Source: Gemmatimonadota bacterium
GTDB taxonomy: Bacteria; Gemmatimonadota; Gemmatimonadetes; Gemmatimonadales; Gemmatimonadaceae
Direction of reading: 5' to 3'
DNA length: 64,000 bases
Assembly (NCBI GenBank): GCA_014192065.1
Contig: BJHH01000001.1
Location: 372,001-436,000, forward strand
The notes beneath the pieces were generated by a model. It was not told the origin of the DNA and made no database searches. It was given only the letters and a program-made list of their open reading frames with translations. The position numbers and the translations under genes are program-made. Positions 1 to 64,000 of the stretch are shown here, in pieces (the stretch's first letter is position 1; each line of letters begins with the position of its first letter).

Positions 1-133
1 GGATCTCCCGGGTGTCCGTTACCATATCGTCCGCGGCAAGCTCGACGCATCCGGCGTCAATGGCCGCAACAAGAGCCGCTCGAAGTACGGCACGAAGAGG
101 CCGAAGGGTGGCAAAGCCGGGGCCGCAGCATGA
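1..133 (+). CDS. rpsL: 30S ribosomal protein S12, C-terminal part (5' end outside window)
   Basis: Frame 2 from base 2 reads the last 43 residues of S12, including the conserved segment [12 protein letters not shown] and the basic tail [11 protein letters not shown], and stops with TGA at 131-133. S12 lies at the decoding centre of the small subunit. The stop overlaps the rpsG start in an ATGA arrangement, so the two genes are translationally coupled. The last residues (GGKAGAAA) are a short low-complexity addition. The 5' part is outside the window. Confidence 0.95.
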
Positions 134-600
134 GTCGCCGAAAGAAAAGCGTTAAGCGCGTGATCCTCGCGGATTCCCGCTACGATAGCCAGACCGTCTC
201 GAAGTTCATCAACGTCCTGATGTACCAGGGCAAGAAGGCCACCGCCGAGAAGATTTTTTATGGCGCGATGGACCTCGTCGAGACTCGCACGTCGCAGTCC
301 GGCGTGACGATCTTCAAGCAGGCTCTGACCAACCTGAAGCCCGTGGTCGAAGTGAAGAGCCGCCGTGTCGGTGGCGCCACGTATCAGGTACCGGTCGAAG
401 TGCGTCCTGAGCGCCGTACGGCGTTGGCGATGCGCTGGCTAATCTCGTATTCGCGTGATCGCAACGAAAAGTCGATGGCCGAGAAGCTCGCCGCCGAAGT
501 GATTAGCGCGTCGAAGGGTGAAGGCAACGCGGTCAAGAAGAAGGAAGACACACACCGCATGGCTGACGCGAACAAGGCCTTTGCCCACTATCGCTGGTAG
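130..600 (+). CDS. rpsG: 30S ribosomal protein S7
   Basis: 156 residues, the normal length for S7, which nucleates assembly of the 30S head and contacts the mRNA exit region. The N-terminus ([10 protein letters not shown]), the segment [17 protein letters not shown] and the C-terminal [15 protein letters not shown] match the family end to end. The ATG overlaps the rpsL stop. Usually rpsG is followed directly by fusA. Here it is followed by a strong hairpin and an unrelated gene set, and fusA starts 9.2 kb downstream. Confidence 0.97.
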
Positions 601-667
601 ACGCCAACATCAGGACGCAGGGCTCGGTACGCGCTAGACAGAAACCGTAGCACTGCCACTGTACGCA

Positions 668-701
668 CGAGAGGGTCCCCCGAATGCGGGGGGCCCTCTC
701 G
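668..701 (+). terminator. Hairpin terminator after rpsG
   Basis: A 15-bp stem (668-682 with 687-701, one G-T wobble) closes a 4-nt loop (683-686). It is very stable but is not followed by a T tract, so it is either a weak intrinsic terminator or an RNA 3'-end stabiliser. It marks the end of the rpsL-rpsG unit. Confidence 0.7.
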
Positions 702-738
702 TCACTTGCGGTGCCTTCCGTCGACGCGGGATGCGGCC

Positions 739-744
739 TAGACT
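739..744 (+). promoter_or_regulatory. Possible -10 box of a leaderless cytochrome gene
   Basis: TAGACT at 739-744 would place the transcription start near 751, next to the GTG at 753. A poor -35 (TTCCGT, 716-721) lies 17 nt upstream. No Shine-Dalgarno sequence precedes the GTG. The call depends on the same spacing recurring before other starts in this window. Confidence 0.35.
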
Positions 745-752
745 TTGCCCGC

Positions 753-1437
753 GTGAGAATCCTCGTGGTACTCAGCTGCTTTGTCATGCTGCGCGTAGCC
801 GACGCGCAGCGAGCGCTTCCGCAGTATGAGGTGGGCAAGGCCCAGTTGCTCCTCCGGACACAGCTGCCGTGCCTCGGTTGCCATGAACTCGACGGCGACG
901 GCGGGACGATTGCGCCTTCGCTGAGCACCGTGGGCGGGCGCCGCTCCGCGGCCTACATCCGCGCAATCATCGAGGACCCGCAGAAGACGCTCCCCGGCGC
1001 GGCCATGCCGAGGCACGCGATGCCGCCAGCCGTGCGCGAGCTCATCGTGCGATTCCTGGCGAACGGCGCGAAGGGTGCGGAGGGACCGGCCATCACCGCC
1101 CCGCCCGTTGCCACGCTGCCGATCAAGGGCGCCGTGCTCTACGCCAAATGGTGCGCCAGCTGTCACGGCGCCACCGGCAATGGCGATGGACCGAACTGGA
1201 AACGACTCCCGGTCGCTCCCGCGAAGCACGGCCGACCCTCGGGTGATGGGCACACGTGCGGACGACGCCTTGTTCGACCTGATCGCCGTGGGTGGCGTTC
1301 CGTACGGACGTAGCGCGCGAATGCCCGCATTCGGTGCGACGCTCTCGCCTGTTGAGATTCGCGCGCTGGTCTCGCACATCCGCACGCTGTGCAACTGTCA
1401 GGGCCCGGCGTGGTCGCGGCAGGGAGCGGGCCAGTGA
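753..1437 (+). pseudogene. Diheme cytochrome c, interrupted by a +1 frameshift
   Basis: GTG at 753 begins a signal peptide (MRILVVLSCFVMLRVADAQ) followed by two class I cytochrome c domains with haem motifs CLGCH (residue 40) and CASCH (residue 134). This would be an exported electron carrier. The frame then breaks: from about 1230 the cytochrome sequence continues one frame over (ADDALFDLIAVGG, MPAFGATLSPVEIRALVSHIR) to a stop at 1435-1437. Removing one G near 1230-1231 restores a continuous protein of about 227 residues. The unshifted frame reaches a stop at 1313. The ATG at 684 lies inside the upstream hairpin and is less likely as the start. The stop overlaps the next gene's GTG, so the genes look co-transcribed. 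The cause could be a sequencing error or a real mutation. Confidence 0.75.
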
Positions 1438-3788
1438 GTCGCGGCGGGCGAAAGCATCGCGGCCGGCCGGCGCCGGACGGCGTTCGTGGTACTGCCGAGT
1501 CCCAAGAGACCAAGCCGACCGATCCCGCGACACGCGCTGCCGCGATGCGCCGGATTGCTCGGTCCGCTGGCGCGATGATCCTCTTGGTCACGATGATCGT
1601 CATGGTGTGGCGCTCGCTGCGATACTCGATTCCCGGCCCGCTCGGCGCGACCACACTGCCACCGCCGCGCGAAGCGCCGCCGGTGTCGCGGGTGAGTCGC
1701 GCCGATTTCGTCGGCGCCGAGCGGTGCGCATCGTGCCACGCGGATCAATTCGCGAAGTGGGCCGCCTCGACCCACGGCCGCGCCGGCGGGCCGCCTGCGG
1801 CCGACCTGGTGATCGCCCCATTCAATGGCAAGCCGATCCGTTTTCGCGACGCCGTGGTCACGCCACGCGTCGAGGCGGGCCGCTACGAGTTCGTCGTCGT
1901 GCGCGACGATGACTCCACCGAGATTGTGCGCGTGGATGGCGTGATTGGTGGCGGCCACATGGTAGGCGGCGGCACGCAGGGGTTCGTGACGAAGCGGTCC
2001 GACGGAACGATGCGGTTCGTTCCCTTCGATTGGTCGCGGCACGGCAACAGCTGGTTCTGGAATACGAATTCTCGTTCGCAGCGTGGCTGGGTGCCGATCA
2101 CCGAAACCATGCGGCTCGCGGAGTGCGGCGACTGGCCGCCGGCGCGCGTGCTCGGCGACATGCCGCGCTGGGCCAACTGTCAGAGTTGCCATGCGAGCCA
2201 GCTCAGAGTCGAGGATTCGGTCCAGGGCCGCGTGACGAAGTTGACATCTCTTGCGATCAATTGTGAGAGCTGCCATGGACCTGCGCGCCGTCACGTCGAG
2301 CTCGCGGAAGCGGGGTCGCTCGACGGCAAATCGGACGTTGGGCTCGCGTCGCTGCGCACGTTCGGCAAGGATGCGTCGATCAACGTCTGTTCGCAGTGCC
2401 ATGCGGTGAAAGACCAGTTACGCGAAGGCTTTATTTCTGGCGATTCACTCGAACTGTTCTACTCGTTGAACATGCCCGCGCTCGGTGACCGCCCGCTCCA
2501 TGCCGATGGTCGCGTGCGCACCTTCGCCTACCAAGAGGCACACCGCTACAGCGACTGCTACGTGAATGGCGGAATGACCTGTACGTCCTGCCACGATCCG
2601 CACTCGCAGGGCTATCGCACAGTCGCTGGCGAGCCGTTGCCGGGGCGGTTCGACGACCGGCAGTGCACCTCCTGCCACGCCAGCAAGGCCGAAGGGGTCG
2701 CCGAGCACACGCATCACGCGGTGACCTCAGCCGGCAGCCGCTGCACGGCTTGCCATATGCCGTCGCTACAGGCGCCGGAGACGACCGACCCGCGAACAGG
2801 GCGTGCGTCGGTTCGCTACGCGCGCGCCGACCACAGCATCTCCATCCCGCGCCCACGCGCCGACAGCGCGATCGGGATCGTGTCGGCGTGCGCGGCCTGC
2901 CATACGAATCGCTCGACGTCACAACTCGAGGCGTCTCTGGTGGCGTGGTGGGGCGAGGTGAAGCCAAGTGGTACGATGGGGACGAGTCGCCGGTTCGCCG
3001 CACTCGCCCGCGACCTTGAGCGCGTGCCGGCGCCGGATCACGCGCTGTTCAGCCCCGCCGCGCGAAGTCGGCTCGATGAGCTGAGTCACGATCCAGATCT
3101 CGACGTTCGGGCTCTGGCCCTAGCGACGCTTCATCTGACGGAGGGCGCACTCCCGAGCACCCGTCGCCAGCTCGCGCGCGCCGCGGCGCGCGAGGGCGCG
3201 AACGATTTCCAGCTTCGATCGCGCTGGACTGTGGCGCTCGGCTACATGGGTGACCGGTTCGCAGAAGCAGGCGACTATTCCGGCGCCGGCATCGCGTACG
3301 GGCGCGCCCTCGAAGTGACGCCCGCCAGCGCTCGCCTGTTGCAGAGTCGCGGGAACGCTGAGCGCAGCGCCGGCGACTACGCGGCGGCGATTACTTCATA
3401 TGAACGTGCGCTCGCCATCGAGCCACAGTCGGCGCTGACGATGGTCAACCTCGGCATTGCGCTCAGCGCAATCGGAGACAGTGTCCGTGGCGCAGCCACG
3501 CTCGCCAAAGCCGCCGAGTTGGACCCCGGGGAGCCGCTCGCCTGGTTCAATCTTGGAAACGTGGCGCTGTTGGGCGGCAACTTCGCGGTGGCGACCCGTC
3601 ACTTCCGTGCCGCGCTCGCCATTGACGGCAGCCTTGCCCAGGCGCACTTCCAGTTGGCGCGCATCCACCTGCTGGAGAGAGACAATCGAGCGGCGCTGGC
3701 GGAACTGCGTCGCGGGCTCGCCCTCGACTCGTCGAATACCGCGGCAAGGGACATTGCCCGACAGCTTGGTGGGGCCTTTCGGAGGTAA
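1434..3788 (+). CDS. Octaheme c-type cytochrome with C-terminal TPR domain
   Basis: 784 residues from the GTG that overlaps the previous stop. A basic N-terminus is followed by one membrane segment near residues 47-60 (MILLVTMIVMV), suggesting a membrane-anchored periplasmic protein. Eight CxxCH motifs follow between about residues 98 and 490: CASCH, CQSCH, CESCH, CSQCH, CTSCH, CTSCH, CTACH, CAACH. The segment CTSCHDPHS is typical of c554/DmsE-like multihaem proteins. Residues from about 600 to the end form four or more TPR units (for example GDYAAAITSYERALAIEP). Multihaem/TPR proteins of this kind are known from several environmental phyla and are thought to act in respiratory electron transfer. 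The substrate cannot be read from the sequence. Pairing with the diheme cytochrome suggests one electron-transfer module. Confidence 0.85.
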   Translation: MSRGGRKHRGRPAPDGVRGTAESQETKPTDPATRAAAMRRIARSAGAMILLVTMIVMVWRSLRYSIPGPLGATTLPPPREAPPVSRVSRADFVGAERCASCHADQFAKWAASTHGRAGGPPAADLVIAPFNGKPIRFRDAVVTPRVEAGRYEFVVVRDDDSTEIVRVDGVIGGGHMVGGGTQGFVTKRSDGTMRFVPFDWSRHGNSWFWNTNSRSQRGWVPITETMRLAECGDWPPARVLGDMPRWANCQSCHASQLRVEDSVQGRVTKLTSLAINCESCHGPARRHVELAEAGSLDGKSDVGLASLRTFGKDASINVCSQCHAVKDQLREGFISGDSLELFYSLNMPALGDRPLHADGRVRTFAYQEAHRYSDCYVNGGMTCTSCHDPHSQGYRTVAGEPLPGRFDDRQCTSCHASKAEGVAEHTHHAVTSAGSRCTACHMPSLQAPETTDPRTGRASVRYARADHSISIPRPRADSAIGIVSACAACHTNRSTSQLEASLVAWWGEVKPSGTMGTSRRFAALARDLERVPAPDHALFSPAARSRLDELSHDPDLDVRALALATLHLTEGALPSTRRQLARAAAREGANDFQLRSRWTVALGYMGDRFAEAGDYSGAGIAYGRALEVTPASARLLQSRGNAERSAGDYAAAITSYERALAIEPQSALTMVNLGIALSAIGDSVRGAATLAKAAELDPGEPLAWFNLGNVALLGGNFAVATRHFRAALAIDGSLAQAHFQLARIHLLERDNRAALAELRRGLALDSSNTAARDIARQLGGAFRR

Positions 3789-3817
3789 AGCCGGTTACGG
3801 CCAATCGGTACAAACTG

Positions 3818-3847
3818 TTGACAGATCGCCAGTTGCATGGATATCTA
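3818..3847 (+). promoter_or_regulatory. Promoter for the susC-susD pair
   Basis: A perfect -35 TTGACA (3818-3823) and a -10-like TATCTA (3842-3847) are separated by 18 nt in the gap after the multihaem gene. Transcription would begin near 3854, giving a leader of about 84 nt that ends in the AAGGAGG Shine-Dalgarno sequence (3924-3930) of susC. The -10 is imperfect. Confidence 0.55.
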
Positions 3848-3937
3848 GTAGTAGTTAAGGACTGTGGAACCTACGCCTATGGGCGGGGTTGGATGGCCCT
3901 GTTTTTCACGCAATACCCCCGCGAAGGAGGGAAGCTC

Positions 3938-6900
3938 ATGCTACAATCTGTTAGGTGGCGTGCCGCCACCCTGTTCGTTGCCCTGATGAGCGTTGCGCTG
4001 CCTAGTGCAGCGTTCGCGCAGGGAACGGGCACGGTTGAAGGCACTGTGATCGATGCCGCGAGTCAGCGACCGCTGGCGAACGTGCAGGTGTCGGTTCAGG
4101 GCACGGGCGCGACGGTTGGCGCCCTGACCACTGCCCAAGGGACGTTCAGGATTCCGAACGTCGCCGTCGGGCAGCAGACGGTTCGCGCCAGACTGATTGG
4201 GTATGCGGCGGCAACGACTACGGCGCAAGTGACCGCCGGGGCCATCGCGCGAGTGCGTGTCGAACTTCGGCAGTCAGCCATCGAGCTCTCGGCGGTGGTC
4301 ACGACCGGCACCGGTGGCAGCCAGGTTGAAGCCCGAAAGCTGGGCAATACGGTGGCGTCAGTCGAAATGCCGGCCAACGCACCGATCTCCAGCTTCTCGG
4401 ACGCGCTGCAGGGCCGTGAGCCAGGCCTGATGATGCTGCCGTCGTCCGGCACGACCGGCGAAGGTGCCCGCATCCGGATTCGTGGCAACGCCTCGCTCTC
4501 GCAGAACAATGAGCCGATCGTCTACGTCGACGGTGTGCGCATCGACAACGGCGGCGGCCTCGGCGGCGGCTTCGTTGGTACCGGCGGCGGCGGACGTCCG
4601 TCGCGCCTCGACGACATCAATCCCGCGTCGATCGAAAAGGTCGAAGTGCTGAAGGGTGCTGCCGCAGCGACTCTCTACGGTACCGAAGCATCAGCCGGCG
4701 TGCTGCTGATCACGACCAAGAAGGGCTCGGTATCCAACACCAAGTGGTCGCTCGAAGCGGAGCAGACCTCGAAGACCTATCCGACGAACCGGATTTCCGA
4801 TCAGTTCGGCTTCGCGGGCCGTGGGTGCACTGGTGCAAACCTCGGAAGCCAGACCTGCGCGGACACGCAGGCCTCGCGCCTCGCGGCACACTACGGTACA
4901 CCGGTCAAGGCATATCAGGTGTTCGGCAAGGATGTGGCGAAGGGCATGTTTGAGACCGGCAAGGCGACGACGGTGAGCGGTCAGGTGTCGGGCGGAACGC
5001 CGACATCGACCTACTACGCCTCGCTGCGCGGCTATCTGGAGGACGGTCCGTTTACCGCGGATAACTACAACTGGCAGAACCGCGGCAACTTCATGCAGGA
5101 CATCAACAACAAGTATCAGGGGACGATGGCCATTGGCATCACCCCCTCCAAAGATTTCAAACTGCAGTTCAACTCGCTCTTTGCGGTGACGCATAACGAA
5201 ATCCCTGAGAACAACAACAGCATCTACGCCCCATACACGGTCGGGCTCTTTACAAAGCCCGAGAACGCGCAGTGTGATGCGTCCAAGACGAGCGCCACGG
5301 ATCCCACGTTCGGCAGCCTTGGCAACGGGCTGTGCCGTGGTTCGGGCAACCCGACTGGCGCGAGTTCGTTCGGTTCGCAACAGGAACTGCTGCAGTACGC
5401 GATCAAGCAGGACGCGCGTCACTACAACGGCTCGGTTCGTGCCAGCTACATCCCCTCGGCGACGCTGAACTTTGACGGCACGATGGGGATCGACTTCACG
5501 GCGCAGCGTTCGTCTGCCTTTCTGCCGTTTGGCAACAACATCGACTTGCGTACCAACCGTGCCAACAATGGTCTCGCCAGCGTCGACGACCGCACGAATC
5601 AGGTCCTCACGCTGTCGGTCAACGGTGGGTGGTCGACGAACCTGCCGTTCGCGGTCTCGTCAAACCTGATCTTCGGTTCGCAGGGCTATATCACGCAAAC
5701 GAACAACGAGGGCGGAACGAACCAGGGCTTCCCTGGCCCAGGCATCGAGGTGGTCGGCGGCGGATCGACACCGCAGGTGTTTGAATCGTTCGGCTCGATC
5801 GTGAATGCAGGGTTCTTCGTGCAGGAACAGCTCGGCTGGCACGACTGGGTGTTCGGTACGGTCGGCGGCCGGTTCGACTACAACAGCGCGTTCGGCAAGA
5901 CGTCCGGTGGCGTGCTCTATCCGCAGGCATCGTTCTCGCTGGTCATCAGCGACCGTGCCAGCTATCAGGAGAGCTTCCTCGGACGCTACCTGTCCACCTT
6001 CCGCATCCGCGGCGCGGCGGGCCAGGCCGGACGTCAGCCGGGCGCATTCGACAAACTGACCACCTACCTCCCGCTGACCTCCACGGCTGGCGGTGGTCTG
6101 GTTCCTGGCAACCTCGGCAACCCGGAGCTGAAGCCTGAGATCTCGACGGAGTTCGAGGTCGGCGCCGAGTTCGGCCTGCTGAACGACAACGTCTCGGTTG
6201 ACGTCACTCGTTGGCAGCGGACGCTCTCGTCGGCGCTCGTGGCCCGCCAGTTCCCGGTGTCGGGTGGTTTCCGGGCGCTTCAGCTCGACAACATCGGCGA
6301 GATGAAGTCGTGGGGCTATGACATCAAGGTCAAGGCATTCCTCGTCAACCGGGCGAACCTCTCGGCTGATGTGTACGCCTCGACGGCGTTCCTCAGCCAG
6401 GTGGTCAGCAGCATGGGTGGTGCACCGCCGCTCAAGGTGGGCGGCAGCTACCCACGCTATCGCAACTTCATCAAGGAAGGGTGGGCGCCTGGTTCGTTCT
6501 TCGGTGGCCGTATCCCGCTGGCTTGCGAGCCGGGCCGGACGACCGCTGTGAACCCAACGCCTGGGAAGTCGGTCGGCGGCGTCTGCCTCCAGGCCGGTCA
6601 GCTTCCGTTCACGGTTCCGGGATCGAAAGGTCCGTCCTCGGAGGCAGCGGTGCTCGCGTACCTCGCTTCACCGCGTACGCTCGCGCAGATGAATCCGCTC
6701 CAGTCTGACGACGATCTCAACGGTGATCCGCTCGACCACTACGACGGCAAGCCACTACCGGACTTTGAAGGTTCGTTCGGCGGGTCGGTGACTTGGCGCA
6801 AGAACTGGCGTATCGCGACGAACTTCGAGTATCGCGGTGGTAACTACACGATTTCTGATCTCACCGATGCCTTCCGGACGGGCAGTCCGACCAACGGTGG

Positions 6901-7309
6901 CAACAGCGAGCGCCGGGCGGTGATTGAGGCAATGATTCAGAGCCCGTCGAGCACAGCCGCGCAGCGTATGGACGCCGCCAAGGAGTATTGGGGTTCGGTG
7001 TTGGCGCTCTCGCCGTACGACGGTATCAACCAGCAGTCGCCTGGTGACTTCGTGCGGTGGCGCGAGTTGAGTGCCACGTATACGGCGCCCACATCGTGGG
7101 CACGCAAGGTTGGCGGTTCGGACCTGTCGCTAACGCTCTCTGCTCGCAACTTCATGCTCTGGACCAAGTACAAGGGTGCTGACCCAGAGGTCAACGTGTT
7201 CGGCCGCGGATCAGGTGGCGGAACCGACCAGAACGTCGGTGAGTCCATCGACGCGTTCGGATTCCCGATCCCGCGCTCGATCTCCTTCAACGTCCGCGTG
7301 GGTTTCTAA
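3938..7309 (+). CDS. SusC/RagA-family TonB-dependent outer-membrane receptor
   Basis: ATG at 3938 is chosen because AAGGAGG lies 7 nt upstream and the product starts with a clean signal peptide (cleavage near AFA|Q, residues 27/28). The 1123 residues comprise a carboxypeptidase-like regulatory domain (about 29-110, GTVEGTVIDAASQRPLANV), a TonB plug (about 120-265, with IRIRGNASLSQNNEPIVYVDG and VEVLKGAAAATLYG) and a large beta-barrel ending in an aromatic residue (FNVRVGF). With the SusD-like lipoprotein encoded 2 nt downstream, it should form a TonB-powered importer for an oligosaccharide, peptide or other large nutrient. The ligand is unknown; no glycoside hydrolase or regulator gene is nearby. 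Confidence 0.93.
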   Translation: MLQSVRWRAATLFVALMSVALPSAAFAQGTGTVEGTVIDAASQRPLANVQVSVQGTGATVGALTTAQGTFRIPNVAVGQQTVRARLIGYAAATTTAQVTAGAIARVRVELRQSAIELSAVVTTGTGGSQVEARKLGNTVASVEMPANAPISSFSDALQGREPGLMMLPSSGTTGEGARIRIRGNASLSQNNEPIVYVDGVRIDNGGGLGGGFVGTGGGGRPSRLDDINPASIEKVEVLKGAAAATLYGTEASAGVLLITTKKGSVSNTKWSLEAEQTSKTYPTNRISDQFGFAGRGCTGANLGSQTCADTQASRLAAHYGTPVKAYQVFGKDVAKGMFETGKATTVSGQVSGGTPTSTYYASLRGYLEDGPFTADNYNWQNRGNFMQDINNKYQGTMAIGITPSKDFKLQFNSLFAVTHNEIPENNNSIYAPYTVGLFTKPENAQCDASKTSATDPTFGSLGNGLCRGSGNPTGASSFGSQQELLQYAIKQDARHYNGSVRASYIPSATLNFDGTMGIDFTAQRSSAFLPFGNNIDLRTNRANNGLASVDDRTNQVLTLSVNGGWSTNLPFAVSSNLIFGSQGYITQTNNEGGTNQGFPGPGIEVVGGGSTPQVFESFGSIVNAGFFVQEQLGWHDWVFGTVGGRFDYNSAFGKTSGGVLYPQASFSLVISDRASYQESFLGRYLSTFRIRGAAGQAGRQPGAFDKLTTYLPLTSTAGGGLVPGNLGNPELKPEISTEFEVGAEFGLLNDNVSVDVTRWQRTLSSALVARQFPVSGGFRALQLDNIGEMKSWGYDIKVKAFLVNRANLSADVYASTAFLSQVVSSMGGAPPLKVGGSYPRYRNFIKEGWAPGSFFGGRIPLACEPGRTTAVNPTPGKSVGGVCLQAGQLPFTVPGSKGPSSEAAVLAYLASPRTLAQMNPLQSDDDLNGDPLDHYDGKPLPDFEGSFGGSVTWRKNWRIATNFEYRGGNYTISDLTDAFRTGSPTNGGNSERRAVIEAMIQSPSSTAAQRMDAAKEYWGSVLALSPYDGINQQSPGDFVRWRELSATYTAPTSWARKVGGSDLSLTLSARNFMLWTKYKGADPEVNVFGRGSGGGTDQNVGESIDAFGFPIPRSISFNVRVGF

Positions 7310-7311
7310 CC

Positions 7312-8628
7312 ATGACTACTACCCACAACATCCTGCACACGACGCGTCGTGCGATTCGGCTGGCGACTGGCGCGAGCGTTATGCTCGTCGCCACGGCCTG
7401 CTCGAGCCTCCTCGACGTGAAGAACCCGAACAACATCGCCGAGTCTTCGTTGGCCAATCCGGCAGCGGCAGGGCCGGAAGCCAACGGGGTGCTCGCCGCG
7501 ACCACGCGCATGCTCTCGGCCACGACCATGGTTTATGCCGAAGCAACCGACGAGATGGACTGGATCGGCTCGCGTGACGCGTGGAACGATCTCGAGACCG
7601 GTGCGATCGGCAACTACATCAATGAGTTCGCCGACGGGGCGTTCCCGTTTGCGGCCGAGGCGCGGTACCTCGCGGACAAGACGATCGAACGTCTCAGCGA
7701 GTTCGATAAGGCCGGAAAGCTGATCAGTAAGGCCGACTTGGGGCGGACGTACCTGTACGCCGCCGTCGTCTACACGTCGATCGCCGATATGTATGATGAC
7801 TTCGCCTTCTCGGACAAGACGATCCCGTCGGCGCCGGTCGGCCGCGCCAACATGTTCAAGCTCTACGACACGGCCATCGGCTACCTCGACAAGTCGCTGG
7901 CAATCGCCACGACAAACGCCGAGAAGTACAACATCACGGCGTACCGAGCCCGCGTGAAGCATGCCAAGGGTGTGTGGCAGAAGATCACGCCGAAGGGCGC
8001 GTCGGCTCCGGCCAATCCGCTGGTGAATGACGCTGGTGCAGTCGCCGATGCCAACGCGGCGATTGCGCTGGGTTCGGCCGACGCCGAGTTCAACATGGTC
8101 AACAATCTCGAGGCTGCGGCGGGGATCAACGTCTGGTACGAGGTCAACGGCCGCAATGAAAGCCGTGTGGGTTCGGTCTACTCCACGCTGAAGGATCCGA
8201 TCTCGGCTGCGCTCGATACCCGCGTGCAGGCGCGGTTGGCGGCATTCAAGGCGTTCGGCACGCAGTCGGGCACGCTCTGGATGACCAGTACGCGCGAACT
8301 CCGGCTGATTCTGGCCGAGGCCGCGCTCGCCGCTGGCAACACCGCCGAGTTTACGAACCAGATCAACATTGTTCGCGCGCTCGACGCGAAGCCGGCGTTC
8401 GCCGGGCAGATCGCCAACAACGCCATGTTGGCGTACGAGCGGCAGGCGCAGCTCTGGTTGATGCGTCGCCGCCTCTCCGACATGTACCGCTTCGGGCAGA
8501 AGGACTCCAGGTGGACAGCGAACGCGAATTATGATTCGTCGTTCAACCAAGTCGGACTGTTGTTCCCGATCACGAACACCGAACGGCTCGCGAATCCGTG
8601 CGTGGCCGATCCGACGCAGTGCAAGTAG
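7312..8628 (+). CDS. SusD/RagB-family nutrient-binding outer-membrane lipoprotein
   Basis: 438 residues starting 2 nt after the susC stop. The N-terminus is a lipoprotein signal with the probable lipidated Cys at residue 30 (LVATAC|SSLLDVKNPNNI); the DVKNPN segment after the Cys is typical of these proteins in gemmatimonads. The body is helix-rich with TPR-like stretches. The C-terminal part (YERQAQLWLMRRRLSDMYRFGQ) matches the usual SusD ending, where FxxxFP-type elements close the family. It would form the lid of the SusC barrel. Substrate unknown. Confidence 0.88.
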   Translation: MTTTHNILHTTRRAIRLATGASVMLVATACSSLLDVKNPNNIAESSLANPAAAGPEANGVLAATTRMLSATTMVYAEATDEMDWIGSRDAWNDLETGAIGNYINEFADGAFPFAAEARYLADKTIERLSEFDKAGKLISKADLGRTYLYAAVVYTSIADMYDDFAFSDKTIPSAPVGRANMFKLYDTAIGYLDKSLAIATTNAEKYNITAYRARVKHAKGVWQKITPKGASAPANPLVNDAGAVADANAAIALGSADAEFNMVNNLEAAAGINVWYEVNGRNESRVGSVYSTLKDPISAALDTRVQARLAAFKAFGTQSGTLWMTSTRELRLILAEAALAAGNTAEFTNQINIVRALDAKPAFAGQIANNAMLAYERQAQLWLMRRRLSDMYRFGQKDSRWTANANYDSSFNQVGLLFPITNTERLANPCVADPTQCK

Positions 8629-8653
8629 GACGGAACGCGCAGGAGTAGTATGC

Positions 8654-8696
8654 GTGGGGCGGGTCTGCCATTGGCGGACCCGCCCCACGATCTTTT
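8654..8696 (+). terminator. Intrinsic terminator after susD
   Basis: A 16-bp stem (8654-8669 with 8673-8688, one wobble) encloses a 3-nt loop and is followed by a T-rich stretch (8692-8696). It ends the susC-susD unit. Confidence 0.85.
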
Positions 8697-8765
8697 CCCC
8701 GCTGGTCTATTCGTCGACATTTCGCGGCGGATTGTCTGCCGACTCAGGATCATGAAGGAGGCGCG

Positions 8766-9239
8766 TTGACGGGTTCGCTACGCAGGGCGGTGGGCTCGGC
8801 GATGGTCGTGGTGATGCTATTCAACACGGCGTGCTATGCGTTCGCGGCGCCGGCGCCGGGCGTGGCGCCAATGCTCGGTACGCAGGTGGCGGTTCGGCTT
8901 AATGCGACCGGTACCGATGAGCTGGCGCGGCTTCTCGGGCCCCGGGTGGAGTTCGCCGAGGGCACGCTCAGCGAAGTTCGTGCCGACGGATCGGTGGTCG
9001 TGGGTGTGACGTCGGTTCGCGCGCTGGATGGTATCGAAAATTTCTGGAGCGGCCAGAATGTAGTGACGTTCGCGCCGCGCCAGGTTGTAGAGGTTCAGGT
9101 GCGCGCGATCGACCGCCAGAAGACCCGCGCGGCGACCATCGGCGCAATCGTTGGGATCGTCGCGATCTTCGCACTGGCGCTCGGTGTCGGCGGTTCGCAT
9201 GGTGGATCCGACGCCGGTACCGCCTCGCCGCCTCCGTAA
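8766..9239 (+). CDS. Small envelope protein of unknown function
   Basis: 157 residues from a TTG start; AAGGAGG at 8755-8761 lies only 4 nt upstream, so a start a few codons later (an in-frame GTG) is possible. The N-terminus is a signal sequence with a possible but non-ideal lipobox (FNTAC|Y). A middle region of beta-rich repeats (FAEGTLSEVRADGSVVVGV) resembles small SH3/KOW-like barrels. A hydrophobic helix lies near the end (IGAIVGIVAIFALALGVGG), followed by a Gly/Ser/Pro tail. It sits alone between the susD terminator and the fusA leader. I do not recognise a family. Confidence 0.7.
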   Translation: MTGSLRRAVGSAMVVVMLFNTACYAFAAPAPGVAPMLGTQVAVRLNATGTDELARLLGPRVEFAEGTLSEVRADGSVVVGVTSVRALDGIENFWSGQNVVTFAPRQVVEVQVRAIDRQKTRAATIGAIVGIVAIFALALGVGGSHGGSDAGTASPPP

Positions 9240-9328
9240 CGACCGCCGAACTGCAGGCCCCTCAGAAAGCGTAAAAATCGGTCTTCGGCAGGGGTCGAGC
9301 CGGTGCAGAATCTGGCAAGCCCAGCCGG

Positions 9329-9356
9329 TTGACATGCGGTTCGCCTGCCTTATGTT
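9329..9356 (+). promoter_or_regulatory. Strong promoter upstream of the fusA leader
   Basis: TTGACA (9329-9334), a 16-nt spacer and TATGTT (9351-9356) form the best promoter match in the window. Transcription would begin near 9363, the first base of a hairpin. It probably drives fusA-tuf and the ribosomal operon, or a small RNA. The stretch before it (9240-9328) holds no gene that I can see. Confidence 0.6.
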
Positions 9357-9362
9357 TCGAGG

Positions 9363-9808
9363 CTCTGGCAGAACTTGTGTCACGCCAGAGGTGGGATGAG
9401 CACCCGGCGAACTGCGTGCCGGCAAGATGGGCTCGCCAACAACACGGAAACAGCGTGTTGCGCGAGGGAGCGATGGACCGCTCCGATCGATGACGCACGG
9501 CAGCGTGTGTGGGCCGCGTAGAGATTCCCGACAAGCAACGCAGGACAATTTGACGTCAGGTCTTGGTGGCGCCGCGGATAACAAACCGCTGCGCTGGCTG
9601 TCCAAGTCACGACGCGCCGTGGGTCCCCGTTCGCGCTTCAGTGGCGAACGTACCCGGCGACTGCGGATGGACACCGGCCTTTTGAGGCGCTGGTCCAGCC
9701 GCCTTTGTGTTCCCGGCTGGTGAGTCACGAAGGGCTTCACGGAATGCAGCAACACGAAACCAAGGCGCCGTCTCGGCGGCGCGATTACGAGAGCATCTGA
9801 ACCGAATC
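9363..9808 (+). promoter_or_regulatory. Long structured leader (or small RNA) upstream of fusA
   Basis: There is no convincing coding sequence for 446 nt before the fusA ATG. Successive perfect stems start at the predicted transcript 5' end: 9363-9369 with 9384-9390 (7 bp), 9404-9408 with 9418-9422 (5 bp), 9440-9445 with 9455-9460 (6 bp) and 9467-9472 with 9479-9484 (6 bp). Such density suggests a folded RNA. It could be an autoregulatory r-protein or EF leader, or a separate RNA. I looked for and did not find the conserved cores of RNase P RNA, tmRNA or SRP RNA. A small open frame (9427-9723) runs through but lacks gene features. Confidence 0.45.
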
Positions 9809-11932
<2,124 letters not shown>

Positions 11933-11996
11933 TAGTAGGGACTCGGTACGCCCAAAGCAGTCGGACTCCACTTTCACACTTTCAGGAAGCACTACA

Positions 11997-13199
<1,203 letters not shown>

Positions 13200-13232
13200 T
13201 AGCTGACTCGTCATAGCAGTTCAGGAGCACAC

Positions 13233-13541
13233 ATGGCAGGACGTATCCGAATCCGACTGAAGGCTTTTGACCACGCGGTGATCGACCAAGCCGCTGGTGA
13301 CATTGTGCGCATCGCCGAGAAGACCGGGGCGCAGGTGTCGGGCCCGATCCCGTTGCCGACGAAGACGCAGCGCTGGACTGTGTTGCGCTCGCCGCACGTG
13401 GACAAGAAGTCGCGTGAGCAGTTCGAACTGAAGACGCACAAGCGCGTAATCGACATTCTCGATTCGCGTGCCCAGACGGTGGACGCGCTGACCAAGCTCG
13501 ACCTCCCAGCGGGCGTGGACGTCGAGATCAAGGTGGAGTAG
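13233..13541 (+). CDS. rpsJ: 30S ribosomal protein S10
   Basis: 102 residues, the full family length. S10 is part of the small-subunit head and, with NusB, of antitermination complexes. Conserved segments include [22 protein letters not shown] and [13 protein letters not shown]. The start lies 33 nt after tuf behind a Shine-Dalgarno sequence (TCAGGAG), so the S10 operon is joined directly to the str-type genes. Confidence 0.97.
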
Positions 13542-13544
13542 CCG

Positions 13545-14228
13545 ATGATCGGAATTATTGGTCGTAAGCTGGGCATGACCCAGATATTCAACGAACAGGG
13601 ACAGCAGATCCCTGTGACGGTGGTGGAGGCTGAGCCGAATCCGGTCACGAAGGTTGTGGCGAAGGAATTGGCGGGTTTTGCCGCGGTCGAACTCGGCATG
13701 GGCGCACAGCGCCTCGTGCGCGTGAGCAAGAAGGGCGAGCGCACGCCGCGTGGTGTGCGCGCGACGAAGGCTGAAGTAGCGCATGCGGCGAAGGCCGGTC
13801 TTTCGGCTCCGCCAACGGTGCTCCGCTCGTTCCGCCTCGACGACGCGCCCGGCAAGAACCCCGAGATTCCCGTGTACGCCGTTGGCGACACGGTGACGGT
13901 CGGGATCTTCACGCCTGGCGATACTGTGAAGGTGACTGGCACCAGCAAGGGTCACGGCTTTCAGGGTGTCGTCAAGCGCTATGGCTTCCACGGCGGTCCG
14001 AACACGCACGGCAACACCAAGCACCGCCGTCCAGGTTCGATTGGCGCGGGCACGGATCCGTCGCGCGTCATCAAGGGCAAGAAGATGCCGGGACAGTACG
14101 GCAACACGCGTCACACGCAGACGCATCTCCGGGTCGAGAAAATCGACGCAGAGCGCAATCTCATCTACATCCGCGGCTCAGTGGCTGGTCCGAAAAACGG
14201 GATCGTCATGGTCCGCAAGCAGGGATAA
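13545..14228 (+). CDS. rplC: 50S ribosomal protein L3
   Basis: 227 residues starting 3 nt after rpsJ. L3 is an early assembly protein near the peptidyl-transferase entrance. MIGIIGRKLGMTQIF at the N-terminus, GTSKGHGFQGVVKR and the methylated-loop region PGQYGN are diagnostic. Confidence 0.97.
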   Translation: MIGIIGRKLGMTQIFNEQGQQIPVTVVEAEPNPVTKVVAKELAGFAAVELGMGAQRLVRVSKKGERTPRGVRATKAEVAHAAKAGLSAPPTVLRSFRLDDAPGKNPEIPVYAVGDTVTVGIFTPGDTVKVTGTSKGHGFQGVVKRYGFHGGPNTHGNTKHRRPGSIGAGTDPSRVIKGKKMPGQYGNTRHTQTHLRVEKIDAERNLIYIRGSVAGPKNGIVMVRKQG

Positions 14229-14234
14229 GTGAAC

Positions 14235-15137
14235 ATGAGCGAAACAACGACGACCAATACCGAGGCCGCGGCGTACACCGCAAAGGGCACGCCCCGCGAC
14301 CGCGTAGCGCTCCCCAGCGATCTGTTCGACGGGACCTTGAACATGCCGGTGATGCATCTCGCGGTGAAGGCGTACATGGCCAATCAGCGCCAGGGAACGC
14401 ACTCGACCAAGACGCGTGGCCTCGTGGTGGGTGGCAATCAGAAGCCGTGGAAGCAGAAGGGCACCGGTCGCGCTCGTCAGGGCTCGATCCGCGCGCCAAA
14501 CTGGCCCGGCGGTGGTACCGTGTTTGGCCCGATGCCGCGCAACTACACACAGGGTATCACGCGTCAGGCGAAGGCGCTGGCCCGCAAGAGCGCGTTCAAT
14601 GCGCGCGCTGGCGAAGGCTCGCTCCATGTGATCGATGCGTTCCAGTATGACGCGCCGAAGACGTCGACGCTGCTGCAGCTGCTCGCGCGCCTCGACATCG
14701 CACACAAGAAGGTGCTGATCCTCACCGACGGCGTGAAGCAAAACGTGTTCCTCTCGGGTCGCAACCTCCCGCTGGTCCATGTGATGCCGTACAGTGATGC
14801 GTCGACCTACCACCTGCTCTGGTCAGACACAGTGCTCGTGGAGTCGGCCGCACTCGGCGCGGCGCTCGCGCCAGTGGCAGAAAAAGCCGTCGCCAAGGTG
14901 AAGGTCGTGAAGAAGAAGGCCAGAGTGAAGGCTGACGGCGAGCGTTCGCGGCCCAAGGAAGAGAAGAAGGCCGCAGCGAAGGAGGCGGCCAAGAAGGCGG
15001 CTCCGAAGGCTGCGGCAAAGAAGTCCGCACCTAAGGCCGCACCTAAGGCCGCGGCGAAGAAGGCTGCGCCAAAGGCGGCGGCAAAGGCCGCTCCAAAGGC
15101 CGTGAAGAAGTCGGCTCCAAAGAAGAAGGAGAAGTAA
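14235..15137 (+). CDS. rplD: 50S ribosomal protein L4 with a histone-H1-like C-terminal tail
   Basis: 300 residues from the ATG at 14235 (a GTG two codons earlier is possible), against about 205 in most bacteria. The core (to about residue 215) has the family signature TRGLVVGGNQKPWKQKGTGRARQGSIRAP. L4 shapes the exit tunnel and in many bacteria represses its own operon. The extra ~85 residues are Lys/Ala/Pro repeats such as AAKKAAPKAA, like histone H1 or AlgP-type tails. The tail would be disordered and strongly basic. GC and codon use match the core, so it is not a recent insertion. Confidence 0.96.
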   Translation: MSETTTTNTEAAAYTAKGTPRDRVALPSDLFDGTLNMPVMHLAVKAYMANQRQGTHSTKTRGLVVGGNQKPWKQKGTGRARQGSIRAPNWPGGGTVFGPMPRNYTQGITRQAKALARKSAFNARAGEGSLHVIDAFQYDAPKTSTLLQLLARLDIAHKKVLILTDGVKQNVFLSGRNLPLVHVMPYSDASTYHLLWSDTVLVESAALGAALAPVAEKAVAKVKVVKKKARVKADGERSRPKEEKKAAAKEAAKKAAPKAAAKKSAPKAAPKAAAKKAAPKAAAKAAPKAVKKSAPKKKEK

Positions 15138-15140
15138 GCC

Positions 15141-15428
15141 ATGCCGACACTGAACAGGACCATCGTGCGGCCGATCGTTACCGAGAAGAGCTCGGCAGCG
15201 TTTCAGGACCGCAGTGAATACACATTTGAAGTGCATCCGGACGCGAACAAGGGATCGATCCGCCAGGCGATTGAAACGCTGTTCGGCGTGAAGGTTACCG
15301 GCGTCTGGACAGCGCAGCAGCGCGGAAAGGCGCGGCGCATGGGTGGAAAGGCAGGACTTCGGCCTCGCTGGAAGAAGGCCATCGTGACGCTGAAAGTCGG
15401 CGACACGATCGAGATCTTCGAGGGTTAA
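15141..15428 (+). CDS. rplW: 50S ribosomal protein L23
   Basis: 95 residues. L23 sits at the tunnel exit and docks trigger factor and [14 protein letters not shown] and [24 protein letters not shown] are the family signature, followed by the basic loop [23 protein letters not shown]. It starts 3 nt after rplD. Confidence 0.96.
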
Positions 15429-15433
15429 GCAAA

Positions 15434-16264
15434 ATGGGAATTCGCCAATTCAAGCCGGTCACGCAGAGCTCGCGGTTCCGCTCCGTGCCCGACAACGACG
15501 TGATCACGCGGTCGACGCCGGAAAAGTCGCTGCTCGAGCCGGTCAAGCGGACGGGTGGGCGCGACAACCACGGCCACATCTCCATGCGGCGCCTTGGTGG
15601 CGGCCACAAGCGGATGTACCGTCTCGTGGATTTCAAACGCAACAAGTTCGGTATCGCCGCCACGGTGAAGGAGATCGAGTACGATCCGAACCGTTCGGCC
15701 CGCATTGCGCTTGTCGAGTATGCCGACGGCGAGAAGCGCTACATCCTGCACTGCAAGGGACTCACCCAGGGTGACCAGGTGATCTCCGGTCCGGGCTCGG
15801 ATGTCCGCACGGGCAACGCGCTGCCGCTCAAGGAAATACCGCTGGGTACCGCGGTGCACAACGTGGAGCTGATCCGCGGTAAGGGCGGTCAGATGGCGCG
15901 TAGTGCCGGGACGAGCGTGCAGGTCGTCGCGAAAGAAGGCGACTACGTAACGCTGCGCCTGACGTCGTCGGAAATGCGCCTCGTGCACGGCGAGTGCATG
16001 GCGACGGTTGGCGAAGTCGGCAACGCGGAGCACGAGTTGCTCTCGTGGGGCAAGGCCGGCCGTATGCGCTGGGAAGGTCGTCGTCCGCGCGTGCGCGGCG
16101 AAGTCATGAACCCGGTGGATCACCCGCACGGTGGCCGCACACGCGGCGGCCGGAACGTGGTGAGCCCGTGGGGCAAGAAGGAAGGCGTCAAGACGCGCAA
16201 CAAGAAGAAGGCCTCGCAGCGACTGATCGTGCGCGGTCGCAAGCGCGGCAAGGCCACGCAGTAA
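15434..16264 (+). CDS. rplB: 50S ribosomal protein L2
   Basis: 276 residues, normal length. L2 is needed for subunit association and peptidyl transfer. [18 protein letters not shown] at the N-terminus and the conserved [15 protein letters not shown] loop, with the functionally important His in PHGG, are intact. Confidence 0.97.
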
Positions 16265-16297
16265 CCGAATACAGAATCACAACCCGGATTCGATACG

Positions 16298-16669
16298 ATG
16301 GCACGTAGTATTAAGAAGGGCCCATTCGTTCAGGACAGCCTGCGCAAGCGGGTGGACGCCATGAACGCCCGCAACGAGAAGAAGGTCATGAAGACTTGGT
16401 CTCGCGCGAGCACGGTGCTTCCCGATTTTGTCGGGCACACCTTCGCCGTACACAACGGGAACAAGTTTGTCCCGGTGTATGTGACCGAAAACATGGTTGG
16501 CCACAAGCTTGGCGAGTTTTCGCCGACGCGCACGTTCCGTGGCCACACGATGTCACGCGCGGTGGAGGCGGCGGCTCCGGCCGCAGCTCCGACGGGCGGT
16601 GCGGCGCCAAAAGCTGGCGCATCGGATGCGAAGGCCAAGCCGGCCCCTGCAGCGAAGGGAGGCAAGTAA
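16298..16669 (+). CDS. rpsS: 30S ribosomal protein S19 with an Ala/Pro-rich C-terminal tail
   Basis: 123 residues; S19 is usually about 92. The core [15 protein letters not shown]...[16 protein letters not shown] is complete and then runs into about 33 residues of Ala, Pro, Gly and Lys ([11 protein letters not shown]...). S19 lies in the head near the A-site tRNA, and its C-terminus projects toward the decoding region in other bacteria. Confidence 0.96.
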
Positions 16670-16672
16670 CCC

Positions 16673-17056
16673 ATGACGGAATCACGCGCGATCCAGCGCT
16701 CGGCGCGACAGTCGCCGTACAAAATGCGCCTCGTGATCGATCAGGTGCGCGGCAAGCGAGTCAATGAGGCGTTTGCGCTCCTTAAGTTCAGCCCGAAGCA
16801 CGCCGCGAAGCAGATCGAGAAGGTGCTCAAGAGCGCCATCGCGAATGCCGAGCAGGCGGCTCGTGGCACGAACACCGCGCTCGATGTAGACGACCTGGTG
16901 ATCACGAAGGCGATCATCAACGAAGGACCGAAGCTCAAGCGGTTCATGCCGGCCGCGATGGGCCGGGCGACGCCGATCAAGAAGCGGACGAGCCACGTCG
17001 AGATCGTCGTGGCCGACAGCGGTACTACGGCATCCAAGAGCAGGAAGGGTCGCTAA
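16673..17056 (+). CDS. rplV: 50S ribosomal protein L22
   Basis: 127 residues. L22 lines the exit tunnel with L4. [20 protein letters not shown] and the C-terminal hairpin region ([24 protein letters not shown]) fit the family. The tail ends in a short basic stretch. The last base of its stop is shared with the rpsC start. Confidence 0.96.
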
Positions 17057-17718
17057 TGGGACAAAAGACTAATCCAATCGGCTTCCGCCTCGGCGTCTCG
17101 AAGCAGTGGCGTTCGAAGTGGTTCGCCTCTGGCAAGGACTTCCCGGCGCTGCTGAAGGAAGACGAGCTCCTGCGGAAGTATCTGAAGGCGCGTCTCGCGG
17201 GCGCTGCGATCAGCGATATCGTGATCGAGCGCAAGCCAGGCAAGGTCGTCGTGACGATTCACACCGGCCGGCCCGGCGTTGTGATCGGCAAAAAGGGGCA
17301 GAGCGTCGAGGAGCTCAAGAACGAGCTTCAGCAGCTCACCGGCAAGGACGTCGGGGTGAATGTTGAAGAGGTCAAGCGCCCGGAGATCGAGGCGCAGCTG
17401 GTTGCCGACAACATCGGCGCGCAGCTGGCGCAACGCATTTCGTTCCGTCGCGCGATGAAGCGTGCGGTGCAGAGCGCAATGCGCATGGGCGCCGGCGGTA
17501 TCAAGGTGAAGTGCTCTGGCCGTCTTGGCGGCGCAGAAATCGCGCGCGTTGAGGGTTATCACGAAGGACGTGTACCGCTGCACACGCTGCGCGCGGATAT
17601 CGACTACGCCACCAGCACGGCGAGGACAACGTTCGGCGCGATCGGCATCAAGGTTTGGATCTTCAAGGGCGAGGTCGTCGAAGACCGTCGCGGCAAGACC
17701 TACTCGACGGACCAGTAA
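17056..17718 (+). CDS. rpsC: 30S ribosomal protein S3
   Basis: 220 residues. S3 has an N-terminal KH domain with the GxxG loop ([13 protein letters not shown]) and the C-terminal S3 domain ([42 protein letters not shown]). It forms part of the mRNA entry tunnel. Confidence 0.97.
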
Positions 17719-17757
17719 GACCACCGCTCTTTCGACTGATACGAGGACACTGAAGCA

Positions 17758-18180
17758 ATGCTCGCACCAAAGCGCGTCAAATTCCGGAAGATGTTCAAGG
17801 GCCGTACCAAGGGTCTCGCGACCCGCGGGTCGACGGTGGCCTTTGGGCACTACGGCCTGCAGGCAATGGAGCCCGGCTGGGTCACAGCGAGGCAGATCGA
17901 AGCTGCCCGTGTGGCGCTCACGCGCCACATCAAGCGCGGCGGCAAGGTCTGGATTCGGGTGTTCCCAGACAAGCCGATCACGAAGAAGCCGGCTGAAACC
18001 CGCATGGGCAAGGGCAAGGGGTCGCCCGAGTTGTGGGTGGCGGTGGTGAAGCCTGGCCGTGTGATGTTCGAGATCGAGGGTGTCGACAAGGCGCTAGCGC
18101 AGAAGGCCCTGGGCCTCGCGGCGGCGAAGATCGGCATCCGAACGAAGTTCGTGTCGCGCGAGGAGGCGCACACCGAATGA
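17758..18180 (+). CDS. rplP: 50S ribosomal protein L16
   Basis: 140 residues. L16 organises the A-site tRNA elbow region. [16 protein letters not shown], the central [23 protein letters not shown] and [17 protein letters not shown] are diagnostic. The stop overlaps rpmC (ATGA). Confidence 0.97.
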
Positions 18181-18407
18181 AGGCACCACAGATTCGCGAG
18201 CTGACGGGCGACGAGATCTCGACGCGCATCACCGAACTCGAGCGCGAGCGGTTCAACCTGCGGTTCAAGAGCGGCACCGCGCCGCTCGAAGACCCGCTCC
18301 GGCTGCGTGTGATACGCCGGGACCTGGCTCGTCTCAAGACGATTTTGCGTGAGCGGCGCACTGGCGCTGCGGCAACTACGGGCGCTGCGCGCACCGGGGG
18401 GAAGTAA
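18177..18407 (+). CDS. rpmC: 50S ribosomal protein L29
   Basis: 76 residues from the ATG overlapping the rplP stop. The two-helix core ([23 protein letters not shown]...[18 protein letters not shown]) is standard. About 10 extra Ala/Thr/Gly residues follow. L29 lies beside L23 at the tunnel exit. Confidence 0.94.
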
Positions 18408-18410
18408 CCG

Positions 18411-18692
18411 ATGGCTGAAATTACGAATGCTGCGGCCGAGGCACGCAACGCGCGGAAGGCGCGTGTGGGCTTGGTCGTGAGCGACAAGATGCAAAAGACG
18501 GTCGTGGTCTCTATCGAGCGGCGCGTGCCGCACCCGGTTTACGGGAAGATGATTACGCGGTCCACGAACCTTAAGGCGCACGACGAAACGAACCAGGCGA
18601 AGACCGGCGACACCGTGCGCATCATGGAGACGCGCCCGATGTCAAAGGACAAGCGGTGGCGCGTCGTCGAGATCGTCGAACGCGCGAAGTAG
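18411..18692 (+). CDS. rpsQ: 30S ribosomal protein S17
   Basis: 93 residues. The OB-fold signature [27 protein letters not shown] and the C-terminal [18 protein letters not shown] identify this primary 16S rRNA-binding protein. It starts 3 nt after rpmC. Confidence 0.96.
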
Positions 18693-18711
18693 CGATACCG
18701 GAGACTTTGAA

Positions 18712-19080
18712 ATGATCCAGCAGGAATCAGTGGTTCGGGTGGCGGACAACAGCGGCGCCAAGCGCGCGCTGGTGATCCGGGTACTCGGTGGAACGCGCCG
18801 GCGGTATGCCGGGCTCGGCGACGTCGTCATTGTCGCGGTGAAGGACGCGCTGCCGAACGGCACGGTCAAGAAGTCCGAGGTGGCGCGCGCGGTGGTGGTG
18901 CGCACCGTCAAGGAGACCCGCCGGAAGGATGGCAGCTACATCCGCTTCGACGAGAACGCCGTCGTGATTATCAGCGACACGGGCGAACCCCGTGCCACGC
19001 GCATCTTCGGGCCGGTGGCCCGAGAGCTGCGTGAGAAGAAGTACATGAAGATTGTCTCGCTGGCGCCAGAGGTCATCTAA
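18712..19080 (+). CDS. rplN: 50S ribosomal protein L14
   Basis: 122 residues, the invariant family length. [27 protein letters not shown] at the start and [14 protein letters not shown] in the middle are diagnostic. L14 contacts the small subunit in a bridge and is the target of RsfS-type silencing factors. Confidence 0.97.
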
Positions 19081-19081
19081 G

Positions 19082-19489
19082 ATGCGCATTCTGACGCAGC
19101 GCAAGACGGCGGGCATCCGCTCGCGGAAGCGCCACGCGATCAACGCCGAACGGCTCACGATGCACGTCGCCAAGGGCGACACTGTGCGCGTGGTTCGCGG
19201 CGATGACAAGGGCAAGGAAGGGAAGATCATCCGCGTGTTCCCGAAGACGGGCCGCGTGACGATTGAGGGCGTGAACATCGTCAAGAAGCACCGCAAGGCG
19301 CGTCGTGCCGAGGAACAGTCCGCGATCATGGAAATGCCGGCGCCTGTGCACTCGTCGAATGTGATGCTGCTCGACCCGAAGTCGGGCGCGCCGGCACGTA
19401 TTCGCTACCGCGTGGACACCGACGGCACGAAGGAGCGCATCAGCGCGAAGTCCGGCGACGCGTTTCCGCGTACCGACGCCAAACGCTAG
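19082..19489 (+). CDS. rplX: 50S ribosomal protein L24
   Basis: 135 residues from the ATG at 19082, directly after the rplN stop. The L24 KOW motif is clear (HVAKGDTVRVVRGDDKGKEGKIIRVFPKTGRVTIEGVN). Most L24 proteins begin just before this motif, so the first 26 residues (MRILTQRKTAGIRSRKRH...) would be an unusual basic N-terminal extension. An internal ATG at 19160 is an alternative start but has no clear Shine-Dalgarno sequence. L24 is an assembly initiator. Confidence 0.93.
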   Translation: MRILTQRKTAGIRSRKRHAINAERLTMHVAKGDTVRVVRGDDKGKEGKIIRVFPKTGRVTIEGVNIVKKHRKARRAEEQSAIMEMPAPVHSSNVMLLDPKSGAPARIRYRVDTDGTKERISAKSGDAFPRTDAKR

Positions 19490-19534
19490 TCCCGACGCTC
19501 CCGCTCACCGCGCCGCACACACAGGAACCGACCG

Positions 19535-20257
19535 ATGGCTGACAACAAGAAGAACGACAAGAAGCAGGACAAGAAGCAGGACAAGAAGTCTGCGCCGAAG
19601 GCAGATAAGCAGGAAAAGAAGCCGAAGGGCGAGAAGGCGAAGCGTACGGCTGAGCCGGCGAAGGAACACACCGGTGTCGGGCTAGCGGTTCCCGATGTGC
19701 GGCTCCGCACGCACTACCAGACAGTAGTCCGCGCCGCGCTCACGAAGCAGTTCGGCCTCACGAATGTGCATCAGATCCCGAACCTCACGAAGATCGTGCT
19801 GAATGTTGGCCTCGGTGAGGCCATCAAGCAGCCGAAGCTGCTCGACTCAGTGGTCGACGAGTTGGGCATCATCACGGGGCAGCGGGCCGTGCGGAAGAAG
19901 GCGAAGAAGTCCATTGCGAACTATGGTCTCCGTCAGGGCCAAGAAATCGGGGCATCGGTGACGCTGCGCGGTGCGCGGATGTGGGAGTTCCTCGACCGGT
20001 TCATCACGGTCGCGGTCCCGCGGATCCGCGATTTCCGCGGGCTCTCGACGCGCTCGTTCGATGGCCGCGGCAACTACAGCTTGGGCATCAAAGAGCAGAT
20101 GATCTTCCCGGAGATCAACTACGATCAAGTCGACCAGGTGCACGGCATGGACATCACGGTCGTGACCACGGCGGCCAAGGATGAATTGGCCTTCGCTCTT
20201 CTGCGCGAGCTGGGCATGCCGTTCCGCGGGGAAGACAAGCCGATCGTGGTTCAGTAG
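19535..20257 (+). CDS. rplE: 50S ribosomal protein L5 with a Lys-rich N-terminal extension
   Basis: 240 residues against about 180 normally. The core begins near residue 55 (VRLRTHYQTVVRAALTKQFG) and contains LTKIVLNVGLGEA and the C-terminal GMDITVVTTA. The first ~50 residues are almost only Lys, Asp, Gln, Ala and Glu (NKKNDKKQDKKQDKK). L5 binds 5S rRNA and contacts P-site tRNA. The ATG at 19535 has no alternative start near the core. Confidence 0.96.
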   Translation: MADNKKNDKKQDKKQDKKSAPKADKQEKKPKGEKAKRTAEPAKEHTGVGLAVPDVRLRTHYQTVVRAALTKQFGLTNVHQIPNLTKIVLNVGLGEAIKQPKLLDSVVDELGIITGQRAVRKKAKKSIANYGLRQGQEIGASVTLRGARMWEFLDRFITVAVPRIRDFRGLSTRSFDGRGNYSLGIKEQMIFPEINYDQVDQVHGMDITVVTTAAKDELAFALLRELGMPFRGEDKPIVVQ

Positions 20258-20298
20258 TAACGCGTGGCATTCCGAAGCAACCAAACCAGAGAGACCTG

Positions 20299-20604
20299 AT
20301 GGCCAAGAAGAGCAGCATCGAGAAGAACGAGCGGCGGAAGAAGCTGACGGCGCGCTATGCCGTCAAGCGTCGCGCGTTCAAAGCGGTGATCCAGAACCCG
20401 AAGTCGACGATCGAGGAAAAGCTCGCGGCGCAGACCGGGCTCCAGAAACTGCCGCGCAACTCAGCGAAGGACCGCATCCGGCACCGCTGTTCGATGACGG
20501 GGCGCTCACGCGGAAACCTCCGCGAGTTCGGGTTGTCGCGCATGGTGTTTCGTGAAATGGCGTTGTCGGGACTGATTCCCGGCGTACGCAAGGCCAGCTG
20601 GTAG
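20299..20604 (+). CDS. rpsN: 30S ribosomal protein S14, zinc-free type
   Basis: 101 residues, the long S14 form without the CxxC zinc motifs. KSSIEKNERRKKL, NSAKDRIRHRCSMTGRSRG and the C-terminal GLSRMVFREMALSGLIPGVRKASW are typical. It completes assembly of the 30S head. Confidence 0.96.
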   Translation: MAKKSSIEKNERRKKLTARYAVKRRAFKAVIQNPKSTIEEKLAAQTGLQKLPRNSAKDRIRHRCSMTGRSRGNLREFGLSRMVFREMALSGLIPGVRKASW

Positions 20605-20668
20605 ATCCCTTTTTTCCTAGAAGTCCGGCGGCGAACCCGCCGGATACCATAGGAGTGAGACGCAACAC

Positions 20669-21070
20669 ATGAGCATGACCGATCCTGTAGCCGACATGTT
20701 GACGCGCATCCGCAATGCCTGCGGAGCGAAGCACCGTCGCGTGGACATCCCGGCCTCCAAACTGAAACTTGAAATCGCGCGCCTGCTGAAGGAGAACAAC
20801 TTCATCACGGACTTCCGCACGGTGTTGTCCGATGAAGGGCGGCCGTTGCTGCGCGTGATTCTGAAGTACGCCCACGGCGGCCACTCGGTCATCCGTGAGC
20901 TCCGGCGCGTATCGAGCCCTGGTCTCCGGAAGTACGTCGCGATGACGGAGATTCCGCGAGTCCGCAACGGGCTTGGCGTTGCCATCCTCTCCACCTCGAA
21001 GGGCCTCATGACAGATCGTGAAGCCCGTCAGCAGCGCACCGGCGGCGAGTTGCTCGCCCTGGTCTGGTAG
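20669..21070 (+). CDS. rpsH: 30S ribosomal protein S8
   Basis: 133 residues. MTDPVADMLTRIRNA at the start and GLGVAILSTSKGLMTDREARQQRTGGELLALVW at the end are diagnostic. S8 binds helix 21 of 16S rRNA and in E. coli represses the spc operon. A short gap (20605-20668) precedes it with a good Shine-Dalgarno sequence (AGGAGTGAG). Confidence 0.97.
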   Translation: MSMTDPVADMLTRIRNACGAKHRRVDIPASKLKLEIARLLKENNFITDFRTVLSDEGRPLLRVILKYAHGGHSVIRELRRVSSPGLRKYVAMTEIPRVRNGLGVAILSTSKGLMTDREARQQRTGGELLALVW

Positions 21071-21082
21071 GAGGAGACACCC

Positions 21083-21622
21083 ATGTCACGTATCGGCAAG
21101 CTTCCCATCGGCATTCCCAAGGACGTCACCGTGGCCATCGTCGGCCAGAACGTGACGGTCAAAGGCCCGAAGGGTGAACTGTACCGCAGCATCCACAGCG
21201 AGCTCGGCCTGAAGATTGAGGGCGAGCAGCTGATCGTCACGCGTCCGTCGGACGAGACGCTGCACAAGTCGTTGCACGGACTGTCGCGCACGCTCCTGGC
21301 CAACATGGTCGAGGGCGTGACGAAGGGCTACATGAAGCAGCTGGAGATCACGGGCGTCGGCTACAAGGCGGAAGTGAAGCCCTACGGGCTGTTGCTGTCG
21401 CTCGGCTACTCGCACACGATCCAGTACAAGGCGCCGGTGGGCATCAAGCTCACCGCTCCGCAGCCCACACAGGTGACGATTGAAGGCGCGGACAAGCAGA
21501 TGGTGGGCCAGGTGGCGGCAGAAATCCGCCTGCTGCGCAAGCCCGAGCCGTATAAGGGGAAGGGCATCAAGTACGCCGGCGAAGTGATTCGCCGTAAGGC
21601 CGGTAAGGCAGGAGCCAAGTAA
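21083..21622 (+). CDS. rplF: 50S ribosomal protein L6
   Basis: 179 residues with the duplicated L6 fold. [15 protein letters not shown] and the C-terminal [23 protein letters not shown] are signatures. L6 lies near the factor-binding site. It starts 12 nt after rpsH, and the last base of its stop is the first base of rplR. Confidence 0.97.
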
Positions 21623-21978
21623 TGCCAGGTTTGCGAGTACCCAAGACGCCCGCTGGACTGCGCGCGCGCCGGCACCTCCGGGTGCGGGCGAAGGTCGAGG
21701 GCAGCGCCGCACGGCCGCGCCTCGTCGTGTTCCGTTCGCACAAGCATATCTACGCCCAGATCGTGGACGACGTGGCACGCAAGACGCTCATGTCGGTCAC
21801 CGATGCCGGGCTACAGGGCAAGAAGGTCGAGAAGTCCACGGCCGTAGGAAAGCTGGTGGCGGAGAGGGCGAAGGCGGCGGGAATCACCAAGGTGGTGTTC
21901 GACCGCGCCGGCTATCGATATCATGGCCGCGTGAAGGCAGTGGCCGACGGCGCCCGCGAAGGCGGGCTGGAGTTTTAA
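21622..21978 (+). CDS. rplR: 50S ribosomal protein L18
   Basis: 118 residues. The basic N-terminus ([14 protein letters not shown]), [20 protein letters not shown] and the C-terminal [26 protein letters not shown] define this 5S rRNA-binding protein. It shares one base with each neighbour. Confidence 0.96.
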
Positions 21979-22775
21979 TGGCTGAAAACGAAACGCAGGC
22001 AAATTCCCCGGCAACGCCGGGCGCCGAGGCAGCAGCACCGGCGGCGCAGACGGGTGGCTCAGCACGTAGCGGGCGGCCCGGCGGCAGCGCGCGCAGCGGC
22101 GGCGGCCCGGGCGGACGTGGTCGTGGTGGCCCTGGTGCCGGTCGTGGCGGTCCTGGTGGAGGCCGCGGTGGCCCTGGTGGCCCTGGTGGCGGACGTGGCG
22201 GGCCTGGCGGCGAACGTGGCCGTGGTGACCGTGGCGGGCGTCCCGGACAGGAGCGCGAAGAGAGCGGCCTCGTCGAGAACGTGATCGCCATCAATCGCGT
22301 GGCCAAAGTGGTGAAGGGCGGCAGGCGGTTCTCGTTCAACGCCATCGTGGCGGTGGGCGACGGACAGGGCAAGGTCGGTATCGCGACGGGTAAGGCGAAT
22401 GAAGTGTCCGAAGCGGTCCGCAAGGCCGTGGACGGCGCGCGCCGCAACATGGTCTCCGTGCCGCTGACGGGCGCGACGATTCCTCACGAAATCGTCGGCA
22501 AACATGGGGCTGGCAAGGTGCTGATGAAGCCAGCCGCACCTGGCGCTGGCGTGATCGCAGGTGGTGCCGTGCGCGCGGTGATGGAGTGTGTCGGTATTGC
22601 CGACATCCTCACGAAGTCGCTCGGCTCGACGAATCCGCACAACATGGTGCTCGCGGCAATGAACGGCCTGACGAGCCTGACGACAGTTGAACAGATCGCG
22701 AAGGAACGTGGGGTCGAGGTGAGCTCGCTCCCGTACCGCTCGCGTGCAAAGGTAAAGGTGGCGGTCAATGCCTAG
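21978..22775 (+). CDS. rpsE: 30S ribosomal protein S5 with an RGG-like N-terminal extension
   Basis: 265 residues against about 165 normally. The S5 core starts near residue 93 ([26 protein letters not shown]) with [14 protein letters not shown] and the C-terminal S5 fold. Before it lie about 30 Ala/Thr/Pro-rich residues and 60 Gly/Arg-rich ones with repeats of GGRGGPGG type, like RGG boxes of RNA-binding proteins. S5 sits at the mRNA entry and monitors fidelity. The start overlaps the rplR stop, which supports translation of the whole extension. Confidence 0.96.
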
Positions 22776-23028
22776 GACATTCGTTTGGCACCGCACGCGC
22801 GGGCCAAAGCATACGGAAGCCAACACCCTGACCACGGGCCAGGTGTTGATCAAGCAGGTGAGGTCTGGCATCGGGCAGACGGCGCGCATGCGTGCCACGC
22901 TCGCGGCCATTGGACTTCGCCACCATCAGTCCGAAGTGGTGAAGCAGGACTCTCCCGCGTTGCGGGGGCAGATCTTGCGGGTACGTCACCTCGTCAAGGT
23001 GACGCCATACACCGCAGCCAAGGAGTAA
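22768..23028 (+). CDS. rpmD: 50S ribosomal protein L30
   Basis: 86 residues; the L30 core ([28 protein letters not shown]...[16 protein letters not shown]) is about 60 residues. The ATG at 22768 overlaps the end of rpsE by 8 nt and gives a ~22-residue N-terminal extension. The position between rpsE and rplO is canonical. Confidence 0.93.
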
Positions 23029-23032
23029 GACG

Positions 23033-23494
23033 GTGAGCGACAAAATTGGTCTTCATAACCTGACGCCGAGCCCAGGCTCGCACCGTAACCGGAAGCGTAT
23101 CGGTCGCGGTCCGGGTTCGGGTACCGGCAAGACATCAGGCAAGGGTCACAAGGGCATCAAGGCGCGCTCGGGCCACCACGGCCATGGCGGCGGCAAGCCG
23201 CACTTCGAGGGCGGGCAGACGCCGCTCACGCGTCGTGTACCCAAGCGTGGCTTTACGAATCCGTTCCGGGTCGAGTCGCAGGTGCTTGGGCTGGACGATC
23301 TGGTGAAGCTGCCGCAGGGTGCCGAGGTGACGCGCGAGACGCTCGTCGCCGCCGGGCTCATCCGCAACGCCAAGGGTCCGGCGAAGCTGCTTTCCAACGG
23401 TGAGATTACGCAGGCGTTCACGGTCCGCGGCATCAAGGTCAGCGCGCAGGCTCGCGAGAAGATTGTCGCGGCCGGCGGCAACGTCGAGGAGTAA
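23033..23494 (+). CDS. rplO: 50S ribosomal protein L15
   Basis: 153 residues from a GTG start 4 nt after rpm[36 protein letters not shown] and [17 protein letters not shown] are the L15 signature. It is a late assembly protein. Confidence 0.96.
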
Positions 23495-23503
23495 GAGAAC
23501 CAC

Positions 23504-24835
23504 ATGGCCCAGGCCAATCCCGCTCAGGCGGCCGCGAATATCTATCGCACGCCGGAGCTTTGGGAAAAGATCGTCTTCACGTTCCTTTGCCTCGTGGTGT
23601 ATCGCCTTGGTTCGCACGTGGCGGTGCCCGGAGTCAACGTGTCGGCGATGGTGGACTTCTTCCGCAGCCAGCAAGGCGGCGGACTGCTGGGGCTATACGA
23701 CCTGTTCGTGGGCGGGAATCTCTCGCGCTCGACGGTCTTCGCCCTCGGCATCATGCCGTACATCTCGGCCAGTATTTTCTCGCAGATCGCCGGTGCGGTG
23801 ATCCCGCAGGTCGAGAAGATGCAGAAGGACGAGGAGGGCAGAAAGAAGATCACGCAGGCCACGCGCTACGCGACGGTCGGGCTCGCGCTCGTGCAGGCCT
23901 GGGGTTACGGACTCTTCACCGAAAGCGTGCAGGGCGCTGTCTCGTCGCCAGGATTCGGCTTCAAGACGGAAATGGCCATCATCCTCACGACGGGCGCGGT
24001 GTTCGTCATGTGGCTGGGTGAGCAGATCACGGAGCGCGGCCTCGGTAACGGCGCCTCGCTGATGATCTTTTTCTCGATCGTTGAGCGGTTCATTCCGGCG
24101 ATCTGGAGCACGTTGCAGCTGGTCGCCACGCAGGGCGTCAGCATCCTCGCGGTGCTGGCATTGATCGCGGTCATGGCCGGTGTCATCGCCGGGGTTGTGC
24201 TGATCACGCTGGCGGCGCGCCGCATTGCGATCCAGATTCCGCAGCGCACAATGGGCCGCGGGCGGATGCGCGAAGCCGCCAAGAACTTCATCCCGCTCCG
24301 CATCAATGCCGCGGGCGTGATGCCGATCATCTTCGCGCAGTCGCTCATCGTCGTCCCCGGTGCGCTGGCCACGTTTAGCGGCAACCAGACCCTCTCCGAC
24401 TTCGCGGATTACTTCCAGCCGGGCACCCCGCTCTACTTTGTGCTCTCGGCCGTGTTGATCATCACGTTCACCTATTTCTACACCGCGATCGTGTTCAATC
24501 CGGTGGACTTGGCAGAGAATCTGAAGAAGCAGGGTGGATTCATTCCGGGCGTGAAACCCGGCGCCAAGACCGCCGAGTATATCGACCATGTGGTGAGCCG
24601 CATCACGCTGCCGGGCGCAATTTTTCTGACGGTGATCGCCTTGCTTCCGATCTGGATCGCCGATTTCGTGAATGTCACATTCCGGTTCGGCGGCACGTCG
24701 CTGCTGATTGTGGTGGGCGTGGCGCTCGATACGATGGCCCAGATGAACCAGCACCTCCTGCTTCGTAAGTACGACACCTTCATGAAGAAGGGGCGGGTGC
24801 GGTTCCGCGGTCGCGGCCAGAGCGGCGGCTTCTAG
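23504..24835 (+). CDS. secY: Preprotein translocase subunit SecY
   Basis: 443 residues with ten hydrophobic segments. SecY forms the protein-conducting channel of the inner membrane. Conserved elements are FVGGNLSRSTVFALGIMPYISASI after the first helices, GNGASLMIFFSIVERF and the cytoplasmic loop before the last helices (NLKKQGGFIPGVKPG). It lies in its usual place after rplO. Confidence 0.97.
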   Translation: MAQANPAQAAANIYRTPELWEKIVFTFLCLVVYRLGSHVAVPGVNVSAMVDFFRSQQGGGLLGLYDLFVGGNLSRSTVFALGIMPYISASIFSQIAGAVIPQVEKMQKDEEGRKKITQATRYATVGLALVQAWGYGLFTESVQGAVSSPGFGFKTEMAIILTTGAVFVMWLGEQITERGLGNGASLMIFFSIVERFIPAIWSTLQLVATQGVSILAVLALIAVMAGVIAGVVLITLAARRIAIQIPQRTMGRGRMREAAKNFIPLRINAAGVMPIIFAQSLIVVPGALATFSGNQTLSDFADYFQPGTPLYFVLSAVLIITFTYFYTAIVFNPVDLAENLKKQGGFIPGVKPGAKTAEYIDHVVSRITLPGAIFLTVIALLPIWIADFVNVTFRFGGTSLLIVVGVALDTMAQMNQHLLLRKYDTFMKKGRVRFRGRGQSGGF

Positions 24836-24845
24836 CACCACGGCG

Positions 24846-25505
24846 ATGATCGTCGTGCTGCTGGGCCCTCCTGGCTGCGGGAAGGGGACGCAGGGGGAGC
24901 GGCTTTCAGCGGCGCTGAAGGTGCCGAAGATCTCGACCGGCGACGTCATCCGATCGGCGATGAAAGCTGGGACGCCGCTGGGCCTCGAGGCCAAGTCGTA
25001 CTACGACAAGGGCGACCTCGTCCCCGACTCGCTCATTCTCGACATCATCCGCGAGACGCTCGCAGCGCCGGAACAGGCGAGGGGTGCGATTCTCGACGGT
25101 GTGGTCCGTACAACGCCGCAGGCCGAAGGCTTGGCCACGGTACTCGCTGGGCTCGGCAGAACGGTGGATCTGGTACTCATGTTCCAGATCGCCGATGACG
25201 AACTCGTCGGCCGCCTGTCGTCACGCGTGGTGTGCGAGGCGTGCCAGTCGCCGTTCAGCGGCCGAAATCCTGGCGAATTGCATGCGGAGTGCCTGAAGGA
25301 TCCCGCAGGGCACCTGGTGCGCCGCAAGGACGACGATCCTGACGCCATTCGCAATCGTCTCAACGTGTATCACGCGCAAACGGCTCCGGTCGTCGCGTGG
25401 TACAAGGCCAATGCGGGCCCGCTTGTGGAAATCAACGCGGTCGGCACGGTCGAAGACGTCACGGCGCGCATGCTGAAGGCGGCAGGACAGATCGGGTCGG
25501 CGTAA
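24846..25505 (+). CDS. adk: Adenylate kinase
   Basis: 219 residues. It interconverts ATP + AMP and 2 ADP in the cytoplasm. The P-loop GPPGCGKGTQ, the AMP-site STGD and the lid RRKDDDPDAIRNRLNVYHAQTAP are present. The AMP-binding DGFPRT motif reads DGVVRT, keeping the Arg. The lid has Cys residues (CEAC and a later C) consistent with a structural zinc. The secY-adk-map order is classical. Confidence 0.95.
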   Translation: MIVVLLGPPGCGKGTQGERLSAALKVPKISTGDVIRSAMKAGTPLGLEAKSYYDKGDLVPDSLILDIIRETLAAPEQARGAILDGVVRTTPQAEGLATVLAGLGRTVDLVLMFQIADDELVGRLSSRVVCEACQSPFSGRNPGELHAECLKDPAGHLVRRKDDDPDAIRNRLNVYHAQTAPVVAWYKANAGPLVEINAVGTVEDVTARMLKAAGQIGSA

Positions 25506-26257
25506 TGGTGCAGCTCAAGTCAGCGCGCGAGATCGAGACGATGGCGGCGGGTGGGAAGATTCTCGCCGCGACGCACGAAGCGATGCGGAAGGCGATTCGG
25601 CCCGGCGTCTCGACGGCCGACCTCGACCGCATTGCCGAAGCGTTCATTCGCTCACACGAAGGTGCGACGCCGAGTTTTAAGGGTCTCTATGGTTTTCCAG
25701 CGAGTATCTGCGCGAGCGTGAACGAAGAGATCGTGCATGGCATTCCATCGCCGCGGCGCCTGCTCAAGGATGGCGATATCGTGTCCGTGGACATCGGCGT
25801 GTACTACGGCGGGCTCCATACCGACTCGGCGCGCACGTTCGCCGTGGGCCAGGTAGACGATCAGACGGCCCGGTTGCTCAAGGTGACGGAAGAGTCGCTC
25901 GAGGCAGGCATCGCCGAGGCGCGACCGGGGAACCACGTTGGCGACATCGGTGCGGCCATTGAGGCGCGTGTCAAGCTGGGCGGATTCGTCGTGGTGCGAG
26001 ACCTCGTGGGGCACGGCGTCGGGCAGTCGATGCACGAAGAGCCACAGGTGCCGAACCATGGCAAGCCGAAGCGTGGCGCCAAGCTCGCGGCGGGCCTGAC
26101 GATCGCGATCGAGCCAATGGTAAATGCTGGGCGTGCGGAAACCCGGACGTTGCCAGACAAGTGGACCGTGGTGACAATCGACGGCTCGCGCAGCGCGCAT
26201 TTCGAGCACACGGTTGCCGTGACGGCAGACGGACCAAAGGTGCTCACGCGGCTGTAG
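25505..26257 (+). CDS. map: Methionine aminopeptidase, type I
   Basis: 250 residues from the ATG in TAATG at the adk stop. It removes the initiator Met from new proteins. The pita-bread metalloprotease residues are present: the DIG segment (SVDIGVYYGGLHTDSART), GHGVGQSMHEEP and IAIEPMV. No infA, rpmJ or rpsM follows; the next gene is on the other strand, so map ends this ribosomal unit. Confidence 0.96.
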   Translation: MVQLKSAREIETMAAGGKILAATHEAMRKAIRPGVSTADLDRIAEAFIRSHEGATPSFKGLYGFPASICASVNEEIVHGIPSPRRLLKDGDIVSVDIGVYYGGLHTDSARTFAVGQVDDQTARLLKVTEESLEAGIAEARPGNHVGDIGAAIEARVKLGGFVVVRDLVGHGVGQSMHEEPQVPNHGKPKRGAKLAAGLTIAIEPMVNAGRAETRTLPDKWTVVTIDGSRSAHFEHTVAVTADGPKVLTRL

Positions 26258-26316
26258 GCCACGGGCGAGCTGGCGGCCTTGGCTTGGTGACGCCTACTGC
26301 GCCTCCGATCTACTGG

Positions 26317-27837
26317 CTAGCCGATCTGCTGCTCAACCAGGTCCGTCGCCCTGCGCGCCGATGCGGCCGCTTCAGCCACGAGCCGCCCCGCTTCCGCCGC
26401 CATCGGCGCACCGGCGGTCTTGTCGCTCATGGACGCGACGTTGATGCGCACGTTGAAGGCTGCGCCACGACACGCCGCCTCGGCGAGCAATGCTGCAACC
26501 CCCGCGTCGCTGGCCGCGTTGCTGTTGCCCTTCTCGGCGCAGGTCGCGGCGAGCGCCGCGACTGCAGTGGCGGCTCGTGCGGTGTCGAGCGGAATCGCCG
26601 CCGCGTGCATCAACGCGGACTGGATCGCGGTGTCGCGCGTCGCCTGTTGGTCGGGCGAGTCTTTGGGGAGTTTGTACGCGGCGCTCACCACGGAATAGGC
26701 GTCCGCGTCGGTCTTCACGAGTGCGGCGAGCGTTGCCTTGAGCGCGGTCGCTGAGGTACCGAGCGCGCGCATCTCACCGTCGACCGCGACGTACTTCTTG
26801 CGACCGACCGTGAGCCCAGCGACCATCTGCGTGAGCGCACCGGCGAGCGCACCAACGTGCGCGGCGACACTGCCGCCACCCGGGACCGGCGCGCTCGATG
26901 CCACGGCGGCGAGGAAATCGGTGACTGTTTCGCCCGACATCGCATCGGCGACTTTTTGTTCGAGGACCATCGCCTTGGTGAATCCGCGCAGCATCACGCC
27001 GTGTGCGGCGGTCTCGAGCACGGCTCGCTCTGGTACGAGTCCGACGATTTCGCTCCAAGTGACCTCGACGCCGCGCGCGGCGGCCTCGGACTTCACCGCT
27101 TCGAACGCACGCCAGATGGGCGTCGTGTCGGTGTCGGTGAGGTTCATCGAGACCTGCGCCTGCCCGTCCACCTCGAGGCCGAGTCCTTTCACGCAGGGAA
27201 GGCCGCCGCTGGAGAACCGGACCTTCTTGGCGACCTCCTTGGCGACGGCGAGGTTCAAGGCCGGACCGAGGTAGACGTTGTATGCGACGAGGAACGGGCG
27301 GGCGCCAATGACGGTCGCGCCCGCGGTCGCGTGCACGTGGTTGGGGCCGAAGTCGGGAACGCGGTCGGGATTGACGCCGATTTCGTCGCGGGCTTTCTCG
27401 AATTCGCCGCGCCGAACGTCGGCGAGGTTCGTGCGGTCGGGTCGCGCCGCCGCGCGTTCATACAGAAACACGGGAATGCCAAGTTCGGTTCCTACGCGTG
27501 CGCCGAGCGATTTCGCGAGGGCGACGCACTCATCCATCGTGGTGTCGCCGAGCGGGATGAAGGGGCAGACGTCGGTAGCGCCAATGCGCGGGTGCTCGCC
27601 TGTGTGCGTGGTCAGGTCGAGCAGGTCGCGCGCTTTGCCGATGCCACGAAACGCGGCCTCAACGGCCGACTCGAGTGTCGCGACGAAGGTGACGACGGTT
27701 CGGTTGTGCGACGCGTCGCTGGAGATGTCGAGCATCGCGACGCCGTCAGTCGACGCGATGGCGTCGGTGATCTGCTTGACGATGTCGGGGCGGCGGCCCT
27801 CGCTGAAATTCGGGACGCACTCGACGAGTTTGCTCAC
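26317..27837 (-). CDS. ftcD: Bifunctional glutamate formimidoyltransferase / formimidoyl-THF cyclodeaminase
   Basis: 506 residues from a GTG at 27837 with GGAG 6 nt upstream. Residues 1 to about 300 are the formiminotransferase (KLVECVPNFSEGRRPD, GEHPRIGATDVCPFIP, NVYLGPALNLAVAKEVAKKVR); residues ~305-506 are the cyclodeaminase (DFLAAVASSAPVPGGGSVAAHVGALAGAL). Together they move the formimino group of N-formiminoglutamate to THF and release ammonia, giving 5,10-methenyl-THF, the end of one histidine-degradation route. No hut genes are in the window. It converges on map across a 59-nt gap in which I see no clear terminator. Confidence 0.93.
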   Translation of the reverse strand: MSKLVECVPNFSEGRRPDIVKQITDAIASTDGVAMLDISSDASHNRTVVTFVATLESAVEAAFRGIGKARDLLDLTTHTGEHPRIGATDVCPFIPLGDTTMDECVALAKSLGARVGTELGIPVFLYERAAARPDRTNLADVRRGEFEKARDEIGVNPDRVPDFGPNHVHATAGATVIGARPFLVAYNVYLGPALNLAVAKEVAKKVRFSSGGLPCVKGLGLEVDGQAQVSMNLTDTDTTPIWRAFEAVKSEAAARGVEVTWSEIVGLVPERAVLETAAHGVMLRGFTKAMVLEQKVADAMSGETVTDFLAAVASSAPVPGGGSVAAHVGALAGALTQMVAGLTVGRKKYVAVDGEMRALGTSATALKATLAALVKTDADAYSVVSAAYKLPKDSPDQQATRDTAIQSALMHAAAIPLDTARAATAVAALAATCAEKGNSNAASDAGVAALLAEAACRGAAFNVRINVASMSDKTAGAPMAAEAGRLVAEAAASARRATDLVEQQIG

Positions 27838-27889
27838 GCACAGCTCCAGAAGTGCACGGTAGACGGTACAGCGTGACGACTACAAACGT

Positions 27890-27926
27890 AGGCGGTATGC
27901 ACCGAGGCGGTATGGCGCGAGGCGGT
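27890..27926. repeat. Three 7-bp direct repeats at 15-bp spacing
   Basis: AGGCGGT occurs at 27890, 27905 and 27920 in the gap upstream of ftcD and downstream of the inositol-phosphatase gene. The regular 15-bp spacing could be a regulator site or chance in GC-rich sequence. Confidence 0.3.
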
Positions 27927-27945
27927 CCGCGCGAATCGTTGCGGG

Positions 27946-28779
27946 CTACTCCGCACGCAGTTCACGAATGAGCCAGCCGTGCACCGCCGGGCTGCCCGCC
28001 ACGATGCCCGTTCGCGAGACGGGGCAGGGAGCACCGGTCAGATCTGTGACGAGTCCGCCGGCTTCGCGAACGAGCAGGATCCCCGCCGCGATATCCCACG
28101 GCGAGAGCACGGTTTCCCAGAACGCCTCGAACCGGCCAGACGCCACAGCGGCGAGGTCGAGCGCTGCGGCCCCGGCGCGGCGAACTCCCGCAGTGCCTTT
28201 CATGATTCGGGCGAGCTGGCGCGCGTACGGGTCTACGTCCTCGACATTCGTAAACGGGAAGCCGGTCCCGACGAGTGCACGGCGCGGGTCATCGATTGGG
28301 GAGACGCAGATTGGCTCTCCGTTCATGAACGCGCCTCCGCCGGCGGTGGCCGTAAAGATCTCGCCGAGCGCGACGTCAATGATCACGGCGGCGGTGGGGA
28401 CGCCGCCCAAGAGGACGCCGATCGACACGGCGTACTCTGGGTAGCCGTGCAGGAAGTTGGTGGTGCCATCGAGCGGGTCGATCACGAACACGACGCCAGC
28501 GTCGCGGCGCTCCGGAGCCATCGTGCTCGCCGACTCCTCAGCGAGGATCCCCGCCTCGGGCAATGCGGACTGCACGATGGCGAGGATCGCCGCCTCGGCG
28601 GCGACGTCCACTTCGCTTACGAAATCGGCGGGTTTCTTGACGCGCCATTCGATGGATCGCACGCCTGGCGCGGCGTCGCGGATCACGGCCGCGGCCGCCT
28701 TCCCGGCGTCGAGGGCAACGGCCAGGAGGGCTGCTGGCGAGGGGGCGGAGATGGGTCCGGAGTTTGATCGGTCTGTCAT
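27946..28779 (-). CDS. Inositol monophosphatase family protein
   Basis: 277 residues. The metal-dependent phosphatase motifs are complete: EVD and AEES for metal 1, DPLDGTTNF for the central loop and WDIAAGILLVREAGG near the C-terminus. Members hydrolyse inositol-1-phosphate, related sugar phosphates or, in some bacteria, histidinol phosphate. The last role is already covered here by a better candidate (the HAD domain at 56786-58495). It is divergent from trpS with only 19 nt between the two start codons. Confidence 0.9.
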   Translation of the reverse strand: MTDRSNSGPISAPSPAALLAVALDAGKAAAAVIRDAAPGVRSIEWRVKKPADFVSEVDVAAEAAILAIVQSALPEAGILAEESASTMAPERRDAGVVFVIDPLDGTTNFLHGYPEYAVSIGVLLGGVPTAAVIIDVALGEIFTATAGGGAFMNGEPICVSPIDDPRRALVGTGFPFTNVEDVDPYARQLARIMKGTAGVRRAGAAALDLAAVASGRFEAFWETVLSPWDIAAGILLVREAGGLVTDLTGAPCPVSRTGIVAGSPAVHGWLIRELRAE

Positions 28780-28792
28780 CCAGCCCTAAGTT
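28764..28792 (+). promoter_or_regulatory. Probable promoter of a leaderless trpS mRNA
   Basis: TTGATC (28764-28769), a 17-nt spacer and TAAGTT (28787-28792) would start transcription at 28799, the A of the trpS ATG. No Shine-Dalgarno sequence is present. On the other strand TAAACT (28794-28789) could serve the phosphatase gene in the same way. Confidence 0.45.
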
Positions 28793-28798
28793 TACTGA

Positions 28799-29797
28799 AT
28801 GTCCAGAATCTTCAGCGGCATCCAGCCCTCCGGCGAACTGCATATCGGCAATTACCTCGGCGCCGTGAAGAACTGGGTGACGATGCAGCATCAGTACAAC
28901 GCGTATTACTGCATTGTGAACTATCACGCGATCACGGTGGCGTACGCCCCGCAAGACCTGTTGGCGCGCACGCACGAGATGGCGGTCGGCCTGCTCGCAG
29001 CCGGCATTGATGAGAATGCTGCCACGTTGTTCGTGCAATCTCAGGTACCCGAGCACACCGAACTCGCCTGGATCTTCAACACGCTCACTCCGCTCGGTGA
29101 ACTGGAGCGGCAGGCGCAGTTCAAAGAGAAGTCGGGGCGCCAAGAACAGATTATGGCTGGGCTGCTGAATTATCCGGTGCTCCAGGCCGCGGATATTCTG
29201 CTCTATCGAGCGGACCTTGTCCCCGTTGGGGAAGACCAGATCCAGCACCTCGAGCTGTCGCGTGTGGTCGCACGCAACTGGAATGCGCGGTTCTCTCCGG
29301 ACCAGCCCCTGTTTCCGGAGCCGCAGCCCAAGCTCACGCAGACCCGCCGCATCGTTGGGCTCGACGGGCAGTCGAAAATGTCGAAGTCGATCGGCAATAC
29401 GATCGGCATCCTGGAGTCGCCAGAGGCGATCTGGGACAAGCTGCGGCCAGCCGTGACCGACCCGGCGCGCCAGAAGAAGACCGACGCCGGCGACCCGGAC
29501 AAGTGCCCGGTGGTCTACCCGTTGCACAAAGCATTTTCGCCTGCGGCGACTGTTTCGGAAGTCGAGACTCATTGCCGCGGCGCCACATGGGGCTGCATCG
29601 AATGCAAGAAGTCATTGCACGCCAACGTGGTCGCGGAACTGGCGCCGATCCGCGAGAAGGCGGCGCAGCTGACCGCGCATCCAGGGCGAGTGACCGAGTT
29701 GCTGGACAGCGGAGCCGACAAGGCCCGCACCATCGCTCGCGAGACCATGCGTCAGGTGAAGGACCTGATGGGACTGCCGGCCGCCGTTGCCCCGTAG
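28799..29797 (+). CDS. trpS: Tryptophanyl-tRNA synthetase
   Basis: 332 residues. It charges tRNA-Trp. The class I signatures HIGN (residues 15-18) and KMSKS (GLDGQSKMSKSIGN) are present, with the family pattern RIFSGIQPSGELHIGNYLGA. There is no leader attenuator or T-box upstream; the gene seems to be leaderless. Confidence 0.96.
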   Translation: MSRIFSGIQPSGELHIGNYLGAVKNWVTMQHQYNAYYCIVNYHAITVAYAPQDLLARTHEMAVGLLAAGIDENAATLFVQSQVPEHTELAWIFNTLTPLGELERQAQFKEKSGRQEQIMAGLLNYPVLQAADILLYRADLVPVGEDQIQHLELSRVVARNWNARFSPDQPLFPEPQPKLTQTRRIVGLDGQSKMSKSIGNTIGILESPEAIWDKLRPAVTDPARQKKTDAGDPDKCPVVYPLHKAFSPAATVSEVETHCRGATWGCIECKKSLHANVVAELAPIREKAAQLTAHPGRVTELLDSGADKARTIARETMRQVKDLMGLPAAVAP

Positions 29798-29887
29798 GCG
29801 GCGGCATGGCGTCTGGCATCTCTGGAGCCGTTGTGGCAGCTTCAGGCCGTTCCGACAGATGCTCATGATCAGGCGAGCCGGGTACTG

Positions 29888-30994
29888 ATGGAAAAAATCA
29901 TCAAGGCGGCGATGGACCGGGGCGCGAGTGCCCTGCACATCAAGGCCGGCGACGTGTTTCGGGCGCGGATTGACGGCCAGCTGACGCCGCTCACCAAGCA
30001 GGCACTAACGCCGGACCAGACGCGCGCCATCGCCCTTCGGCTGATCTCGAACGAGGAAGACCGCGCCAGAATCGACACGATGCAGGACTACGACTGCTCG
30101 TGGGGCGCACAGGGGATTGGGCGGTTCCGCGTGAATATCCTGAAGCAGCGGTCCAGTTTCATGATCGTGATGCGCGTCATCCCGTTCGAGGTGCCGAGCG
30201 TCGACTCGCTGCGCCTGCCGAACGTGCTCAAGACCATCGTCGAGGCTGAGCGCGGCCTGATCCTCGTGACCGGTGTGTCGGGATCGGGCAGGTCGAGCAC
30301 GGTGGCGGCGCTGATCCATCAGATCAACGCGACGCAACACAAGCACATTCTCTCGCTCGATCACCCGATCGAGTTTCTGCATCGCGACATCCAGTGCGCG
30401 ATCACGCAGCGCGAAGTGGGTGTGGACACGGACAGTGTTGCGGTGGGATTACGCGCCGCCCTCCGTCAGGATCCGGATGTCATCCTGGTCGGCGAACTTG
30501 GTGACAACGAGACGATCGGCACCGCGATGGAGGCTGTGGAGGCAGGCCGCCTGCTCGTGGCGACGCTACCCACGCCCGACGTGGAGAGCACGGTGCTCGC
30601 CGTGCTGGCGATGTTTCCAGCCGACAAACAGGACGTGGCGCGCGCACGCCTCGCCGAGACGCTGCAGGCGGTGGTGTCGCAGCGCCTGCTGACCAAGAAA
30701 GGCGTGCCGGGGCGCGTCGCGGCGGTCGAGATCATGATCGTGACGCCGGCGATTCGCGACCTGATTCGGGACAAGGATCGCACCGGTGAGATGCGCGATG
30801 TCATCGCCAACGGGCGCGAACCATTCGGCATGCAGACGTTCGACCAGCACCTCGCCGACCTCGTGGCGAATGACGAAGTCGAGTACGAGGTCGCGCGCGC
30901 GGCGTCGACGCGGCCGACCGACTTCGAGCGCTCGATGCATACCGATCACCGGCGGTCCACGACGGCTCCGACGATCATCCGTCCGCCAGCATAG
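29888..30994 (+). CDS. PilT-family ATPase-like protein with altered catalytic motifs
   Basis: 368 residues from the ATG at 29888 (an in-frame TTG at 29831 would add 19). The fold is that of the type IV pilus retraction ATPase PilT: N-terminal PAS-like domain (MDRGASALHIKAGD), then a RecA-type core. The motifs deviate. Walker A is GVSGSGRSST, with Arg (codon 30290-30292) in place of the essential Lys. The Asp box reads GELGDNET where PilT has GEMRDLET. The His box reads TLPTPD instead of TLHT. GspE at 44482 keeps all three motifs. This may be an inactive or regulatory PilT/PilU paralogue. No pilin genes are adjacent. Confidence 0.85.
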   Translation: MEKIIKAAMDRGASALHIKAGDVFRARIDGQLTPLTKQALTPDQTRAIALRLISNEEDRARIDTMQDYDCSWGAQGIGRFRVNILKQRSSFMIVMRVIPFEVPSVDSLRLPNVLKTIVEAERGLILVTGVSGSGRSSTVAALIHQINATQHKHILSLDHPIEFLHRDIQCAITQREVGVDTDSVAVGLRAALRQDPDVILVGELGDNETIGTAMEAVEAGRLLVATLPTPDVESTVLAVLAMFPADKQDVARARLAETLQAVVSQRLLTKKGVPGRVAAVEIMIVTPAIRDLIRDKDRTGEMRDVIANGREPFGMQTFDQHLADLVANDEVEYEVARAASTRPTDFERSMHTDHRRSTTAPTIIRPPA

Positions 30995-31023
30995 GCTCAC
31001 CCTCACCCCTTTTGGTTCTACTC

Positions 31024-31914
31024 ATGCAACTCCACGGCGTGCTTGGCCCCGTCATTACCACGTTCCACGACCGTTCCGAGGACCTCGACGTCGCGGCATT
31101 CACTCGCAACGTGGAGGCGCTGATCGCCGCGGGTCTGCACGGCATCGTCGTGTGCGGGTCGACGGGTGAAGCGGCGCTGCTCTCCGAGGACGAACGGCGT
31201 GTCCTCCTTGAGGCGGCACGCGGCGTGGTGCCTCGCGATCGCGCGCTGTTGATGGGCGCTGGTGCCGAGTCCACGCGGCACACGCTGAGGCGTTGTGCCG
31301 ACGCGAAGGCCGCTGGGGCGGACGCCGTGCTTGTGGTGGCACCGCATTACTACGCGAACGCGATGAGTCTCGAGGCGTTGCGTGTCCACTATCGCGCGGT
31401 GGCTGACGGCAGCCCGCTGCCGGTAGTGCTTTACAACATTCCGAAATACATGCACTTCGCGTTGCCGCCCGAACTCGTGGCGGAGCTCGCGCAGCATCCG
31501 AACGTGGTCGGTATCAAGGACAGCTCGGGCGACCTGAACATGCTGAAGGGGTTTCTCGCCGCGCAGAGTGAGAGCTTCGCCGTGCTCACCGGCAATGGCG
31601 GAACGTTTGCGCCTGCGCTGGCTGCCGGTGCGCGCGGTGGCATTCTTGCAGTGGCCCTGTTTGCCGCGCAACGCTCGCTGCAGGTGTACGAGGCGCACCG
31701 CGCTGGCAGAACCGCGGAGGCCGACGAGCTCCAGGCCGCGCTCAAGCCCCTTGCCGCCGTGATCGTGGCCGAACTGGGCGTACCCGGCGTGAAGACGGCG
31801 TGCGATCTGGTCGGGATGACCGGCGGGACGGCGCGCCGCCCGTTGGTAAACCTCGATCACGTAGCGGAGCAGCGTGTCCGTGCACTGCTCTCGGGCGTCA
31901 TGACGGCGGCATAG
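31024..31914 (+). CDS. DHDPS/N-acetylneuraminate lyase family aldolase
   Basis: 296 residues, a TIM-barrel class I aldolase. The pyruvate-binding GSTGEAALLS loop, catalytic Tyr (LYNIP) and Schiff-base Lys (GIKDSSGD) are conserved. After YNIP the sequence is KYMH, where true 4-hydroxy-tetrahydrodipicolinate synthase (DapA) has SRTG with the carboxylate-binding Arg. The C-terminal region (LGVPGVKTACDLVGMTGG) is closer to what I recall of 4-hydroxy-2-oxoglutarate aldolases. I therefore leave the substrate open. A terminator follows at 31979. Confidence 0.85.
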   Translation: MQLHGVLGPVITTFHDRSEDLDVAAFTRNVEALIAAGLHGIVVCGSTGEAALLSEDERRVLLEAARGVVPRDRALLMGAGAESTRHTLRRCADAKAAGADAVLVVAPHYYANAMSLEALRVHYRAVADGSPLPVVLYNIPKYMHFALPPELVAELAQHPNVVGIKDSSGDLNMLKGFLAAQSESFAVLTGNGGTFAPALAAGARGGILAVALFAAQRSLQVYEAHRAGRTAEADELQAALKPLAAVIVAELGVPGVKTACDLVGMTGGTARRPLVNLDHVAEQRVRALLSGVMTAA

Positions 31915-31944
31915 CCGCGGACTAGCCGTGACGGCGGGCGCGAG

Positions 31945-31972
31945 TTGCGCCAGCCGTCGCGGCGGCTAGTTT
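31945..31972 (+). promoter_or_regulatory. Possible purA promoter, placed before the terminator
   Basis: TTGCGC (31945-31950), a 16-nt spacer and TAGTTT (31967-31972) predict a start near 31979, the first base of the terminator hairpin. No promoter fits in the 30 nt between the hairpin and the purA ATG. Confidence 0.35.
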
Positions 31973-31978
31973 TCTTCA

Positions 31979-32010
31979 ACGCCCCGCGGAAGCCGCCGGG
32001 GCGTTTTTTT
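31979..32010 (+). terminator. Intrinsic terminator between the aldolase gene and purA
   Basis: The arms ACGCCCC and GGGGCGT, extended by GCGG/CCGC around an AAG loop with one bulge, are followed directly by seven T residues (32004-32010). It ends the aldolase transcript. It also lies within the likely 5' leader of purA. Confidence 0.9.
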
Positions 32011-32040
32011 GTGTCCCCCACCGGCTTGGCCCGGGCGCCC

Positions 32041-33324
32041 ATGTTCGACTCGAATACTCGCACGCTTGTAGTGGTCGGCGCCCAATGGGGCGACGAGGGA
32101 AAGGGCAAGCTCGTTGACGTGCTCGCCGAGCAGGCCGACTGGGTGGTCCGCTATCAGGGTGGCGCAAACGCTGGCCACACGGTGCACATCGGCGACAAAC
32201 AGACGGTGCTGCACCAGATCCCGAGCGGGATTCTCCATCCTGGCGTGCGCTGCGCGATCGGGAACGGGGTGGTTCTTGATCCCGAGACACTGTTCGACGA
32301 AGTGGACGAGTTGGTAAAAGACGGCGTGGACGTGCACGGTCGATTGTACGTGAGCGACCGGGCGCACATGGTGATGCCGTACCACAAGCTCGTGGACAAA
32401 GAGAGCGCGGCGTCGAAGGCGATCGGCACGACGGGGCGCGGCATCGGTCCGTGCTACGAGGACAAGGTCGCGCGACGCGGCGTCCGGGTACTCGACCTGC
32501 GGCATCCGGACCGGCTGAAAACGCTGGTGGAGCGCGGCACGGAGCATGCGAACCAGCAGCTGGCCAGCTTCGGCTCTGCCAAGCGGGCCGACGCGGCGTT
32601 CACGCTGGCGGCGTTGAACGCGCTGGCGCCGCGGCTGCTCGCGATTACGGAAGACACGGGGCTCGCGGTCCACCGTGCGGTGAAGGGCGGGGCGACGGTG
32701 CTGCTTGAGGGCGCCCAGGGATCGCTCCTCGACGTGGATCATGGGACCTATCCGTTCGTGACGTCGAGCAGCACGACGGCGGGCGGCGCGGCGATCGGTG
32801 TCGGGATCGGGCCCCGCTCGATCCACGCCGCGCTTGGCGTGGTGAAGGCGTACACGACCCGTGTTGGCGCGGGTCCACTGCCGACCGAGTTCGACGAAGT
32901 GATGGGTGAACAGGTGCGCAAACTTGGCAATGAGTTTGGCGCCACAACCGGTCGCCCGCGTCGCTGCGGCTGGTTTGACGCGGTGGTGGTGCGCTATGCT
33001 GTCCGCGTGAACGGGCTCTCGGCGCTTGCCGTCACGAAGCTCGATGTGCTAGACACGCTTGACCGGATCGGGTTGTGTACCGGCTACCAAATCGGCGGCG
33101 AGATGGTCGAGGAATTTCCCGGCGACATCGCCGCGCTCGAGGGTCTCACGCCGCGCTATGAGTGGTTCGATGGGTGGAAGACGTCTACGGCTAGCGCGCG
33201 GAAACTGTCGGACCTGCCGGCGGCGGCGCGTGCGTATCTGGACCGCATCGAGGCGCTGGTGGAGTGCCCGATTCGGTATGTGTCGGTCGGCACGAGACGG
33301 GATCAGATCCTCGAGGTGCGGTGA
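32041..33324 (+). CDS. purA: Adenylosuccinate synthetase
   Basis: 427 residues from the ATG at 32041; the frame is open upstream through the terminator, but homology begins here. It makes adenylosuccinate from IMP, GTP and aspartate. The P-loop-like GAQWGDEGKGKLVD, GGANAGHTV, TTGRGIGPCYEDK and EGAQGSLLDVDHGTYPFVTSS are complete. Confidence 0.96.
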   Translation: MFDSNTRTLVVVGAQWGDEGKGKLVDVLAEQADWVVRYQGGANAGHTVHIGDKQTVLHQIPSGILHPGVRCAIGNGVVLDPETLFDEVDELVKDGVDVHGRLYVSDRAHMVMPYHKLVDKESAASKAIGTTGRGIGPCYEDKVARRGVRVLDLRHPDRLKTLVERGTEHANQQLASFGSAKRADAAFTLAALNALAPRLLAITEDTGLAVHRAVKGGATVLLEGAQGSLLDVDHGTYPFVTSSSTTAGGAAIGVGIGPRSIHAALGVVKAYTTRVGAGPLPTEFDEVMGEQVRKLGNEFGATTGRPRRCGWFDAVVVRYAVRVNGLSALAVTKLDVLDTLDRIGLCTGYQIGGEMVEEFPGDIAALEGLTPRYEWFDGWKTSTASARKLSDLPAAARAYLDRIEALVECPIRYVSVGTRRDQILEVR

Positions 33325-33336
33325 ACCGCGTGACGT

Positions 33337-34320
33337 GTGAGCGGTGAACTCTCCGTTGCCATCATCGGCGCCGGCCCCTGCGGACTCGCGGCCGCCGTCG
33401 CGCTCAAGGACTTGGGCATTCCGCACGTAGTATTCGACAAGGCCGGTGTCGTCAGTTCGATTGAGCACTACCCGGCGAATCTCACCTTCTTTTCGACTCC
33501 CGAAAAGCTGGCCATCGGTGGTGTGCCGTTCTCATGCACGGGCGAGCGGCCGACTCGGATCGAGGGGATGCGGTACTATCGCGCCGTCGCAGGACAGCGG
33601 GCGCTGACCCTGCGGACGCACGAGCGTGTGACCCGCATCGCCCCCAACGGCGATGCGTTCGTGGTGCACTCGACGCGGGGACCCGGTGCGCCAAGGGCGA
33701 CGCCTGCCCGCGCGGTCGTGATTGCCACTGGGTACTTCGACTATCCCAACATGCTGGGCGTGCCGGGTGAAGATCTCCCGCACGCCTCACACCGGTTCGT
33801 CGAAGGCGAGTCAGCGCGCGGGATGGACGCGTTGGTCGTTGGCGGCGGGAACTCGGCCGTCGAGTGTGCGATGGAACTCGCGCGCTGCGCTGCGCGCGTC
33901 ACGCTCGTGCACTACGAGCCCGCGTTCGTCTCGCATCTGATCAAGCCCTGGATCCTGCCTGAGTTCGAACGGCAGGTGGCGGCGGGGCAGATTCGCATTC
34001 TTTGGCACTCGCGCGTGACGGCCATCGAGGCTACGACGGTGCAGGTGAGATCAGCGGAGGGCGCTGAGGTGGTCGCCGCGCATCATGTCTACCTGATGAC
34101 GGGTTACACGCCGCGTCCAGGTCTGCTTGGCGAACTTGGCGTGGCGTTCGACGCGGCCACGGGAATCCCCGAGCACGATCCGACGACGATGGAAACGCCA
34201 GTGCGTGGAGTGTTCGTGGCCGGCGTGCTCACTTCGGGCCTCAAGGCGAACGGCGTGTTTATCGAGAACGGACGCGGCCACGGCGCGCTCATCGCCCGCG
34301 CCCTGATGGACAGGGTGTAG
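33337..34320 (+). CDS. YpdA-like FAD/NAD(P)-dependent disulfide reductase
   Basis: 327 residues from a GTG. Two Rossmann dinucleotide folds are visible: FAD at residues ~5-35 ([17 protein letters not shown]) and NAD(P) near 165-200 ([18 protein letters not shown]). The layout and FENFP-like early segment ([20 protein letters not shown]) match YpdA, the bacillithiol disulfide reductase of Firmicutes, rather than CxxC-containing thioredoxin reductase. No bacillithiol biosynthesis gene is in the window, so the substrate is inferred from the family only. Confidence 0.8.
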
Positions 34321-34340
34321 CGCGCGAGCGAAATTGGGGG

Positions 34341-35723
34341 ATGGCATACCCCGATGTTTTCGAAAAGCTCGTTTCGCTGGCCAAGCGCCGCGGATTCATT
34401 TTTCAGTCCTCTGAAATTTACGGCGGCACGGGCTCCGTCTGGGATTACGGCCCCCTTGGCGTTGAGTTGAAGAACAACGTCAAGGCGCGTTGGTGGAATG
34501 CGATGGTGCGCCAGCGCGATGACGTGGAGGGCCTCGACGCCGCGATTCTGATGCACCCCAAAGTGTGGGAAGCGAGCGGCCACGTGGCCGGTTTCAGCGA
34601 CCCGATGATTGACTGCAAGACGTGCAAGGCGCGGTTCCGGGCCGACCAGCTGCAGGGCGCGCCCTGCCCCCGGAAACCGTCGAAGCACCCGGGTGAACAT
34701 GCCGATTGCCTGCTGACCGAGCCGCGCCAGTTCAACCTGATGTTCAAGACCTTTATGGGGCCCGTCGAGGATTCGGCGAGCGTGGTCTATCTGCGGCCCG
34801 AAACAGCGCAGGGCATTTTCGTGAACTTCCTGAACGTGCAGCAGGCGACGCGCCAGAAGGTTCCGTTCGGTATCGCGCAGATCGGCAAAGCATTCCGCAA
34901 CGAAATCACGCCGGGAAACTTCACCTTCCGGACGCGCGAGTTCGAGCAGATGGAGATGCAGTTCTTCGTCGAGCCCGGATCCGACATGGAGTGGTTCGAG
35001 CGATGGAAGGCCGCGCGCCTCGAGTGGCACTATGCGCTCGGCCTCGCGCCCGACCGGCTCCAGTTCCACCAGCACGGCGAGACGGAACTCGCGCACTACG
35101 CGCGGGCGGCGTTCGATATCGAGTTCGACTTTGGTGGAACGCTGGGTTTCCAGGAAATCGAGGGCGTGCACAACCGCTCCGACTTCGACCTCTCGCAGCA
35201 CCAGACGGTGTCGGGTAAACGTCTCGAGTACGTGGACCAGGCAGCGAACAAGCGCTACCTGCCGTACGTGATTGAGACGTCGGTCGGCGCCGATCGCGTC
35301 ACGCTGGCCATCCTGGTCAACGCGTACCGCGAAGAAACAGTGCCTGGCGAGGAGGAAGGGCGCACGGTGATGGGGCTGCATCCGACGCTCGCGCCGATCA
35401 CGACGGGCGTTTTCCCGCTGACCAAGAAGGACGGGATGCCGGAGAAGGCGGAGAAGCTCGCGGCAGAACTGCGCAAGGAATTCCCGGTCTTCTACGACGA
35501 CGCGGGCGCGATCGGCCGCCGCTATCGCCGGCAGGACGAAGCGGGCACGCCGTTCGGGATCACGATCGATCAGAATACGATGGCGAACGACACCGTCACC
35601 ATTCGCACGCGGGACGACATGCAGCAGATCCAGTTGCCGATCACGCAGGTCGCCGACCGGATTCGTGCTTACCTGCGATCCGATGTGTCGACCGCCGAGG
35701 TCAAGCACTTCAGTCCGGTCTAA
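34341..35723 (+). CDS. glyQS: Glycyl-tRNA synthetase, homodimeric type
   Basis: 460 residues. Class II synthetase of the alpha2 (eukaryote-like) type: [19 protein letters not shown], motif 2 around [15 protein letters not shown] with [18 protein letters not shown], and the C-terminal anticodon-binding domain ([16 protein letters not shown]...). A zinc-like cluster (CKTCKARF...C...C) sits in the insertion near residue 95. Confidence 0.95.
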
Positions 35724-35772
35724 ACTGTATTAACGTGTCTCAGTAAAGTGCGTCTGCCCTGTAGGAGCCGGC

Positions 35773-35853
35773 ATGATCCGCCCGTTTGGAGTAGCGCCGT
35801 TCTCGGCGAGCGTGTCAAAGCCATCCAGTCCTCAAGCGTCGGGAAGACCATGA
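35773..35853 (+). CDS. Possible 26-codon upstream ORF coupled to gspG
   Basis: ATG at 35773, with TAGGAG 6-11 nt upstream, opens a 26-residue frame (MIRPFGVAPFSASVSKP...) that stops with TGA overlapping the gspG ATG (ATGA, 35850-35853). The product has no recognisable domain. It could couple translation into gspG or be a chance frame. The rest of the 35724-35849 gap shows nothing else I can name. Confidence 0.4.
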   Translation: MIRPFGVAPFSASVSKPSSPQASGRP

Positions 35854-36308
35854 CCATCGAGCCGAAGATTCACCGCGGGCGTCGCTCCAGGTTGGCTGCG
35901 GGGTTCACGCTGATCGAAATCCTGGTGGTGATTGTCGTGATCGCGATCCTCGCCACGCTGGTCGCGCCGAACGTATTCCAGAACGTCGGCACGGCGAAGG
36001 CGACCACGGCGAAGACGCAGATCGAGATGCTGGGCTCCGCGTTGGACGCGTACCGTCTCGATACGGGCGCGTACCCGACCACGCAGCAGGGGCTCGAGGC
36101 GATGCAGCAGCTCCCAACGATCGATCCGCCCGCCAACTGGCGCGGTCCGTACCTCCGGAAGGCCGTCCCGCTAGATCCTTGGGGCCGAGCCTACCTCTTT
36201 GTTTCGCCAGGCCAGGTGAACCCGACGGGCTTCGACCTGTTTTCCTACGGTGCCGATGGTGCGCTCGGCGGCGACGGTGAGAACGCCGACGTGGTGAGCT
36301 GGCAGTAG
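35850..36308 (+). CDS. gspG: Type II secretion major pseudopilin GspG
   Basis: 152 residues. The prepilin motif is perfect: an 18-residue basic leader ending in Gly, then FTLIE with Glu5 and a hydrophobic helix (ILVVIVVIAILATLVAPNV). The C-terminal part has the GspG pattern DTGAYPTTQQGLEAM and the calcium-site region (FDLFSYGADGALGGDGENADVVSW). GspG forms the shaft of the periplasmic pseudopilus. It is the first gene of the secretion operon. No prepilin peptidase (gspO/pilD) is in the window. Confidence 0.95.
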   Translation: MTIEPKIHRGRRSRLAAGFTLIEILVVIVVIAILATLVAPNVFQNVGTAKATTAKTQIEMLGSALDAYRLDTGAYPTTQQGLEAMQQLPTIDPPANWRGPYLRKAVPLDPWGRAYLFVSPGQVNPTGFDLFSYGADGALGGDGENADVVSWQ

Positions 36309-36326
36309 CGGTCGTCCCAACCATCC

Positions 36327-37526
36327 ATGCCCACCTTCGCGTACGAAACGGTCGACGGCACCGGTCGTCGCCAGCGCGGGCAGGGCAGCGCGGAGAGCGC
36401 AGGCGCGCTGACGAAGTCACTCGAGGCGCGGGGCCTGCTGGTCCTGCAACTCGACGAGTCGGACGCGGCGGCCGGCACGAGCTGGTGGCGTCCAGGGCGA
36501 ACGCGTGAAGTGCTCGAGTTCACGCGCGCGATGTCGGCGCTGCTGCCGGTCGGGATGCCGCTGGCCAAGGCGCTCGACGCAGCGACGGGGGTTGTCAGTG
36601 GCGAGGTGGCGGCGGCCATCCGCGACGTGCGTTCGCGAGTGGAGCGCGGTGTGCCGCTCGCCGACGCGCTCACCGAACACGGGCGATTGTTCGATCCGCT
36701 CTACGCCGGAATCGTCCGTGCTGGCGAACGCAGCGGCGATCTCGATACCGCGTTCGGGCGGCTCGCCGAGCAGCTTGAACGCGAGGAGCAACTCAATAGT
36801 CGGATCGTGTCGGCCGCGATCTATCCGCTGTTGCTCGCTACGGCGGGGATCATCGCGGTGACGGTGCTGGTTTTCTTTGTGCTGCCGCGATTCGTCACGC
36901 TGCTTGATGGAAGCGGCGCGACGCTGCCTGCGACCACGCGCGCGCTCCTCGCCTTCACCGGCGTGCTGCGCCGCGGCTGGCCCGTGTTGGCGCTGTTGCC
37001 ATTTGCTGGCGCCGCCACGTTCGCGTGGGTCAAGAACACCGACGACGGCAAGCGCGCCTGGGCGTCGTTCCTGCTCGCCGTGCCGGTGGTGCGCACGTTG
37101 CGCCGATACGCCATCTCCGCACGCTTCGCGCGCCTGCTCGGCGTGCTGCTCTCTGGCGGGGCTCCGCTGCTTTCTGCCCTCGACGACACGATCGAGAGCA
37201 TCGGCGACCCGATCGCGCGCGACGAAGTGGCCCGCGTGCGCGGGATGGTGCGCGAGGGATCCTCGATGCGGGCGGCGGTAGGCCAGAGCACGTTGTTCTC
37301 GCCGCTGCTTGGCCAGCTCATCGGTGTCGGCGAAGAGGCGGGCGACCTCCGCACCTTTCTCGTGAAGGCGGCGGACATCTTCGAGGAACGCACCGAACGC
37401 GCCACGCAGCGCGTGGCGGCGCTGGCGGAACCGGTGATGATCGTCATTTTCGGCGCGATTGTTGCGTTCGTCGCGCTGTCGCTGCTGCAGGCGATCTATG
37501 GAATCAACGCGGGATCGTTCCGCTGA
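36327..37526 (+). CDS. gspF: Type II secretion inner-membrane platform protein GspF
   Basis: 399 residues with the duplicated T2SSF domain: each half has a helical cytoplasmic bundle (SALLPVGMPLAKALDAAT; GVLLSGGAPLLSALDDTI) followed by GERSGDL/GEEAGDL, with three membrane segments. GspF is the platform through which the ATPase GspE drives pseudopilus growth. Its stop overlaps the likely gspH start. Confidence 0.95.
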   Translation: MPTFAYETVDGTGRRQRGQGSAESAGALTKSLEARGLLVLQLDESDAAAGTSWWRPGRTREVLEFTRAMSALLPVGMPLAKALDAATGVVSGEVAAAIRDVRSRVERGVPLADALTEHGRLFDPLYAGIVRAGERSGDLDTAFGRLAEQLEREEQLNSRIVSAAIYPLLLATAGIIAVTVLVFFVLPRFVTLLDGSGATLPATTRALLAFTGVLRRGWPVLALLPFAGAATFAWVKNTDDGKRAWASFLLAVPVVRTLRRYAISARFARLLGVLLSGGAPLLSALDDTIESIGDPIARDEVARVRGMVREGSSMRAAVGQSTLFSPLLGQLIGVGEEAGDLRTFLVKAADIFEERTERATQRVAALAEPVMIVIFGAIVAFVALSLLQAIYGINAGSFR

Positions 37527-37972
37527 GGCACGCCACCCGCGGCGGTTTCACGCTCTGGGAAATGGCGCTCGTGCTCGCCGTGCTGGCGGTGACGCTGCTG
37601 CTTGCCGCGCCCGCGATCGGCAATTTCGGTGTCGCCAAGGCGCCGGGCGACGCGGAACCGCTGCTGACGCTGCTGCGTGACGCGCGTGCGGAGGCTGTGC
37701 GCGGGAGTGCGGTCGTCGCCGTCCGGCTCGATCCGACGAGCGGCATGTTCCGTGTGGACACGACTGGGGTGCAGGGCATGGGGCCCTACGCGGCGGGCAC
37801 AATCGACCTCGGGGGCGCGACGGTATTCGTGACCGAGCTGGAGCGTCTGCAGTTCCTGTTCCAACCGAGCGGCGCGTCATTCTCCGATTCGGTCGCCGTG
37901 CGTGGACCGGGCGGCAACACGATGGTGCTCGTCGACCCGTGGACCGGAGTGGCCCGTGCCGAAGCGCGCTGA
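37523..37972 (+). CDS. gspH: Type II secretion minor pseudopilin GspH, probable CTG start
   Basis: 149 residues if translation starts at CTG 37523, which overlaps the gspF stop (CTGA). The prepilin motif is clear: leader RHATRGG, then FTLWE with Glu5 and the helix MALVLAVLAVTLLLAAPAIG. No ATG, GTG or TTG lies between the motif and a plausible upstream leader; the first ATG (37559) falls after the cleavage site and would remove it. The C-terminal GspH domain follows (LLRDARAEAVRGSAVVAVRLD). Confidence 0.85.
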   Translation: MRHATRGGFTLWEMALVLAVLAVTLLLAAPAIGNFGVAKAPGDAEPLLTLLRDARAEAVRGSAVVAVRLDPTSGMFRVDTTGVQGMGPYAAGTIDLGGATVFVTELERLQFLFQPSGASFSDSVAVRGPGGNTMVLVDPWTGVARAEAR

Positions 37973-38438
37973 CCTACCGAAGCGCGCTGAGCAGGGCAGG
38001 CGCGGCCGCTGGGGCGTCTCGCTCTTCGAGGCGGTCGCGGCGATGGCTATTGTCGGGATTGTGGCGATTGCGGCGCTCGAGGCGGTCGGCGCCGAGATGC
38101 GCGTTGCCGAACGTGCGAGACGGGCGGTGGAGACGGCGGCTCTGGCGCAGAGCCGGCTCGACTGGCTCGAGTTCCTGAACGAGACGGCGTTGCGGGCGCT
38201 TCCGGATAGTGTGAAGGCCGGCACCTTTGCAGAACCACTGGAAGAGTATTCCTGGCAAACTGACGCGACGCCCGTCGCGACGCAGCCTGGCGTGTATGAC
38301 GTCACGATCCGCGTGTTGTGGGCAGCGGACGGTGAGTTCGCGCTGCACAGCTATGTCTACCGTCGTCCGGTGATCACGACGGGCTCGGGCGCTGGCGCGG
38401 GCGGTGGTGGTGGTGGTGGGCGCGGCGGGGACGGATGA
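37956..38438 (+). CDS. gspI: Type II secretion minor pseudopilin GspI-like
   Basis: 160 residues from GTG 37956, which overlaps the end of gspH by 17 nt. Leader MPKRADLPKRAEQGRRGRWG, then VSLFEAVAAMAIVGIVAIAALE: Glu5 is present, but position +1 is Val rather than Phe/Met. The C-terminal 20 residues are Gly-rich. Position between gspH and gspJ supports GspI. Confidence 0.82.
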   Translation: MPKRADLPKRAEQGRRGRWGVSLFEAVAAMAIVGIVAIAALEAVGAEMRVAERARRAVETAALAQSRLDWLEFLNETALRALPDSVKAGTFAEPLEEYSWQTDATPVATQPGVYDVTIRVLWAADGEFALHSYVYRRPVITTGSGAGAGGGGGGGRGGDG

Positions 38439-39115
38439 CCCGCGCCCGCTCCGGCATGACTCTGCTCGAGTTGGTCATCGCCATTGCGATCGTGGCGATG
38501 ATGGCGACCGGTGGCGCGGCCGCCTTCGCTACGATTATCGACCGCCAAGAGACGATTCGTTACGCATCGGCCGAGGTCGAGCGTGCTGCCGCGCTGCGCG
38601 AGACGCTCAGGCAGTGGATCGTACAGGGTGAGCCGCAGATCCAGCAGGGCGGCGTGCCACTCGGCGGGCGCGGCGGCGGGGCCGGTGGAGCACAGGTGGC
38701 GAGTGTGGCACCGGGATCACGCACCGGTGCGGCATCCAACGTAGGCGTCACCGCCGCGGCGTCGACCGGGAACGAGCTGACGTTGACGACCAATGCTCCG
38801 AATCCGCTGATGGCGGCGAACGTGCGCATTCGGATCTTCGTGGACGTCGATGACAATACGCCTGAACAGGGGCTGGCCATTGAGTACCAGGCGAGCGCGC
38901 AGACGCCGCTGATGCGGCGTGAGCTCGATCGCACCGTCGGTGACCTCACCGTAGAGTTCTTCGACCAGCGGACGGGGCGGTGGATCCCGAGCACCGAAGC
39001 GGCCACGGGCCAGCCGATCGCCCTGCGAATCGCGATGGTGGCAGTGGAAGGCGCATCGCTGCCGCGCCTGCTCACGCTACCGCTCACGATCGTCTTTGGC
39101 GAGGTGACGCCGTGA
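38435..39115 (+). CDS. gspJ: Type II secretion minor pseudopilin GspJ-like
   Basis: 226 residues, ATGA overlap with gspI. A seven-residue leader (MTRARSG) precedes MTLLELVIAIAIVAMMATGG, the prepilin signature with Glu5. A Gly/Ala-rich loop (GGRGGGAGGA) lies in the middle. GspJ forms the pseudopilus tip with GspI and GspK. Confidence 0.85.
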   Translation: MTRARSGMTLLELVIAIAIVAMMATGGAAAFATIIDRQETIRYASAEVERAAALRETLRQWIVQGEPQIQQGGVPLGGRGGGAGGAQVASVAPGSRTGAASNVGVTAAASTGNELTLTTNAPNPLMAANVRIRIFVDVDDNTPEQGLAIEYQASAQTPLMRRELDRTVGDLTVEFFDQRTGRWIPSTEAATGQPIALRIAMVAVEGASLPRLLTLPLTIVFGEVTP

Positions 39116-40089
39116 CCAATCGTCGTGGCGTCGCCATGCTCGCCGCGCTCTGGCTCGTGGTGGGGATCACGATCGTGGCCATGGAGTTCTCGCTGATCGG
39201 GCGCGAGCGTCGCCAGGCGGGTCTGGCCGCCTCTGATCGTGCGCGCGCCACCGCGGGCGCACTGGGCGCATTTGCCATGACGCGGGCGCAGCTCGAGGCC
39301 GCCCTCCGCGCCGGGCCGACGTCTACGGCGGGGGCCATCGGGAGTGCCCGCGCGGCCGACCCCTGGCTCGGTGTGGATTCGGCCTTCTCGGGGACGATGC
39401 TGGTGGACAGTATGCGCGTGGAGATTCGGGCCGTGGATCTCGGCACACGCCTTAACGCGAACGCGCTTTCGGAGTCTGAGTTTCGTACGTTGTTCTCGAA
39501 CCTGCTCGGCGATTTCGTGCTCGCGGACCAACTGGCGCAGGCCATCTTGGACTGGCGTGATTCGGACGAGATCGCGCGCGCGCGCGGCGGCGAACGTGAC
39601 GACTACCTCAAGGCGAAGCTGCTGCGCCTGCCCACGAACCAGAGTTTCCGTGATCTGGAGGAACTGCTCGACGTGAAAGGAATGACACCGGACATTTACG
39701 CGGTTGTGAGTCCATATCTGACGACACTTGGCGCAGCGCAGGTGAACCTCAACACCGCGCCCGTACCCGTGCTGCGCGTGCTGCCGGGAATGACCGACGA
39801 GATCGTCGCGCGCATCCAGGCGATTCGCTCACGTGGTGGACGCATTGCGAGCGTCAACGAAGTACTGCCCCCCGTGCGCACCACTGTTGGACGCGGTGCG
39901 CAGGACGCGGTGTCCGTACAGAGCCAGGCGATGTCGGCGCGGGCAAGTGTGCTGACCACGCAGCTCGAGGTCACGATGCTCGCCTACGCCAGCGCATCTG
40001 CACGGCCGGTGCGATTGCGTGTGCTCGTCCAGCGTACGAACGCCAATGGTGCGCCGGCGGCTGGCGTCGCGGCCGAGGAGTGGCGGTGA
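39112..40089 (+). CDS. gspK: Type II secretion minor pseudopilin GspK
   Basis: 325 residues from GTG 39112 (overlaps the gspJ stop). After MTNRRG the mature part starts VAMLAALWLVVGITIVAMEF, which lacks Glu5, as expected for the tip protein GspK. The large insert domain has QAILDWRDSDE and the helix-hairpin-helix-like VNLNTAPVPVLRVLPGMTDEIVARI, both typical. Confidence 0.92.
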   Translation: MTNRRGVAMLAALWLVVGITIVAMEFSLIGRERRQAGLAASDRARATAGALGAFAMTRAQLEAALRAGPTSTAGAIGSARAADPWLGVDSAFSGTMLVDSMRVEIRAVDLGTRLNANALSESEFRTLFSNLLGDFVLADQLAQAILDWRDSDEIARARGGERDDYLKAKLLRLPTNQSFRDLEELLDVKGMTPDIYAVVSPYLTTLGAAQVNLNTAPVPVLRVLPGMTDEIVARIQAIRSRGGRIASVNEVLPPVRTTVGRGAQDAVSVQSQAMSARASVLTTQLEVTMLAYASASARPVRLRVLVQRTNANGAPAAGVAAEEWR

Positions 40090-41450
40090 GCTATCTGTCG
40101 TCGAACGCGGGCGTGCTCGGTGTGGCGCTGACGCCGGTGTCGGTCACCGCCGCCAGTGCGGGGACGCCGACCGTCTGGCAGCGGGACCTGGCGTTGCAGG
40201 GCGGAGCCAACGGATCGCTCGACCTACTCACCGCGGCGTTTGTCGATGCGACGCGCGCGGCGGCGCTCGTGGGGCCGTCGATCGTGGTGGCGCTGCTTCC
40301 ACCGCTCGCCGAGACGCGTGCAATAGCGCTGCCGCCGCTGGCCGCGGATGACCGGAACAGGTTTCTCGCCCGTAATGCGGCGCGCTATTTCGTCGGGGCA
40401 CGTGGCCCGCAGGTCGTTGGTAGCGTGGTAACGGTGGCGCCACACGCCGAAGTCGGTACGGATTCGGCGACGATAGTGCTCACGTCATCGACGACTCAGC
40501 TCCTGATGCAGACGCTGGACGCGGCCGCCTCGGCGGCCGGCGGTACCCTGCAAGCGGTGGTACCCGCCGAGTCGGCGTGGGCCGCGGCCGCGGTGGCGCT
40601 CTGGCCGGTGTTCGCGCGGGGCACGGCGTACGCGGTGATTACACGGGCCGACCGCACCGATCTGCTCACCATGGTCAACGGTGCGCTGCAGGGCGTGCGG
40701 CGATTCCGAGGCCCGGCCGACGCGCCCCAGATCGCCGCGATCGCGAGCGGCGGTGGCGATCATGGTTCGGCACGGGTGGCAGTGGCCGGCCCGTCGGATG
40801 CCGCGCACGCCATGATCGGTGCGCTCACCGCGACGGGGCTGCGCGTGTTGGCGCCCGAGCCCAAGTGGGCCGCGCTGGCCGCGCAGCCCGATGCATTGGC
40901 CGCGCGGTTCGCCGCGGATGCGGAAGGGCTCACGTTTCGCACCGACGCCTCGATCGTAAACCAACGTGCGGCTGCCCGCCGAACGGCGTGGTGGGCATTC
41001 GCGGCCGGGTCCGTGGCACTGATCGTCGCCGGGTTCGTGCATTACGCGGGCGTCCGTCGCGAACTCGCGCAGGTGCAGGCAGGCCGGGCGGCGATTCGCC
41101 AAGCAGTCGATGCGACCATGGCCGGTCGTGCGCCGGTGGATGCGGCGTACCGTCAGGTGGCGGCACTCGCCTCAGCCGCGCGCGACGCGCGTCGTTGGTC
41201 GGCGGTGTTTGCCGCTCTGGCCGCGAACCTGCCGCTCGACGCATCGCTCACGGCGGTTCGTGTTCGCGGCGATTCGTTGTTCATCGACGGCGTGGCCGAG
41301 CAGGCCGCTCCGGTATTCGACGCCATTGCACGGATGCCAGGTGTCATCTCCGTTCGCGCTACCGCGCCGGTCCGCCGCGACGCGATCGAGGGCGAGGCGC
41401 CGCTTGAGCATTTCTCGCTTGGCGCACAGTTGAGCGGAGGCAAGCGATGA
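40086..41450 (+). CDS. gspL: Type II secretion protein GspL/PilN-like
   Basis: 454 residues from the GTG overlapping the gspK stop (a GTG two codons earlier is equally possible). Residues 1 to ~300 have an actin-like/PilM-like cytoplasmic fold of low conservation. One membrane helix (WWAFAAGSVALIVAGFVHYAG) near residue 305 leads to a periplasmic domain resembling PilN/GspL ferredoxin-like folds. GspL links GspE to the platform. The assignment leans on gene order and topology. Confidence 0.75.
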   Translation: MSYLSSNAGVLGVALTPVSVTAASAGTPTVWQRDLALQGGANGSLDLLTAAFVDATRAAALVGPSIVVALLPPLAETRAIALPPLAADDRNRFLARNAARYFVGARGPQVVGSVVTVAPHAEVGTDSATIVLTSSTTQLLMQTLDAAASAAGGTLQAVVPAESAWAAAAVALWPVFARGTAYAVITRADRTDLLTMVNGALQGVRRFRGPADAPQIAAIASGGGDHGSARVAVAGPSDAAHAMIGALTATGLRVLAPEPKWAALAAQPDALAARFAADAEGLTFRTDASIVNQRAAARRTAWWAFAAGSVALIVAGFVHYAGVRRELAQVQAGRAAIRQAVDATMAGRAPVDAAYRQVAALASAARDARRWSAVFAALAANLPLDASLTAVRVRGDSLFIDGVAEQAAPVFDAIARMPGVISVRATAPVRRDAIEGEAPLEHFSLGAQLSGGKR

Positions 41451-42139
41451 GGCTGCCGACACTCAACGCCCGGGACCGCCGCGCCGTGTTGCTCGCACTC
41501 GCGGTGCTCATTCCGTCGCTCGGCTGGATCTGGGTGGCGCGTCCGATGCGTGCCGCGATTGTCGAAGCGAACGATCGCATCGGGTCGGAGCGCGAGACGT
41601 TCGCGCGCGAACAGGCTGCGATCGCGGGCGCGCGACTGAGCCCCGACCGCAAGCGCGTTGGCGAGTCGGCCGTCGTGGCCGTTGGCGCCCGCCTGTTTGC
41701 CGGGCCGAACGACGTGGCCGCCGGCGCGACGCTCGTGACCTATCTCGGCGATGTCGCGCGCCGTAGCCATGTGTGGCTGGCGAGTGCTGCCACGCGCACG
41801 GCGGGTACCTCGGCCGGAAGAACGATGGCCACTCAGCCCGCGGCGGTGCCCGCGGACGGTCTGCGTCCGTTGCGTGTCGAAATTCGCGCGGAGAGTGACT
41901 TTCAGGGCGTGCTCGATTTTCTCGACGCCCTTGAGCGCGGCGAGAAGGTTGTCGTCGTCGAGCGACTCGACATCACGAAGACGTTGCGTGCCGGACAGGA
42001 CGACTGGGAAACGCTTTCGGTGAGCGCGACCGTGGTCGGTTATGCCTTGCCGGCCGCGGCGCCTCGTGCCGTACCGGCACCGGCGACCATTGGGCGGGCG
42101 GCGGCACCAGCCGCAGCCGCAGGGAAGCGCGGATCATGA
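41447..42139 (+). CDS. gspM: Type II secretion protein GspM/PilO-like
   Basis: 230 residues, ATGA overlap with gspL. A single N-terminal membrane segment (RAVLLALAVLIPSLGWIWVA) is followed by a coiled region and a ferredoxin-like periplasmic domain (RPLRVEIRAESDFQGVLDFLDALERG, typical of PilO/GspM). The tail is Ala/Pro-rich. It should pair with GspL. Confidence 0.78.
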   Translation: MRLPTLNARDRRAVLLALAVLIPSLGWIWVARPMRAAIVEANDRIGSERETFAREQAAIAGARLSPDRKRVGESAVVAVGARLFAGPNDVAAGATLVTYLGDVARRSHVWLASAATRTAGTSAGRTMATQPAAVPADGLRPLRVEIRAESDFQGVLDFLDALERGEKVVVVERLDITKTLRAGQDDWETLSVSATVVGYALPAAAPRAVPAPATIGRAAAPAAAAGKRGS

Positions 42140-42648
42140 GCACGCCGTTCATCACGCGCGAGATGCTGCGCGATCGGCTGCTCAAGGTCGCCGCGCTCCT
42201 GTGTGGCGTTGCGCTGGCCGTGCTGGTCGTCGCCGTGGTCGGCGCCGTGCGTGTTGAGGCCGTAGCGGCCGCACCGACACCGGTGATGATTCCCGATTCG
42301 GCGCTCCGGTTTATGGCGGTCGAGGGCGGCGTCGACCTTGCCGGTGCCGTGGCGCTCGACCTGTTCGCGGACGACCGGCAAGCTCCGCTGAAGCGGTACA
42401 AGCTCCCCGGCGAGGCCGATGACATGCCGCGCGTTCCGGCTCCGCCTCCGGTGGTGCTCGGTACCGCCATCGCGGACGATGGCGGCAGTTTCGCGATTTG
42501 TCAGTTATCTGGCGGGGCGTCCACGGTCGTTCGGCTCGGCGCGCGCATTGGCGAATATCTCGTCGTCGCCATCGAGCGCGGGCGCGTCACGTTCCGCAAT
42601 GCCGATGGTGAGCGGCTTTCGGTTGATGCAACCAAACCAGTTCCCTGA
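42136..42648 (+). CDS. gspC: Type II secretion protein GspC-like
   Basis: 170 residues, ATGA overlap with gspM. One membrane helix (LLKVAALLCGVALAVLVVAVVGAV) is followed by a linker and a C-terminal HR-type domain (VVLGTAIADDGGSFAICQL...RLGARIGEYLVVAIERGRVTFRNADGERLSV) that in GspC contacts the secretin N0 domain. There is no PDZ domain. It lies next to gspD, as in other systems, but at low similarity; GspP/PilP-like is an alternative name. Confidence 0.7.
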   Translation: MSTPFITREMLRDRLLKVAALLCGVALAVLVVAVVGAVRVEAVAAAPTPVMIPDSALRFMAVEGGVDLAGAVALDLFADDRQAPLKRYKLPGEADDMPRVPAPPPVVLGTAIADDGGSFAICQLSGGASTVVRLGARIGEYLVVAIERGRVTFRNADGERLSVDATKPVP

Positions 42649-42656
42649 GTGATCCC

Positions 42657-44480
42657 ATGAAGCCAGTTTCGCATTGTCTCGTTGCGTCCGTGGTGGCCGC
42701 GTTCCTCGTGTTGCCGGAAGGCGCGCTGGCGGCGCAGCGTGGCGCACCTCCCGTTCGGCAGCCGGCTATCGACGTCAGAGTCGACACCGTGCGCCAGCAG
42801 GGCGCGGTCGCGCTCGACTTCCAGAACCAGGAATTGCAGGTGGTGTTGAGTGCGCTCGCGGAGGCCGGCAACCTCAACGTCACGATGACCAACATTCCGT
42901 CACAGCGTGTGACGATTCGCATGGCGCGCGGCTTTACGCGCGATACGCTCGTGGCCATGGTCCGGGCCCTTTCCGAGGCGAACGGCGTCAAGTTCACAGC
43001 GCAGGGTTCGTTGATCCGGCTCGAAGGGGATCCGGCGCTGGCGCCGGCTGCTCAGACGACGGCGCTGCAGCGGGTGCAGCAGGCCCAGGCGCAGCAGCAG
43101 GCGGCGGCCGTGGAGTTGAAGCTCTACACCTACCGGCTGAAGCACGCCAACGCCGTGACCGTGGCGCCGGTGCTGATGAACCTGCTCGGCGTCACCACCG
43201 GTAACGCGTTTGGCGGACAGGGTGGTGGATTGCAGTTCACGGTGGCCGGTGGGGCAGGGGGTGGCCGTGGCGGTGCCGTGGCGGTGCCTGGCGCAGCTGG
43301 CGGTGGCTTGGGCGGCGGTGCAGCGGGCGGTGCAGCGGGCGGTGCAGCGGGCGGTGCAGCGGGCGGTGCAGCGGGCGGTGGCGGTGCAGGCGGTGGGCGT
43401 GGCGGCGGTGGTGGTGGGGGAGGAGGAGGCGCGGGCGGGCGCGGCGGCGGCCAGCAGGCGCTCTTACAGGGCCTGCTCGGCAACGTCCTCGGCGCACAGA
43501 CTGGAGCACCCGGCACGCTTTCCAATGCCGCGTCGCAGATCCGCATTGTCGCCGACGAACCGACCAACTCGCTGCTCATTCGCTCGACGCTGCCCGACTA
43601 CCAGCTCATTCAGGGGCTGATGCAGGGCATCGACCTGCGCCCACTGCAGGTGCTCATCGAGGTCACGATCGCTGAGGTGCAGCGATCGAGCGCGCTTGAC
43701 GTCGGGCTCAGCGGTACGGCGACGAAGAAGGGCGCTAGCGCCAACCAGCGCGACACGCTCGGGCTGTTGCCCGCGAATCCGAGCGCGCGCGACTTCATCT
43801 TCAAGCTCGCGAGCGGCAACGGATCGATCAACTACGCGGCGGCGCTCCAAGCCCTACAGACGCGCGGCGATGTGAAAGTGCTCTCGATGCCCGTGATCAT
43901 CGCGCAGAACAACAAGCAGGCCGTGCTCAACGTCGGCGAGCAGCGGCCGTTTGTGCAGGTGAACCAGAGCGTGACGACGGGCACAGTGCCGACGACGGTG
44001 CAGACGGTGCAGTACATCCCCGTCGGGACGACGCTGACGATCACGCCGACGATCAATGCCGACGGCTACGTCAACATGGCCGTGGACCAGACCAACGATG
44101 CTGCGACGAATGAAATCCAGTTCAGCGCGCCGGTGATTTCCAAGCGCCAGGCCACCACGCAGATCTTTCTGCGCGACGGCCAGACCACGGTGATCGGCGG
44201 ACTGGCCGGCAATAGCCAGAGCAAGACGGTCTCCGGTGTGCCGTTTCTCTCACGTATTCCGTTTATCGGTCAGTACTTGTTTGGTAGCACGACGAAGATG
44301 ACGACGACGAACGAACTCTTTCTCTTCTTGACGCCGCACATCATCTCGAGCGACGAAGACATCGAGCGTTTCCGCAACTCGCTCGAGGGGAGCACGGAGA
44401 TGCTGAAGGAGATGCCGCTCAAGCCGCGGATCACGCCCGAGGACTCGATCAAGCGTCGTCCGCCCGGAGGGGCGAAGTAG
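42657..44480 (+). CDS. gspD: Type II secretion secretin GspD with a Gly-rich insertion
   Basis: 607 residues. Signal peptide (cleavage near ALA|AQ), N0/STN-like domain (FQNQELQVVLSALAEAGNLNVTM), N1 domain split by a low-complexity insertion, and a secretin barrel (VGEQRPFVQVNQS, VPFLSRIPFIGQYLFG, TNELFLFLTPHII). It forms the outer-membrane gate. Residues ~195-266 are almost all Gly and Ala (units of GGAA) and are encoded in part by a 12-bp tandem repeat. No pilotin is visible. Confidence 0.93.
   Translation: MKPVSHCLVASVVAAFLVLPEGALAAQRGAPPVRQPAIDVRVDTVRQQGAVALDFQNQELQVVLSALAEAGNLNVTMTNIPSQRVTIRMARGFTRDTLVAMVRALSEANGVKFTAQGSLIRLEGDPALAPAAQTTALQRVQQAQAQQQAAAVELKLYTYRLKHANAVTVAPVLMNLLGVTTGNAFGGQGGGLQFTVAGGAGGGRGGAVAVPGAAGGGLGGGAAGGAAGGAAGGAAGGAAGGGGAGGGRGGGGGGGGGGAGGRGGGQQALLQGLLGNVLGAQTGAPGTLSNAASQIRIVADEPTNSLLIRSTLPDYQLIQGLMQGIDLRPLQVLIEVTIAEVQRSSALDVGLSGTATKKGASANQRDTLGLLPANPSARDFIFKLASGNGSINYAAALQALQTRGDVKVLSMPVIIAQNNKQAVLNVGEQRPFVQVNQSVTTGTVPTTVQTVQYIPVGTTLTITPTINADGYVNMAVDQTNDAATNEIQFSAPVISKRQATTQIFLRDGQTTVIGGLAGNSQSKTVSGVPFLSRIPFIGQYLFGSTTKMTTTNELFLFLTPHIISSDEDIERFRNSLEGSTEMLKEMPLKPRITPEDSIKRRPPGGAK
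43319..43378 (+). repeat. 12-bp tandem repeat inside gspD
   Basis: Five perfect copies of TGCAGCGGGCGG, in frame, so that copy-number change would add or remove four residues (Gly-Gly-Ala-Ala type) without a frameshift. Related imperfect GGC/GGT runs follow to about 43450. Such minisatellites are prone to slippage. Confidence 0.9.
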
Positions 44481-44481
44481 C

Positions 44482-46008
44482 GTGGGCACGAGTGACGCCG
44501 CGCGCCTTGACGAACTGACCGAACTGGCCGCGGTGCAGCGACTGTCGCGGTCGCTCACCGCCGACTGGCTCGAACAACAGAGCGTGCTGCCGCTGGCGCT
44601 CTCCGGCGGCGTGCTGCGCGTAGGCACGTGGCTCGGCCGCGTGGACCCGTTGGCACTCGACGACCTCTCGATCCTCTTTGGCGCCGAAGTGGAGGTCGAG
44701 CAGCACGGCGAGCATGACCTCAAAAGCGCGATCCGTCGTGTGTACGCGCAGGACGAGGTCACCGCCGAAGGGCTGATTGCCGGGATGGCGAGCGAACGCG
44801 GCGCGAACGACGAAGATGAGATTCCGCTCGACGACCTGCTGCACCTCGCCAACGAGGCGCCGGTCGTGCGGCTGGTGAACCTGCTGCTGATCGAGGCGCT
44901 CGAGGCGCGGGCGTCGGACGTCCACCTCGAGGGGTACCAGAACGAGCTGCGGGTACGCTACCGCGTGGACGGCGTACTGCAGAACGCACCGTCGCCGCCG
45001 TCGCATCTTGCCGCCGCGATCATTAGCCGAATCAAGATCATGGCGGAGCTCGACATCGCCGAGCGACGGATGCCGCAGGATGGCCGCATCCGGCTGCGGC
45101 TGCAAGACCGCCAGGTGGACGTCCGCGTCTCCACGATGCCGACGCTACGCGGCGAGAGCGTGGTGCTGCGCCTCCTCGACAAGGAACGCGGTCGGATTTC
45201 GCTCACCGAACTCGGCATGGCCGACGACACGCTCGAGCTGTTCCGCGACGTGATCGCACGACCGCACGGCATCGTGCTGAGCACCGGTCCAACGGGATCG
45301 GGCAAGTCCACGACGCTCTACGCCGCGGTGGAACTGCTGCGTACGGGGCGCGAGAAAATCCTCACCGTTGAAGATCCGGTTGAGTACGAACTCACGGGCG
45401 TGCCGCAGGTGCCGGTGAACGAAAAGGTCGGCGTCACGTTCGCGAACACGTTGCGCGCGATGCTGCGCCAGGATCCGGACATTATTCTCGTCGGCGAAAT
45501 TCGCGACGCCGAGACGGCCCAGATCGCTACGCAGGCAGCGCTCACCGGCCACCTCGTACTCTCGACGCTGCACACCAACGACGCGCCGACGGCGCTCACC
45601 CGACTGCTCGACCTCGGCGTGGCGGCGTACCTCGTGGCCAGTACGGTGGACGCGGTGCTCGCGCAGCGTCTCGTCCGCGTCATCTGCCCGAGTTGCAAGG
45701 CGGAGACGGTGCCCGACAAGTCGGTCGCGCGTCGCATCGATGTGCAGGCGCTCGGTCTGGAGCGTATCTGGAAAGGGGCGGGATGCGACGCCTGCCGGCA
45801 GACGGGATATCGCGGTCGCACGGGTATCTACGAACTCCTGGTCATGGACGCGGAGCTTCGCGCCGAGGTGCAGCAGCGACGGGGTTCTGAGGAGCTGCGG
45901 GTGATGGGACTGCAGAAGGGCATGCGATCGCTGTTCGATGACGGACTGCGCCTCGTCCGGACCGGCGTGACTACGCTCGACGAAGTGCTCCGGGTGGCGC
46001 GGGGCTAG
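44482..46008 (+). CDS. gspE: Type II secretion ATPase GspE
   Basis: 508 residues from GTG. N-terminal N1/N2 region (residues ~1-110), then the ATPase: Walker A GPTGSGKST (Lys275), Asp box and Walker B ILVGEIRDAETA, His box STLHTND, and a tetra-Cys zinc motif (CPSC and CDAC) near residues 405-435. It powers pseudopilus extension. Last gene of the operon. Confidence 0.95.
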   Translation: MGTSDAARLDELTELAAVQRLSRSLTADWLEQQSVLPLALSGGVLRVGTWLGRVDPLALDDLSILFGAEVEVEQHGEHDLKSAIRRVYAQDEVTAEGLIAGMASERGANDEDEIPLDDLLHLANEAPVVRLVNLLLIEALEARASDVHLEGYQNELRVRYRVDGVLQNAPSPPSHLAAAIISRIKIMAELDIAERRMPQDGRIRLRLQDRQVDVRVSTMPTLRGESVVLRLLDKERGRISLTELGMADDTLELFRDVIARPHGIVLSTGPTGSGKSTTLYAAVELLRTGREKILTVEDPVEYELTGVPQVPVNEKVGVTFANTLRAMLRQDPDIILVGEIRDAETAQIATQAALTGHLVLSTLHTNDAPTALTRLLDLGVAAYLVASTVDAVLAQRLVRVICPSCKAETVPDKSVARRIDVQALGLERIWKGAGCDACRQTGYRGRTGIYELLVMDAELRAEVQQRRGSEELRVMGLQKGMRSLFDDGLRLVRTGVTTLDEVLRVARG

Positions 46009-46047
46009 GCCGAGAGCGCCAACGCGGGTGCGGTCGTAATTTCCACG

Positions 46048-47556
46048 ATGCCTCTCGACTTCATCCGAACCCGCGCCGAAGCATTTCTCGAGGATGTGTC
46101 GCGCGAGTATCACGCCGCGCACGCCGGCCTCAAGCAGGGCGCCGATCTTCAGCCCATCTACGCACGCCACGCTGCCGCCTACGGCGACGAGGTGATGGCC
46201 GATATTCGGTCGATGTACGACCGCGCCAAGGTCGGCAGCGACGAACATCGTTCCGCCCGGCTCCTGCTCGACTGGCTGATCGGTTCGCAGATTGGGCGCA
46301 CGCTCGCGCCGGTCGAAGAACGCGAGATCGGGTGGGAGGCCGTCGCGATGATTCCGCTCGCCGATGGAAGCGGCGAGCCGTACCAACGCGCTGCGATCAC
46401 GATTTCGAACACAAGCGACGCTGGCGAACGGCGTGCCCTCGACGATGCCCGCGCGAAACTGGTCGCGGCGGAGTTGGCGCCGCTCAAGCAGGAGCGGTTG
46501 CAGCGCGAGCGTGACCTCGTGGAGGACACCGGCATCGCGCCGGGGTACATCGCCACGTTTGAGGCGCTCTCCGCCGTGTCCCTGGGCGGACTGCGCGATC
46601 AGTGCGCGGCGTTCCTGCGCGACACGCAGGCGATGTGGGATGACGTCAGGCCGCGCTTGCTGAAGGAGCGGCTCCAGATGGTCGGCGCTGAACCGACGCG
46701 CGCCGATGCGCTGGCACTGTTTCGTGCGCGCGAGTTTGACGGCGCGTTTCCGGCTGGCGAGATGGAGCGCGAGGTCCGCCGCCACGTCACGGAGATGGGG
46801 GCGAGCGCGGACGCGGGGGGGCGTGTGCGCTACGACACCGGCGAGCGCGAAGGCAAGCGCGCGCGCGCTTTCTGCTCGCCGGTACGGATTCCCGAGGAAG
46901 TGCATCTCGTGATCCGTCCGCACGGTGGCCAGAACGACTGGCAGACGCTGCTGCACGAGCTTGGCCATGCGCTGCATTTTGGAAACGCCGAGCGCACACT
47001 GCCGTTCGAGTATCGCTGGCTCGGCGATAACTCGGTGACGGAAGGCTATGCCATGCTGTTCGACCACCGGCTCAAGTGCCCCGGGTGGCTGCTGCGGTAC
47101 ACCGGACTCGACAAGGTGGATCTGCCCGCGTTCATGCGTTCGGCCGGTTTCGAGGAGCTCCATTTCCTGAGGCGCTACTGCGGCAAACTGATGTATGAGC
47201 TCGAACTCTATGGCGGCTCTGTGAGTTGGGGCGCGTTGCCGGAGTTGTACGTCGATACGCTGTGGCAGGCGACGGGGTTCCGCTATCAGCTCGCAGATGC
47301 TTTCGTGGACGTCGATCCGGGTTTCTATTCGGCGCGCTACCTGCGGGCGTGGCAGCTGCAGGCGCTGCTCGACGAGACGCTCACCGAGCGCTTCAATGAC
47401 GACTGGTGGCGCAACCCGAATGCCGGGCCATGGATCGTTGGTGAACTGTTCGGCCGTGGGCAGCGCGAGCTCGCCGACGAGCAGGCCATGCGGGTGAGCG
47501 GGAAAGTGCTGGGATTCGCGCCGCTGGTCCGGTCGATCGAACGGATGCTGACCTGA
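46048..47556 (+). CDS. M3/M32-like zinc metallopeptidase
   Basis: 502 residues. The gluzincin site is HELGH at residues 303-307 with a downstream Glu in SVTEGYAML (residue 332). The long helical N-terminal half is typical of oligopeptidases of the M3 clan. There is no signal peptide, so it is probably cytoplasmic. TAATTT at 46037-46042 would start transcription at the ATG (leaderless). Physiological substrate unknown. Confidence 0.82.
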   Translation: MPLDFIRTRAEAFLEDVSREYHAAHAGLKQGADLQPIYARHAAAYGDEVMADIRSMYDRAKVGSDEHRSARLLLDWLIGSQIGRTLAPVEEREIGWEAVAMIPLADGSGEPYQRAAITISNTSDAGERRALDDARAKLVAAELAPLKQERLQRERDLVEDTGIAPGYIATFEALSAVSLGGLRDQCAAFLRDTQAMWDDVRPRLLKERLQMVGAEPTRADALALFRAREFDGAFPAGEMEREVRRHVTEMGASADAGGRVRYDTGEREGKRARAFCSPVRIPEEVHLVIRPHGGQNDWQTLLHELGHALHFGNAERTLPFEYRWLGDNSVTEGYAMLFDHRLKCPGWLLRYTGLDKVDLPAFMRSAGFEELHFLRRYCGKLMYELELYGGSVSWGALPELYVDTLWQATGFRYQLADAFVDVDPGFYSARYLRAWQLQALLDETLTERFNDDWWRNPNAGPWIVGELFGRGQRELADEQAMRVSGKVLGFAPLVRSIERMLT

Positions 47557-47640
47557 CGCCCCCACGCGGGTTGGTGGCGGCGCTCCGTTGATGGGTGTCA
47601 GCGGTTGCCGTGCCACCGCACGCGCAGGCACCTTTCAGAG

Positions 47641-48507
47641 ATGAACACCGTCTTCCTCAACGGCGAATACCTGCCGAAAGACCAGGCTCGACTCTCAGTC
47701 GATGACCGCGGTTTCGTGTTTGGCGATGGCATCTACGAAGTGGTGCGTGTGATCGAAGGGCGCATCTTCGCGTGGTCCGAGCATGCAGCCCGCATGACGC
47801 ACGGGCTCGGCGCGGTCCGAATCCCGTTTGGCGCCGACCACGTTGCCGGGCTCGAGGCGGTGTGCAACCGCCTCGTCGCCGACAATGACTTCACGGCCGG
47901 CGAGGCGACCGTCTATATGCAGGTCACGCGTGGCGCCGCGCCGCGGACGCACTATTTCCCGCCCGCCGGCACGACGCCCACCGTGTACGCGGCGGCATCG
48001 CCGTTTACGCCGTCGCGCGCGATGCGCGACACGGGCATCAAGGCGATCTCCTTCCCGGATGTCCGCTGGGCGCGCTGCGACCTGAAGACGGTCAACCTCA
48101 TGGGCGCGGTGCTCGCGCGCGAGGCGGCGCACGAAGCTGGGGCCTATGAGGCACTGCTCATTCGTGACGGTATGCTCACGGAAGGTGCTGCGACCAGCGC
48201 GTTCGCCGTGATCGGCGGTGTGGTGCGGACGTACCCGCTGTCGAACTACATCCTGCCCGGCATTTCGCGGCAGCATGCGCTCGAGGCGGCGCGCGCAGTC
48301 GGCGTTCCCGTGTCGGAAGTTCCCGTGACGCAGCAGGAGATGCGCAGCGCGCAGGAACTGTTCATCGCGGGCACGACCACCGACATCGCCCCGATTGTGA
48401 CGCTCGATGGGCTGCCCGTTGGCGACGGCAGGCCGGGCCCCGTCACGCGAAAGGTCCAGGATGCGTTTCTGTCGCGCCTGTACGGGGCAGTTGGCGTTGT
48501 CCGTTAG
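47641..48507 (+). CDS. dat: Class IV aminotransferase, D-amino-acid aminotransferase-like
   Basis: 288 residues from ATG 47641 (an upstream in-frame start at 47605 has no support). The family signatures are SVDDRGFVFGDGIYEVVRV at the N-terminus, the PLP-Lys in RWARCDLKTVNLMGAVLA and EGAATSAFAVIGG. The pattern fits D-alanine aminotransferase, which supplies D-amino acids for peptidoglycan, better than branched-chain aminotransferase, but ADC lyase is not fully excluded. Confidence 0.85.
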   Translation: MNTVFLNGEYLPKDQARLSVDDRGFVFGDGIYEVVRVIEGRIFAWSEHAARMTHGLGAVRIPFGADHVAGLEAVCNRLVADNDFTAGEATVYMQVTRGAAPRTHYFPPAGTTPTVYAAASPFTPSRAMRDTGIKAISFPDVRWARCDLKTVNLMGAVLAREAAHEAGAYEALLIRDGMLTEGAATSAFAVIGGVVRTYPLSNYILPGISRQHALEAARAVGVPVSEVPVTQQEMRSAQELFIAGTTTDIAPIVTLDGLPVGDGRPGPVTRKVQDAFLSRLYGAVGVVR

Positions 48508-48531
48508 CGCGCTCGGTGGACGCGCGGCGCA

Positions 48532-49734
48532 GTGGGTCGTGTGAAACCCCGGCGGCGCTATCTGGTTCGGTCGCCACTCGCGCCGCCCACTGAGGTGCCC
48601 GGCCAGCGCGAGCTGCTGGCTGTTCGCGAAATCGTGCACGCGTTCCTCTACGCCGACCGGCCGGAGGAAGCGTTTCAGTTTGCGCTCGACCGCGTTGGCC
48701 CCGTGGTTGGCGCCAGCGTGGCGTCGGTGTACCTGATCGATGGCGCGTCGGAGCTGATGCGGCTTGCCGCCGCGCACAACTGGCCCGAGCAGCATCGGCC
48801 CTGGCTGGCCGATGTGCGGGTGCGGGTCGGGTTTGGACCGAGTGGAGAGGCGGCGAGTGAGCGGCGTGTGATCGAAGTACCCGATGTATTCGCCGACCCA
48901 GATCTCGAGGACTGGCAGGATGTGGCGCGCGAACTCGGCTTTCGGGCGATCGTGTCGCTCCCCATCCAGTCGGCCACGGAAGTGCGTGGCGCGGTGACGT
49001 TCTACTTCAAGGACTGGGACGACTTCACGCCGGAGCGCCGGGGGCTGCTGCGGCTTGTGGCTGAGCTGATGGCGGGGGCCGCCGACCGGGCACAACTGCT
49101 CGACCGCGTGCGGCGCGCCGAGGCTGCCGCGACCGACGCACAGGGTGAGTTGGACCGACAGTTTCTCATTGGGCGCGACGCGCGCAGGGCCCGTGTCGAA
49201 TTTGAGTCGGCTGCCGCCAATGCGATCCGTCTGGCGGTGGAGTCGGCGGTGACCGGCGCGCCAGCCCTCGAACGCGCGCGTGCGATCGTGCGCGACATCG
49301 TGCTCATCTCCTCGATCAGCAACGGCTCGGCGACCATCGCCGACGACACGTTCGACCCGCGCGTACCGCTGCGCGATGCGATCCGGGAGGTGGCGGCTGG
49401 CGCCCCGGATGTGCAGCTGATCGCGGAGGAGCCGAGTCACGCGCTGCCGGCCGTGCGCAGCGACGTGGAGAAAGTGTGTGTCGCGCTTGCTAGATTACTG
49501 ACGCGTGCCGTAGCGGAGACGACGGATGGTGCGGTGCGCGCGACCGTTGGTGCCGTGGGCGATCGGGTCGAGTACCGTGTGCCCGGCGCACCGGCGGAGG
49601 ATCACCACTGGCGGGTCGCGGTCGCGGTGTGTGGGTTGCTCGGCGCCACCCTCGAATCGGATGCGGGTGCGGCAGGGCCGGTGCTCGTGCTGTCGATCGG
49701 CGCGGCAGCGGCGGTGATGGCAGAATCGAAATAG
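48532..49734 (+). CDS. GAF-domain protein with a degenerate kinase-like C-terminus
   Basis: 400 residues from GTG 48532 (GTG 48541 equally possible). A GAF domain spans about residues 30-185 (FALDRVGPVVGASVASVYLIDG...GFRAIVSLPIQSATEVRGAVTFYF). A helical region then resembles a kinase dimerisation domain but has no phosphoacceptor His, and the ATPase-like tail lacks N- and G-box motifs. It may bind a ligand or a partner rather than act as a kinase. No receiver gene is adjacent. Confidence 0.7.
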   Translation: MGRVKPRRRYLVRSPLAPPTEVPGQRELLAVREIVHAFLYADRPEEAFQFALDRVGPVVGASVASVYLIDGASELMRLAAAHNWPEQHRPWLADVRVRVGFGPSGEAASERRVIEVPDVFADPDLEDWQDVARELGFRAIVSLPIQSATEVRGAVTFYFKDWDDFTPERRGLLRLVAELMAGAADRAQLLDRVRRAEAAATDAQGELDRQFLIGRDARRARVEFESAAANAIRLAVESAVTGAPALERARAIVRDIVLISSISNGSATIADDTFDPRVPLRDAIREVAAGAPDVQLIAEEPSHALPAVRSDVEKVCVALARLLTRAVAETTDGAVRATVGAVGDRVEYRVPGAPAEDHHWRVAVAVCGLLGATLESDAGAAGPVLVLSIGAAAAVMAESK

Positions 49735-49770
49735 GTGTAGCCTCACGAACTTGATGAGACGGAGAATCCG

Positions 49771-50085
49771 GTGACCAACATTCAGCGAAATCGCACGTTG
49801 CAGCAGGCCACGACTTCACTGTCCGGCGCCGACGTGCTCAAAGCCGCCCGTGACTTTTTTCAGCGGGGGTCCGGCATCTATTCGGCATTCGTCGAACAAG
49901 AGGGGCCGACGCACATGACGCTACGCGGACAGGGTGGTGAGGAGATCGTCGTCGGTGTGGCAATGGCCGGTGCAGCGACCGCGGTGACTGCCTCGTCGTA
50001 CCTGTTCGACCAGCAGGTGGCGCTGTTCTTGGCCTCACTGCCGCCGGCCGCACCGGTCGATGCACTGGCCGGAGCGGCATCGTGA
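49771..50085 (+). CDS. Small conserved-looking protein of unknown function
   Basis: 104 residues from GTG; GACGGAG lies about 7 nt upstream. It is a compact soluble protein with TLRGQGGEEIVVGVAMAGAATAVTASSYLFDQQVALFL in the centre; no signal peptide. It overlaps the next gene by GTGA, so the two are coupled. Family not recognised. Confidence 0.65.
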   Translation: MTNIQRNRTLQQATTSLSGADVLKAARDFFQRGSGIYSAFVEQEGPTHMTLRGQGGEEIVVGVAMAGAATAVTASSYLFDQQVALFLASLPPAAPVDALAGAAS

Positions 50086-50426
50086 GCGTCGGCGCGATAG
50101 CTCGCCCATTCGTGACCAATCTGCGGACGCCGCGGGGCGCGGTCGTGCGGCTTGGTGCTGAAGGCGGAGAGCGGGTGACGTTGCGCGTGCAGTTCGAGGC
50201 GCTCTGGGACGCGATCGCGATGGATGTGCGGACCGATGAGCCGGTGGCGACGGTTGTGCGCGCCGCGCTGGACCAGTTTGCACAGGGCAGCGCCCCGATG
50301 TCGGATTTCATCACGAAGCTCCACGGGTGGGAAGTGAAGGGATCCGATGCGACGGTGGCGTCATCTGGGGCGAAGAACGGGTCGACGTTTCTGGTGGCCC
50401 ACCGGTTTCGGCGTCCCGTTCGTTAG
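50082..50426 (+). CDS. Small protein of unknown function, coupled to the preceding one
   Basis: 114 residues from the GTG overlapping the previous stop. The sequence (FVTNLRTPRGAVVRLGAEGGERVTLRVQFEALWDAIAMDVRTDEPV...) looks like a small alpha/beta protein. Tandem coupling to the 104-residue gene suggests the two act together. Confidence 0.65.
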   Translation: MSVGAIARPFVTNLRTPRGAVVRLGAEGGERVTLRVQFEALWDAIAMDVRTDEPVATVVRAALDQFAQGSAPMSDFITKLHGWEVKGSDATVASSGAKNGSTFLVAHRFRRPVR

Positions 50427-50439
50427 TGCGCGGTGAGGC

Positions 50440-51372
50440 ATGACCGCCTCGGTCGCCTACCTCTCGCACGCTGATTGCGGGCGCCACGACACGGGGTGGA
50501 ATCATCCCGAGCATGTTGGGCGGCTGCGCGCGATACCGCGCGCGTTGCGGAACGACTTCGCGTTGTACGAGGCGATTCAGCATCTCGAGGGGCGGCACGC
50601 GAGTCCGGATGAGATCGCGCTGGCCCACGAGCCTGCCTATGTGCAGCTCGTTGAGGATCTCGCCAAGCGGGGTGGTGGACGACTCGACGCCGACACGATC
50701 GAAAGCGAAGGCTCCTGGGATGCGGCGACGGCCGGCGCGGGCTGCGTCCTCGACGCCGTGGACTTCTCGCTCGCCGGGACGGTTGTTCGGAGCTTCTCGG
50801 CGGTACGGCCGCCGGGCCATCACGCGCTGGGCGCATCGGGGATGGGGTTCTGCCTGTTCGGAAATGTCGCGATCGCCGCGCACTACGCACGCCGCAACAA
50901 GCAGCTCGATCGCGTGCTCGTGGTGGATTGGGACGTGCACCACGGCAATGGCACGCAGGCGCTCGTCGAGACCGACCCGAACATCCGCTTTGTCTCGATG
51001 CATCAGTGGCCTTGGTACCCTGGCACCGGGGCGGCAGACGATCGCGGCCCGCACCAGAATGTCTGGAATGTGCCGATGGCCGCCGGGCTCGCGCGCGAGG
51101 CGTACGTGAGCGCCTTTCTTTCGGCGGTGGATGCGGCGAGCGTCGGCTTCACGCCCGACCTCTTGATCATCTCGGCCGGGTTCGATTCACTGGCCGGCGA
51201 CCCGCTCGGCGGGTTCACGATGGAGATGGACGATGTCACTCGCCTTACGCGCGAACTCGTGTCACGTGCGGACCAGTGGTGCGGCGGCCGCGTCGTGAGC
51301 GCCCTCGAGGGTGGCTACGCGCCCGAACGGCTTGGCGAGGCGGCAGTCACGCACTTGCGCGCGTTGCTGTAA
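50440..51372 (+). CDS. Histone deacetylase family (acetylpolyamine/acetoin-utilisation type) hydrolase
   Basis: 310 residues. The zinc-hydrolase motifs are complete: HPEHVGRLRAI near the start, RPPGHHA, DWDVHHGNGTQ, SAGFD and the C-terminal EGGY. Bacterial members deacetylate acetylpolyamines, acetylated proteins or other amides; the substrate is not evident here. Confidence 0.9.
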   Translation: MTASVAYLSHADCGRHDTGWNHPEHVGRLRAIPRALRNDFALYEAIQHLEGRHASPDEIALAHEPAYVQLVEDLAKRGGGRLDADTIESEGSWDAATAGAGCVLDAVDFSLAGTVVRSFSAVRPPGHHALGASGMGFCLFGNVAIAAHYARRNKQLDRVLVVDWDVHHGNGTQALVETDPNIRFVSMHQWPWYPGTGAADDRGPHQNVWNVPMAAGLAREAYVSAFLSAVDAASVGFTPDLLIISAGFDSLAGDPLGGFTMEMDDVTRLTRELVSRADQWCGGRVVSALEGGYAPERLGEAAVTHLRALL

Positions 51373-51575
51373 GGCGCCGGCGGTAGCGCGGCTGCGCCGT
51401 GACTACGGCCGCTCGGTGGATTCGAGTAGGGACCTGCGACGGCGGTTGAGCAGGCGCGTGCGGCGCCAGTTTGCCTCTCACGCGTCGCCTGCGCCCCCCG
51501 CCGTAGATTGGCACTTATGTTCTGCCCCGACCGCGCCCCACTCCGCGCACCGTTTCGCGCGCCGCCGCCGGCGAA
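51373..51575 (+). other. Non-coding gap before priA
   Basis: 203 nt without a plausible gene. A -10-like TATGTT at 51516-51521 stands about 55 nt before the priA ATG, but no matching -35 lies upstream. Confidence 0.3.
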
Positions 51576-53921
51576 ATGAAGACAGTCGGGTCAGCCGGTT
51601 CGGGGAGCGACGCCGGCATCGCCCCTCCGGGCGCCGAAGCTCGCCGGCTCGTCGAAATCGCTGTCCCGCTTCCGTTCTACGGCACGCTGACCTTTGATGC
51701 AGTCACCGCGACGCGCCATCCGGTCGTCCGCGGCTCGCGTGTACTCGTGGCGGTGCGGGGCCGAAAGGTCATCGGCGTCTGCACAGGGGAGACGCCGGCC
51801 AATGCGCCGTCGCGCGCGCCCGAGAAAGCGTCGTCGATCAAGCCGGTGCTCGACGCGCTCGATTCCGAGCCGGTCTTTCTCCCCGATCTGCTTGAGGTCT
51901 GTGGTTGGATCGCCGACTACTACGTCGCGCCGATCGGCCTGGTGCTGCGCGCGGCGCTTCCGGTGGCGCTGAGCGCGGCCACGCGACCCGACCCGGCAGT
52001 CAAGACGCGGCGCGTGCTCGTGGTCGCGAAGGCGTTGCCGACGCTCACTGAACGCGACGCCGCGTTCAAGCGCGCGCCGCAGCAGCGGGCCCTCTACGAC
52101 TTTCTTGAAAGCTCCGGCGGCCGCGTCGAGGCCGTGCGCGCCACCACAACGCTCGGCTGCTCGCCCGCGACGATCACGGCGCTCGCCAAGCGGGGGTACA
52201 TCACCATCGCACGCGAAGGCGTGGCTCGCGACCCATTTACTGGCCGCCGCGCCAACACCGCGCCCGTTGTGCAGCCGGTTCCAACGCCGGCGCAGGCGGC
52301 GGCTGTCGCCGCGCTTACGGCCGCGGCGCCAGGCAGCGTGACACTACTCCACGGCATTACGGGCAGCGGCAAGACGTTGGTGTATCTCGAGCTGCTGCGC
52401 GAAGTCGTGGTCCGTCGCGGCCGCACGGCGATCGTCCTCGTGCCGGAAATTGCACTGACGCCGCAAACGGTCGATCGATTCCGCGCCGTTTTCGGCGACC
52501 AAGTGGCTGTGTTGCATTCCGCGCTCTCCGATGGCGAACGCTACGACGCCTGGCGCGCGCTCCGCTCTGGTGAGAAGCGCATCGCCGTCGGCGCGCGCTC
52601 CGCCGTGTTCGCGCCGCTCCCGGACCTGGGTGCCGTAATCGTCGACGAAGAACACGAATCGACGTACAAGCAGGGCGAATCGCCGCGCTATCACGCGCGT
52701 GATGTGGCCATCGTGCGCGCCCGGGCCGCGGGCGCCGTCTGCGTGCTTGGCAGTGCCACGCCAGGACTCGAAAGTTGGCAAAACGTGCTCGACGGCAAGT
52801 ACGCAAAGCTGTCGCTGCCGGACCGCGTGGGTGGTGGCGCCCTGCCGCACGTGGAGATTGTGGATCTGCGCGCCGCGACGAAAGCCGCGACGACGCCTTC
52901 GGAACGCCAGCTACGCCACGTCTTGAGCGAGCCGCTCGAACGTGCGCTTAAAGACCGTCTCGCGCGCCGCGAGCAGAGTATCGTGCTGCTCAATCGCCGC
53001 GGCTATTCGTCGTTCATGCAGTGCAGCGCATGCGAATGGGTCTGCGCCTGTCCGCGCTGCTCGATCTCGCTCACCTACCATCGCCTCCCCGAACGGTTGA
53101 TCTGTCACTACTGCCTGCATAGCGAAGCGCCGAGCACGGCCTGCCCGAAGTGCAGCGCCACCACGTTGCGCCAGCGCGGCCTCGGCACGCAGCAAGTTGA
53201 GCGCGTGCTCGGCGAGCGATTCCCGTCAGCCAACATCGCGCGAATGGATGTAGACACTACGAGTGGTAAGTGGGCGCACGCCGACATTCTGGATCGCGTG
53301 GCCAGCGGCGAAGTGGACATTCTCCTCGGCACGCAGATGATTGCCAAGGGGCTCGATTTCCCGAACGTGACGCTCGTTGGCGTGATTGATGCGGACATCG
53401 GGATCAACCTCCCGGACTTCCGTGCATCGGAACGCACGTTCCAACTCGTGAGCCAGGTCGCAGGGCGGGCGGGCCGCGGGCCGAAAGGCGGTGAAGTGAT
53501 CGTGCAGACGCGCGTGCCGTCGCACCATGCCCTCACCTGCGCGCTCACGCACGACTATACCGCTTTCGTTGCCGAAGAGCTTCCGGCCCGTCAGAGTCCG
53601 GCGTACCCGCCAACTGTGCGCCTCGCGAATGTGGTGATCAGCGGCACGCGGGAAGACGCAACGGCTGAGCTCGCTATCAGGGCTGGCGAGTGGCTGACGA
53701 AGGCCATTGCCCTGCTTCCGGAGGGCGCGCTCGAGATTATCGGCCCCGCGCCCTGCGCGGTAGACCGCATCAAAGACCGCTGGCGCTGGCACCTCGTGCT
53801 CAGAGCGCGAAAATCTTCGGCGCTCACCAAAGTCGGGCGGCGGTTGCTCACGAGGTTCGACGTGCCGGCGCGGGCCGGGCTGCGCGTGACCTTTGACCGC
53901 GATCCGGTGAGCCTGCTCTAG
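51576..53921 (+). CDS. priA: Primosomal replication helicase PriA
   Basis: 781 residues. PriA restarts stalled replication forks. The N-terminal DNA-binding part (FYGTLTFDAVTATRHPVVRGSRVLVAVRGRKVIGV), Walker A GITGSGKT, Walker B DEEHESTYKQ, SATPGLES and the zinc-binding cysteines (CSACEWVCACPRC...CHYC...CPKC) are present. C-terminal helicase motifs include LGTQMIAKGLDFPNVTLVGVIDAD and QVAGRAGR. Confidence 0.95.
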   Translation: MKTVGSAGSGSDAGIAPPGAEARRLVEIAVPLPFYGTLTFDAVTATRHPVVRGSRVLVAVRGRKVIGVCTGETPANAPSRAPEKASSIKPVLDALDSEPVFLPDLLEVCGWIADYYVAPIGLVLRAALPVALSAATRPDPAVKTRRVLVVAKALPTLTERDAAFKRAPQQRALYDFLESSGGRVEAVRATTTLGCSPATITALAKRGYITIAREGVARDPFTGRRANTAPVVQPVPTPAQAAAVAALTAAAPGSVTLLHGITGSGKTLVYLELLREVVVRRGRTAIVLVPEIALTPQTVDRFRAVFGDQVAVLHSALSDGERYDAWRALRSGEKRIAVGARSAVFAPLPDLGAVIVDEEHESTYKQGESPRYHARDVAIVRARAAGAVCVLGSATPGLESWQNVLDGKYAKLSLPDRVGGGALPHVEIVDLRAATKAATTPSERQLRHVLSEPLERALKDRLARREQSIVLLNRRGYSSFMQCSACEWVCACPRCSISLTYHRLPERLICHYCLHSEAPSTACPKCSATTLRQRGLGTQQVERVLGERFPSANIARMDVDTTSGKWAHADILDRVASGEVDILLGTQMIAKGLDFPNVTLVGVIDADIGINLPDFRASERTFQLVSQVAGRAGRGPKGGEVIVQTRVPSHHALTCALTHDYTAFVAEELPARQSPAYPPTVRLANVVISGTREDATAELAIRAGEWLTKAIALLPEGALEIIGPAPCAVDRIKDRWRWHLVLRARKSSALTKVGRRLLTRFDVPARAGLRVTFDRDPVSLL

Positions 53922-53948
53922 CACCGGGCCGTCCGCTATCTTTTTCCC

Positions 53949-54431
53949 GTGATCAACGAGACTCGCGAGCGCTTTCTTCGGTCGATCCTCGAGCAGATCC
54001 CAGCCGAGCGGATCACGGAAGTGCATTTCTTTCCTGCCATCCGGCAGGGGCAGGTCGAAACCGGCGTCGCCGTTGTCGCGATGATTCCGCCGGTCGCGGC
54101 CCCGGTAGCCGACGCGTTGGTCGAAGAACCGGTTCCGGAACTGGCGCTCGAGTCGTCGACCCACGTAGGCGCAACAGTGGCCGAACCGGCCGAGCTGTCG
54201 GCCGAGCGCACCGTCGTGCACACCGCGGCGTATCGCTGGACGCGAAAAGGTCCCGAGCGCGGCAAGTGGGCAGTGGACATCGTCGCCGAAGCCGACGCGC
54301 CGCTGGCTGCAGTGGAGGCCGTCGTGCGCGGCGTGCAGGAGCGCGCGGGCGAAGCGTTTGACGCGCATCGCATGACCGGCGCGGAGGTCCAGGCCATGCT
54401 GGCTGCCGCGCCAGCGGTACTCCCCGCATGA
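53949..54431 (+). CDS. Conserved-looking protein of unknown function upstream of a Fur homologue
   Basis: 160 residues from GTG. The N-terminus (MINETRERFLRSILEQIPAERITEVHFFPAIRQGQ) and C-terminus frame an Ala/Val/Pro-rich middle. TATCTT at 53937-53942 would begin transcription at the GTG itself. It overlaps the next gene by ATGA. Family not recognised. Confidence 0.6.
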   Translation: MINETRERFLRSILEQIPAERITEVHFFPAIRQGQVETGVAVVAMIPPVAAPVADALVEEPVPELALESSTHVGATVAEPAELSAERTVVHTAAYRWTRKGPERGKWAVDIVAEADAPLAAVEAVVRGVQERAGEAFDAHRMTGAEVQAMLAAAPAVLPA

Positions 54432-54925
54432 CCACGGGGCTCGACCTTGCCCGCGACGAATCGGTCGAGCGGTTTCGCGACTGGCTGAAGGCCCGTCAGT
54501 TCCCCGCGACGCCTCAGCGGATGGCGATCGCGGCCGTGGTCCTTGGGGCAGAGCGTCCGCTCTCGGCGGAAGATGTGGTTGACCGACTTTGCAAGAAAGG
54601 TCCCGCGCCCGGGACGGCGACCGTCTACCGCACGATCGATTCGCTGATCGCCTGCGGGCTCGTCACTGAACTCGAAGACCGGCGCGAAGGATTCCGCCGA
54701 TTTCAACCGATGCGCGACGACGTGTCGTCGAGCGAACTGCTCTGCACCGCCTGCGGCGGCGTGGCGCGCGTTCCTGATGATGTGGTTGGACCGCGCGCGG
54801 GTGCGCTGGCGCACGCCAATGATTTTGTGCCCGTGCGGCACCGGCTTGTGGTCTACGGGATGTGCGCGGCCTGCCGAGCGGAGAAAGATGGAAGGGCTCA
54901 CGATCTGACGAGCGAGGCGCGCTGA
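54428..54925 (+). CDS. Fur-family transcriptional regulator lacking the usual metal-sensing residues
   Basis: 165 residues. Winged-helix DNA-binding domain (ATPQRMAIAAVVLGAERPLSAEDVVDRL, TATVYRTIDSLIACGLV) and a dimerisation domain with the structural Cys4 zinc site (CTAC and CAAC). The His-rich segment of Fur/PerR/Zur (EHHDHLIC) reads SSSELLC, so the usual His ligands are gone. It may respond to another signal or act as a constitutive DNA-binding protein. It is coupled by overlap to genes on both sides. Confidence 0.85.
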   Translation: MTTGLDLARDESVERFRDWLKARQFPATPQRMAIAAVVLGAERPLSAEDVVDRLCKKGPAPGTATVYRTIDSLIACGLVTELEDRREGFRRFQPMRDDVSSSELLCTACGGVARVPDDVVGPRAGALAHANDFVPVRHRLVVYGMCAACRAEKDGRAHDLTSEAR

Positions 54926-55653
54926 TGCAGCCATCGGGTGGAGTGGGCATTGCCATCGCCTTCATGGCGGGGTTGCTCTCGTTTCTTTCGCCCTGCGTGC
55001 TGCCGCTGGTGCCGAGCTACGTCACGTTCATTACCGGGCTCTCGGTCGAGGATGTGAGCAAGTCGCGACGGCTCGCGGTGATCCATGCGCTGCTCTTCAT
55101 CTCGGGCTTCACGCTCATCTTCATGCTGCTTGGCGCCGGCGCGACCACGCTTGGGTTCGTGGTCAAGTCGAACCGCATCTGGATGGCGCGCATCGGCGGC
55201 GGGCTGATCATCGTGTTCGGGCTCTACCTGCTTGGCGTGCTCAACATTGGTGCGTTCGCGCGCGAACGACGCGTGCACCTCGCCGACAAACCGATGGGCT
55301 ACTTGGGTTCGGTACTCGTCGGTATCACGTTCGGTGCGGGTTGGAGTCCGTGCATCGGCCCGATCCTCGGTGCCATCCTCACCTATACGGCGAGCGAGGC
55401 TGACCTGCAGCGCGGCATGCTGCTGCTGTTCGCGTATTCGATGGGGCTCGCGGTGCCGTTCCTCGCCGCGGCGTTCGCGGTGGACTGGTTCCTCACGGTG
55501 TTCGCCCGGTTCAAGGGCTACCTCGGGTATGTCCAGAAGGTGGCCGGCGTGCTGCTGATCGTGGTGGGGCTGTTGATGGTGACGAACTACTTCACCATTC
55601 TCGCGACCATGCTCCAGGGGCTGACGCCCGAGTTCCTGCGGTCGCGGATTTAG
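54925..55653 (+). CDS. CcdA-family thiol-disulfide transmembrane protein
   Basis: 242 residues from the ATG in TGATG at the regulator stop. Six hydrophobic segments with the paired Cys motifs SPCVLPL (helix 1) and SPCIGP (helix 4). CcdA moves reducing equivalents across the inner membrane, often for cytochrome c maturation or thiol repair. Cytochromes encoded in this window could depend on it. Confidence 0.9.
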   Translation: MQPSGGVGIAIAFMAGLLSFLSPCVLPLVPSYVTFITGLSVEDVSKSRRLAVIHALLFISGFTLIFMLLGAGATTLGFVVKSNRIWMARIGGGLIIVFGLYLLGVLNIGAFARERRVHLADKPMGYLGSVLVGITFGAGWSPCIGPILGAILTYTASEADLQRGMLLLFAYSMGLAVPFLAAAFAVDWFLTVFARFKGYLGYVQKVAGVLLIVVGLLMVTNYFTILATMLQGLTPEFLRSRI

Positions 55654-55704
55654 GCTCGCGTCGGCCAGCTTCGCGCAAGCGCAACTATCATGTCGGCACG
55701 GCCA

Positions 55705-55732
55705 TTGCCACGATGCGCGCACCTGTTAAGAA
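55705..55732 (+). promoter_or_regulatory. Probable promoter of the histidine operon
   Basis: TTGCCA (55705-55710) and TAAGAA (55727-55732), 16 nt apart, predict a transcript beginning at about 55739, within 2 nt of the leader-peptide ATG. There is no Shine-Dalgarno sequence before that ATG. Confidence 0.45.
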
Positions 55733-55740
55733 TTCCCTCC

Positions 55741-55815
55741 ATGCAGATCGCCGGCCGCCACCACGTCCATCATCATCATCCCTCGAGGGACGGTTTGATG
55801 GCGTTTAGCGGCTAG
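55741..55815 (+). CDS. hisL: Histidine operon leader peptide
   Basis: 24 codons from ATG to TAG: MQIAGRHHVHHHH, then PSRDGLMAFSG. Codons 7, 8 and 10-13 (55759-55764 and 55768-55779) are His, six His in seven codons. It precedes a perfect terminator hairpin 99 nt before hisG. This is the hallmark of transcription attenuation by charged tRNA-His: low tRNA-His would stall the ribosome on these codons. Confidence 0.85.
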   Translation: MQIAGRHHVHHHHPSRDGLMAFSG

Positions 55816-55836
55816 CCGCACAGCGCACCACACATC

Positions 55837-55872
55837 AACGCCGGCCCTGTTGGCCGGCGTTTTGGCGTTTTG
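55837..55872 (+). terminator. Attenuator of the histidine operon
   Basis: A perfect 10-bp stem (55837-55846 with 55852-55861) and a 5-nt loop, followed by a T/G-rich tail (55860-55872). GGCGTT at 55800-55805, inside the leader frame, is complementary to AACGCC at 55837-55842 and could act as antiterminator. CGCCA at 55756-55760, just at the first His codon, can pair with TGGCG at 55799-55803. This gives a classical 1:2, 2:3, 3:4 set. Confidence 0.8.
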
Positions 55873-55913
55873 GACCCCGCCTTCGCCTGCCACATGGCCG
55901 CAGAGGAGACCGG

Positions 55914-56789
55914 GTGACCCCCGACTTGAACGCAGACGTGTTGCGTCTCGCCCTTCCAAAGGGGCGGATGCAGGAAGAAGTGCTAAAGCTGATGAACGAC
56001 GCTGGACTTCCCGTGCGGCTCGGAGGGCGCGAATACCGCCCGACCGTCGCCGCCGGTCGGTTCAACGCGAAGATCCTCAAGCCGCAGAACATCATCGAGA
56101 TGCTTGCAAGCGGTTCGCGCGACGTCGGGTTTGCCGGCGCTGACTGGGTCGCGGAACTTGGCTCGGACGTCGTCGAACTGCTCGACACCGGCTTTGATCC
56201 CGTGCGGCTCATCGCGGCTGCACCCGAGTCGCTGCTCGTCAATGGCGCTTTGCCGCTGCGGCGGCTCGTCGTGGCGTCGGAATATGCCCGCCTCACGGCG
56301 GCGTGGATCGAGCGGGCTGGAATCGACGCGCGATTCGTGCGGTCGTACGGCGCAACCGAAGTGTTCCCGCCAGAGGACGCGGACCTCATCGTGGACAACA
56401 CCGCCACGGGAGCCACGTTGGTCGCCAACGGACTCACGATCGTGGATACCCTGCTCGCGTCGTCCACGCGCGTGTACGCCAACCCGCGGGCGATGGAGAA
56501 CCGCGGACGCCGCGCTGCAATAGAGGGCTTCACGATGCTGCTGCGGTCGGTGCTCGACGCCCGCCAGCGCGTGATGCTGGAGGTGAATGTCTCGGCGGCG
56601 GCGCTCGAGGCCGTGTGCGCGGCGCTGCCGTGCATGCACGAGCCGACGATCTCGTCGCTGCACGGCGAAGCGGGCTTCGCGGTGAAAGCCGCGGTGCGAC
56701 GCGACGCGTTGCCGGCCGTCATACCGGCCATCAAGGCGCTCGGTGGTACCGACATCGTGATCACGGCGCTCGCGCAGCTGGTCGCATGA
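55914..56789 (+). CDS. hisG: ATP phosphoribosyltransferase, long form
   Basis: 291 residues from GTG 55914 with GAGGAG upstream. First step of histidine synthesis (ATP + PRPP). The catalytic core has RLALPKGRMQEEVLKLM, DVGFAGADWVAELG and the PRPP-binding DLIVDNTATGATLVANGL. The C-terminal ~80 residues form the ACT-like domain of long-form HisG, the site of feedback inhibition by histidine. No hisZ is needed. Confidence 0.95.
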   Translation: MTPDLNADVLRLALPKGRMQEEVLKLMNDAGLPVRLGGREYRPTVAAGRFNAKILKPQNIIEMLASGSRDVGFAGADWVAELGSDVVELLDTGFDPVRLIAAAPESLLVNGALPLRRLVVASEYARLTAAWIERAGIDARFVRSYGATEVFPPEDADLIVDNTATGATLVANGLTIVDTLLASSTRVYANPRAMENRGRRAAIEGFTMLLRSVLDARQRVMLEVNVSAAALEAVCAALPCMHEPTISSLHGEAGFAVKAAVRRDALPAVIPAIKALGGTDIVITALAQLVA

Positions 56790-58495
56790 CCCTGTTTGCT
56801 CCGTCGACTGGCGTAGGTGCCACGCCTGCCTACGCGCCGGCGCCCCCGATGGCGCCGTGCGACATCAACCTTGCCGGCACCGAGGCCGGAGGCGTCCAGC
56901 CAATCCTGCTCGAGGCGCTGCCGGACAGCGCGCTGGCGCGCGGGGCCCGGTATCCAGATTGCCGACCGCTCGCGTCACTGTTTGCATCGCAGCTCGGCAT
57001 AGCCGACGAGTGTGTGCTGGTCACGGCCAGCGCCGACGAGGCGCTCGAGCGTGCCTGTCGCACCATGCTGGATGCCGGGCGCAACGCGATCGTCACGGAC
57101 CCCACCTTCGAGATGATTCCGCGGTACGTGACCCTCGCTGGTGCAGAACTTCGCGCGGCGCGATGGCCATTCGGCGCGCTGCCGATCGATCAGATCGTGG
57201 CGCTCGCCGATGATCGCACGTCGCTGGTGGCGATTGCGTCGCCGAACAACCCGACCGGTGCCGTCGCGACGATGGGTGACATCCGGCGCATTCACGACGC
57301 CATCCCGGCCGCGTTGATCCTGCTCGACCTGGCCTACATCGAGTATGCAGGCGACGACATCACGCGTGAAGCGTTGACGCTTCCCCGCGTGGTCGTGACA
57401 CGCACGCTGTCGAAGGCATGGGGTATGCCGGGTATCCGCGTCGGGTACGCGGCTGGCGCAGCGGAGGCGATTGCCTGGATGCGGCGCGCGGGAAGTCCGT
57501 ATTCCGTGTCCACGCTTTCGCTTGCGACCGCCGAGCGCGCGCTCCGGTTTGGAAACGGCTGGCGAGACGCCAACGTGGTCGCGGTTCGACGCAACCGGGG
57601 CCGCCTCGACGCGCTCTTGACGGAACTCGGCGCCGCTCCGCTGGCAAGCGAGGCCAACTTCGTCACGGTGGCCGGAGTGCGGGCCACGTGGATTGCGGAC
57701 GCGCTCGCCGGATTCGGCGTGGGCACGCGGCTGTTGGTCGGCAGCGATACCGAGCGGGTGCGAATCACGGTGCCGAGTGACGATGCGGTGTTCGGCCGGC
57801 TCGAACGGGCACTTCGCGCGGCGCTCGCCCCTGAGGCGATTCTGTTCGACCTCGACGGCGTGCTGGCCGATGTCTCGCAGTCGTACCGCGAGGCGATCAG
57901 GCAAACGGCCGCGTCCTTCGGGGTGACCCTCACGGCCGAGTCGATCCGCGAGCGGAAGGCCGCCGGCCGCGCCAACGATGATTGGGCGCTGACCACCGAG
58001 CTCATATTGGCGGGCGGGCGTTCCGCGACGCTGCGCGAGGTGACCGAACGCTTCGAGCGCCTGTATCAGGGCGACAGCGAGGTTCCGGGCCTGAAGCAGG
58101 CGGAGCGGCTCGTGACCTCTCGCGAATGGCTGGCCGCGCTCGCGGCCCGCTTCCCGCTGGCGATCGTCACCGGCCGGCCGCGGACCGACGCGGAGAGCTT
58201 CCTCGCACGATTCGGCGTTCGCGACCTGTTCACGGTGGTCATCACTCGCGACGATGGCCCGATCAAACCGGATCCCTTTCCGGTAGCGGCGGCATGCCGT
58301 GCGCTCGGCACATCATGCGCCTGGATGATCGGTGACACTCCCGACGACGTCGCCAGCGCCCGCGCCGCCGGCGTCCTTCCCATTGGTGTGGTCGCGCCCG
58401 GCGACCAGCCAGACCTCGTGCGCGATGCGCTCATCCGCGTCGGCGCTGCGCGCGTCCTCGATACCACAACGGAACTCACCTCATGCCTCTCCTGA
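56786..58495 (+). CDS. hisC: Histidinol-phosphate aminotransferase fused to a HAD phosphatase
   Basis: 569 residues, ATGA overlap with hisG. Residues 1-345: class I aminotransferase HisC with ASPNNPTGA, the PLP-Lys in RTLSKAWG (Lys210) and GIRVGYAAG. Residues ~350-569: a HAD-superfamily hydrolase with motif I DLDGVLAD (Asp355), motif II TGRP, motif III Lys in IKPDPFP and motif IV GDTPDD. The two join without a stop. The HAD part is a good candidate for the histidinol-phosphate phosphatase, otherwise missing from the operon, so one protein would carry two consecutive steps. This function is inferred. Confidence 0.92.
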   Translation: MTLFAPSTGVGATPAYAPAPPMAPCDINLAGTEAGGVQPILLEALPDSALARGARYPDCRPLASLFASQLGIADECVLVTASADEALERACRTMLDAGRNAIVTDPTFEMIPRYVTLAGAELRAARWPFGALPIDQIVALADDRTSLVAIASPNNPTGAVATMGDIRRIHDAIPAALILLDLAYIEYAGDDITREALTLPRVVVTRTLSKAWGMPGIRVGYAAGAAEAIAWMRRAGSPYSVSTLSLATAERALRFGNGWRDANVVAVRRNRGRLDALLTELGAAPLASEANFVTVAGVRATWIADALAGFGVGTRLLVGSDTERVRITVPSDDAVFGRLERALRAALAPEAILFDLDGVLADVSQSYREAIRQTAASFGVTLTAESIRERKAAGRANDDWALTTELILAGGRSATLREVTERFERLYQGDSEVPGLKQAERLVTSREWLAALAARFPLAIVTGRPRTDAESFLARFGVRDLFTVVITRDDGPIKPDPFPVAAACRALGTSCAWMIGDTPDDVASARAAGVLPIGVVAPGDQPDLVRDALIRVGAARVLDTTTELTSCLS

Positions 58496-59082
58496 GCCCC
58501 CGCGTTGCCTCCGTCCAGCGGACGACGCGCGAAACCGACATTACGCTCGACCTCACGCTGGACGGATCGGGGAAGGACACGATCGCCACCGGGATCGGAT
58601 TCTTCGATCACCTGTTGGTGGCGCTCACCCTCCACTCGCGGATCGACCTGTCGCTGACCTGCCGCGGCGATCTCGAGGTGGACGATCATCACACCGTCGA
58701 GGACTGTTCCATCGCGCTCGGCACGGCAATCGACCGGGCGCTCGGCGACCGCGCCGGAATTACCCGCTTCGGGTATGCCTATGCGCCGCTCGACGAGGCG
58801 CTGGCGCGCGCCGTCGTGGACTGCTCCGGCCGGCCGTATTCGCGCGTGGACCTCGGCCTCAGTCGCGAGCGGCTCGGTACGCTCTCGTGCGAGAACGTGT
58901 CTCACGCGCTGGCGAGCCTAGCAATCGCCGCGCGGCTCACGCTGCACGTAGACGTTCTGGCGGGCGAAAACGATCACCATCGCGCGGAGGCCACCTTCAA
59001 GGCGGTCGCCCTCGCCCTGCGTGCGGCCGTGGCCCGCGGCGCGGGCTCTGACGTGCCGAGTACCAAGGGCATACTCGCATGA
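58483..59082 (+). CDS. hisB: Imidazoleglycerol-phosphate dehydratase
   Basis: 199 residues, overlapping the previous gene by 13 nt. It dehydrates imidazoleglycerol phosphate. The duplicated metal motifs are present: GFFDHLL, DDHHTVED, SHALASLA and ENDHHRAEATFKA. It is the stand-alone dehydratase without the HisB-N phosphatase. Confidence 0.96.
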   Translation: MPLLSPRVASVQRTTRETDITLDLTLDGSGKDTIATGIGFFDHLLVALTLHSRIDLSLTCRGDLEVDDHHTVEDCSIALGTAIDRALGDRAGITRFGYAYAPLDEALARAVVDCSGRPYSRVDLGLSRERLGTLSCENVSHALASLAIAARLTLHVDVLAGENDHHRAEATFKAVALALRAAVARGAGSDVPSTKGILA

Positions 59083-59681
59083 GGCCGTTGTCGCTCGCGG
59101 TCGTGGAAACGGGGAGCGCCAACCTTGCCTCAGTGCTCGCGGCGTTCGGGCGCCTCGGCGTGGCGGCAGTGCCGACACGCGACGCCGACATCGTACGGAA
59201 CGCCGATCGCGTCGTGTTGCCTGGCGTTGGCGCGTTCGGCGACGTGATGCAACGCCTTTCGGCGCGCGGGCTGACGGAGGTGCTCTCGGAACGCTTCGCG
59301 GCGATGCGCCCGATCCTCGCCGTCTGCCTCGGGCTGCAGGTACTCGCGCGGGCGAGCGAGGAGGCTCCCGGTGTGGCCGGTCTGGGCGTCGTCTCCGGCA
59401 CCGTGCGGCGTTTTCCCGCGTCGTCGAAGGTGCCGCAACTCGGATGGAACCGGGTCGAGCCCGATCCGTCAAGCGTCGTGGTGAGCGGCGGGCACGCCTT
59501 CTTCGCCAACTCGTACTACCTCGAATCGGTCGACGATGGATGGACGGCCGCGTGGGCAACGCACGACGTCCGGTTTGTCGCGGCGATCGAGCGCGGGCCG
59601 CAGCTCGCGTGCCAGTTTCACCCCGAGCTGTCGGGGCCGTGGGGCGCTTCGCTGCTCGAGCGGTGGTACGCGTCGTGCTAG
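59079..59681 (+). CDS. hisH: Imidazole glycerol phosphate synthase, glutamine amidotransferase subunit
   Basis: 200 residues, ATGA overlap with hisB. Supplies ammonia from glutamine to HisF. The catalytic triad is visible: Cys83 in AVCLGLQ, and His and Glu in QFHPELS. The N-terminal ETGSANLASV differs from the common DYGxGNLxSV. Confidence 0.94.
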   Translation: MRPLSLAVVETGSANLASVLAAFGRLGVAAVPTRDADIVRNADRVVLPGVGAFGDVMQRLSARGLTEVLSERFAAMRPILAVCLGLQVLARASEEAPGVAGLGVVSGTVRRFPASSKVPQLGWNRVEPDPSSVVVSGGHAFFANSYYLESVDDGWTAAWATHDVRFVAAIERGPQLACQFHPELSGPWGASLLERWYASC

Positions 59682-60427
59682 CCCGCCGCGTGATTCCGTG
59701 CCTCGACACCCGTGACGGTCGCGTGGTGAAGGGTGTGCGATTCAAGGGGCTCCGAGATGCAGGGTCGCCGGTGGAATTGGCGGACCGATACCAGCGCGAT
59801 GGTGCGGACGAGCTCGTCATCCTCGACGTATCGGCCACGACCGATGAGCGGTCGCATGCGCTCACCACGATACGCGAGGTCCGCCGCATTCTGGCGATTC
59901 CGCTGACCGTCGGCGGCGGCGTGCGCAGCGCGGCAGACGCCGGCGCGCTCCTGGATGCCGGCGCCGACAAGGTGGCGGTGAACACCGCAGCATTTTACTC
60001 GCCGGAACTGATCGAGGTGCTGGCGCGGCAGTTCGGCCAGCAGTGCGTCGTGCTCTCGGTGGACGCGGCCGAGGCGAACGGTGCCTGGCGCGTGGTGGTG
60101 CGGGCCGGCAGCGAAGGCACGACCCGCGACGCGGTCGCGTGGGCCGCCGAGGGAGAGTCGCGCGGTGCGGGCGAAATCCTTCTCACGAGCGTGGATCGCG
60201 ACGGCACGCAAAGTGGGTACGATCTTCGTCTCGTCACGGCTGTCTCGACGCGTGTTGGTGTGCCGGTGGTGGCATCAGGCGGCGCCCGATCCGGTCACGA
60301 CCTTCTCGCCGCTGTGCGGGCCGGCGCGGACGCCGTGCTGGCGGCATCAATATTTCACGACGGCATTGCGAGCATCGCGCAGGTCAAGGCGACGCTCCGC
60401 GATGCCGGTATCGAGGTACGACCATGA
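59675..60427 (+). CDS. hisF: Imidazole glycerol phosphate synthase, cyclase subunit
   Basis: 250 residues from GTG 59675; the frame is open far upstream, but the HisF N-terminus ([10 protein letters not shown] with Asp11) starts here. It overlaps hisH by 7 nt. The TIM barrel has [25 protein letters not shown], the second catalytic Asp in LSVDA and [10 protein letters not shown]. Confidence 0.95.
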
Positions 60428-61701
60428 TCGTTCCATCCATCGACATCATTCGGGGTCGCACGGTCCAGCTCGTCGGTGGCCGCGACCAGGTACTTGACGC
60501 GGGCGACCCAGTGCCGTGGCTCGAGAAGTTCTCCGTCGCCGGTGAAGTGGCGGTCGTTGACCTCGACGGGGCGCGCCGCGAAGGCTCGAACCGGGAACTG
60601 ATCGCTGAGCTGTGCCGTCGCGCGCCGATCCGGGTCGGCGGCGGCATCCGTGATCTGGAAAGCGCCCGCTGGTGGCTCGACGCCGGCGCAACGCGAATCG
60701 TGATTGGCACCGCCGCCGATGCGGCCCTGCTGCGTCAGCTACCGCGCGAACGAGTGATCGTCGCGCTCGATGCCGAGGACGGCGAGGTCGTGGTAGACGG
60801 TTGGCGCACGCGCACCGGCCGGACCATCGAGGACCGGCTGGCTGAGCTGCGCGACCTTGCTGGTGGATTCCTCGTTACGTTCGTCGAGCGCGAAGGGCGG
60901 CTCGGTGGGACAGATCTCGATCGCGCGGCGCGCATCGTGGCCGCGGCCGGTAGTACTCGCGTGACCGTCGCCGGTGGCGTGACCACGGCCGAGGAAATCG
61001 CGGCACTCGATCGCCTCGGTGCAGACGCGCAAGTTGGGATGGCGCTGTACACCGGTCGGCTGTCGCTTGGTGACGCCATTTCCGCGCCGCTCGTGAGCGA
61101 CCGGGCGGACGGGCTCGTGCCGACTGTTGTCGCGGACGAGAGGGGAACGGCGCTCGGACTCGCTTGGTCGAGCCGTGACAGTATCGCCAAGGCCGTGGAA
61201 CTTGGCCGCGGGGTTTATCAGTCGCGGACGCGCGGACTCTGGATCAAGGGAGAGCAATCGGGTGACACGCAGGAACTGCTGCGCATTGATCTCGATTGCG
61301 ATCGCGATGCGTTGCGATTCACCGTGCGCCAGCGTGGGGCCGGATTCTGTCACCTAAAGACGACCACCTGTTGGGGTGTGGCGCCGCCGCTCGCTCAACT
61401 CGAGCGCACGCTTCGGGATCGCGCGGCGTTCCCGGAGCCCGGATCGTACACCAACCGGCTCCTGAGCAACGCGTCGCTGTTGCGCGACAAGCTCGTCGAG
61501 GAAGCCGGCGAGCTCGCCGATGCGGTCACGGCTCGCGAGGTGACAGGAGAAGCGGCAGACCTGATGTACTTCGCGCTGACGCGGATGGCCGCGACTGGTG
61601 TGACCATCGCCGATGTCGAGCGCGAGCTCGCGCGGCGGGCGCTGCGGGTGTCCCGACGTTCAGGCGACCGGAAAGTCGCCGATGCGGGCGTGGCGCGATG
61701 A
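60424..61701 (+). CDS. HisA-HisI-HisE fusion: ProFAR isomerase / PR-AMP cyclohydrolase / PR-ATP pyrophosphohydrolase
   Basis: 425 residues, ATGA overlap with hisF. Residues ~1-215 are HisA: PSIDI with catalytic Asp7, RVGGGIRDL, the second Asp in VALDAEDG and [11 protein letters not shown]. Residues ~223-330 are His[23 protein letters not shown] and the zinc Cys residues in [10 protein letters not shown]. Residues ~335-415 are His[17 protein letters not shown] and [13 protein letters not shown]. Steps 2, 3 and 4 of the pathway would lie on one chain. The HisI-HisE part resembles yeast HIS4 as I remember it, more than the usual bacterial hisIE. hisD follows in ATGA overlap. Confidence 0.93.
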
Positions 61702-62966
61702 ATACGGCACTCCTTCGTCCGGTGGCCGTCGCGGACGTGCCGGATACGTCGCGCACCGGCGTCGATTCCGCGACGGAAACCGCCGCCGCTGCGATCGTGG
61801 CGAACGTGCGCGAAGGTGGGGTGGATGCGATGCTGCGCTACGCCTCGCGATTCGATGGATGGACACCGGGCACACCGTGGCTCTTCGACCGCGCCGCCAT
61901 GCGTCGCGCGCTTGACGGTCTCGACGGAGACGCGCGAGACGTGCTCGAGCGAACGGCTGGGCGGATCGCATCGTTCGCACGCGCGCAACGCGCGGCGCTG
62001 AGCGACCTCACCGTGCCCGTGGCGGGTGGCCGGGCGGGGCACAGCATCGTGCCGATCGAGCGCGCCGGGTGCTATGCGCCGGCCGGCCGGTTCCCGCTCC
62101 CGTCGTCATTGCTGATGACCGCGGTGACGGCGCGCGCCGCCGGCGTGAGCGATGTGGTGGTCGCCACGCCGAGCCCGGGGCCTTTGATGCTGGCGACCGC
62201 CGCCATTGCCGACGCCGATCTGCTGTTGGGCATTGGCGGTGCACAGTCGATCGCGGCGTTGGCGTACGGCGTCGGCGTGCCGGCGTGCGATATCGTGGCC
62301 GGCCCCGGCAATCGCTGGGTCACGGCCGCAAAGAAGGCCGTCGCCGGCAATGTCGCGATTGACATGATCGCAGGTCCGAGCGAACTGGTCGTGGTCGCGG
62401 ATGCGAGCGCACGGGCGGCGACTGTCGCGGCGGACCTTCTGGCGCAGGCAGAGCACGACCCTGATGCCTTCGTGGCGCTGGTGACCACCGAACCGCGATT
62501 GGTCGCCGAGGTGGAGCGCGAGCTCGAGCGCCAACTCTCGGCCCTTCCCACCGCCGCGATCGCGCGTGCGGCGCTCGCACACGGATGTGTCGTCGTCTGC
62601 CGCGACCTCGACGACGTGGTGACCGTGTGCGACCGGCTTGCCCCGGAACACTTGCAACTGTCGGTGCGGAACCCCGACCTGCTCGCCGCGCGCGTCCGCA
62701 ACGCAGGCGCCTGTTTCATCGGTGAGCACTCCGCGGAAGTGTTCGGCGATTATGGAATCGGCGGCAACCACGTTCTGCCGACGGGCCGGCGCGCGCGCTT
62801 TAGCGGCGGCCTCTCAGCGCTGACCTTTCTTCGCGTGCGGAGTTGGCTTCGACTCGACGCGGCCGGATCGGTCGTCGCCGATGTCGCCGCGCTTGCACGT
62901 ATCGAAGGGCTCGAAGCCCACGCGCGCGCGGCGGAATGTCGACAACGACCGGGCGTTCGGGACTAA
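61698..62966 (+). CDS. hisD: Histidinol dehydrogenase
   Basis: 422 residues from ATG 61698. It oxidises histidinol to histidine in two NAD-dependent steps. GCYAPAGRFPLPSSLLM, GIGGAQSIAALAYG, DIVAGPGNRWVTAAKK, zinc ligands in LLAQAEHDP, the catalytic pair in LAPEHLQL, and EVFGDYGIGGNHVLPT are all present. The usual PGG segment (YVPGG) is APAG here. It is the last gene of the operon; its stop overlaps the stop of the convergent gene. Confidence 0.95.
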   Translation: MNTALLRPVAVADVPDTSRTGVDSATETAAAAIVANVREGGVDAMLRYASRFDGWTPGTPWLFDRAAMRRALDGLDGDARDVLERTAGRIASFARAQRAALSDLTVPVAGGRAGHSIVPIERAGCYAPAGRFPLPSSLLMTAVTARAAGVSDVVVATPSPGPLMLATAAIADADLLLGIGGAQSIAALAYGVGVPACDIVAGPGNRWVTAAKKAVAGNVAIDMIAGPSELVVVADASARAATVAADLLAQAEHDPDAFVALVTTEPRLVAEVERELERQLSALPTAAIARAALAHGCVVVCRDLDDVVTVCDRLAPEHLQLSVRNPDLLAARVRNAGACFIGEHSAEVFGDYGIGGNHVLPTGRRARFSGGLSALTFLRVRSWLRLDAAGSVVADVAALARIEGLEAHARAAECRQRPGVRD

Positions 62967-63526
62967 AACCGCAATCCGAACCGAATCGGGAACCAATTGC
63001 TGTTCTCGGCGCCCGTGAAGAGTGTCGTCGCGGCGAATTCGATGAACGTCCGGGTGCCGCTTTCCGAGCCGAAGTTCACGCCGATGCCGCCGTTGAGGCC
63101 GAAGTTCGATCCGTTCCGGCCGCCGGTGCCGCTGCTCGCGCCGCCCGTGTAGGTGTACGTCGCGCTGCTCAGGATGATGCCGCCGAACTGGTAGAAGCTC
63201 GAGGTGGACCGGTGCAGGAAATCGAAACCGCCGCCGATCAACTGGAGATTGTCGAGTGTGCCCTTACCGGGAAACCGGTCGAACGAGAAGCTGCTGCGCG
63301 GGGCCCACGTGGCCGAGTTAGTGATGCCACCGTTCTGGTAGACGAGCCCCATCCCCATCTTGACCTGGTCGCCAAAGGTTCCGTTGGGCGTGCTGGCGGC
63401 GAGCGCGATACCCATGCCCCGCATCGAGTCACCGCCGCCGAACTGCGCCGACGCAGCGGTTGACGTGGAGGCGACGAGCGCGGCGACGAGTGTGATGACG
63501 ACGGCGATGCGGATGGTGGCCGACAT
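62963..63526 (-). CDS. Probable outer-membrane beta-barrel protein
   Basis: 187 residues from ATG 63526 (a longer frame begins at 63643, but the first 39 residues there look non-coding). Signal peptide (MSATIRIAVVITLVAALVASTSTAASAQ), then alternating Gly/aromatic strands (FGDQVKMGMGLVYQ, FYQFGGIILSSATYTYTGG, FGLNGGIGVNFG) and the C-terminal IRFGLRF ending in Phe. It fits a small eight-stranded barrel of unknown role. The stop overlaps that of hisD, convergently. Confidence 0.75.
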   Translation of the reverse strand: MSATIRIAVVITLVAALVASTSTAASAQFGGGDSMRGMGIALAASTPNGTFGDQVKMGMGLVYQNGGITNSATWAPRSSFSFDRFPGKGTLDNLQLIGGGFDFLHRSTSSFYQFGGIILSSATYTYTGGASSGTGGRNGSNFGLNGGIGVNFGSESGTRTFIEFAATTLFTGAENSNWFPIRFGLRF

Positions 63527-63735
63527 GTGTGCGGATCCCGGAGTGGTAGGCGTCACGGACTGGCAGCTGCTGCCCAGTAGACACCAGTCCGGCGACGAGG
63601 TTCCGCGAATGTTACGGGAATCTCTGTTGGCGCGGAACGGCATGCGAAGCGACGATCACGCGTGCGCGGCGACGTTGTAACTCGTGGTGTGGAACCGCGG
63701 AGATTCGCGGTTCCTCGCGGTTCCTCGCCTCTGCA

Positions 63736-64000
63736 CTAGTACCCGACAGCCGTCGTCCCGGTCGACCGTGGTTCGCCGACTCCATGCCATCCACCGCGGA
63801 CACGCAGAATTGAGTTCGCCGTCGCGAGGCTGGTCCGTGTGCCGACCGTGTGACCCATGGCCTTGAGCGAATCCACGACGGCGGCTGAGAGTCCCCGCTG
63901 CTCATAGTCCAGCTGGTCGGGCAGCGCCTGATGGTGGATGCGCGGCGCCTTCATGGCATCGGCAAGCGTCATCCCATGTTCCACCACGTTGAGGATGATC
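63736..64000 (-). CDS. ggt: Gamma-glutamyltransferase, C-terminal part (5' end outside window)
   Basis: The last ~88 residues of a Ggt-family small subunit: NVVEHGMTLADAMKAPRIHHQALPD, LKAMGHTV and the terminal GEPRSTGTTAVGY. These enzymes cleave gamma-glutamyl bonds, for example of glutathione, in the periplasm. The catalytic Thr and the large subunit lie outside the window. The 209-nt gap to the next gene holds a short 10-bp direct repeat (63708-63727) and nothing else I can name. Confidence 0.9.
   Translation of the reverse strand, partial: IILNVVEHGMTLADAMKAPRIHHQALPDQLDYEQRGLSAAVVDSLKAMGHTVGTRTSLATANSILRVRGGWHGVGEPRSTGTTAVGY

Follow-up and report, generated by a model that had tools for sequence, protein, structure and literature searches.

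A probable ribosome-mediated histidine attenuator with a probably leaderless leader peptide ahead of a his operon in Gemmatimonadota

In the stretch of Gemmatimonadaceae DNA (phylum Gemmatimonadota) that we analysed (64 kb, hereafter the window), hisG, hisC-HAD, hisB, hisH, hisF, hisA-hisIE and hisD lie in succession, so that the attenuator described here heads a complete seven-gene his operon with hisG as its first gene. The features of the locus are the following:

55705..55733, + strand: promoter-like pair, -35 TTGCCA (55705-55710), 17-nt spacer, -10 AAGAAT (55728-55733); spacing conserved in relatives
55741..55815, + strand: leader peptide ORF, MQIAGRHHVHHHHPSRDGLMAFSG, ATG at 55741, 24 codons, then TAG at 55813-55815; no Shine-Dalgarno sequence, probably leaderless
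55759..55779, + strand: regulatory codons CAC CAC GTC CAT CAT CAT CAT (HHVHHHH); the CCATCA within them is segment 1
55786..55801, + strand: segment 2, antiterminator 5' strand, AGGG ACGGTTTGATGG; has two alternative partners, the His codons (1:2) and 55833-55848 (2:3)
55800..55805, + strand: GGCGTT, 6 nt, complementary to 55837-55842; alternative register
55833..55848, + strand: segment 3, antiterminator 3' strand, CATCAACGCCGGCCCT; overlaps the terminator 5' arm
55837..55861, + strand: terminator hairpin (3:4), arms AACGCCGGCC (55837-55846) and GGCCGGCGTT (55852-55861) around the loop CTGTT; 10 of 10 pairs perfect, with covariation
55862..55873, + strand: terminator tail TTGGCGTTTTGG, weak U-tract
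55914..56789, + strand: hisG, ATP phosphoribosyltransferase (long form), GTG start; Shine-Dalgarno-like GAGGAG at 55903-55908
56780..58495, + strand: hisC fused to a HAD-type hydrolase domain, start approximate
58483..59082, + strand: hisB, imidazoleglycerol-phosphate dehydratase
59079..59681, + strand: hisH
59678..60427, + strand: hisF
60424..61701, + strand: hisA fused to hisIE, start approximate
61690..62966, + strand: hisD, start approximate

The 24-codon leader with HHVHHHH at 55759-55779 is present exactly as an initial annotation of this DNA had described it. Nowhere else in the window, whatever the frame, do 7 codons include 6 or more His, and none of 10 shuffles contained such a site; the 143-nt leader has a folding z of -3.66. 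As second His leaders elsewhere in the window's genome, 35 pattern matches were considered and rejected: they are mostly CAC repeats, as judged from the part of them that was inspected, and the most leader-like one (L222) is an other-frame reading (MRITIRPI...) of an FKBP-like lipoprotein gene.

Retention of the His codons in relatives had been proposed as a check, and the codons are kept in two sets of loci. A His-rich leader lies at the same place upstream of hisG in 63 of the 65 usable relatives from the Gemmatimonadaceae (type A); the HisG of most members of this family is only about 36% identical to that of the window. The second set (type B) comprises loci with the window type of HisG, about 50 of 80 of which, in Gemmatimonadota, Planctomycetota, Myxococcota and other phyla, have the same leader arrangement. 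We did not find the arrangement in the Alphaproteobacterial (Geminicoccaceae) and Polyangiaceae members with window-type HisG. In type A, the consensus peptide M..RHHHAHHHGPTGRG..RV.G ends at a stop codon, which is separated by about 35 nt from CGGCCCGTCC-loop-GGACGGGCC, itself trailed by a T run. Segment 1 (GGCCC) and segment 2 (ACGGGTCGG) of this type both lie within the GPTGRG codons (GGCCCGACGGGTCGGGG) of the peptide, and segment 2 is complementary to the 5' arm of the terminator. Two sequences are conserved in type B: GGCCGGgTGATGGTGT surrounds the stop codon of the leader, and ACCATCGACGCCGGCC begins ahead of the terminator arm and extends into it. The sampled hisG loci of families f2 and f6 have no leader; in most of them an open frame of about 180 codons runs up to hisG, which is therefore not the first gene of its operon there.

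From the position of the -35 and -10 elements, the predicted transcription start of the window locus is about 55740, at the leader ATG. The spacing in relatives, with which the type-A consensus also starts, is TTGAC, about 17 nt, TANNNT, 5 to 11 nt, ATG; the ATG lies 5-11 nt past the -10 box, on the expected transcription start or only a few bases off it, at 91 of the 95 loci with a recognisable promoter, and Shine-Dalgarno-like 4-mers precede it at just 12 of 113 loci. Because the ATG follows the -10 box at this distance and mostly has no Shine-Dalgarno sequence, the leader peptide of the His attenuator is probably translated from leaderless or nearly leaderless RNA. In Sinorhizobium meliloti, trpL is an established case of such a leader peptide, the ATG of its ORF being the 5' end of the transcript (PMC7298713); trpL differs in concerning Trp and not His, in belonging to the Alphaproteobacteria and in having 14 codons, and its start was determined experimentally, whereas here it is deduced from promoter spacing. 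A leader ATG that lacks a Shine-Dalgarno sequence would, like the weak U-tract, also be compatible with a plain or leaky intrinsic terminator, or an element for RNA stability, that separates hisG from the gene upstream, the His-rich ORF being untranslated. We regard this as improbable, since loci of several phyla preserve the frame of the His run from the conserved promoter-ATG spacing to the stop even though the rest of the leader varies: His codons would not persist in a non-coding element, and the complementary segment 2 would serve no purpose in a mere terminator.

The claim of a perfect 10-bp terminator held, with all ten pairs found, and the suggested search for 3:4 covariation in relatives gave a strong signal in both types. 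We counted 29 double-change cells in the terminator stem of type B (7.1 ± 3.2 in shuffled data) and 22 in that of type A (10.0 ± 1.9), values that were reached by 0 of 500 shuffles in each case. The U-tract of the window consists of 4 U (two of them inside the stem), then GGCG, then UUUU, and a simple terminator scan of the window did not flag the hairpin at 55837-55861. The weakness of this tract would suit a leader that acts on the translation of hisG, as a translational attenuator or through leader-to-hisG coupling, rather than on termination, and PMC9413887 mentions known attenuators in which a ribosome-binding site is sequestered. With its end at 55861, however, the hairpin stops about 42 nt short of the hisG GAGGAG and does not sequester it, and the T run after the hairpin is better in most relatives than in the window; we judge action on translation to be very improbable. 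The poor U-tract is common to the window and its nearest type-B relatives L142, L143, L145 and L146, with GGCGTT repeated in some, and termination at these loci may need help.

Segment 2, whose motif GGGGCGGGTTGATGG also occurs in the nearest relatives (for example, L142 and L143), is predicted to form an antiterminator of 14 pairs between AGGG.CGGT.TTGATG (55786-55800) and CATCAA.GCCG.CCCT (55833-55848). In the predicted fold without a ribosome, TGATGG (55796-55801) pairs with CCATCA (55767-55772) inside the His codons (1:2), and because of this pairing the His codons are, in the modelled folds, themselves the lock for the antiterminator, a self-referring design. The initial annotation had assigned the competing role to GGCGTT at 55800-55805. 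Its complementarity to AACGCC in the terminator 5' arm (55837-55842) is indeed exact, but we rejected this 6-nt segment as the main antiterminator: it mostly pairs elsewhere in the predicted stalled-ribosome fold, and the 14-bp helix just upstream replaces it.

The logic of mutually exclusive pairing, also part of that annotation, is supported by the predicted occlusion of the terminator arm by upstream RNA, which reaches 0.78 when any of the first six codons of the His tract occupies the A site and 0.60 for the last His, vs. 0.12 once the ribosome is at the stop. The occlusion predicted for the window is still 0.60 with no ribosome, and the occlusion model therefore lacks a clean off state for unbound RNA. 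The window antiterminator alone is not clearly beyond chance (5 of 100 shuffled versions of segment 2 reached the window duplex), and 16 of 100 shuffles reached the predicted arm occlusion of the window; since the window locus alone is near chance, the significance of the antiterminator comes from comparative evidence. Predicted arm occlusion was above the shuffle mean at 55 of 60 and 47 of 49 loci in two sets of loci. In type B, 7 pairs of the 2:3 helix changed on both sides, a result reached by 1 to 8 of 500 shuffles depending on the measure, whereas in type A neither the 2:3 nor the 1:2 helix showed significant covariation, partly because the sequence hardly varies (segment 2 is nearly invariant). 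In an alignment-free cognate test, segment 2 prefers its own arm (z = -6.8 in type B and -4.5 in type A; 0 of 5000 permutations), and the same test of segment 1 against segment 2 found the own partner to be better (z = -10.0 and -8.8), where these shuffle and permutation tests of pairing treat the loci as unrelated and ignore shared ancestry. The proposed check on 2:3 covariation was thus borne out modestly in type B and gave nothing detectable in type A, while the comparison of cognate with non-cognate partners supports the pairing in both.

We consider it highly probable that the locus is a ribosome-mediated transcription attenuator, one that makes transcription of the his operon dependent on the supply of charged tRNA-His. 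The in silico basis is the anatomy, its conservation, the terminator covariation, the 1:2 and 2:3 complementarity and the arm occlusion by stall position; the start site, translation, termination and histidine dependence of the attenuator are what we infer. Transcription would start at or a few bases from 55741, giving an RNA with little or no sequence ahead of the leader ORF, from which the peptide would probably be translated. If the supply of His-tRNA is sufficient, the ribosome would reach the stop at 55813 and cover segment 2 or, alternatively, would leave, and segment 2 would pair back onto the His codons; in either case, the terminator at 55837-55861 would form and the polymerase would stop. 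With scarce His-tRNA, the ribosome would stall on the His run and mask segment 1, and segment 2 (55786-55800) would then pair with 55833-55848, taking away the terminator 5' arm, such that the polymerase would proceed into hisG.

Histidine might instead be sensed by a protein or by another RNA (T-box or riboswitch), regulators that act on his genes in Firmicutes and Actinobacteria (PMC9413887). Against this, neither the window nor any of 17 related loci gave an Rfam match at the gathering score, RF00514 His_leader included, and the leader is just about 130 nt long and is occupied by the ORF and the hairpins. The T-box covariance model likewise gave no match in the window, and Rfam at E up to 10 yielded only chance matches in 55650-55950. 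We find sensing by a protein or another RNA hardly credible, and ribosome-mediated attenuation is the reading retained here.

Ribosome-mediated attenuation is known chiefly from Proteobacteria, Actinobacteria and a few Firmicutes. The initial annotation had seen the logic of his-operon attenuation in what seemed a phylum far from Proteobacteria, and this is what emerges: the host phylum is Gemmatimonadota, and the His codons, the terminator and the exclusive pairing are conserved. Like the enteric/Proteobacterial his attenuator (RF00514), the window type lies before hisG and combines a leader with His codons, 1:2, 2:3 and 3:4 pairing and an intrinsic terminator; unlike it, the window type gives no match to the covariance model, has no Shine-Dalgarno sequence and probably almost no 5' UTR, occurs in other phyla, and would use the His codons themselves as the strand that pairs with segment 2. 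His leaders in Firmicutes are described for the Bacillus cereus group, Peptostreptococcaceae and Erysipelotrichales (PMC9413887) and ahead of hisS/hisZ (PMC2965389). In these, too, attenuator and terminator hairpins come after a leader peptide with 3-5 His codons; they were also predicted by comparison and include one suspected transfer of an operon with its attenuator. They differ in belonging to other phyla, and the passages on them do not name a leaderless start as a feature. In the open-access papers searched, we did not find ribosome-mediated attenuation joined to Gemmatimonadetes or Gemmatimonas, although an earlier mention elsewhere is possible, and a paper on Planctomycetes takes leader-gene distances, rather than his attenuators, as its subject. 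Although this class of mechanism has long been known, a set in which translation probably begins on or close to the initial base of the transcript is apparently undescribed. New here are the spacing between promoter and leader ATG, the implied exchange of operon and attenuator, and, in the same genome, a DAHP synthase gene preceded by a Tyr-rich leader.

The last of these (L248; contig C8 of the window's genome, G000, minus strand, upstream of 44326-45033) lies ahead of a gene for DAHP synthase (PF00793): its Tyr-rich leader, MNSRYASYYRYYHAAGRYTGRSAGALRS, is followed by GGGCCCGTGGAACACTCCACGGGCCC, with GGGCCCGTGGA and TCCACGGGCCC as the arms of a hairpin. By its sequence, it is a probable second attenuator in the window's own genome. 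No obvious leader precedes trpE or two other DAHP synthase loci of this genome, in which PF00682 (leuA) was not found. Tyr- or Phe-rich leaders also precede DAHP synthase-like genes at L243, L245 and L233 (weak matches to the type-A model, with gene names read from the translation). L236 and L247 extend this series: at these five loci, all of them weak matches to the His model in other genomes of the family, a similarly built Tyr- or Phe-rich leader is followed by a DAHP synthase-like or another ORF. Two further observations concern his loci. In the Palauibacter-like genomes (L240, L241, L182 and L183), the hisG leader carries FFGHYYYH or YFGHHYYH, in which Tyr/Phe replace some His, and the sensed amino acid has perhaps changed, judging from these codons. 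At L232 (G100:C13), hisG and a hisB-like gene lie about 2.9 kb apart, each behind its own similar His attenuator, and the his operon is apparently split in two parts.

The HisG of the window shares 60-77% identity (query alignment A1) with HisG proteins from several phyla, and this type occurs in Gemmatimonadota, Planctomycetota (including Phycisphaerae), Myxococcota, Sumerlaeota, Acidobacteriota, Armatimonadota and others. In the HisG tree, the window type forms one block apart from the usual HisG of the family, with 100/100 support on both stems, and within that block the window and genus g6 (L003 and L004) fall in different parts. The type-B model has one match in the window's genome, namely the window locus, which was in the training set; the type-A model has no match there. 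Since the HisG of the window's genome differs in type from that of its genus mates and the operon type is patchily distributed, the sequence comparison implies that the his operon has been exchanged between lineages together with its attenuator. The leaders of L149 and L150 are identical, and those of L212 and L219 nearly so, despite very different phylum or organism names, which indicates that titles of metagenome-bin records may be mis-binned or mis-named and require care.

We lean towards a picture in which a mobile type of his operon has spread across Gemmatimonadota, Planctomycetota, Myxococcota and others with its own leaderless His attenuator, whose His codons would lock the antiterminator, and in which, in Gemmatimonadota, this would be one case of a general leaderless attenuation that also operates ahead of DAHP synthase through Tyr/Phe leaders. 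The findings extend ribosome-mediated attenuation, in silico, to Gemmatimonadota, Planctomycetota, Myxococcota and other phyla. They reveal, within one family, two different leader sequences with the same predicted job before two types of hisG, and they provide a large set of natural variants in which the control of termination by leaderless leader peptides could be tested.
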